From an uncultured Flavobacteriales bacterium (GTDB taxonomy: Bacteria; Bacteroidota; Bacteroidia; UBA10329): 38,506 nt of DNA. The position numbers and the translations under genes are program-made. Positions 1-38,506 of the stretch are shown one piece after another. The stretch covers positions 1-38,506 of the forward strand of contig CALCGD010000226.1 of assembly GCA_937900875.1 (NCBI GenBank). The letters run 5' to 3'. A model generated the notes under the pieces. The model worked only from the letters and a program-made list of their open reading frames with translations. It made no database searches and had not been told where the DNA came from. Within the stretch, counting starts at the first letter, position 1; each line of letters begins with the position of its first letter.

Positions 1-1663
1 CGTTTACATCTCTGTTGCTGTAAAAGCCGTAAGATGTATCGCTTAATGCGGTTTGTGTCTCGTTATCCCAACTTCTGTTTAAACGCTGAAAAAACCACCG
101 CTCGTTGTATGTAACAGAAGGGGAGATCGTGAAATATTTGAACGCCTTAAATGAGGTGGAAATTGGAATAGTTTGAATGACGCCATTGCGCATTTTGTCT
201 AAAGTTGAGCGCGTAAAAAAGGTTGAATCGGCCGTTGTAACGCGGTTTTCGGTTCTAAGGGAATAACTTATTCCAATCTTCTCGTACCATCGTTGTTTAC
301 CAATTTGAAGTTTCCGCTTGAAAGGATAAATACGCTGGATGTTAAACGCAATTTGTGGAAGGGTAACGTTTACAATCTTGGTCTGCGTATTCTGGCTGTG
401 GCTAAGATTAACGCTTAGAGTGTACGGTTTGCCCAACCACCGCTTTGCAAAGGCAATGCTAGATGTAAACGTATTGGTGAGATAATCTTGGGTGCTAGTG
501 GTTAATCCGTTAGAGAAGTTGGTGCTCGTTCCAGCGTTTACATTGGCTGAGAATGATGTAGAAGGTCTAGCTTTTGGATCTTGCTGATGGCGCCATTTTA
601 GGAAAAAATTATTCTGTACTCGATAATCTGGAAACTCGGGCTGACTATTTCTTAAACTGTTGTGGCTCAACTCAACATTTCCATTAAATCGGTAGCGCTG
701 TTTGTAATTCGAAGCTAGTTTTACTCCATAACTACCTCGCGTATAGATGTCTCCAGTTACTGCGAGGTCAATTTTATCACCCAAATTGAAATAGTACCCC
801 ATATTTCGGAAGAAGAAACCTTGGCTAGGAGATTCGCCATACTCAGGGAAAATTATTCCAGATTTACGTCCAGATTTGTTTGGAAACCAACCAAATGGAA
901 TAACTAAAGGGGTATAAACACCTTCAAACATTAAGAAAGCAGGTCCGCTTACAATCTTATCGTTCGGGATAACTTTCAGCTTTTTAGCCTTAATCATGTA
1001 ATGCGGTTCTTCCGCATCGCAGGTTGTGTACCCTCCGTCTTCAATATAATAGTGGTTTTCTTGGGTCTTTTTCACCTTCTCGCCACGAATATTTCCCTCT
1101 CCTTCCTGGGTAATTACATCAATGATTTTCCCCTTTTCTGTCTCAAAGTTGTACCGCATACGGTTTGCTTTGAAGTTTTGATCACCACTTTTGAATTCTG
1201 GTTTGCCTATTTCCTTACCGGTAGAATCGATAATTCCTTCGGCATAAACCTCCTTTGTTTCTTGGTCAATGATGATGTAGGCAGCTTTTAGCTCAATTTC
1301 CTTGTAGTTTATTTGGGCCTCGCCATACAAAAACACCTTTTTATCTGCTACACTAAAGCGGATAGAATCTCTTGCATGGTACTTTATTTCCGCATCTATT
1401 TCACTTCCTTTTTTCTTTGGATTCCGAAGACTGTCCGTCTTCGAAGAGTCCTTTTTAGCGTCTAATAAATCAGTAAGGTTGATTGTAGTGTCCTTCAAAA
1501 CAGGAAAAACTGTATCTAAACTTGCCTGTGATTTAAGATTTACAACGTTCTCAATTTGATTCGTTGTATCAGGCACAATGGTGTTGATTTTCTGTGCGTA
1601 TCCCTCAAGGGTGATCGCAACCATAATTAGGCCTATTGCAATGGATTTTATCAACGGTGCCAC
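1..1663 (-). CDS. lptD: LptD-like LPS-assembly outer membrane protein (partial, C-terminus beyond window edge)
   Basis: Reverse-strand frame is open from about 1663 (GTG; alternative upstream GTG/TTG starts) to base 1. Reads ...YHARDSIRFSVADKKVFLYGEAQINYKEIELKAAYIIID...GPAFLMFEGVYTPLVIPFGWFPNKSGRKSGIIFPEYGESPSQGFFFRNMGYYFNLGDKIDLAVTGDIYTRGSYG..., an OstA-like domain followed by beta-barrel strands typical of Bacteroidota LptD. Not in the supplied ORF list because it runs off the edge. Confidence 0.85.
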   Translation of the reverse strand, partial: MAPLIKSIAIGLIMVAITLEGYAQKINTIVPDTTNQIENVVNLKSQASLDTVFPVLKDTTINLTDLLDAKKDSSKTDSLRNPKKKGSEIDAEIKYHARDSIRFSVADKKVFLYGEAQINYKEIELKAAYIIIDQETKEVYAEGIIDSTGKEIGKPEFKSGDQNFKANRMRYNFETEKGKIIDVITQEGEGNIRGEKVKKTQENHYYIEDGGYTTCDAEEPHYMIKAKKLKVIPNDKIVSGPAFLMFEGVYTPLVIPFGWFPNKSGRKSGIIFPEYGESPSQGFFFRNMGYYFNLGDKIDLAVTGDIYTRGSYGVKLASNYKQRYRFNGNVELSHNSLRNSQPEFPDYRVQNNFFLKWRHQQDPKARPSTSFSANVNAGTSTNFSNGLTTSTQDYLTNTFTSSIAFAKRWLGKPYTLSVNLSHSQNTQTKIVNVTLPQIAFNIQRIYPFKRKLQIGKQRWYEKIGISYSLRTENRVTTADSTFFTRSTLDKMRNGVIQTIPISTSFKAFKYFTISPSVTYNERWFFQRLNRSWDNETQTALSDTSYGFYSNRDVN

Positions 1664-1717
1664 ACTAATCAACGAAACCACCTGTTATTAGGGGAAAAGG
1701 CTTTATTTTTAGGCGTT

Positions 1718-1725
1718 CAAAGCTA
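1718..1725 (-). promoter_or_regulatory. candidate Bacteroidota -7 element TAGCTTTG upstream of the LptD-like gene
   Basis: Minus strand reads TAGCTTTG, matching TAnnTTTG, in the divergent lptD/amidase intergenic region. Confidence 0.45.
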
Positions 1726-1754
1726 ACCATTTCAGCGGGGACAGAGGTTGGGTA

Positions 1755-4031
1755 ATGATGCATATGCAATCAATCGGTAAACGATTAAATTTTCTTTTTC
1801 TTGCCTTGGTTCTAATTCCATTTTTAGGAATTGGCCAGAATGCTGAAACGCCCTATAGAATTAAGACCATTGTTATCGATGCTGGGCATGGTGGAAAAGA
1901 CCCAGGTAACTTAGGTACAGGCAGATACAAGGCGCAAGAAAAAGATATTGCACTTGAAGTTGCGTTGCTAGTTGGTGGATATATAGTAAAGCAATTTCCT
2001 GAGATTAAGGTTTTATATACACGGTCAACCGATGTTTTTATCGGATTGGATCAAAGGGCTGAGATGGCAAATGAGGCTAAAGCTGATTTGTTTTTAAGTA
2101 TTCATTGCAATGCATTTCCAAACCCAAATTCCAACGGTGTAGAAACTTTTGTACTCGGTTTGCACCGAAATAAAGAAAATCTTCAGGTTGCAATGAAAGA
2201 GAATTCCGCCATCTTTTTGGAGGATGACTATAAAACGAAATATGAAGGTTTCGACCCAAATTCTGCAGAAAGCATCATTGCATTAACCATCATGCAAAGC
2301 GCTTATTTGCAGCAGAGTCTAACCATTTCATCTTACGTTCAAAATCAGTTTAAAAACAGAGTAGGGCGAAAGGATAGAGGAGTAAAGCAAGCGGGGTTTT
2401 TGGTACTCAGAAAAACTACCATGCCTAGTATTCTTGTAGAATTAGGCTTTTTAACGCATGCGCCAGAAGAAGATTTTTTGAACTCAGAGAACGGGAAGTC
2501 TTATATGTCTTCAGCCATTTTCAGGGGTTTTAAGGAATACAAGGAGATGGTTGAAGATCCACTTCCGGAAGGAGCTGTTGAACCGATGATAACCGATGAA
2601 GACGCTTCTATTAATAAGGCTCAGGCAGCTGCACAAGCAGAGTTGGATGCCAAAATGAAGGCAGTTGAAAAAGAAAAGCAAGACTCAATACATAAAGTGT
2701 TGGATCAAGCACAGAATAAAGCTAAAGCAGATTCTTTAGAGCAACTAAAGCAGCAACTTTTTGAGGAAAAGAAACAGCGCGAAGATGAGCTAGCTAAGAA
2801 AGCTGAAGAAGCTAAAAAGGCTAAAATTCAAACCAAAATAGATTCTCTCGAGCAAGTAAAGAAAGAGAAGATTGCTGCTTTTGAAAAGCAAAAGGCAGAA
2901 ATAGCTGCACAGAAGGAACAAGAAGCAAAGTCTACTGAAGAAGCAAGGGTTGCTCAAGAAGAGAAACAGAAGAAAGAGCTAGAGGCCAAACAAGAGGCTA
3001 AAGAATGGCTAGAAGAAATTAAGGAAGTAAAGGAGCAAGAACTGGCAGATGCAAAGCATCAAGCTGAGATTGATGCAGAAAAGAAAAAACTGGAAGCCCT
3101 TAAGCAACAAAAGTTGCAAGAATTAGCTGACGCAAAAGCGAAGGCGGAGACTTTAGAAAAAGCTCGAGCTGATTCATTAGCCACATCGCAAATGATTAAA
3201 GAACAGTTGAGAATAGACTCTGTAGCTAGGGATAAAAGAGAACAAGAGCAGGTCAGATTAGATTCAATTTCTCAAGCCGAACAAGCATTGAAAGCCGCTG
3301 CGATAAAAGAAATACAACCGGTAGAAATTGTAAACGATTCAATCGATCTACTGAGTGCTGCGGAGGAAAAGATAATAGAGAGAAGGCGTAAACTCGTGGT
3401 TGATTCTCTAGCAAAGGTGGCGGAACGGGAGCAACTCGTCAAAGATTCTGTATTAGTGGTTGAAGCAGATATGGCCTCAAAAATTGCTAGAGAAAAAGCT
3501 CGTCAAGACTCAATTTCAGATGCGAGACGGGTGAAGCGACAGACGGAAACTGTAACGATTGACGCACAAAAGGCCGCATCTGCAGAAGAGGCGGAGCTTC
3601 TTTTTCTTCAATTAAGAAAGAAACAATTAGAGCAAAGAATTAATCAACTTAAGAAACAAAACGTGGAGCCTAGTACACGTGAAAGTCTTGTTGGAAAACC
3701 AGTTGAAGTTAAAAAGGACATTGAATCTCAGCCAGTGCTGGTGGTCAACGAACCAGCAGAATCTGGGATTGTATTGAAGGTCCAGGTTGTAAGTTCCTCT
3801 AAGCAAATCGCTAAAAACAGCAATCAGTTTAAAGGCAAAGAAGTGTGGGAATACCAACAGGGGGGTCTTTATAAGTATACCGTTGGTGCTACAGATGATT
3901 TTGAGGAAATCACTAAACTGCAAAGCGAATTAAGAGACCTTGGTTTCAAGGGTGCTTTTGTAGTTGCTTTTAAGGATGGAGAGCGTATAAAAGTATCGGA
4001 AGCTAGAGGCCTATTAAACACTACTGAATGA
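1755..4031 (+). CDS. N-acetylmuramoyl-L-alanine amidase (Amidase_3) with long coiled-coil insert and C-terminal SPOR-like domain
   Basis: N-terminal signal; IDAGHGGKDPGN, SIHCNAF and LVELGFLTH motifs; long K/E/A/Q-rich segment; C-terminal VLKVQVVSSSKQI...YKYTVGATDDFEE...LGFKGAFVVAFKDGERI resembles SPOR. Confidence 0.9.
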   Translation: MMHMQSIGKRLNFLFLALVLIPFLGIGQNAETPYRIKTIVIDAGHGGKDPGNLGTGRYKAQEKDIALEVALLVGGYIVKQFPEIKVLYTRSTDVFIGLDQRAEMANEAKADLFLSIHCNAFPNPNSNGVETFVLGLHRNKENLQVAMKENSAIFLEDDYKTKYEGFDPNSAESIIALTIMQSAYLQQSLTISSYVQNQFKNRVGRKDRGVKQAGFLVLRKTTMPSILVELGFLTHAPEEDFLNSENGKSYMSSAIFRGFKEYKEMVEDPLPEGAVEPMITDEDASINKAQAAAQAELDAKMKAVEKEKQDSIHKVLDQAQNKAKADSLEQLKQQLFEEKKQREDELAKKAEEAKKAKIQTKIDSLEQVKKEKIAAFEKQKAEIAAQKEQEAKSTEEARVAQEEKQKKELEAKQEAKEWLEEIKEVKEQELADAKHQAEIDAEKKKLEALKQQKLQELADAKAKAETLEKARADSLATSQMIKEQLRIDSVARDKREQEQVRLDSISQAEQALKAAAIKEIQPVEIVNDSIDLLSAAEEKIIERRRKLVVDSLAKVAEREQLVKDSVLVVEADMASKIAREKARQDSISDARRVKRQTETVTIDAQKAASAEEAELLFLQLRKKQLEQRINQLKKQNVEPSTRESLVGKPVEVKKDIESQPVLVVNEPAESGIVLKVQVVSSSKQIAKNSNQFKGKEVWEYQQGGLYKYTVGATDDFEEITKLQSELRDLGFKGAFVVAFKDGERIKVSEARGLLNTTE

Positions 4032-5017
4032 AATACTCCAGAGAATTACGTACCGGGTTAATTGCCATAGCAACCATTTTTGCTTTCGTTTGGGGGTATA
4101 ATTTCTTGAAAGGCAATGATATATTTAGCAAACAACGAGTTTTCTATACTAAGTATCAGAACGTTGGAGGACTTACCAAATCCAACTCGGTTACTGTAAA
4201 TGGATTCAAAGTAGGTTTAGTAAAGGACGTCTATTTCGAGCCAGTTAATCGCAAAGAGCTAATTGTCGAATTCATGCTTACAGCTGATAATTATGAAATT
4301 CCAAGAGGAACTAAAGCAATTCTAGTTTCGGACCTGTTGGGTACAACTAGTATAAACTTAGTAACAGGACAGGGAGATGGATATTATACTGAAGGCGATA
4401 CGCTAATTTCTGAGGTTGAAGCCGCATTGATGGCCAGTATCACCGACTTGTCTTCGAGTTTGGCAACAACAAAAGTTAAGGCCGATAGATTGTTCGAATC
4501 GCTTGATTCACTTGTTGGAGATATTCGTGATGTACTTGGCCCTGGAGATAGGGAGTCAAGTGTAAACAGGGCCATCACAGATTTGGCCGCAACCATGGAC
4601 AACCTCAAAAATGCCTCAAGTAAAATTGACGGGATATTAGCGGAAAATGGTCAGTTGGGAAGAATTTTGGCTGATGTAGAAGGTTTCACAACCACATTGG
4701 ATGAGAACAAAGATGAAATTGATAATTTGTTGAACAACCTTTCCACTTTATCTGATTCTCTTGCTGCCGCTGAGTTGGCTTCTACCATTAATAATGCAAA
4801 CAAGACTTTTGAGGAATTGGCATTGGCAATGGAGAAGATAAACAATGGCGAAGGCACAATCGGAAAACTCTTTCAGGATGAAAGCATCTTCAAAAACCTT
4901 GAGACAGCAACAGCCAATCTTGATAGTTTATTCGTAGATATTAAGGCTAATCCAAATCGATACGTTCATGTATCTGTATTTGGTAGAAAAGAGAAAAAAG
5001 ACAAGAAAAAGAAGTAA
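4028..5017 (+). CDS. MlaD/MCE family protein
   Basis: Single N-terminal TM followed by MCE domain (YTKYQNVGGLTKSNSVTVNGFKVGLVKDVYFEP...GTKAILVSDLLGTTSINLV); ATGA overlap with the amidase stop; lysine-rich tail. Confidence 0.9.
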   Translation: MKYSRELRTGLIAIATIFAFVWGYNFLKGNDIFSKQRVFYTKYQNVGGLTKSNSVTVNGFKVGLVKDVYFEPVNRKELIVEFMLTADNYEIPRGTKAILVSDLLGTTSINLVTGQGDGYYTEGDTLISEVEAALMASITDLSSSLATTKVKADRLFESLDSLVGDIRDVLGPGDRESSVNRAITDLAATMDNLKNASSKIDGILAENGQLGRILADVEGFTTTLDENKDEIDNLLNNLSTLSDSLAAAELASTINNANKTFEELALAMEKINNGEGTIGKLFQDESIFKNLETATANLDSLFVDIKANPNRYVHVSVFGRKEKKDKKKK

Positions 5018-5025
5018 TAATACCT

Positions 5026-6351
5026 ATGGAATACATTCCGCAGATTCTGTTTTTAGTGCTTATTGCAGTCGGTTTTGGACTGTTTGGCAAAAGTGCATTG
5101 CGCATCAGACGCAACATCCTACTTGGAAGAGATTTGGATAGAAGCGATAACCCTTCGGTCAGATTGAGCACCATGCTCAAAGTGGCTATGGGACAATCAA
5201 AAATGGTTGTTAGACCAATTGCAGGAACACTTCACCTAATCGTTTACATCGGATTTGTTCTCATCAACATTGAAGTCCTAGAGATTATGATTGATGGATT
5301 GGCTGGAACTCACAGGGTTTTTGCTCCAATTCTTGGAGGGCTTTACACAGTTGCCATAAGCTTCTTCGAAGTACTAGGAGTTTTGGTAATTGCGGCTTGC
5401 GGCATCTTTCTTTACCGAAGAAATGTGATGAAGATTGGTCGCTTTCATTCAACAGAAATGAAAGGTTGGCCGTTTAAAGACGCCAATTACATTCTCATTA
5501 TTGAGATTGTTTTGATGAGTGCTCTTCTTATTATGAATGCAGCTGAGGCCAACTTTCCTGCAGACCATCGCGCAGCAGGTCCGTTCTTGATTAGCGGGTT
5601 AATTGCTCCGTTATTCAATGGATTTGATCCATCAACACTTCATATTATTGAGCGTGTTTGCTGGTGGGCGCACATCATCGGAATTATGTTCTTCCTCAAC
5701 TATCTGCCATTTTCAAAGCACTTCCATATTATGTTGGCCTTTCCCAACGTGTATTACTCAAAGCTTACACCCAAAGGGCAGTTTAATAACCTAGAGTCTG
5801 TTAAGAAAGAAGTTGAATTGATGATGGATCCGAATGCAGATCCATATGCTGCTGCACCAGCACCTGACCCAAATGCTGCACCACAACGTTTTGGTGCAAA
5901 AGATGTTCAAGATTTAAATTGGGTTCAGCTAATGAACGCGTACAGTTGTACCGAATGCGGACGCTGTACTTCAAGCTGTCCTGCAAACATTACAGGTAAG
6001 AAACTTTCGCCTCGTAAGATTATGATGGATACCCGTGATCGATTAGAAAACGTTGGCGCCATCATCGACCTGAACAAAGGAACATTTGTGGACGATGGAA
6101 AATCGCTTCTTCACGACCACATAACACCAGAAGAATTGTGGGCTTGTACATCATGTAATGCATGTACCGAAGCTTGCCCTATAAACATTGATCCACTGAG
6201 TATCATCATTGATTTAAGAAGATATTTGGTAATGGAAGAATCGTCTATGCCGGCACCGCTAGCACCAGTGATGAGTAGTTTGGAGAACAACGGAGCGCCA
6301 TGGCAGTTCTCGCCATCTGATAGATTTAATTGGGCCACCGAAGAAGCATAA
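5026..6351 (+). CDS. Membrane-anchored 4Fe-4S dicluster protein (HdrE/HdrC-like)
   Basis: Several N-terminal TM helices; CTECGRCTSSCPANI and CTSCNACTEACPINI 4Fe-4S motifs. Confidence 0.88.
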   Translation: MEYIPQILFLVLIAVGFGLFGKSALRIRRNILLGRDLDRSDNPSVRLSTMLKVAMGQSKMVVRPIAGTLHLIVYIGFVLINIEVLEIMIDGLAGTHRVFAPILGGLYTVAISFFEVLGVLVIAACGIFLYRRNVMKIGRFHSTEMKGWPFKDANYILIIEIVLMSALLIMNAAEANFPADHRAAGPFLISGLIAPLFNGFDPSTLHIIERVCWWAHIIGIMFFLNYLPFSKHFHIMLAFPNVYYSKLTPKGQFNNLESVKKEVELMMDPNADPYAAAPAPDPNAAPQRFGAKDVQDLNWVQLMNAYSCTECGRCTSSCPANITGKKLSPRKIMMDTRDRLENVGAIIDLNKGTFVDDGKSLLHDHITPEELWACTSCNACTEACPINIDPLSIIIDLRRYLVMEESSMPAPLAPVMSSLENNGAPWQFSPSDRFNWATEEA

Positions 6352-6358
6352 GAAAGAT

Positions 6359-7150
6359 ATGAGCGAAGCATTGAAAGTACCTACGATGGCCGAAATGATG
6401 GCCGCTGGCGAAACACCAGACATTCTATTCTGGGTTGGATGTTCTGGCAGTTTTGACGACCGGGCCAAGAAAATTACCAAGGCAATCGTTAAGATTCTGA
6501 ATAAGGTAGATATGAAGTTTGCCGTTTTGGGAGTGGAGGAGTCTTGTACTGGAGACCCTGCTAAACGTGCGGGGAACGAGTTTACTTTCATGATGCAGGC
6601 CATGAGCAACATCCAAGTAATGAATGCTTACGAAGTGAAAAAGATTGTAACGGGTTGTCCGCATTGCTTCAATACAATTAAGAACGAATATCCTGAGCTA
6701 GGAGGGAAGTACGAAGTAATTCACCACACACAACTTGTTCAACAATTGATTGACGAGGGCAAATTGAAGGTCGAAGGTGGTGCGTTCAAAGGCAAAAAAA
6801 TCACCTTTCACGATCCATGTTACTTAGGCAGAGCAAACGGGGAGTACGAAGCGCCACGAAGCGTGATTCAGAACTTAGATGTTGAGCTGACAGAAATGAA
6901 ACGCTCACGCGCAAACGGTCTATGCTGTGGTGCAGGTGGTGCGCAAATGTTTAAGGAAGCAGAGCCAGGAGACAAGGAAATCAACATGGAAAGGGCAGAA
7001 GAAGCGTTAGCTCTAAAGCCAGATGTAATTGCAACGGGTTGTCCGTTTTGCAACACAATGATGACGGATGGTGTTAAGTACAACGACAAGCAAGACGAAA
7101 CGCAGGTTCTTGACGTTGCAGAAATGATTGCACAGGCAAACGATTTATGA
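6359..7150 (+). CDS. (Fe-S)-binding CCG-domain protein (HdrB-like)
   Basis: WVGCSGSFD, CTGDPAKRAGNE, CPHCFNTIKNEYP, HDPCYLGRANGEYEAPR, GLCCGAGGAQMFKE, GCPFCNTMM: two cysteine-rich CCG domains. Confidence 0.9.
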   Translation: MSEALKVPTMAEMMAAGETPDILFWVGCSGSFDDRAKKITKAIVKILNKVDMKFAVLGVEESCTGDPAKRAGNEFTFMMQAMSNIQVMNAYEVKKIVTGCPHCFNTIKNEYPELGGKYEVIHHTQLVQQLIDEGKLKVEGGAFKGKKITFHDPCYLGRANGEYEAPRSVIQNLDVELTEMKRSRANGLCCGAGGAQMFKEAEPGDKEINMERAEEALALKPDVIATGCPFCNTMMTDGVKYNDKQDETQVLDVAEMIAQANDL

Positions 7151-7650
7151 AAACTGATTTAACTTCTTTCGAAGGCTTTGCGCCCAATTCTAGAACATGG
7201 GTGTACCAAACTTCGCGCAATCTCACGGAGTCAGAATCAATGGAGTTGAAGCAACTGGCAGGAGGCTTTGCGGCAGAATGGAAGAGCCATGGAGCGCCAT
7301 TGAAAGCCGCTGCTGACGTGCTTTACAATCGTTTTCTTGTTATGATGGTAGATGAAGATGCTGGTTCTGCCAGCGGATGCTCGATAGATAGTTCTGTGCA
7401 GCAAATTCGTTCTATTCAGGATAAACTAAATATCAACCTTCTTGATAGAATGGACCTGGCTTTTCTTAACTCAGATGGAGGCTTGGAAACTGTTCACATA
7501 AATAAAATATCGGAAGCCTTTGAGCACGATGCTTTAAAGGAAGATTCCATCGTTTTCAATAATATGGTTACCTCTAAAGCAGAGTTAGAAACAGGCTGGC
7601 GAATTCCGTTGATGATGAGCTGGGCAGCTTCACGAATCAAAGTAGCCTAG
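7147..7650 (+). CDS. Conserved protein of unknown function, coupled to the HdrB-like gene
   Basis: 167 aa ORF, ATGA overlap with upstream stop; SGCSIDSSVQ motif; no signal peptide, TM or Walker A evident. Confidence 0.75.
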   Translation: MKTDLTSFEGFAPNSRTWVYQTSRNLTESESMELKQLAGGFAAEWKSHGAPLKAAADVLYNRFLVMMVDEDAGSASGCSIDSSVQQIRSIQDKLNINLLDRMDLAFLNSDGGLETVHINKISEAFEHDALKEDSIVFNNMVTSKAELETGWRIPLMMSWAASRIKVA

Positions 7651-7651
7651 G

Positions 7652-9166
7652 CTACCAATTAAAAATATCGGCTACCTTCTCAGGGCGCTCTTTAATGCGC
7701 CAGTCAAAACCATCAAGCCTCATATCATTAAGGTTGATAAGGTTTAATGGGTACAAAGTTGCTTCTGGCTGGGTAAGGAAAGTGATGTCTTTCACTTTAT
7801 TTTCTTCAATAACGATAACCAGATTACTGGCTTTAGCCTTGTTTACGTTGTCTGGTTCGGCCCCGTCTTCGCCTGCAAAATAGATTGTTTCTCCATTGCC
7901 TTCTACATACACCTTATGTAGCTTTTGTTCTTTGAAAAAGCCAGTCATGTGCGTGCCCTTTATCTGGTTAAACATGCCGCTGTCTTCTTCCGATATAATC
8001 ATGGAATTGTCCTTCATAAAAAGCCTGTCAATTCGCTTATTTCGGTTCTGAATCCACATGCTATCAGAGGTAAGTTGGTTTTCATCAGACCAGAGAATAG
8101 GGTCGCGGTACAATCTTATTGTGCTATCGGCATAGGAATAAACCAACGAATCGCACTTTCCGCGCATGTCGGGCTTAAAAAATTTAGCATGATGGAACGC
8201 AAATAGAATCCTACGGTCAATTACAGTGTCAACTATGCTAAGCAGGGTATCAGCATGTAAGAACAAAGAATCTGTTCCCATATCCTGAATCATCACCGCG
8301 CTGTCGGTCATTAAAACCATATCACCAACCTCATAATACTTAGCTTTTTGCCCTGTGAGTATGATATCTTGAGCGGTGTCGGTTACCACAACATTGCCCA
8401 GCGCTAGCCCATAACCAAAGCGCTTGTTGTAATACAAACTATCGCCTTCAATAGATTGATCGGCACTGTAAACCGTTGCTTTTTGACTGAACTGGGCGAT
8501 GTCGAATTCTGTATCGTACCACCCAAATTTGCAGAGGATGGTGTTCTCATCACTAATAATTCTGGTAGGTCCAAGAAAGAAAGCAACTTCCGTTTGCGTG
8601 TTGTACCTGAGTGTATCGCAAAAGAGAGTGTACTGCTTATTTACCAGCTTTACTGAGTCTTTAAAGAACATCTCTTCCAAGGCACTGTAGTAATAGCCCA
8701 CTCTGCTTGTAAGCGTGTTTTTGCTATCCACAATCTTTCCGCCCGTATTGTACCAGGCTTTTTCTGTAGCCATGTTATAATCCAGCTTCTGACTGGTCAG
8801 GGTCATTTCGCGGTCTTCGAGCCGAACATTTCGTTTGGCTTTAGCAAATTCGGTATTGCCATTGTAGTTGAGTTCATCGCACCACATTTTAATGCTGTCG
8901 CCTTTGTTAATACGAACATTAGCAAATGCATCCATACTATTGTCTTCGTACAAATAGGCGCTATCACAGTACATAAGCGTGCCTTCATGCTCAAATATCA
9001 CATCTCCTAAAAGCCGTCTGGCTTTGTGTCCTAATGCTTCATCGTATTCAAGAACTTCAGCGTTTAGGAGTTCAATGCGCTTCTTTTTGGCCTCTTGAGA
9101 CCATCCCGTAAGGGCACTAAGAATTAGAAGGAGAACAAGGAGGTTTCGGCAAAACATAATTGCCAA
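7652..9166 (-). CDS. OstA/LptA-like LPS transport protein
   Basis: Signal peptide; repeated OstA-like units (LGDVIFEHEGTLMYCDSAYLYEDNSMDAFANVRINKGDSIKMWCDELNYNGNTEFAKAKRNVRLEDREMTLTSQKLDYNMATEKAWYNTGGKIVD...). Confidence 0.85.
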   Translation of the reverse strand: MAIMFCRNLLVLLLILSALTGWSQEAKKKRIELLNAEVLEYDEALGHKARRLLGDVIFEHEGTLMYCDSAYLYEDNSMDAFANVRINKGDSIKMWCDELNYNGNTEFAKAKRNVRLEDREMTLTSQKLDYNMATEKAWYNTGGKIVDSKNTLTSRVGYYYSALEEMFFKDSVKLVNKQYTLFCDTLRYNTQTEVAFFLGPTRIISDENTILCKFGWYDTEFDIAQFSQKATVYSADQSIEGDSLYYNKRFGYGLALGNVVVTDTAQDIILTGQKAKYYEVGDMVLMTDSAVMIQDMGTDSLFLHADTLLSIVDTVIDRRILFAFHHAKFFKPDMRGKCDSLVYSYADSTIRLYRDPILWSDENQLTSDSMWIQNRNKRIDRLFMKDNSMIISEEDSGMFNQIKGTHMTGFFKEQKLHKVYVEGNGETIYFAGEDGAEPDNVNKAKASNLVIVIEENKVKDITFLTQPEATLYPLNLINLNDMRLDGFDWRIKERPEKVADIFNW

Positions 9167-9168
9167 AG

Positions 9169-9417
9169 TTAATGGCTCAAATTCCTATCGGTAGCTGCTT
9201 TCCAAGAAAGGAACATGGCATTAAAGTGTGTGAGACATTCTTGCAGGAATGGCTCATCAACTATCTTCTGAAGATCAGCCACATTTCTAACTGCCTCAGT
9301 TGAAATTTTGTACGATTGCTCCATCGGGCCTGCTTCCAGCTTGATGGTGAATTTTTCGTTGTATTCGAAAAGGGTAATGGCAATGTTCGGATGTGGGATT
9401 CTACCAACTACACGCAT
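9169..9417 (-). CDS. Small conserved protein of unknown function
   Basis: 82 aa ORF; start overlaps the TonB receptor stop (TAATG) and it ends 2 nt before the OstA-like start, so it is embedded in an operon. Confidence 0.65.
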   Translation of the reverse strand: MRVVGRIPHPNIAITLFEYNEKFTIKLEAGPMEQSYKISTEAVRNVADLQKIVDEPFLQECLTHFNAMFLSWKAATDRNLSH

Positions 9418-11936
9418 TAGAATTTCATTACAATTTTGGCGTTAATTCGTCTTGCCGTTAGGTAATTTGGAACTGCATATTGACGATTTGTGATGTCTGA
9501 TATCCACAAATAACTGAGGGTGTTGTTGGTGCCAAGGAGATTGAATACCTCGAAACTAATCCAGATAGATTTGAAATACTTAAGTGGGTTTTTAGGTCCG
9601 ACAAACTTCTTCTTTTCTCCGAGTAACATGTAAGAGAAACCGATATCTACGCGTCTGTATGGAGGTATGCGAAGCGTGTCTTTGTACCGCGTATTGTCTG
9701 GCGGACCAAACGGCATTCCGCTTCCAAATACAAGGTTCAAATGCATTTTTAACGATGGCAACTTAGGTACGTAGTCTTGGAAATACAGAGAGAAATTCAC
9801 GCGCTGATCGGTTGGTCTTGGAATAAAACCGGGAGATTGTTTAATACTGTCTGTTGCAACGTTGTTTTCGGTAAAACCATAAACAATTTGTTCCCCATCA
9901 GAATTGTAATAGTCGTAATAGAAATCATCCAAAATGTCTTCCTGAACAGTCATAACCGACACACTTGCCCAAGATTCGATTCCTTTTACAAACTCTCCGT
10001 TTACCTTCAAATCTAACCCAGTTGCGTAACCTCTAGAGTTGTTTTTGGCGTAATACCGAATTCTAACGTTGTCGATTTCATAGGTGACAAGGTCGTTGAG
10101 GTATTTATAATAAACTTCAGCCACTAACTTAAATGGTCGCCTCCAAGCTTTGAAGTTATAGTCCATGCCAATAACTGCGTGATAGGATTGCTGGGCGCGA
10201 AGGTCTTTGTTCAATTCTCCGTTCAAATCGCGCAGCTCACGGTAAAAGGGTGGCTGATAATACAGTCCACCTGAAGCTCGGAAGATCATATCAGTCTTTT
10301 CCCACTTTGGATCGAATGCGTAGTTGACTCTTGGCGTGGCAATAAACTGCTTGTTAACATCCCAAAAATGAAATCTTACTCCGGTGGTTAACGTGTGTTT
10401 CGAAGTGTCTGAAAACATCCAAGTGTTCTGAATAAACCCAGAAATTCTATTGCTATTTAAATTGATTGTGGTTTTTAAAACCTCAGAAACCTGCAATTCT
10501 CCGGAGTTCAGAGGAAGCGAAAAGCCTGAAGAATCAATCATCGCCCATTCGCTCAGTTTGTCCGTGATGGATTCGTATTGATATTTCACACCCCAATCGA
10601 GTACTCTGTGGCCGTTAAACCATTTACCAATGTGGCGAGCAGAAATAACATTTGCCGTGAGGTAGTTTCTTGCATGGTCTAAGAATGTGCCTATTCCTCT
10701 GTTAAAAGCTACTTCCCCTAAATCGTCTGAGCCAAAATTGTTCTCTAACTGGCCAAGGAAATACTGCCCTTGCACATCAAACGTTTCTGTTTCGTTAGAT
10801 CGAAAAGCCGAAGCAATAAGCTTCAACTTTAACTTAGGAGTTGGTCTGTATTCTGTTGTTAGGGCGCCTAACATGGTTTCGAATGTGTTTACTTCTTGCC
10901 CATCGAAATAAACGGTAAACCTTAACGCATCGCTAATTGTTCCAAAATCTGTTTCACGGTTTTCTGGTACAAACTGATAGCGGTTTTGTGCGTAATTAAA
11001 GAGTGCGCTTACACTCCATTTATCATCTATATCGAAGTTGAGTAATGCCTGGGCATCCATAAACCGCGGCCGATAAGCACCATCCGTATCTAAACTTCCA
11101 AGGATGTATTGGTTAGATCGATAACGAAATCCAGCGAGGTAGGAGAAACGATAATCCTTAGAAGATCCTTCTGCATGGAGCGACCCTCCAAGTAAACTCC
11201 CCGCCACGGTAGCTGCAAATTTTCGTGGACGCTTGTATTTTACGTCTAATACCGAAGACATTTTATCGCCATACTTGGCTTCAAACCCACCGGCAGAAAA
11301 ATTCAAACTCCCAACTAAATCCGGATTTACGAAACTCAATCCTTCTTGCTGCCCAGAACGAACTAAGAACGGACGGTAAATTTCAATGTCATTTACGTAA
11401 ACCAAATTCTCGTCATAATTACCACCTCTTACGTTGTACTGCGAACTCAATTCATTATTGGAACTCACGCCAGGATAGGTCTTCAATACAGCTTCAATCC
11501 CACCACCAGCGGACGGAATTTCTATAGCAATTCTAGGATCTACTCGAGACATGGTTGTAGCTCGGTTAGCCTGATCATTAACCACCGCTTCGGTCATCAA
11601 ATTTTCTCTGAGTTTGAGAATTCTATTGAGTGTCTTTGTTTGTCCCGCATTAAGAGTTACCTCAAACATCTGGGAATCATAATTGATATGGGAAAAGGAG
11701 ATTCTTACTTTAACGCCTGCAGGAATTGACAGGGAATAGTTACCTAAACTATCGGTAGAAGTACCACCTCCAATACCTACTGCAGCAACATTTGCAAGAA
11801 ATATTCCTTGGTCATTTTCATCTTTTAATGAGCCCTCTAATACGCCTGTAGACTGCGCAAAAATTTGGCTGCCGAAAGCAGTGATAAACACTAAAGTCAG
11901 CAGCTGCCATAGCCGTATTAATTTCGTTAAAGTCAA
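9417..11936 (-). CDS. TonB-dependent receptor with N-terminal carboxypeptidase-regulatory-like domain
   Basis: Signal peptide; STGVLEGSLKDENDQGIFLANVAAVGIGGGTSTDSLGNYSLSIPAG; plug SAGGGIEAVLKTYPGVSSNNELSSQYNVRGGNYDENLVYVNDIEIYRPF; long beta-barrel ending in aromatic residue (...KIVMKF). Confidence 0.9.
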   Translation of the reverse strand: MTLTKLIRLWQLLTLVFITAFGSQIFAQSTGVLEGSLKDENDQGIFLANVAAVGIGGGTSTDSLGNYSLSIPAGVKVRISFSHINYDSQMFEVTLNAGQTKTLNRILKLRENLMTEAVVNDQANRATTMSRVDPRIAIEIPSAGGGIEAVLKTYPGVSSNNELSSQYNVRGGNYDENLVYVNDIEIYRPFLVRSGQQEGLSFVNPDLVGSLNFSAGGFEAKYGDKMSSVLDVKYKRPRKFAATVAGSLLGGSLHAEGSSKDYRFSYLAGFRYRSNQYILGSLDTDGAYRPRFMDAQALLNFDIDDKWSVSALFNYAQNRYQFVPENRETDFGTISDALRFTVYFDGQEVNTFETMLGALTTEYRPTPKLKLKLIASAFRSNETETFDVQGQYFLGQLENNFGSDDLGEVAFNRGIGTFLDHARNYLTANVISARHIGKWFNGHRVLDWGVKYQYESITDKLSEWAMIDSSGFSLPLNSGELQVSEVLKTTINLNSNRISGFIQNTWMFSDTSKHTLTTGVRFHFWDVNKQFIATPRVNYAFDPKWEKTDMIFRASGGLYYQPPFYRELRDLNGELNKDLRAQQSYHAVIGMDYNFKAWRRPFKLVAEVYYKYLNDLVTYEIDNVRIRYYAKNNSRGYATGLDLKVNGEFVKGIESWASVSVMTVQEDILDDFYYDYYNSDGEQIVYGFTENNVATDSIKQSPGFIPRPTDQRVNFSLYFQDYVPKLPSLKMHLNLVFGSGMPFGPPDNTRYKDTLRIPPYRRVDIGFSYMLLGEKKKFVGPKNPLKYFKSIWISFEVFNLLGTNNTLSYLWISDITNRQYAVPNYLTARRINAKIVMKF

Positions 11937-11942
11937 AGGAGG

Positions 11943-12596
11943 TTAGCGTTTTTTCTTCCGTTTGAAATCACCATTCTTCCATGCCTTAATAAACTTGGCC
12001 CAAGCAATTGGGTTAAGCAAGTTGTTTGGAGGAAGTTGCCCTGCATAATAAAGCTGATTTGCATGACTACGCATGGCAATCTTATAGCTTTCGCTACCGT
12101 CTGCCTGCATATTTTCCATTCGCTCTTTCATGTCAGCTCTAGCTAGGTTTCTCTCAGCACGCTGTTTGTCATCTTCAGGCAATTGCAAGTCTAAAAACGC
12201 TTGTCTGAATTGCTCTTTGGTTGGCCACGGGTAAATAACGGCCGGCTGTAGCATAATGGTATCTACATCCATCATTTGGATAAGCGAGTAATTCTTGCTG
12301 TTTAGAGAATCTGGAATAACAAAGTAGGCATCTTTAAAACCCACGTAAGAAAATTGAATGGTATCACCTCGCTCGGCTACAAACGAATAGTACCCGAAAT
12401 AGTCAGACATAGTACCTCTATTGGAGCCTTTAATAAGCACACTCGCAAACGGAACTGCCTCTAGATTTTCTTGCGTAAGAAGCACTCCAGAAAATTGCAG
12501 TAGGCTGTCATTTTTAGTCTGGCCAAACACATTTGTAGCGGCTAGGCTCGAAAAAAGCATTATCCCAAAGGCGAGGAACTTAAAAAACTTGGTCAT
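11943..12596 (-). CDS. Carboxypeptidase-like regulatory domain protein
   Basis: Signal peptide; FSGVLLTQENLEAVPFASVLIKGSNRGTMSDYFGYYSFVAERGDTIQFSYVGFKDA matches CarboxypepD_reg-like; basic C-terminus. Confidence 0.8.
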   Translation of the reverse strand: MTKFFKFLAFGIMLFSSLAATNVFGQTKNDSLLQFSGVLLTQENLEAVPFASVLIKGSNRGTMSDYFGYYSFVAERGDTIQFSYVGFKDAYFVIPDSLNSKNYSLIQMMDVDTIMLQPAVIYPWPTKEQFRQAFLDLQLPEDDKQRAERNLARADMKERMENMQADGSESYKIAMRSHANQLYYAGQLPPNNLLNPIAWAKFIKAWKNGDFKRKKKR

Positions 12597-12635
12597 GTTA
12601 TTAGTTGTTGGCTCGGTAACGGATAGGTTGTAAAA

Positions 12636-13166
12636 CTATTGCACGATAAATTTTTCCATTTCTTCAATAATGCTGAAAATCATTTCATCATTCTCTGGTG
12701 TGTCCGATTCTGACAGAAAAGCTTGAAGGCGGAGTATCTCGTTTTCCAACATTTCTTGATCGGAAATAGTTTCCCAGTTTTCAATGATGGTCAGCACTTC
12801 CAGGCACTCCATGTAGCTGCCAGTAGAAGCAACAGTGATTAAATCTGGAAGCCGATGACTGATGTCCATACCAGACTGCCAACACGCAGAAAGCATTATT
12901 ACACGTATATCGATAAAAGCAGGGTTAGTCAATTCATTCACGATTGCCTCAACGCCACTAACCTCTTTTAAATCGAACAAAAGTTGAGAAATAGCACTCT
13001 CAACTCCAACTTCAGAAGTCTCTGTTAATACGGTAAGAAGTTCTGGAATGAAGGAGGCATCACCCCCTTTTTTTACTTTTTCAATCGCCTTCAAGGCTAT
13101 GGCCTCATCGTTGCTTTTGAGGCTCTTACTTACCTCTGGTCTATCTTTCTTTGAAATCTTCGCCAT
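12636..13166 (-). CDS. HEAT-repeat-like protein of unknown function
   Basis: 176 aa; alpha-helical repeats (EAIALKAIEKVKKGGDASFIPELLTVLTETSEVGVESAISQLLFDL...). Confidence 0.65.
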   Translation of the reverse strand: MAKISKKDRPEVSKSLKSNDEAIALKAIEKVKKGGDASFIPELLTVLTETSEVGVESAISQLLFDLKEVSGVEAIVNELTNPAFIDIRVIMLSACWQSGMDISHRLPDLITVASTGSYMECLEVLTIIENWETISDQEMLENEILRLQAFLSESDTPENDEMIFSIIEEMEKFIVQ

Positions 13167-13177
13167 GTTTCGGGGCG

Positions 13178-13185
13178 CGAAGGTA
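13178..13185 (-). promoter_or_regulatory. candidate -7 element TACCTTCG for the HEAT-like gene
   Basis: Minus strand TACCTTCG (TAnnTTCG), 11 nt upstream of the ATG at 13166. Confidence 0.4.
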
Positions 13186-13191
13186 GGTGAT

Positions 13192-13860
13192 TTAACCTCG
13201 ATTTCCGAAGATAGAACTGCCTATTCTGACCATGGTACTTCCTTCGGTAATTGCCAGTTTGTAATCGCCAGACATTCCCATGGATATTTCTTTGAAGGAT
13301 GAATTTTTCGGGAAAAAGTCACGCTTCAGTCCATCAAAAATATCCTTGAGCGTTCTAAACTCATCTCTCACTTGAGTTTCGTTATCGGTAAATGTGGCCA
13401 TTCCCATTACCCCAATAACTTCAACATTACTGTATGATTCATACTCTTTTGAACTCAATAGTTCAATCGCTTCTTTCTTATTAAAACCAAATTTCGATTC
13501 TTCTTCTGCAATATGAAATTGGAGTAAAACTCTAATTGTGCGGTTGTTTTTTGCGGCTTCCTTGTTGATTTCGGTAAGCAATTTTGGCTTATCGATAGCA
13601 TGAATTAGCGATACAAATGGGGCAATGTACTTGACCTTGTTGCTCTGCAAATGCCCAATCATGTGCCATTGAATATCGCTGGGTAAAGACTCCGCTTTAG
13701 CCACCAATTCTTGAATTCTGTTTTCTCCAAAAACGCGTTGCCCCGTTTCGTAAGCCTCTTCTATGGCGCTATTCAATTGCGTTTTTGAAACTGCAACAAG
13801 CAGCACGTTAGCTGGTAATTGTTCTCGTATTGAGAGAAGATTTTGAGAAATACTTTTCAT
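13192..13860 (-). CDS. YggS/PLPBP family pyridoxal phosphate-dependent protein
   Basis: LLVAVSKTQ, AYETGQRVFGENRIQELVAKAE, IQWHMIGHLQSNKVKYIAPFVSLIHAID, LQFHIAEEESKFGF, MGMSGDYKLAITEGSTMVRIGSSIFGNRG. Listed ORF starts at 13881; MKSIS start at 13860 preferred. Confidence 0.95.
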   Translation of the reverse strand: MKSISQNLLSIREQLPANVLLVAVSKTQLNSAIEEAYETGQRVFGENRIQELVAKAESLPSDIQWHMIGHLQSNKVKYIAPFVSLIHAIDKPKLLTEINKEAAKNNRTIRVLLQFHIAEEESKFGFNKKEAIELLSSKEYESYSNVEVIGVMGMATFTDNETQVRDEFRTLKDIFDGLKRDFFPKNSSFKEISMGMSGDYKLAITEGSTMVRIGSSIFGNRG

Positions 13861-13907
13861 TTCAGTCACAATATTAAACATGTAATGGAATAACCCTTTA
13901 GGATGGA

Positions 13908-13915
13908 TAATTTTG
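13908..13915 (+). promoter_or_regulatory. candidate -7 element TAATTTTG upstream of the alpha/beta hydrolase
   Basis: TAnnTTTG match ending 4 nt before the ATG at 13920. Confidence 0.35.
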
Positions 13916-13919
13916 GGTT

Positions 13920-14768
13920 ATGAGCATTCTTAAGGAAATGGAGAAGCACGGAGCATATGCGCAGCTCTCTGATGGAAAAGTAAGGTACGAATTAGGCGGC
14001 CCGGAAACAGGAGAGAAAGTGGTTCTAATTCATGGGTTAATTGGTCATATGCATGTATGGGATTATCAATTCTCGTATTTGGTTGAAAAAGGCTTTCGGG
14101 TGCTACGATTTGACCTTTATGGCCGTGGTTTTTCAGATAGAGTGAAGGGAGAGCACGGTTCTGAATTGTTCATGTCTCAATTAAAAGACCTTCTCAGTTT
14201 TGTAAAGTTTGATACTGCCTTCCATTTGATAGGACTTTCGATGGGAGGAGCTATAAGTACGCGATATACCAGCCATCATCCTGAGTTAGTGAAATCACTT
14301 TTTCTCGTTGATTGCTACGGAATTCCAACTCCTAACGATCCTGGAATTAGAGTAGTTCAAGCAAGAGGAATAGGCGAGGCTTTGATTGGAACTTTTGGTG
14401 GCCAAATATTAAAACGAGCGCCAATTAAGGGCGTCTTTGACAAGAAAAAGCACAAAGGGTTTGCTAAATGGTTCTCTGCGCCAATGGCAATAAGTGGCTC
14501 TAAACGGGCGCTTTTAAGCACGCTTCGAAATTTCATGTTGGAGAATCACGTTCCACATTATGAACGAATTAATCAACTCGAGTTACCCAAAATGATCCTG
14601 TGGGGTCGAGAGGATAAAGTGTTGCCATTTCATTACGGAGAGCAAATTCACGCACTTGTTCCTTCCGCAAGATTTGAGGTGTTTGAAAAATGCGGTCATG
14701 TTCCGCAATTTGAAGAGCCGGAAAAATTTAATGAGCTGACTTTTTCATTCATCAACCAGCATTCGTAA
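13920..14768 (+). CDS. alpha/beta hydrolase
   Basis: VVLIHGLIGHMHVW, DLYGRGFSDR, HLIGLSMGGAIS nucleophile elbow, WGREDKVLPF, KCGHVPQFEEPEKF. Confidence 0.92.
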   Translation: MSILKEMEKHGAYAQLSDGKVRYELGGPETGEKVVLIHGLIGHMHVWDYQFSYLVEKGFRVLRFDLYGRGFSDRVKGEHGSELFMSQLKDLLSFVKFDTAFHLIGLSMGGAISTRYTSHHPELVKSLFLVDCYGIPTPNDPGIRVVQARGIGEALIGTFGGQILKRAPIKGVFDKKKHKGFAKWFSAPMAISGSKRALLSTLRNFMLENHVPHYERINQLELPKMILWGREDKVLPFHYGEQIHALVPSARFEVFEKCGHVPQFEEPEKFNELTFSFINQHS

Positions 14769-15871
14769 TGCGTTTCATTTTAGCACTTCTTTTATTTGCA
14801 ACTATTAATTCTACCGCTCAAAAACCTGAAAATTTTGTTGAACTTATTAAACTGCCAGAAGGATTTAAAATCGAACTTTTTGCTGCAGAGATTGAGAATG
14901 CTCGGTCTCTAGCTCAAGGTCCTGAAGGAATAATATTTGTTGGAAGTAGAGGAGAGGGAAACGTATATGCCGTTGTAGATAAAGACGGTGATTGGAAGGC
15001 GGATACCACCTATGTTCTAGCATCTGGATTAAACATGCCAAATGGCGTGGCTTACAAAAATGGAAACCTATACATAGCGGAGGTTAGTAGGGTTTCTGTA
15101 ATGCGCGATGTTTGCAACGACCTTAGGGTGCCTCCAGAAATGGAGACAATCAGAGATGATTTTCCAACTGACAAGCATCACGGTTGGAAATACATTGCGT
15201 TCGGGCCGGACGGTAAACTGTACGTGCCTGTTGGCGCTCCCTGCAACATTTGCCTCAAAGAGGACGAGCGTTACGCTTCAATTATGCGAATGAATGAAGA
15301 CGGATCAGAATTGGAAGTTTATGCTTCTGGTATCCGTAACTCCGTTGGTTTCGATTGGCATCCAACATCAAAAGATCTTTGGTTTACCGACAACGGCCGA
15401 GATTGGTTAGGTGATACGAAGCCTAATGATGAATTGAATCATGCTCCCGAAAAAGGTTTGCATTTTGGTTATCCATTTTGCCACGCAGGGGAGTACCTCG
15501 ACCCAAAATTTGGGGATGGAAAGAATTGCACTGAGTACGTTTCTCCTGCCCAGCAGCTTGGCGCACATGTGGCGTCTTTAGGTATCACGTTTATCGAGCA
15601 GAATATTTTCCCTGCCGAATACCAGCGTTCTATTTTCATTGCCGAACACGGTTCTTGGAATAAAACTATTCCTGATGGGTACAGAATTACAAGGGTCGAA
15701 TTGGATGGAGATAAGGCAATTAAGTACGAGGTTTTTGCAGAGGGTTGGTTGAGCGGTGCAGAAAGGTTTGGTAGACCAGTGGATATTCTTGAAATGGCCG
15801 ATGGAAGTTTATTGGTGTCAGATGATCACGCCAATTGTATTTACCGCATCAGCTTTTCGCAAGATCGTTAA
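14768..15871 (+). CDS. PQQ-dependent sugar dehydrogenase / L-sorbosone dehydrogenase-like beta-propeller
   Basis: LPEGFKIELFAAEIENARSLAQGPEGIIFVGSRGEGNVYAVVD, DFPTDKHHGWKYIAFGPDGKLYVPVGAPCNIC, ASGIRNSVGFDWHPTSKDLWFTDNGRDWLGD. Confidence 0.88.
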   Translation: MRFILALLLFATINSTAQKPENFVELIKLPEGFKIELFAAEIENARSLAQGPEGIIFVGSRGEGNVYAVVDKDGDWKADTTYVLASGLNMPNGVAYKNGNLYIAEVSRVSVMRDVCNDLRVPPEMETIRDDFPTDKHHGWKYIAFGPDGKLYVPVGAPCNICLKEDERYASIMRMNEDGSELEVYASGIRNSVGFDWHPTSKDLWFTDNGRDWLGDTKPNDELNHAPEKGLHFGYPFCHAGEYLDPKFGDGKNCTEYVSPAQQLGAHVASLGITFIEQNIFPAEYQRSIFIAEHGSWNKTIPDGYRITRVELDGDKAIKYEVFAEGWLSGAERFGRPVDILEMADGSLLVSDDHANCIYRISFSQDR

Positions 15872-15896
15872 CTTCACTCCAACCAAACCAAACCCA

Positions 15897-17714
15897 ATGA
15901 AAAATCTAATTACCTTTTTTGGGGTGATGCTGTTTTTTGCATCATCCGTATTCGCACAAACCAGTGGCGGTCCAGATGCCTTCGGCTATACTTGGAAAGA
16001 CAGTAATGATCCCAATGGCCCAAATTATAGCTGGCTAAATATTCAGGATGTAGGCGTTCAGGTCACTGGGCTTACTGATGATAATGCCACAACCGTTATT
16101 CCGATGGGCATGGATTTTCATTTCTATTGGTACGATGTAAATGAACTCGTAATAGGATCTAATGGCTGGGTGAGTTTTGATCAAGTGTCGAATATTGCCC
16201 ATTGCTTTCCCACCATTCCGGCCCCTGGTGGGGCTAGCGATAACTATTTAGCCCCACTTATGACAGACTTAATCATGAATGCTGCGGGCACCAATGCATC
16301 TGTATACTACTGGCACGATAGCAGCAATGACAGATTCGTAATATCTTATTTAGATGTGCCTTGGTGGCAGCAAGCCGCTCCAGGATATATTGGCGAAAAC
16401 ACTTTTCAAATCATCTTATCAAATCAAGATTCAAGTATCACTTTCCAGTACAAAGATTTAGATCAAGCTGCCTTGCTAGATAATGTTGGGTGCGCTGCTG
16501 ATTTAATTATCGGAATGGAGAATATTACGGGAAACATTGGCCTTGGTTTGGGCCAGTTTACAGAAGTAGTTCCGAATGATTTGTACGCGGTTAAGTTTTA
16601 CGCTCCACAAGTGGCGTTGATTAGCATTCCAGATATAACTCCATTATGGAATGAGAACACTGATAATAAGGCCGTGTTTATTCAAAGCAATCTCGACTAC
16701 AACATTTCATCCACTGTTAAAAATGTAGGGAATGCGGATGTAACAACCGCCATTACAGTGAGCACGGAATTAGAAAATCTAGCGCTCGTTTCAGCATACA
16801 CAAGTACCGACAATCTTTCTGGATTAACGGCTGGGGCCTCAGCAGCAGTCAACTATACGCAACCAGTTAATTTAAGTCCAGGTCAGTATTATTTTAATGT
16901 GCAAACGTCCAATGGTTCTGACATTAACCCCGGAAACAACATGCGGGTAACGGAGATTAATTCGGTTGATGTAACCGCACCAGATGTGGTTTTGAGTTAC
17001 GCTAGCCAGAACATACCAGACGGAAATGTCGGTTGGACAGGAGGTGGAGGCATGGCCATATATGTTGAGCCGCCAGTTTACCCAGCTACGCTCACCGCTG
17101 TAGATATTTTTGTGGCCTCAGGATTAAATGGGGCGGATGCCTTTATTGTTCAAGTGCTGGATACCGATGGACCAAATGGTTTGCCAGGCACGATATTGGC
17201 GCAAGTAGATGTTTCCGCACTAAGCTATACTCCAGATGCCTGGGTAAATGTTCCTTTGCCTTTGGCTGAAACAGTTTCTTCAGGAGGCGTTTATCTTGGT
17301 TTTATCCACACGGCTGATGGCGTTTTCTTAGGTACAGAAACTGCAGCCGCAGGTCCAATTTCTAGGAGGAGCTATGAGTTTGTAGGCGGGTCTTGGGCAG
17401 CATACCGAGAGAACACCAATGTTGATTTACTGATTAATGGACATTTCAGCTTTTTAAGCGTGGGTGTACAAGAAGCTAATCCGATAGCTGGGTTCAACAT
17501 TTATCCAAACCCGAACAATGGAGTTTTCTTTATTGAAGCGGCCCTTGATGAAGCTAGTATTCAGGTGTTCGATGTATTAGGAAAAGAGATTTTGGCAACT
17601 ATTACAAAGACAAATACCGGTGCAAGCATTTCAATTGAAGCGCAACCAGGTAGTTACTTAGTTCAGATTGTTAATGCGTCTGGTGTTAGAACACAACGAA
17701 TTTCACTGTACTAA
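15897..17714 (+). CDS. Secreted protein with T9SS type A sorting domain
   Basis: Signal peptide MKNLITFFGVMLFFASSVFAQ (start 15897 preferred over ORF start 15756, which overlaps the upstream gene); CARDB-like region; C-terminal FNIYPNPNNGVFFIEAALDEASIQVFDVLGKEI...GSYLVQIVNASGVRTQRISLY. Confidence 0.88.
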   Translation: MKNLITFFGVMLFFASSVFAQTSGGPDAFGYTWKDSNDPNGPNYSWLNIQDVGVQVTGLTDDNATTVIPMGMDFHFYWYDVNELVIGSNGWVSFDQVSNIAHCFPTIPAPGGASDNYLAPLMTDLIMNAAGTNASVYYWHDSSNDRFVISYLDVPWWQQAAPGYIGENTFQIILSNQDSSITFQYKDLDQAALLDNVGCAADLIIGMENITGNIGLGLGQFTEVVPNDLYAVKFYAPQVALISIPDITPLWNENTDNKAVFIQSNLDYNISSTVKNVGNADVTTAITVSTELENLALVSAYTSTDNLSGLTAGASAAVNYTQPVNLSPGQYYFNVQTSNGSDINPGNNMRVTEINSVDVTAPDVVLSYASQNIPDGNVGWTGGGGMAIYVEPPVYPATLTAVDIFVASGLNGADAFIVQVLDTDGPNGLPGTILAQVDVSALSYTPDAWVNVPLPLAETVSSGGVYLGFIHTADGVFLGTETAAAGPISRRSYEFVGGSWAAYRENTNVDLLINGHFSFLSVGVQEANPIAGFNIYPNPNNGVFFIEAALDEASIQVFDVLGKEILATITKTNTGASISIEAQPGSYLVQIVNASGVRTQRISLY

Positions 17715-17734
17715 ATAAAGTAAAATTCACATTG

Positions 17735-17766
17735 AAAGGCCTGCAGTTAAAGCAGGCCTTTTTTAT
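17735..17766 (+). terminator. Intrinsic terminator
   Basis: AAAGGCCTGC-AGTTAAA-GCAGGCCTTT perfect 10-bp stem (17735-17744 / 17752-17761) followed by T run. Confidence 0.9.
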
Positions 17767-17771
17767 TTTCG
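17764..17771 (+). promoter_or_regulatory. candidate -7 element TATTTTCG upstream of the holin-family gene
   Basis: TAnnTTCG just after the terminator, 34 nt before the ATG at 17806. Confidence 0.35.
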
Positions 17772-17805
17772 CGAACAAAATGCAGTATTAAAACATTTTA
17801 GTGAG

Positions 17806-18156
17806 ATGAACATATTTTTCAAAATCATAATATCGTCACTGGCAGTTTTTCTAACTGCCGAAATTCTTCCTGAGGTTGAGGTGACGAATTACATTGCTGC
17901 CATTTGGGTGGCATTGGTTTTAGCGCTGCTAAACGGATTGCTAAAACCAATACTTGTATTACTGACAATACCCGTTACCATTCTGTCACTCGGCTTATTC
18001 CTGCTTGTGATTAATGCCGCAATTATACTCCTAGCAGATAGAATGGTTGATGGTTTTACGGTTGGTGGCTTCTGGTATGCACTACTATTCAGCTTAGTCT
18101 TGTCGGTTATCACATCTCTTTTAGAAACCCTTGGTAAAAAGTCTAAAAAGGATTGA
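17806..18156 (+). CDS. Phage holin family 4-like small membrane protein (chromosomal)
   Basis: 116 aa with several TM helices; LLNGLLKPILVLLTIPVTILSLGLFLLVINAAIILLADRMVDGFTVGGFWYALLFSLVLS. Confidence 0.85.
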   Translation: MNIFFKIIISSLAVFLTAEILPEVEVTNYIAAIWVALVLALLNGLLKPILVLLTIPVTILSLGLFLLVINAAIILLADRMVDGFTVGGFWYALLFSLVLSVITSLLETLGKKSKKD

Positions 18157-18641
18157 GCAAGGTTAGTAAGTACGTCAAAGGGCTTTGCCTACAACCCCAT
18201 CCCGAAGGAGGTTTTTATTCGGAAACCTATCGTTCGGTCGAGACTCTAACTGTTTCAGATGTTGGAGAGAGAAGCTTCTCTACAGGAATATACTTCCTTC
18301 TCACCAAGGATAATTTTTCTGCTTTTCATAGAATTAGGAGTGACGAAATGTGGCATTTCTATGATGGAGATGGACTTGTTATCCACGAGATCGACCACGC
18401 TGGAAAGCACATAAAACATCATCTTGGGTTGAATTTAGAATCAGGACAAAAACCTCAGCTAGTGATTCCTGCAAATAGTTGGTTTGCGTCAGAAGTAGTT
18501 GATAGTGGAGAATGGTGTTTGGTAGGCTGTACGGTATCTCCGGGCTTCGATTTTGCTGATTTTGAATTAGCTGATCGCGATGAGCTTTTGAAAATTTATC
18601 CTCATCATGCGTCAGTAATTACTTCGCTAACTAGAACCTAA
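18153..18641 (+). CDS. Cupin family protein (Cupin_5/DUF985-like)
   Basis: LCLQPHPEGGFYSETYRS, STGIYFLLTKDNFSAFHRIRSDEMWHFYDGDGLVIHEI, WCLVGCTVSPGFDFADFEL; TTG start in TTGA overlap with upstream stop. Confidence 0.88.
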   Translation: MSKVSKYVKGLCLQPHPEGGFYSETYRSVETLTVSDVGERSFSTGIYFLLTKDNFSAFHRIRSDEMWHFYDGDGLVIHEIDHAGKHIKHHLGLNLESGQKPQLVIPANSWFASEVVDSGEWCLVGCTVSPGFDFADFELADRDELLKIYPHHASVITSLTRT

Positions 18642-18644
18642 ACT

Positions 18645-18652
18645 TATCTTCG
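18645..18652 (+). promoter_or_regulatory. candidate -7 element TATCTTCG upstream of DnaJ/TerB gene
   Basis: TAnnTTCG, 6 nt before the ATG at 18659. Confidence 0.35.
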
Positions 18653-18658
18653 CACGCA

Positions 18659-19408
18659 ATGGCTAAGTATGCAAAATGGCTTGGAGGAACATTTGGTTGG
18701 GCGTTTGGTGGCCCCATAGGCGCGCTATTAGGTTTTGCCCTCGGTACTCTTTATGATAAAGCGGGAAGTGATGTGTTGGAGTGGGGTGAACCAAGGATAG
18801 ACTCAGGACGCCAAACTCGAACCACAACTGGAGATTTCGAAGCTTCACTGCTCATCCTCACGGCAGCAGTAATGAAGGCCGACAATGCCGTAAAGAAATC
18901 TGAGCTTGAATTTGTAAAGCAGTTTTTGAACGGCCAATTTGGCCCTGAAAAAGCAGGTCAGCAACTTCTTTTACTCCGAGAAATTCTTAAAAACCCAATT
19001 GAAATTAGACAGGTGAGCATGCAGATTCGGTCGTTTATGGACCATGCTTCACGTTTACAGCTAATGCATTACTTGTTTCAGTTGGCAAATGCAGACAAGG
19101 AAATACATGGCAGCGAGTTAGATATGCTTACGCGAATTGCCTCTTATATGGGCATTAGCAAGAAAGACTTTATGTCTATTAAGGCCATGTTTTTGGTTCA
19201 AAACGATGCAAGTGTTTATACCATTTTAGAAATTTCGCAAAGTGCTACAGACGATGAAGTGAAGAAAGCATATCGTAAAATGGCAGTAAAATATCATCCA
19301 GATAAGGTAAGTCACTTAGGTGCGGAGCACCAAAATGCCGCAAAGGAAAAATTCCAAGCATTAACGGAAGCTTACGAAAGAATTAAGAAGGAACGCAGGA
19401 TAAAGTAA
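18659..19408 (+). CDS. DjlA-like co-chaperone: TerB-like plus C-terminal J domain
   Basis: Gly-rich N-terminal segment, TerB-like helices, J domain YTILEISQSATDDEVKKAYRKMAVKYHPDKVSHLG. Confidence 0.9.
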   Translation: MAKYAKWLGGTFGWAFGGPIGALLGFALGTLYDKAGSDVLEWGEPRIDSGRQTRTTTGDFEASLLILTAAVMKADNAVKKSELEFVKQFLNGQFGPEKAGQQLLLLREILKNPIEIRQVSMQIRSFMDHASRLQLMHYLFQLANADKEIHGSELDMLTRIASYMGISKKDFMSIKAMFLVQNDASVYTILEISQSATDDEVKKAYRKMAVKYHPDKVSHLGAEHQNAAKEKFQALTEAYERIKKERRIK

Positions 19409-19762
19409 TTAGTCAATCTGCATTCTGCGGGTAACTATTTCACCTTTTTTCTCGTCCAAAATTTGGATTACATACAACCCTTTTTCTAAAGTAGACAAGT
19501 CGATTTTCGCACCGTGGTCTCCGAGTATTTTAAGCTCGAAAACCTTTTCGCCTATCACATTAAAAACCATAACATTTAAAGAAGCAGAGCTTCCACTAAT
19601 CATCACGTTAAATACACCATTGTTTGGGTTGGGGTAAATCTTAGCATCCCACTCAGGGCTGGTATCAACTATTCTCTCAATGCCATTAAAGCCTGAGTAA
19701 AGCTCAGCTAAGGCTGGGCTTGCAAGCATTACTGGGATAATAAAGAGTAGCAGTCGTTTCAT
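19409..19762 (-). CDS. Short T9SS type A sorting domain protein
   Basis: Signal peptide MKRLLLFIIPVMLASPALA followed by a short linker and IYPNPNNGVFNVMISGSSASLNVMVFNVIGEKVFELKI...LEKGLYVIQILDEKKGEIVTRRMQID. Confidence 0.82.
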   Translation of the reverse strand: MKRLLLFIIPVMLASPALAELYSGFNGIERIVDTSPEWDAKIYPNPNNGVFNVMISGSSASLNVMVFNVIGEKVFELKILGDHGAKIDLSTLEKGLYVIQILDEKKGEIVTRRMQID

Positions 19763-19820
19763 CGGGAGCTAATGTATTGGAGCTTTTTCTTAATTAAAAT
19801 ACGTAGTTCGTTAAGGAATG

Positions 19821-20435
19821 TTAAGGTCGTTCGTCTAAAACACAATCTAGGTTGGCAATAATTTCAAGCATCTCGTTTTCAATTGTTTTGCCTTTATCCT
19901 TCGCATACCATTTCTGTACCATAATGCCAATTTCTTCCGAATTCATGCCTTTTTCGTACTTGCCAACCCGTACCATTTCTTGAATTTCAGATGGTCTTGG
20001 TCCCCAAGTTCCAATTTCATTCATGGTAGAATCTAGCACCACTAGCTTTGGAATAGCCTGACCACCATTGGTTAAATACTGGTCCATAACATCAAGATTC
20101 TGGTCTCTTAAAAGAATTCGAAGCTGAATATTTGGCGAACTCTCAGCCATCTTATTCAAGAATGGAAGGTTTTGAGAGGCATCACCACACCATCCTTCAG
20201 ACAATACCAACCAATTTACTGGGCATTTTAGAGATTCTAGCTTTTGCTTTAAATCACTGCTCAGTTCAATAGACTTGTCCCATCGATTCATTCTATGTAC
20301 GTTCATTTTTGTGTGTTGAACGTATTCTTCAGAATTTTTCGGCCCCGTAGTTTCTCCTTTGGCTAGCTTCTTATCCACCAAGTTGCGGTATTCTAAGTAG
20401 GTATAACCGCTTTCAAATTGTTCCTTCGTAATCAT
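19821..20435 (-). CDS. Thioredoxin family protein
   Basis: WLVLSEGWCGDASQNLPFLNKMAESSPNIQLRILLRDQNLDVMDQYLTNGGQAIPKLVVLD: thioredoxin fold with WCGDA active-site-like motif. Confidence 0.85.
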   Translation of the reverse strand: MITKEQFESGYTYLEYRNLVDKKLAKGETTGPKNSEEYVQHTKMNVHRMNRWDKSIELSSDLKQKLESLKCPVNWLVLSEGWCGDASQNLPFLNKMAESSPNIQLRILLRDQNLDVMDQYLTNGGQAIPKLVVLDSTMNEIGTWGPRPSEIQEMVRVGKYEKGMNSEEIGIMVQKWYAKDKGKTIENEMLEIIANLDCVLDERP

Positions 20436-20462
20436 GTCTTTAAATCTTATTGTTCCTTCTTA

Positions 20463-21155
20463 ATGAGTGATTCTTTGCTGTCTAATTCGTCTCTCGAAAT
20501 TGTTGCTACCAAGGATGGGTCTCAAACCGTGCTCAATAAAGAGCTTGGTTCAACATATCATTCACGGCACGGAGCATTTACAGAATCACAACACGTTTTT
20601 ATAGGTAAAGGTTTGCGAAAGCTCGTAGATAATGGTGTGATGAAAATCACTTTGCTTGAAATGGGATTTGGGACTGGTCTGAATGCCCTTCTGACGTTTC
20701 AGGCAGTTCTAGGTACAAAAGTGGAGATTGATTACCACGGTTTAGAGGTGAATCCGTTACCAGCATCTCTTATGAAAAACTATACTTTGCCGGAAGATTC
20801 GGTAATGATGGCGCGTCAGTTTGAAGCCATGCACTCCAGTAGTTGGAATGAAGCGACTGCAATTTCGGACCAGTTTATGCTAACAAAACACCAGGTAGCG
20901 TTGCAACATTATCACCCAAACGTAAATTTCAACTTGGTGTATTATGATGCATTTGAACCAGAAACACAGCCTGAATTGTGGACAATAGAAGTTTTTGGAA
21001 AATTGCATTCTTGGATGAGCCAAGGAGGGATACTAACCACCTATTGCTGCAAGGGATATGTTAAACGTAATATGATTGCTGCTGGATTTGAAGTGGAAAA
21101 AGTACCTGGTCCACCTGGAAAGCGTGAAATGATCTGTGCTACAAAACCGTTATAA
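20463..21155 (+). CDS. mnmD: tRNA (5-methylaminomethyl-2-thiouridine)(34)-methyltransferase MnmD
   Basis: STYHSRHGAFTESQHVFIGKGL, ITLLEMGFGTGLNALLTF, VYYDAFEPETQPELWTIEVFGKLHSWMSQGGILTTYCCKGYVKRNMIAAGFEVEKVPGPPGKREM. Start 20463 preferred over 20418 (avoids overlap with the divergent gene). Confidence 0.9.
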   Translation: MSDSLLSNSSLEIVATKDGSQTVLNKELGSTYHSRHGAFTESQHVFIGKGLRKLVDNGVMKITLLEMGFGTGLNALLTFQAVLGTKVEIDYHGLEVNPLPASLMKNYTLPEDSVMMARQFEAMHSSSWNEATAISDQFMLTKHQVALQHYHPNVNFNLVYYDAFEPETQPELWTIEVFGKLHSWMSQGGILTTYCCKGYVKRNMIAAGFEVEKVPGPPGKREMICATKPL

Positions 21156-21183
21156 CTGTTGCCATTAGCACAAACCCAAAGCT

Positions 21184-21191
21184 TATCTTTG
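21184..21191 (+). promoter_or_regulatory. candidate -7 element TATCTTTG upstream of the YwqK-like gene
   Basis: Exact TAnnTTTG, 8 nt before the ATG at 21200. Confidence 0.4.
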
Positions 21192-21199
21192 ACAAATAG

Positions 21200-22222
21200 A
21201 TGAATACCTTTTTCAGAAGCATAATCCTTTCCTCATTCCTTCTAATTGTATGCACAACCTTTTCGGTTGCGCAAGACATTAATATGACCGATCCTAACGG
21301 TCTCAAACAAGGTAAGTGGGAAAAGCGATATCCTAATCAAAAGCTACGCTATCAGGGTCAGTTTAAGGACGATAAACCTTTTGGGCTTTTTCAGTATTTC
21401 TACAATAACGGAAGTCTTCAAGCCACTAATAACCACGTTGGAGATGGTTCGGTTGCCAATCACGTCTATCATAAAAACGGAAAGATTAAAGCCAAAGGTC
21501 TCTACGTAGAGATGAAGAAAGATAGCCTGTGGCAGTATTTCAATGAAGACGAATTACTGGTTTTGGAAGAATCTTACGTGATGGATACCCTAAATGGCTC
21601 GAAAAGGACATTTTATGCTAACAAACAGCTTGGCGAAGAAACCTACTATACCATGGGCGTGAAGAATGGTGTATGGAAAAAGTTTTTTGATGATGGAAAA
21701 CCGTGGGTTGATACAAACTATGAGAACGGAAATTTGCACGGTTCCTTTAAAATGTATGGCGAAAAAGGAAAGCCAAAGGTTCAGGGAAAGTATCACAAAG
21801 GAATACGAGTAGGAGTTTGGCTAAATTTCAATGCAAATGGCTCCGTTTATACGCAGGATGTTTATAATAATGGTGTGCTTAAATCCACAAAGCGGGAGAA
21901 TGGAGAGTTTACTGACTATTACGATAGTGAGATTCCGAAAAGCATATACAATTACAAGAAAGGAAATCGAGAGGGAGAATTTCAAGAGTTTTATGACATT
22001 GGAGAGTTCGTTCAGGAGAAAACACCGGGCAAAATGGGCGGTCCAGATGAGATTACTGAACAACTAGTTGGAACTAAGGTTAAAGTGAAAGGTTGGTATC
22101 ACGAAGACCTATTGAATGGAAAGGTTACCTACTTTAATGAAGATGGTAGTACCAACAAGATTGAAGTTTGGGAAAATGGAGTACTTGTAAGTACAATAGA
22201 TTGGGAGGAAAAGAAGCAATGA
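21200..22222 (+). CDS. MORN-variant repeat protein (YwqK-like), exported
   Basis: Signal peptide; repeats such as NGLKQGKWEKRYPNQKLRYQGQFKDDKPFGLFQYFYNNGSLQATN and MGVKNGVWKKFFDDGKPWVDTNYENGNLHGSFKMYGEKGKPKVQGKYHKGIRVGVWLNF. Confidence 0.88.
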   Translation: MNTFFRSIILSSFLLIVCTTFSVAQDINMTDPNGLKQGKWEKRYPNQKLRYQGQFKDDKPFGLFQYFYNNGSLQATNNHVGDGSVANHVYHKNGKIKAKGLYVEMKKDSLWQYFNEDELLVLEESYVMDTLNGSKRTFYANKQLGEETYYTMGVKNGVWKKFFDDGKPWVDTNYENGNLHGSFKMYGEKGKPKVQGKYHKGIRVGVWLNFNANGSVYTQDVYNNGVLKSTKRENGEFTDYYDSEIPKSIYNYKKGNREGEFQEFYDIGEFVQEKTPGKMGGPDEITEQLVGTKVKVKGWYHEDLLNGKVTYFNEDGSTNKIEVWENGVLVSTIDWEEKKQ

Positions 22223-23310
22223 GTAAGGGCAAAGTTTTAGTAGCTATGAGTGGTGGTCTCGACAGTTCTGTTGTGGCCATGATGCTGCATAATGAAGGTT
22301 ACGAGGTGGTTGGAGTTACCATGAAAACATGGGATTATGCGTCTGCCGGAGGCAGTACCAAAACTACGGGCTGCTGCAGTTTGGATGACATAAATGATGC
22401 GCGTCAAATGGCCGTTGATTTTGGATTTCCCCATATCATTATCGATATCAGAGAAGAGTTTGGCGATTATATCATTGACAATTTCGTGGATGAATATGTG
22501 GCTGGAAGAACTCCCAATCCTTGTGTGTTGTGTAACACGCACATTAAGTGGGACGCTTTATTGAAACGAGCGGATCAGTTGGATTGCGAGTTCATTGCTA
22601 CAGGTCATTATGCTCAAGTAAGAGAAGAAAACGGCCGATACGTAATTTCAAAAGGGGTCGATCAATCAAAAGATCAGTCATATGTTCTTTGGGGCTTAAG
22701 TCAAGAAAATTTGGCTCGCACAATCTTCCCGCTTGGAAAAATGCACAAAAAAGACATTAGGCAAGTGGCGCTAGATAGCGGTTATGAAGCAATAGCTAAA
22801 AAGAGCGAGAGTTATGAGATATGCTTTATTCCTGATAACGACTATAGAGGGTTTTTGAAACGTAGAGTTAAAGGACTTGAAGAATCTGTTGATGGTGGTC
22901 TATTTGTTGATAAAAACGGGAATGTGCTTGGCAAGCACAAGGGATATCCATTCTATACAATTGGGCAGAGAAAAGGTTTGGAAATAGCTTTAGGAGAACC
23001 TATGTATGTTACTGGTATTCATCCAGATACGAATACTGTTACGTTAGGACTGGTTGATGATTTATTGAAGACCGAAATGACGGTTCGGGGTATGAATTTG
23101 GTGAAGTATGCTGAGCTACCACAATCGATTGAAGCGATGGTTAAGGTTAGATACAAACATGCTGGAAGCAAGGCACTAGTAGAGCAACGAGGTGCAGAAA
23201 TGTACGTTAGGTTTTATGAGGAGGTAAGTGCAATTGCTCCAGGCCAATCGGCAGTGTTTTACGAAGGAGATGATGTGATAGGAGGCGGATTTATTAAGAA
23301 AGATCATTGA
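22219..23310 (+). CDS. mnmA: tRNA-specific 2-thiouridylase MnmA
   Basis: KVLVAMSGGLDSSVVAMMLHNEGYEVVGVTMKTWD PP-loop, GRTPNPCVLCNTHIKWDALL, FIATGHYA, KDQSYVLWGL, ESYEICFIPDNDYRGFL. Start 22219 (ATGA overlap with upstream stop). Confidence 0.96.
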   Translation: MSKGKVLVAMSGGLDSSVVAMMLHNEGYEVVGVTMKTWDYASAGGSTKTTGCCSLDDINDARQMAVDFGFPHIIIDIREEFGDYIIDNFVDEYVAGRTPNPCVLCNTHIKWDALLKRADQLDCEFIATGHYAQVREENGRYVISKGVDQSKDQSYVLWGLSQENLARTIFPLGKMHKKDIRQVALDSGYEAIAKKSESYEICFIPDNDYRGFLKRRVKGLEESVDGGLFVDKNGNVLGKHKGYPFYTIGQRKGLEIALGEPMYVTGIHPDTNTVTLGLVDDLLKTEMTVRGMNLVKYAELPQSIEAMVKVRYKHAGSKALVEQRGAEMYVRFYEEVSAIAPGQSAVFYEGDDVIGGGFIKKDH

Positions 23311-24044
23311 AAAAAGTAGCTGCAATATTTTGTGTGATTAGTTTGGGTTTAAGCTCATGCTACCTCGAGGATACTGAGCTTCCATTCATCGGATACGAGT
23401 ATTTCCCGACCGAGATAGGCACATATGTGGAATACCAAGTTGATTCTGTTTGGCAAGATGACCCAATTGGACCAATAGGATCTGCTGAAGCACATTATTT
23501 GCTTAAAGACGTAAACGAATCCACTTTTCTGGATGAAGAAAATCGGCCTGCTATACGAGTAGAGCGATATTGGAAACAAGACACTCAGGCCGATTTTACC
23601 GATATCAAAGACGTTTGGCATAGAACCAGAACTCCTGAAATAGCAGAACAAAATGAAGAAAATGTAGTGTTCATTAAGCACAATTTCCCTGTAAAAGCAG
23701 GTAAAACGTGGGATGGTAATAGCAAGAATACTTTGCAGTCTTTGCAGCAGAGCTATCATCAAAATACCGTACCCGAAGTTTGGGAGTACGTTTATCAAAA
23801 TGTGCACGAACCATATACTGTCAATGGTTTTACATTCGACTCAACGGTAACCGTGTTGCAACTTGATAGACCTGCAGTTTTAGGCTTAAATGTGTTTGCA
23901 AAAGAAGTTTATGCGAAGGATATTGGCCTCGTGCACAAGCAACTGCGCATATATGATATTCAGCCTGTAACAACTGGAAATCCTGCCGATTTAGACAGTG
24001 TAGGATTCACTTTTGAGATGGTAATTACAGATTATGGCCCTTGA
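23307..24044 (+). CDS. Hypothetical lipoprotein
   Basis: TTG start overlapping mnmA stop (TTGA); signal and lipobox-like LGLSSC; 245 aa. Confidence 0.75.
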   Translation: MKKVAAIFCVISLGLSSCYLEDTELPFIGYEYFPTEIGTYVEYQVDSVWQDDPIGPIGSAEAHYLLKDVNESTFLDEENRPAIRVERYWKQDTQADFTDIKDVWHRTRTPEIAEQNEENVVFIKHNFPVKAGKTWDGNSKNTLQSLQQSYHQNTVPEVWEYVYQNVHEPYTVNGFTFDSTVTVLQLDRPAVLGLNVFAKEVYAKDIGLVHKQLRIYDIQPVTTGNPADLDSVGFTFEMVITDYGP

Positions 24045-25699
24045 GAAAAATACAAGCCCTTTTCTTGATTTTCGTTCCGTTTGCTTGCTTTGCCCAGTCG
24101 GGTCCAAAGCAGTATTGGATTCAGTTTACAGACAAAAACAACACTCCATTTGAGCTTTCGCAGCCGTTAGAGTTTCTGTCCCAACGCGCACTAGACAGAC
24201 GTTCTGCTCAGGCAATAAACCTTTCAGAATCTGACTTGCCAGTGGACCCAGCGTACATTCAGGCAGTCTTAGACGAGGGCACTATCTACCTCACTCACTC
24301 TAAGTGGTTGAATTCGGTTTCGGTACATATTCCTGACTCAGCTATTCTTCAAGCCGTGCTTGATTTACCCTTTGTGGTAAATCATTCAGCCGTTGGTAAA
24401 ACAGAGAAACCTGCATCAAATAGTAAGTTCGATTTAGAAATTACTTCTAAAGGCGGAGGTGCTATTTCTACCCCTGAGGAAGATTACGGATTCGCCTTTA
24501 ATCAGATTGATATGCTTGGTGGAATTGGTTTGCATGAGGCAGGTTTTAAGGGTGAAGGAATGCTGATTGCGGTGCTGGATGCTGGTTTTCCTCATGTAGA
24601 TGTGCACTCCATATTCGATAGCCTTCATTTCAATAATCGATTGATTTCAACGTGGGATTTTGTTGCCCAGAACGATAGCGTATACAACGATCATCCCCAC
24701 GGAATGATGGTGTTGTCTACCATGGCGGCTTACGAACCAGGAACCATGATTGGTACTGCACCCGAAGCAAGCTATTTATTGCTAAGAACAGAAGATGCAG
24801 GAACGGAATATCCAATAGAGGAAGACTACTGGGTTGCTGGTGCTGAGTATGCTGATAGTGCGGGTGCTGATATTATTAATTCCTCTTTGGGATATACAAC
24901 CTTTCTCAATCCAATTTTCGACCACACCTATGCGGATATGGATGGGAACACAACACATGGGGCCATAGGAGCAGATATAGCGGCTTCAAAGGGAATTCTT
25001 GTGGTGAATAGTGCGGGAAATTCTGGAGCCTCTGCATGGCAGTATATTGGCACACCAGCTGATGGTGATAGCGTTTTGGCTATCGGTGCTGTAGATGCCA
25101 ATGGAGATTACGCCAATTTCAGTTCAATTGGACCAAGTTCAGATGGTGATATAAAACCCAATGTTTGCGCTCAAGGTCAGCAGTCTGCAATAATCAACGA
25201 ATCTGGTGAAGTGGTATTTGGAAACGGAACTTCGTTCTCAAGCCCAATTCTGGCGGGAATGGCTGCATGTCTGTGGCAGGCGAATCCAAGTCTTACCAAC
25301 ATGGAAATTTTTCATGCTATTGAAGAAAGCGCACATAAGTTCACCAATCCTGATGATTTTTACGGGAATGGCATTCCCAATTTTGCTATGGCAAATCTCA
25401 TTTTATCGGGTTTTACGCCTTCAAATCTTGATGAAAGCGAGCTATTTCCTATCTATCCCAATCCGTTTGTAAATTCAATTGATGGAGCGTTTTACTCTTC
25501 TGCAAAGCAAGATGTGGTAATTAGATTGGTGAATAACCTAGGCCAAGAAATGAAAAGAATGGAAGCTGCCGTTGGCGAAACTTGTGCGGTTACTTTCCGC
25601 TTTACAGGACTGCAGAATATGTCCGAAGGCATTTATTACGTTCAAGTCGAATCTGATTCTGGAAAATACCAGCAGAAGATGGTCAAACTCAGATACTAG
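24041..25699 (+). CDS. S8 (subtilisin-like) serine protease with T9SS sorting domain
   Basis: Catalytic motifs IAVLDAGFPH (Asp), NDHPHGMMVLSTMA (His), VVNSAGNSG (Asn), NGTSFSSPILAGMAA (Ser); C-terminal IYPNPFVNSIDGAF...GIYYVQVESDSGKYQQKMVKLRY; TTG start in TTGA overlap. Confidence 0.9.
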   Translation: MRKIQALFLIFVPFACFAQSGPKQYWIQFTDKNNTPFELSQPLEFLSQRALDRRSAQAINLSESDLPVDPAYIQAVLDEGTIYLTHSKWLNSVSVHIPDSAILQAVLDLPFVVNHSAVGKTEKPASNSKFDLEITSKGGGAISTPEEDYGFAFNQIDMLGGIGLHEAGFKGEGMLIAVLDAGFPHVDVHSIFDSLHFNNRLISTWDFVAQNDSVYNDHPHGMMVLSTMAAYEPGTMIGTAPEASYLLLRTEDAGTEYPIEEDYWVAGAEYADSAGADIINSSLGYTTFLNPIFDHTYADMDGNTTHGAIGADIAASKGILVVNSAGNSGASAWQYIGTPADGDSVLAIGAVDANGDYANFSSIGPSSDGDIKPNVCAQGQQSAIINESGEVVFGNGTSFSSPILAGMAACLWQANPSLTNMEIFHAIEESAHKFTNPDDFYGNGIPNFAMANLILSGFTPSNLDESELFPIYPNPFVNSIDGAFYSSAKQDVVIRLVNNLGQEMKRMEAAVGETCAVTFRFTGLQNMSEGIYYVQVESDSGKYQQKMVKLRY

Positions 25700-26293
25700 C
25701 TATTCCTTTTTGGGACGGTTTAGTTTAATGAAAGCGGTAGGATCGGTATAGCCGTCTGTTTCTTCCGAATATCCGCCTCCTAAATCCATGTCAACTTCTG
25801 TTCTAATTTCAAGGTGAAGATGTGCCCAATAAGCACCTTCAGCATTGCCAATTGTTCCAATTTTCTGACCTCGTTTTACCCACGTATTAGGTTCAATAAG
25901 CATTTCATTGCAATGCGCATAGAGCGATTCGACTAGTAGATTTTTATCCTTGATGAAATGCACAATTCGAATCACATTTCCCCAGCCAGCTCCATGGTTT
26001 TCAATAGCAGAAACGTATCCGTTTCCAATGGAATAGATTGGGTCTCCTAAATCTGTGTTTCCACCACCGGTTCCGTTCCAATCGTCTCCTAAATGGTAAT
26101 TCTTACCAAACGGCTGGGCATTGTAATAGTTTTTCGCGTTAGGTGGGCCGACTGGAAAATCAAACCCATCTGAACAATAGCTCGGGTTTGCCTTGAAAAG
26201 AGCCTGGTAATCTAAATTAAGCGAGCAGTTGAACCCGCAAACAAGAGGTGCTGTAAGAAGAAAGGCAAATAAGATGCGGAAACTATGATTCAT
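25700..26293 (-). CDS. M23 family metallopeptidase
   Basis: NYHLGDDWNGTGGGNTDLGDPIYSIGNGYVSAIENHGAGWGNVIRIVH...LYAHCNEMLIEPNTWVKRGQKIGTIGNAEGAYWAHLHLEIR. Confidence 0.9.
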   Translation of the reverse strand: MNHSFRILFAFLLTAPLVCGFNCSLNLDYQALFKANPSYCSDGFDFPVGPPNAKNYYNAQPFGKNYHLGDDWNGTGGGNTDLGDPIYSIGNGYVSAIENHGAGWGNVIRIVHFIKDKNLLVESLYAHCNEMLIEPNTWVKRGQKIGTIGNAEGAYWAHLHLEIRTEVDMDLGGGYSEETDGYTDPTAFIKLNRPKKE

Positions 26294-26316
26294 GAATCCG
26301 CTAACGAAATTCAGCG

Positions 26317-26865
26317 CTAATTATTCTCTTTAATGCACTCTCTAATCTTCTCCGTTTTCTTCTTCTTGAGTTTTATCATGCACTCAAAAAGTGGCTGCAA
26401 AGCAGGTTTATCTCCAAATTCTTTATCTGCTTTTGCTGAAGGAAATTCGATGATTTCTGTGTTCAATTTATCTGAGATAAAACTCCATCCACCAAGCTCA
26501 ACATCCGATGATTTTTCGTCACCAATAAGCATGTTTAGGTGAGCAATTCCATTTTCGTAGTACACAATTTTCCCTTCCAACAATACTCTGTAAGGCCTGC
26601 CGCTAATAACGCGGTAAAACTGGTCCCCAACTGTAAAGCCGTAAATCGTTGTGGCTTTAACCTTGCCTTCGTCTTTTTTCTTCACTCGGTAGAAGAGATG
26701 CAAAGAGCCCAAGGTCCAATCGTAACCGATAAATTCAAACATAGACTGACCTTTTTTGCTTTGATAGCTTTCGTAGGTCTCATAAATGGTAAGCGAAAAA
26801 TCTTCCTTGGCTTGAACAGCGGTTGATGCAAACAGGATGGCAAGAGCCAATAGTAGGTTTCTCAT
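26317..26865 (-). CDS. Hypothetical exported protein
   Basis: Signal peptide MRNLLLALAILFASTAVQA (start 26865 preferred over 26895); no recognised domain. Confidence 0.65.
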   Translation of the reverse strand: MRNLLLALAILFASTAVQAKEDFSLTIYETYESYQSKKGQSMFEFIGYDWTLGSLHLFYRVKKKDEGKVKATTIYGFTVGDQFYRVISGRPYRVLLEGKIVYYENGIAHLNMLIGDEKSSDVELGGWSFISDKLNTEIIEFPSAKADKEFGDKPALQPLFECMIKLKKKKTEKIRECIKENN

Positions 26866-26954
26866 AATTCTAGTTATTGAACCGAAATATACCAAAAGTG
26901 CAAGCCATTTTTACAGTTTCCTATGATCTGATTGAATTACAATGCATGCATTGC

Positions 26955-26962
26955 TAACTTCG
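26955..26962 (+). promoter_or_regulatory. candidate promoter: TTG (26932-26934) - N20 - TAACTTCG
   Basis: TAnnTTCG with an upstream ATTG at Bacteroidota-like spacing; 22 nt before the ATG at 26985. Confidence 0.45.
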
Positions 26963-26984
26963 CCAATAACCGAGCTTCAAGCAC

Positions 26985-28229
26985 ATGCAAAACAAAACGA
27001 TTCTCTCCTTTTTCATACTCATACTGCTGCTGTCGTTTAGTGCTTCTGCACAGCTAATTAGCTACACCAAAGTAGATTCATTCTCTGTGGATAAGCTGAA
27101 ATCGCGTTGGAAAGGAATGGGCATTCCGCGAGTAATTGCCCCAATTAAAAATGGGGTAGATGTGTATGATATTACGTATTGTACCACCTATGGAGATAGC
27201 AGCTGTGTACTTGCTTCAGGGCTTTATTTTGTGCCGATTAATCCTAAAAAACCAGCGCCATTATTAATCTACAATCATGGAACTACAATTCGTCCACAAC
27301 GGAAATTAGGTTATAACGGTGAGGACCAAATTTGCCTGATGTTTAGCACGGATGGATATGCGGTTTGCGAACCTGATTATGTTGGCCTTGGCTTTGGCGA
27401 AAGACGCCATTTATACATTCATGCAGACTCCGAAGCTAACGCAGGAATTGACATGATGAAAGCTGTTGTTGAATTAGATAGCCTATTAAAACTGCAAAGA
27501 GACCCAATGATTTTCATCTCTGGATATTCTCAAGGCGGGCACGCAGCAATGGCGGTTCACAGAAAATTACAAGAGGAGTATTCAGACAAATACACTGTAA
27601 CTGCATCTTCTCCAATGTCTGGTCCTTACGATTTGGATGGTGTGCAGGCTGAAGTCATGTTTCACCCATATACCCAGCCACATTATTTACCTTATTTGTT
27701 GCTTGGTTATAATGAGGTTTACCACATTTTTCATCGAGATGACTTCTACGATATTGTGTTTAAACCACCATACAATGAGATTGTAATGGGTGTGTTTAAT
27801 GGAAAGCACTCGGTTGGTAATATCAACGATACATTGCCATTGATTCCTAAAGACATGCTTTCAGATAGCATGATTGATTTGTTTATGAATGACCCAAACT
27901 TTGTGTTCAAAAAAATGCTTGCCGAGAACAGTATGGACAATTGGGTGCCTAAGAGGCCAATGCAAATTTGCTATTGTGTGGGAGACGAAGAAGTTGTCTA
28001 TAAAAACGCTTTAGTAGCCCATGCTTACATGGTTGAGAATGGTGCGGAAAACGTCAAATTACGCAAGGCAGGAGGAAAGAAATTCACCCACAGAAGCTGT
28101 GCAGATTGGGCGGTTGTTTACACTAAATTCTACTTCGATAGTTTTAGAAAAGGAAGTAAGAAGGGCAGGAAAGGTCCCGTTTTTAAGCGTTGGATTGTAG
28201 GAATTGGCAAAGGTGTAATGAAGCGCTAA
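26985..28229 (+). CDS. Exported alpha/beta hydrolase / prolyl oligopeptidase-like
   Basis: Signal peptide; LLIYNHGTTI, FISGYSQGGHAAMAVHRKL nucleophile elbow. Confidence 0.85.
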   Translation: MQNKTILSFFILILLLSFSASAQLISYTKVDSFSVDKLKSRWKGMGIPRVIAPIKNGVDVYDITYCTTYGDSSCVLASGLYFVPINPKKPAPLLIYNHGTTIRPQRKLGYNGEDQICLMFSTDGYAVCEPDYVGLGFGERRHLYIHADSEANAGIDMMKAVVELDSLLKLQRDPMIFISGYSQGGHAAMAVHRKLQEEYSDKYTVTASSPMSGPYDLDGVQAEVMFHPYTQPHYLPYLLLGYNEVYHIFHRDDFYDIVFKPPYNEIVMGVFNGKHSVGNINDTLPLIPKDMLSDSMIDLFMNDPNFVFKKMLAENSMDNWVPKRPMQICYCVGDEEVVYKNALVAHAYMVENGAENVKLRKAGGKKFTHRSCADWAVVYTKFYFDSFRKGSKKGRKGPVFKRWIVGIGKGVMKR

Positions 28230-29767
28230 TTTGATTTCAAACTAGCAGTAGGAAGTTCAAATCCACCTGTTTCTAGGAATATCACTTCTGGTTCGTTCAT
28301 AATATAGAACCTGTCGTTCACGCGCTCCATTCTCGTATTCCAGTCGGAGAGGTTCTGCATATCGTGTAACGGCCAATGCGTACCAACCATGGCTATTTTG
28401 CATTCTGAGTCTAAATAACACTCATTCACATCTTCAATGTAGCGCTGCACTCGGTCCGTTTCAAACAGATAACGAAAGCTGCTTTCATCATTACCGAGAT
28501 AGTTCAACTGCCAAGCAAGTTGCCACTCAGAAACGAACGCGTGGTTGATATCTCGCGATTTCAATTCTGCTCTAAGCTCGTTCAAAACCTGCATGTCGTT
28601 TAATTTGGGTTCTAGCCAAAACCCTGTGTAATTACTGTATCCAGAAACGCCTGGCAGCATAACTAGAACAAGTGTCAGCAGTCCTATAGCTTTTGCAAGT
28701 TGATTGAAACTTACTGTATGGAGATAGACTAAGGTTGTGGTAAGTAAAAGCATTATTCCAGTATAGAACGGTAGTAAATACCTCCCGCCCGAAACTCCAA
28801 AAAAGGCTACAGGTATTGCTGAAAGCACTATGCCTAAAGCGAGAAGAAGCAGGTTTGTCTTTTGCTCACGTTTGGACTTGCTTAAAGTAAATGCGAATAG
28901 CAGCACCACACAAACTGAAAGACCAAGTGCACTCCATTTCACCATTTCAGGTACTTTATAAAGGTCTCTGTATGAAAACCAACCGGTAAAATTTGACCAA
29001 AAACCGTCTATTAAATACGTGCTGAAATTTTGGAATTCGAAAACGCCAACTCCAGTTGGGGTCCAATAATCGCTGTTGAGATAAGCGGGTAATCGCAGTA
29101 AAATCAAAGACACTAAACCAATTGCTATTAGTGGCAGAATATCTGTCTTGTTTATAGAAAACAACCGCTTTACTAGTAATGGTAAAACGGGAAGTAAGAA
29201 AAGCGGCTGTGCCCAAATAATGATGCTGCCAATAATGACGACTACAACCCAATTTTTCCGTTCCCATTTTCGGTAAAGAAGTACTTGCTCTAGGATAAAT
29301 GCTATTCCTACAAATGCGGTAATGTATCCGCCTCTAAGTTTTGTTGCCCAAACCAGCCAAGTTGGGAATAAAGCCAGAATTATTACCGCCAATAAGAATG
29401 CGATTTGATTGAACTCTAGTTTTCTAAAAACGCGCACAAAACGCTGAATTCCAAGTGAAAAGAGAAGCATTCCACCAAGTTTTAGACTTGCAAGACTGCT
29501 GCCTAGAAACGGTATAAACACCGCAGCTGAGAGTACTTCGAAAAAGGAAAGCCCGTAATTCTGGCCGTAGAAATAAAAGGGAATGTTGGTTCCGTTCAGT
29601 AGATCTCTCGCCATAATACCAAGCATGGCCTCATCGCCATCAAAATAGACATGTGCACTTAGTAAGTAGGGCAATCTTGCTACAACAACTACTGCAAACG
29701 CAAACAGCCATTCTAGTAGGAATGACCGTTCAAATACGCGATACAAATAGGTTGGTTGCTGAAGCAT
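28226..29767 (-). CDS. Polytopic membrane protein, glycosyltransferase family 39-like
   Basis: Many TM helices; HVYFDGDEAMLGIMARDLLNGTNIPFYFYGQNYGLSFFEVLSAAVF resembles the GT39 first loop. MLQQ start (29767) preferred because the ORF start at 29827 lies inside a terminator hairpin. Confidence 0.75.
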   Translation of the reverse strand: MLQQPTYLYRVFERSFLLEWLFAFAVVVVARLPYLLSAHVYFDGDEAMLGIMARDLLNGTNIPFYFYGQNYGLSFFEVLSAAVFIPFLGSSLASLKLGGMLLFSLGIQRFVRVFRKLEFNQIAFLLAVIILALFPTWLVWATKLRGGYITAFVGIAFILEQVLLYRKWERKNWVVVVIIGSIIIWAQPLFLLPVLPLLVKRLFSINKTDILPLIAIGLVSLILLRLPAYLNSDYWTPTGVGVFEFQNFSTYLIDGFWSNFTGWFSYRDLYKVPEMVKWSALGLSVCVVLLFAFTLSKSKREQKTNLLLLALGIVLSAIPVAFFGVSGGRYLLPFYTGIMLLLTTTLVYLHTVSFNQLAKAIGLLTLVLVMLPGVSGYSNYTGFWLEPKLNDMQVLNELRAELKSRDINHAFVSEWQLAWQLNYLGNDESSFRYLFETDRVQRYIEDVNECYLDSECKIAMVGTHWPLHDMQNLSDWNTRMERVNDRFYIMNEPEVIFLETGGFELPTASLKSN

Positions 29768-29815
29768 TAAGAAGCGCAAGATAATCAGCCTAAAACCGAT
29801 GACATTATTAGAAAT

Positions 29816-29850
29816 GAAAAGCCCCATCCATAAAATGGACGGGGCTTCAA
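29816..29850 (-). terminator. Intrinsic terminator downstream of ndk
   Basis: aagccccatccat-aaa-atggacggggctt: 13-bp stem with one wobble position, followed on the minus strand by TTTT. Confidence 0.85.
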
Positions 29851-29869
29851 TTAAATATTATTCAATCAG

Positions 29870-30289
29870 TTACGGACGCTCAACTTGAGAGAAGAAGAAA
29901 TTTCCTTCAATCGCGGCATTTTCGTCACTATCAGAACCGTGCACAGCGTTTTTCGCTTTGCTTTCTGCAAAAGCAGCTCTAATTGTTCCTTCTGCGGCTT
30001 CTGCCGGGTCGGTAGCTCCAATCAGGGTTCTAAAATCTGCAACTGCGTTATCTTTTTCTAAAATGGCAGCCACAATAGGACCTGAGCTCATGTACTCAAC
30101 CAACTCACCGTAAAACGGACGCTCACTGTGAACTTCGTAAAACTTGCCCGCCTGCTCTGCAGAAAGACGAGTGTACTTCATTGCCACAATTCTGTATCCT
30201 GCTCCGTTTATCTTTTCAAGAATTCCACCGATGTAGTTTTTTTCAACTGCATCTGGCTTAACCATTGTAAATGTTCTGTTAGTTGCCAT
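29870..30289 (-). CDS. ndk: Nucleoside-diphosphate kinase
   Basis: [39 protein letters not shown]...[31 protein letters not shown]. Start 30289 (MATNRTF). Confidence 0.97.
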
Positions 30290-30318
30290 TGTTGTTTTTG
30301 TGTGTTTTAAACTTGCCG

Positions 30319-30326
30319 CGAAAATA
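30319..30326 (-). promoter_or_regulatory. candidate -7 element TATTTTCG for ndk
   Basis: Minus-strand TAnnTTCG, 29 nt upstream of the ndk ATG. Confidence 0.4.
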
Positions 30327-30352
30327 GAAAAAAGCCTCGCGCCCCAATTGGT

Positions 30353-30360
30353 TAACTTCG
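30353..30360 (+). promoter_or_regulatory. candidate -7 element TAACTTCG for the DHH phosphoesterase gene
   Basis: TAnnTTCG, 23 nt upstream of the TTG at 30384; divergent from the ndk motif. Confidence 0.4.
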
Positions 30361-30383
30361 CAATCCTTAAATAAGACTGAAAA

Positions 30384-31391
30384 TTGAGTAAAACCGACTT
30401 TACCGAACTGAAAGCATTGCTTTCAACCCCCAAACAAATTGCCATTGTTTCTCATAAAAGTCCGGATGGAGATGCCATTGGTTCTTCGCTCGGATTGTAC
30501 CATTACCTCGTTTCCAACGGACACAAGGTGGATGTGATTATGCCAAATGATTACCCAACATTCTTAAAATGGATGCCGGGAACCGATAAAGTGGTGTTTC
30601 ATGAGGGAAATGAGGCTAATGCCGAATCGCTCATCAATGCTGCGGAGGTTCTGTTTTGCCTCGATTTTAATACTCCAAGTCGGGCTTTTGGTTTAGAAGA
30701 TGTAATTCTAAGGTCGAAGAATGTGAAGGTTATGATTGATCATCATCCTCAACCCGATGATTTTGCTGATTTTATATTGTCAGACACATCTGCATGTTCC
30801 ACAGCACAGCTCATTCATAGGTATGCAGAAATGATGGGTGATAAGATTCCGAACAAAGAATCTGGAGAGTGTTTGTACACAGGTATTATGACTGATAGTG
30901 GAAGCTTTCGCTTTCCGTCCACAACCGCTGAAACACATCGTATTGTGGCAGATTTAATGGATTTGGGGGTGGATAATGCGGAGGTTTACAATCTGGTGAA
31001 CAACACTTCATCAGAGCACAGACTTCGCTTGTTAGGTTACTGTATTGACGATAAATTGAACGTTTTCTCGAAGTACGGAACTGCGTTTATTTCACTTTCC
31101 TTAGAGGAAAAAAAGCGTTTTCATTTCCAAAAAGGCGATACCGAAGGCACGGTGAATTATCCGCTTTCCATAGAAGGTGTTTGTTTCTCAGCCATCTTCA
31201 TTGAGGCAGAAGAATTGATTAAGATTTCATTCCGTTCTATCGGAGATTTTGATGTGAATATGTTTGCCAGAACGCATTTTGAAGGCGGAGGTCATCGGAA
31301 TGCAGCTGGTGGTAAATCTGATCTTGGGTTGCAAGAAACCATCGATAAATTCGTTGGGCTTTTACCTGAGTATGCAGATAAATTGAAATAA
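30384..31391 (+). CDS. DHH family phosphoesterase (NrnA-like oligoribonuclease/pAp phosphatase)
   Basis: [83 protein letters not shown]. Confidence 0.93.
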
Positions 31392-31397
31392 TAAAAG

Positions 31398-31931
31398 GTG
31401 CGTTTTACGTTTTCAATCTTCTTCATTTTGACAATTGCCTTGTCCTGCAACACCCCAAAACCAGACGCTCCTGTTAATCCTGCCAAGTTCAAACAACCAC
31501 TTGTAAAGGCTAATCAAGCGCTTGTGGAGGTTGAAAATCAGGACATCGAGAATTACATCAATCGGAATAAGTGGAATGTGACTGAAACCGGTTCTGGTCT
31601 TCGATATCAGATTTACCAAAAGGGAGATGGTAAAAAGGTTGAGGAAGGAAAAGTGATTCAGTGTGCTTACGAAACAAGCCTACTCACCGGAAAAGTTTGC
31701 TACACGTCAAAAGACCTAGGACCCAAAGAATTCCTAGTTGGAAGAGGCGGAGTGGAGAGCGGATTGGAAGAAGCGGTTCTGCACTTTCGTGAGGGAGACA
31801 AGGTTAAAATAATTTTACCTTCGCACCTCGCTTTTGGCCTTCTGGGAGACGAGGATTGTATCCCCAAAAAGGCGGTAGTGGTATACGACTTACAGGTGAT
31901 TTACGTATTAGATCCAATAAACCAAAATTGA
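31398..31931 (+). CDS. gldI: GldI-like FKBP-type peptidyl-prolyl isomerase lipoprotein
   Basis: Lipobox ALSCNTPKP; FKBP domain GSGLRYQIYQKGDGKKVEEGKVIQCAYETSLLTGKVCYTSKD...GLEEAVLHFREGDKVKIILPSHLAFGL; located downstream of a DHH gene as recalled for flavobacterial gldI loci. GTG start. Confidence 0.7.
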   Translation: MRFTFSIFFILTIALSCNTPKPDAPVNPAKFKQPLVKANQALVEVENQDIENYINRNKWNVTETGSGLRYQIYQKGDGKKVEEGKVIQCAYETSLLTGKVCYTSKDLGPKEFLVGRGGVESGLEEAVLHFREGDKVKIILPSHLAFGLLGDEDCIPKKAVVVYDLQVIYVLDPINQN

Positions 31932-31933
31932 AA

Positions 31934-32749
31934 ATGAAAAGATTATCCCTTATTCTAATTGTTGCTTCGCTTTTTACAGCGGGCTGCAAAGTGTCTCAGA
32001 AAACAGGAAAAACAGCTGCTGCTCCAGTGGTTGATACGATTACAACAGCTTCTGGCCTCAAGTACCGAGTGTGGAGAAAAGGTGATGGAGTAAAACCAGA
32101 AGCGGGTGATAAGGTAATGGTTCATTATGCTGGTAGATTACTAGATGGATCTCCGTTCGATAATTCTTACGACAGAGGAAATCCGTTTGGTTTCCCACTG
32201 GGAGAAGGAAAGGTAATTAAAGGTTGGGATGAAGGCATTGCACTCCTAAACGTGGGCGATTCGGCAACACTAATCATTCCTTCAGAACTGGGTTATGGGG
32301 CAGCAGATAGGCCAACCATTCCAGCCAATTCAACCTTGATTTTCGATGTTGAATTGATGGATGTTAAAAAGACAATTAAGCCGGTACCTTTTGAAACTGC
32401 CGGCTTAGATACCATTTCAACCGGGACTGGTTTAAAGTACATTCGACTAAATAAAACTGAAGGCGCACCAGTAACCACGGGGTCTACAGTAGCGGTGCAT
32501 TACACTGGTTACTTGTATGACGGAACCATTTTCGATAGTTCGGTATCCAGAGGCGAGCCTATTAGCTTTCCAATTGGAGTTAACCGAGTAATTAAAGGTT
32601 GGGATGAAGGCATTGCTTACCTCAAAGTGGGGGAGAAAGCCAGGTTGCTAATTCCTTATCGATTGGCTTATGGTGATAGAGGTGCTGGGGCCATGATACA
32701 GCCTAAAACGAATCTAATTTTTGATGTCGAGCTCATTAGTGTGAAATGA
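31934..32749 (+). CDS. Lipoprotein with two tandem FKBP-type PPIase domains
   Basis: Lipobox FTAGCKVS; two copies of TASGLKYRVWRKGDG...KVMVHYAGRLLDGSPFDNS...VIKGWDEGIALL and STGTGLKYIRLNKTEG...VAVHYTGYLYDGTIFDSS...VIKGWDEGIAYL. Start 31934 preferred over 31856. Confidence 0.93.
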   Translation: MKRLSLILIVASLFTAGCKVSQKTGKTAAAPVVDTITTASGLKYRVWRKGDGVKPEAGDKVMVHYAGRLLDGSPFDNSYDRGNPFGFPLGEGKVIKGWDEGIALLNVGDSATLIIPSELGYGAADRPTIPANSTLIFDVELMDVKKTIKPVPFETAGLDTISTGTGLKYIRLNKTEGAPVTTGSTVAVHYTGYLYDGTIFDSSVSRGEPISFPIGVNRVIKGWDEGIAYLKVGEKARLLIPYRLAYGDRGAGAMIQPKTNLIFDVELISVK

Positions 32750-32787
32750 TATAATGACTTGATTTTAAGGAGATAAGAGTTTAAATT

Positions 32788-32814
32788 AGGGGTTGAAGTT
32801 CAACCCCTTTTTTA
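32788..32814 (+). terminator. Intrinsic terminator
   Basis: AGGGGTTGA-AGT-TCAACCCCT followed by a T run. Confidence 0.88.
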
Positions 32815-32821
32815 TTTTCTA

Positions 32822-34066
32822 ATGAATCCGAATTACATTCTTTGGGCAATTCCAATTTTTCTCCTTTCCATCATTGGCGAATTCATCCATAATTACTTTA
32901 AGAAAGGAGGAAAGGACTTCAATTTTGAAGACAGCATTACTAACCTAAATATCGGTGTCGGAAGTCAAGCAGTTGGGGCTTTAACCAAGGCTGGACTGTT
33001 AATGATGTATGCTTTGATTTACGAGAATCTGCGATTCTTTTCCATTGAACCAAGTTGGTACAGTGTACTTATTGCCATTGTTGTGTTCGATTATGTGTTC
33101 TACTGGGCACACAGGTGGGGGCACGAGTGGAATATTTTCTGGGGCGCGCACATCGTTCATCATCAAAGCGAAGAATACAATCTTACCGTGGCCTTGCGTC
33201 AGAGTTGGTTTCATAATCTGCTGGCATTCCCGTTGTTTTTGCCAATCCCGTTTCTCGGAATAGACCCTTTGAGTTTTGGTGCTGCTGCGGGTATTGTAAC
33301 GCTGTATCAGTACTGGATTCATACCAAAGCCATTGATAGAATGCCAAAATGGTTCGAATTTATCTTCAATTCTCCAGCGCATCATCGCGTACATCACGCC
33401 ACCAACGAGCAGTATTTAGATCATAATTATGCCGCAACCTTCATCCTTTGGGATCGACTACACGGAACATTTATTGACGAAAAAGAAGAGTGTATTTATG
33501 GGATTACTACTCAGCTAAAAAGCTGGAATACGGTTTGGGCCAATTTTCATTTTTATGCTGAGATGTGGGAAGGAAGTAAGCAACTGAAAACCGTTAAAGA
33601 GAAAATAGCGCTCATTTTCCGTGGGCCAGAATATTTAGGTCGATTGCTTGGACAGGTAAGTGATGGCGGCAAAACTGCAACTTCTGTAGTCAAGAAATAC
33701 GCTACTGAGACACCATTACACCTTCAAATTTATGTCAGTTTACAGTTTCTGTTGCTCACCTACTTCCTCACGGCATACATGGGCGAGATACAAAACCTAA
33801 CGCTGTTTTACCAAGTAGCGTTCTTCTTCCTCATCTGTTTGAGTACACTTTCGGTAGGCGCAATTATGGAAAACAAACCATGGTTTTACATTGTAGAAAT
33901 TGCACGCTTCCTCATGTTTGTACCGCTTTACAATCTGTGCTATCACAATTATTTCACCGAATGGTACAACCTTACATTACCCTTATCCATCATCATGTCG
34001 GCAATCTTTACCGTTTGGATGTTGGCCGATTTGTACGTGAGAAGGCTGAGGCCGAGGATGGCGTAG
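32822..34066 (+). CDS. Sterol desaturase / fatty acid hydroxylase family protein
   Basis: Membrane protein with His motifs HRWGHE, HIVHHQSEEYN, HRVHHATNEQYLDHNY. Confidence 0.92.
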   Translation: MNPNYILWAIPIFLLSIIGEFIHNYFKKGGKDFNFEDSITNLNIGVGSQAVGALTKAGLLMMYALIYENLRFFSIEPSWYSVLIAIVVFDYVFYWAHRWGHEWNIFWGAHIVHHQSEEYNLTVALRQSWFHNLLAFPLFLPIPFLGIDPLSFGAAAGIVTLYQYWIHTKAIDRMPKWFEFIFNSPAHHRVHHATNEQYLDHNYAATFILWDRLHGTFIDEKEECIYGITTQLKSWNTVWANFHFYAEMWEGSKQLKTVKEKIALIFRGPEYLGRLLGQVSDGGKTATSVVKKYATETPLHLQIYVSLQFLLLTYFLTAYMGEIQNLTLFYQVAFFFLICLSTLSVGAIMENKPWFYIVEIARFLMFVPLYNLCYHNYFTEWYNLTLPLSIIMSAIFTVWMLADLYVRRLRPRMA

Positions 34067-34086
34067 TACTTTGGATGGCAAGATTT

Positions 34087-34356
34087 CTAGCCAGTGCTAA
34101 AAATAATCAGTGCTGAAAAAACGGTAAGTAGCATCACCAAAGCCAAACTCCATACTGGATGGGCTTGCTTTAGCTCCATAAACCAAAGGCTTACACTCAT
34201 AAATTTCGCCACGGTAATTGCCATCAGAACAACGGCAAGACTGAATCCGGAAAACTGATTTTCTGATAGATAAAAGCTTGCAACAGTTAGGGTCATAAGC
34301 AGAAACCAAACTATAGTTATGGTTTTCGTAGTAGTACGCTTGCTGTTTTTAGGCAT
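34087..34356 (-). CDS. Prokaryotic cytochrome c oxidase subunit IV-like membrane protein (NorF/COX4_pro-like)
   Basis: About 89 aa with three predicted TM helices (LAVVLMAITVAKFMSVSLWFMELKQAHPVWSLALVMLLTVF); start 34356 overlaps the upstream subunit III-like stop. Confidence 0.72.
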   Translation of the reverse strand: MPKNSKRTTTKTITIVWFLLMTLTVASFYLSENQFSGFSLAVVLMAITVAKFMSVSLWFMELKQAHPVWSLALVMLLTVFSALIIFSTG

Positions 34357-34928
34357 TAGTGAAGAAGGTAGATTACAGGAAACAGCATTAACCATATAAG
34401 ATCACACATGTGCCAAAAAGCAGCGCCAGCTTCAATGTCGGCTAAGTTTGAAGGTCCATATACGGCATTCCCAGTTCTGACGGAAAGAAACAGTAGGATT
34501 ACAACGCCTATAAGAACATGTATGAAATGAAAGCCAGTTAGAAGCCAATAAAACATGAAAAAGGCATCATGTTCGATGCCAATTCCAATCTGTAGCTTTT
34601 CCGAATACTCAGTTGCTTTAAGTACAATAAAAAGCACTCCTAGAAGTGCTGTTGTACGCATGAGAGAAATGCTGGTTTTCTTTTTGCCACTTTTCAGCGC
34701 TTGCACGCTCAGCGCCATTAAAAAACCACTTGTTAGCAATACCAAGGTGTTAATCATTCCGAGCGCTGTGTTTAGCATCGCTTGGCCTTCGGCAAAAATT
34801 ATTGGCTCATCAACACGATAAAAGTTGAAAGCTACTAATCCCATTGAGAATGTGAAAAGCTCCAAAAAAATGACCATCCAAATCAGGATGCCACCAGGTG
34901 GGTAATACAAGCGTTCCGATTCTTCCAT
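34356..34928 (-). CDS. Cytochrome c oxidase subunit III-like (NorE-like)
   Basis: PPGGILIWMVIFLELFTFSMGLVAF, NTALGMINTLVLLTSGFLMALSVQAL, EYSEKLQIGIGIEHDAFFMFYWLLTGFHFIHVLIGVVIL, AAFWHMCDLIWLMLFPVIYLL. MEESERL start (34928) preferred over 34988. Confidence 0.85.
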   Translation of the reverse strand: MEESERLYYPPGGILIWMVIFLELFTFSMGLVAFNFYRVDEPIIFAEGQAMLNTALGMINTLVLLTSGFLMALSVQALKSGKKKTSISLMRTTALLGVLFIVLKATEYSEKLQIGIGIEHDAFFMFYWLLTGFHFIHVLIGVVILLFLSVRTGNAVYGPSNLADIEAGAAFWHMCDLIWLMLFPVIYLLH

Positions 34929-34944
34929 TAGAATGCACCAGTAA

Positions 34945-35652
34945 TCATTTACCCAATAAGAACATACAAGGCCGCTTATGGATGTCAATTTTCATGGCCT
35001 TCCATTCATCAATGGCTAATGTTTTTATTTGCTCGGATTCTAGCGTTATATCTACCGCCACACACAGTTTGTGTTTGGCGTTGCAGGTTTTCAAGATGTC
35101 GTCAAACATGGCTTGGTTACGGTACGGAGTTTCCATAAAAATCTGCGTGTCTCCCGTCTTTGCAACCCGCGAATCGAGTTCGCGCAACTTATGAATCTTC
35201 TCTTTTTTCTCTATCGGTAAGTAGCCGTTAAACGTAAATCCTTGCCCATTCAACCCACTAGCCATTAGCCCGAGTAGGATGGAGGAAGGCCCGATTAACG
35301 GAACCACCTTAATGTTGTACAAATGGGCTTCGGCCATTAAAATCTGACCTGGATCTGCTACGCCTGGGCAACCCGCCTCAGACATTATTCCAACATCTTT
35401 TCCTTGCAATAGCAGCTCAATTGGTCTCGAAATTTCATCGCGTCTCGTTCGCTTATCAAGTAGAATCAACTCCAATTTGTTGAAATCTCTTTTGTTTCCA
35501 GTAGAGCGGATGAATCGTCTTGCCGTCTTTTCGTTCTCAACAACCATGTAATCCAACTCTTCCAGCAATCGAAGATTTATGGCTGGGAATAACCTATCGT
35601 TATTCGTTTCTCCCATCGAAACAGGAATTAGGTACAATATCCCTGTACTCAT
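34945..35652 (-). CDS. TP-methylase-fold SAM-dependent methyltransferase (RsmI-like)
   Basis: ILYLIPVSMG..., FIRSTGNKRDFNKLELILLDKRTRRDEI, GKDVGIMSEAGCPGVADPGQILMAEAH, PLIGPSSILLGLMASGLNGQGFTFNGYLP. Confidence 0.9.
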   Translation of the reverse strand: MSTGILYLIPVSMGETNNDRLFPAINLRLLEELDYMVVENEKTARRFIRSTGNKRDFNKLELILLDKRTRRDEISRPIELLLQGKDVGIMSEAGCPGVADPGQILMAEAHLYNIKVVPLIGPSSILLGLMASGLNGQGFTFNGYLPIEKKEKIHKLRELDSRVAKTGDTQIFMETPYRNQAMFDDILKTCNAKHKLCVAVDITLESEQIKTLAIDEWKAMKIDIHKRPCMFLLGK

Positions 35653-36094
35653 TTTATCGTTTTAATGAAAGAATTGCATGCGTAATCCAAAAGTTCGTAC
35701 ACCCGGCCAAAACCATCATCATAATACGGGTCTGGAACAGATTTGCCTTTTACTTCATTTCCAAAATCAAGTATCAAATGCACCTTGGCCTTGTCATTCT
35801 CATTTCTTGCCATTGCAAGATAGAAGTGTCCATCACCAGAATATGGTCGAACTTATCAAAATCCCCGAGTTTGAATTGGCGAGACCGCTGACCTGAAATG
35901 TCGATTCCATTTAGCGTCATTTCTGCCAAGGCTCGTTCGTCAGGGCGTTCATCTTGATGCCAGTTAGAGGTACCTGCACTGTCTACAAAAAGAGCAAGGC
36001 CCGAAAATCGGGCCTTGCGTTTAAGAATGCCTTCGGCCATTGGGCTTCGGCAAATATTTCCTAGACAAACCATTAACACGCGGTTCGCGCTCAT
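35649..36094 (-). pseudogene. Low-molecular-weight protein tyrosine phosphatase, frameshifted (two frames)
   Basis: Frame 1 (36094..35774): VLMVCLGNICRSPMAEGILKRK...DKFDHILVMDTS then IL QWQEMRMTRPRCI stop. The other frame resumes (about 35822..35649) YLAMARNENDKAKVHLILDFGNEVKGKSVPDPYYDDGFGRVYELLDYACNSFIKTIK stop, with an ATGA overlap with the next gene. Confidence 0.85.
35988..36018 (-). terminator. Intragenic terminator-like hairpin inside the LMW-PTP gene
   Basis: Minus strand GCAAGGCCCGA-TTT-TCGGGCCTTGC (perfect 11-bp stem) followed by TCTTTTTG. Confidence 0.55.
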
Positions 36095-36097
36095 GGC

Positions 36098-37528
36098 TTA
36101 CGAGAGTTTTATCTTCTTATCAAGGTCTGCGATGTAACCGCGGAACTGCTTGTCAGTTTCAATCAGATTGTTCACCGTTCTGTAGGCGTGCAATACTGTT
36201 GCGTGATCTTTTCCACCACACTGAGCACCAATAGTTGCTAAAGACGCCTTGGTCATGTTCTTAGCATAGAACATTGCAATCTGACGAGCCTGAACAACTT
36301 CGCGCTTTCGTGTTTTAGATTTCATCAATTCAATTGGCATATCGAAGTAATCCGACACCACTTTCTGAATGTAATCTATGCTGATTTCGCGCGCTGTGTT
36401 CTTCACAAACTTGTCAATCATCTGCTTGGCAAGATCCAAGTTGATTGACTTTTTGTTTAACGATGCCTGAGCAAGTAGCGATATTAACGCTCCTTCCAGT
36501 TCTCGGATATTCGTAGTAATGCTGTAGGCAAGATATTCGAGAACTTCTTCTGGAAGTTCAATTCCATCTTGGTAAACCTTCTTGCGAAGAATTGCAATTC
36601 TAGTTTCTAGTTCTGGCGATGACAAATCAGCAGCCAATCCCCACTTAAAACGAGACAGTAATCGCTGCTCCATTCCTTGCATTTCTACAGGAGCTTTGTC
36701 GCTGGTTAAAACCAACTGCTTTCCGTTTTGATGAAGGTGATTGAAGATGTGAAAGAAAACGTCTTGCGTCTTCTCTTTACCAGCCAAAAACTGAACATCG
36801 TCCATAATTAGCACATCTATCATTTGATAGAAATGCACAAAATCATTGTGGTTGTTGTTCTTAACGGCATCGATAAACTGATGCGTGAATTTTTCTGAAG
36901 AAACGTAAAGAACTGTCTTAGAAGGGTCTTTCTCTTTTATCTCAATACCAATGGCATGAGCCAAATGCGTTTTTCCAAGGCCAACTCCTCCATATAAAAG
37001 AAGCGGATTGAAAGCCGTTCCACCAGGTTTGTTTGCCACTGCGTATCCGGCTGAGCGAGCCAAACGATTGCAATCTCCTTCAATAAAGTTGTCGAAGTTG
37101 TAATTAGCATTAAGTTGAGATTCAACCTTTACCTTTTTAAGACCTGGAATAATGAATGGGTTTCTGATTGCATCAGATCTTCCAAGATCCATTGGCATTG
37201 TAACAGGACGATTCTTGGTAGTAGCAGAGTTTGTTGGTACGCGAACAGAATATGGCTTGGTAGAGTTGTAGCCATTCTCCATAATTATCTGGTACTCCAA
37301 TCTTCCGTCAGCACCAATTTCCTTTTTTACTGTTTTTTTCAGCAAAGAGATGTAATGCTCCTCCAACCACTCATAAAAGAACTGACTAGGCACTTGAATT
37401 GTTAACACTTTGGCGTCTAACTTAACAGGAACTATGGGTTCAAACCATGTTCGGTAACTCTGATATGGGACGTTATCCCTAATTACCTCCAGACAATTGT
37501 CCCATACTACCTTACAGTCTTTCTTCAT
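36098..37528 (-). CDS. dnaA: Chromosomal replication initiator protein DnaA
   Basis: NYNFDNFIEGDCNRLARSAG, LLLYGGVGLGKTHLAHAIG Walker A, VLIMDDVQFLAGKEKTQ, LLSRFKWGL, GGKDHATVLHAYRTVNNL. Confidence 0.98.
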   Translation of the reverse strand: MKKDCKVVWDNCLEVIRDNVPYQSYRTWFEPIVPVKLDAKVLTIQVPSQFFYEWLEEHYISLLKKTVKKEIGADGRLEYQIIMENGYNSTKPYSVRVPTNSATTKNRPVTMPMDLGRSDAIRNPFIIPGLKKVKVESQLNANYNFDNFIEGDCNRLARSAGYAVANKPGGTAFNPLLLYGGVGLGKTHLAHAIGIEIKEKDPSKTVLYVSSEKFTHQFIDAVKNNNHNDFVHFYQMIDVLIMDDVQFLAGKEKTQDVFFHIFNHLHQNGKQLVLTSDKAPVEMQGMEQRLLSRFKWGLAADLSSPELETRIAILRKKVYQDGIELPEEVLEYLAYSITTNIRELEGALISLLAQASLNKKSINLDLAKQMIDKFVKNTAREISIDYIQKVVSDYFDMPIELMKSKTRKREVVQARQIAMFYAKNMTKASLATIGAQCGGKDHATVLHAYRTVNNLIETDKQFRGYIADLDKKIKLS

Positions 37529-37660
37529 GCTTTTCGGTCAATTAGCTTAGCGTTAGTGCTTTAAGGATTTTAATCTCAGAATTGAATCTAAAATGGGCTT
37601 CTGAATCCCTGAATGCGAAGCAAAAGTTGGTAAAAGAAAGATGAAAAAAAAATGAAAATG

Positions 37661-38506
37661 CTATTGACTTTGTGAAACTTTTGATGCAATATATGAGCCT
37701 TTTATAATCGTTGTTACAACGTCCATATATAAGTCAACACGTCCAAGTTTAATTCCTGCCCACCCAACTTGGCAAACCATCACGCTTTTTCCTTCCTGAT
37801 TCTTGAAATAAGAGGGCTCGTCTAAGAAGGTATGGGTATGTCCGCCTAGAATAATATCTACATTTTGACTGTTTTCGGCTACGTGTTTATCGCAAATTCG
37901 CTGTTGGTCAAAATTGTATTTCTCCGAATTGTAATCATATCCTATATGAGACAGGCAAATTACAAGCTGACAGCCCAATTCTTCTTTTAAATATTTCCCC
38001 TGCTTATTTGCCTCAGCTATTGGGTCGTTGTATCGAACATCTCCATAGAGTTTCGGATTTACCAATCCTTGTAACTCTATTCCCAATCCAAAAACGCCAA
38101 TTTTCATTCCTTCAAATTCAAAGACCTTGTTCTTTAAAGTGGTTTCGGCTAAGGCAGTTCCGCTCAATTCATAATTGGAATTAATAAAGGGAAAGTTGGT
38201 GTGGGGTAATTGTTTGGTTAATCCATCAATGCCATTGTCAAAGTCATGATTTCCGAAAGTGGCGGCATCATATCCCATTTCAGACATGAGTTTGAATTCC
38301 AATTCGCCTCCGTAGTAATTGAAGTAGGGGGTGCCTTGAAAAATATCGCCACTATCTAATAGGAGCACATTCTTTTCAGTGGCTCTTACTTGCTTAACCA
38401 TTTCTGCCCTACGGGCGAAACCGCCTAAACCAGGATACTTACTATCGGTGGTTGGAAACGGATCAATTCTACTATGAACATCATTGGTGTGAAGAATGGT
38501 GAGTTT
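37661..38506 (-). CDS. 5'-nucleotidase-like metallophosphatase (partial, N-terminus beyond window edge)
   Basis: Frame remains open to 38506 and reads KLTILHTNDVHSRIDPFPTTDSKYPGLGGFARRAEMVKQ...LLLDSGDIFQGTPYFNYYGGELEFKLMSEMGYDAATFGNHDFDNGIDGL...IILGGHTHTFLDEP. Confidence 0.9.
   Translation of the reverse strand, partial: KLTILHTNDVHSRIDPFPTTDSKYPGLGGFARRAEMVKQVRATEKNVLLLDSGDIFQGTPYFNYYGGELEFKLMSEMGYDAATFGNHDFDNGIDGLTKQLPHTNFPFINSNYELSGTALAETTLKNKVFEFEGMKIGVFGLGIELQGLVNPKLYGDVRYNDPIAEANKQGKYLKEELGCQLVICLSHIGYDYNSEKYNFDQQRICDKHVAENSQNVDIILGGHTHTFLDEPSYFKNQEGKSVMVCQVGWAGIKLGRVDLYMDVVTTIIKGSYIASKVSQSQ

Follow-up and report, generated by a model that had tools for sequence, protein, structure and literature searches.

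The gene order around dnaA in this window (38,506 nt, the whole stretch of DNA analysed) raises the question of whether an LMW-PTP gene that is read in two frames was inactivated by a real deletion, was broken in the assembly, or still yields a working enzyme. The window comprises an entire contig (C226) of a draft genome of 355 contigs and 3.6 Mb. On its minus strand, dnaA is followed by a single LMW-PTP gene (PF01451; 36094-35649) and then by a TP_methylase-family gene (Table 1). The LMW-PTP gene had been predicted to be frameshifted, and it was indeed found in two frames, each matched by the Pfam profile LMWPc: the 5' piece over profile positions 1-95 of 144 (2.4e-24, 86.6 bits; cut-off 23.2) and the 3' piece over positions 98-143 (8.3e-5, 23.3 bits; cut-off 23.2). 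Jointly, the two pieces cover nearly the full profile. The 5' ORF encodes 106 aa, the C-terminal end of which reads ILVMDTSILQWQEMRMTRPRCI before a TGA stop at 35776-35774. The other frame reads HFYLAMARNENDKAKV...VPDPYYDDGFGRVYELLDYACNSFIKTIK and carries AMARNENDK...DPYYDDGFG...IK up to its stop at 35649. In LMW-PTPs, the Cys and Arg of the P-loop act together with a later Asp in a DPY-type loop. The general-acid Asp loop (DPYYDDGFG) is still encoded in this gene, but not in the same polypeptide as the catalytic P-loop, CLGNICRS, which lies near the N-terminus of the 5' piece and has the C(X)5R motif of the family (PMC8863745); both segments were seen in the frames to which the original prediction had assigned them.

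Table 1. Features of the dnaA / LMW-PTP / TP_methylase row in the window
Feature	Coordinates	Strand	Basis
dnaA, 476 aa, intact, directly upstream of the LMW-PTP gene	36098..37528	-	ORF, Pfam
LMW-PTP 5' fragment: CLGNICRS; register kept through MDTS, followed by 15 out-of-frame residues and a TGA stop	35774..36094	-	ORF, Pfam
Site of the 13-nt gap seen against all eight congeners	35820..35821	-	Alignment, sequence
LMW-PTP 3' fragment in the other frame: DPYYDDGFG (general-acid Asp motif) and family C-terminus	35649..35816	-	Pfam, translation
TP_methylase-family gene, 235 aa, intact; related to RsmI, not RsmI	34945..35652	-	ORF, Pfam, NCBIfam

The nature of the break was examined by comparison with eight other genomes of the genus (G001-G008), in all of which the gene follows dnaA and occupies one open frame of 153-174 codons. 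The 5' part is 68-89% identical to that of the congeners, with the highest value in G005 (89% over 92 residues). In the nucleotide alignment, the window sequence (440 nt, compared with 453 nt in the congeners and 456 nt in G008) showed one clean gap of exactly 13 nt between 35821 and 35820, the solely other indel being one codon near the 3' end in G008. Between TCT (Ser of MDTS) and CTT (Leu of LAMARN), the window has AT alone, whereas the congeners have five codons of the form N-x-x-x-V. The 2-nt spacing noted in the original prediction and the single deletion of about 13 nt deduced from it are therefore borne out, and the family norm given there (NYxxV, about 15 nt) holds for this genus, the eight close relatives being longer by 13 nt or more and each in one frame. 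The unbroken state extended to a wider set, 110 additional relatives drawn from the class and from outside it, searched with separate queries for the two parts: both parts were found in one frame in 106 of them, the short query for the C-terminal part matched nothing in the remaining 4, and in none of the 110 did the parts lie in different frames. Within the short flanks available for these loci, 62 showed dnaA on the upstream side and 58 showed the methyltransferase on the downstream side.

The age of the lesion was assessed from the constraint on its two halves, in comparisons for which synonymous sites were near saturation. Relative to the nearest congener, G005, pN was 0.072 and pS 0.61 in the 5' part (pN/pS approximately 0.12), and 0.092 and 0.59 in the 3' part (approximately 0.16). 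The intact pair G003-G005 gave 0.068/0.50 (0.14) and 0.092/0.70 (0.13) in the 5' and 3' parts, respectively. Neither half showed an excess of amino-acid changes or gained stops relative to intact homologues; therefore, the halves have been uncoupled for a small part of their history, or never. The lesion, if real, would be very recent, because its halves are constrained like those of intact pairs and no stop has been gained.

The reading we favour, with a probability of roughly 60%, is that the LMW-PTP gene was recently inactivated by one real 13-nt deletion, an ordinary event. Such a deletion would have hit the single LMW-PTP gene of the row; the downstream methyltransferase is intact. Translation would then give a 106-aa product with the catalytic P-loop and without the DPYYD general-acid loop and the C-terminal third; from what is known of the family, these losses are predicted to make the product inactive. 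What was observed directly is the break, the size of the gap, the unbroken relatives and the undecayed halves; we infer that the deletion is present in the living organism and that the activity has been lost. The family can be missing, since 15 out of the 215 good genomes examined from the class gave no match to it. Rescue by a second copy was rejected: the DNA of the region is unique in the genome, no second intact LMW-PTP was found there, and the sole other match was a sub-threshold one (20.7 bits) in a 404-aa frame. A search of a plasmid collection with the region also gave no match. Deletion between direct repeats was likewise rejected as the route, since no direct repeat of at least 8 nt was present within 60 nt of the junction in the window sequence as it stands.

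The strongest alternative is a local assembly or strain-consensus error, by which 13 nt of a gene intact in the organism would have been lost in the assembly. The break is known from one genome only, and that genome is a fragmented draft; all relatives are intact, and neither half has decayed, a state in which an artefact would look the same. Many putative pseudogenes are in fact assembly artefacts, and pseudogenes made in this way are common (PMC11017572). The locus shares its single indel, its otherwise undecayed sequence and its restriction to one genome with ordinary recent pseudogenes and assembly-made ones alike. Against an error, a survey for frameshifts using congener ORFs (198 queries with a match of at least 45% identity, covering approximately 125 kb of 528 kb of the genome) gave the LMW-PTP break, found with four congener queries, as the only convincing case in this aligned coding DNA. 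The assembly is thus accurate overall, and a general sequence error is unlikely, because only one convincing frameshift was met in approximately 125 kb. A clean loss of 13 nt is, moreover, not a typical sequencing-platform error; the overlap zone has no homopolymer run of the kind that causes such errors, and the lack of a direct repeat around the junction also argues against an artefact. Taken together, a local error is a distinct possibility, though one that we hold to be somewhat doubtful.

Frameshifts spread across the assembly were not seen in this aligned DNA and were rejected; the sole other candidate, near a contig end (L154, 209-476; G000:C20), is probably non-genic. This stretch showed apparent multiple frameshifts and contains peptides of the GFEPATSCSQSR/RIRTCDLLLPKQA type, which we take to be a widespread and notorious spurious-ORF repeat and not a gene. 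As a separate observation, an apparent frameshift on which several congener queries agreed was seen in G006, where it affects the homologue of a neighbouring gene of approximately 427 aa (L133, near G006:C2:39200).

Two readings would preserve a function for the divided gene. In the first, the fragments are translated separately, the second from an internal ATG at 35813 that opens the entire C-terminal part, and assemble into a working enzyme. Both fragments are still conserved, but recency accounts equally well for this; the break also falls inside a segment found in all congeners, with at least 4-5 residues lost, and no relative has a split gene. Reinitiation at ATG 35813 would by itself give the C-terminal piece alone, without the P-loop. 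It is accordingly very improbable that the fragments cooperate as a split LMW-PTP, and a role of the truncated P-loop fragment as a non-catalytic phosphotyrosine binder is to be placed with it. The second, programmed -1 ribosomal frameshifting that joins the two frames, draws on their overlap (shift zone 35774-35855) and on the conserved sequence of both, but is so unlikely as to be negligible, because that zone contains no X XXY YYZ slippery heptamer in any frame and no homopolymer run of at least four, and all relatives are unbroken (none of the 8 congeners and none of the other 110 relatives has the two-frame arrangement), while even a perfect shift would leave the product four residues short in a region of equal length in every congener. 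Of the three readings offered in the original prediction, recent inactivation is hence the one preferred, recoding was rejected (slippery site, homopolymer run and two-frame relatives all being absent), and an assembly error stays in contention.

Nothing at this locus points to a new way of reading genes, and the event is of an ordinary kind. Beyond annotation its importance is small: one species has probably lost, in the recent past, the sole LMW-PTP detected in it, in a genus of which the rest keeps the gene. A real lesion would make this species naturally phosphatase-null beside its intact congeners.

The name given to the adjacent methyltransferase also needs correction. Its description as RsmI-like in the original prediction was borne out as far as membership of the TP_methylase family goes, but not as RsmI. 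The neighbour should not carry that name, because it scored 86.4 bits against NCBIfam TIGR00096 (RsmI), below the cut-off of 167.9, while RsmI proper is encoded on another contig (G000:C164:28291-28950; 236.8 bits). The predicted coupling of the two genes is retained in the second frame, the start of the methyltransferase overlapping the end of the LMW-PTP 3' frame through an ATGA (35652-35649), as it does in G001-G004 and G008. Within the stretch compared, the methyltransferase lies 3' of LMW-PTP in seven of the eight congeners. A short protein of this family (235 aa) follows LMW-PTP in approximately half of the relatives examined with short flanks.

A terminator-like hairpin was also observed inside the LMW-PTP gene, in its 5' part (36018-35994, minus strand), about 80-104 nt past the dnaA stop. 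It has a perfect 11-bp stem with 8 GC pairs, followed by TCTTTTTG; the 61 nt around it fold at -25.8 kcal/mol (z -4.4), and only 2-3 of 2000 synonymous redraws equalled it. The stem is present at 8-11 pairs in five of the eight congeners (G001, G003, G004, G005 and G008), has a mismatch in G002 and is not kept in G006 and G007; a covariation test on the hairpin was not significant. It resembles the other terminator-like hairpins of this genome and, as a lead, may be a candidate dnaA terminator or attenuator that overlaps the next gene.
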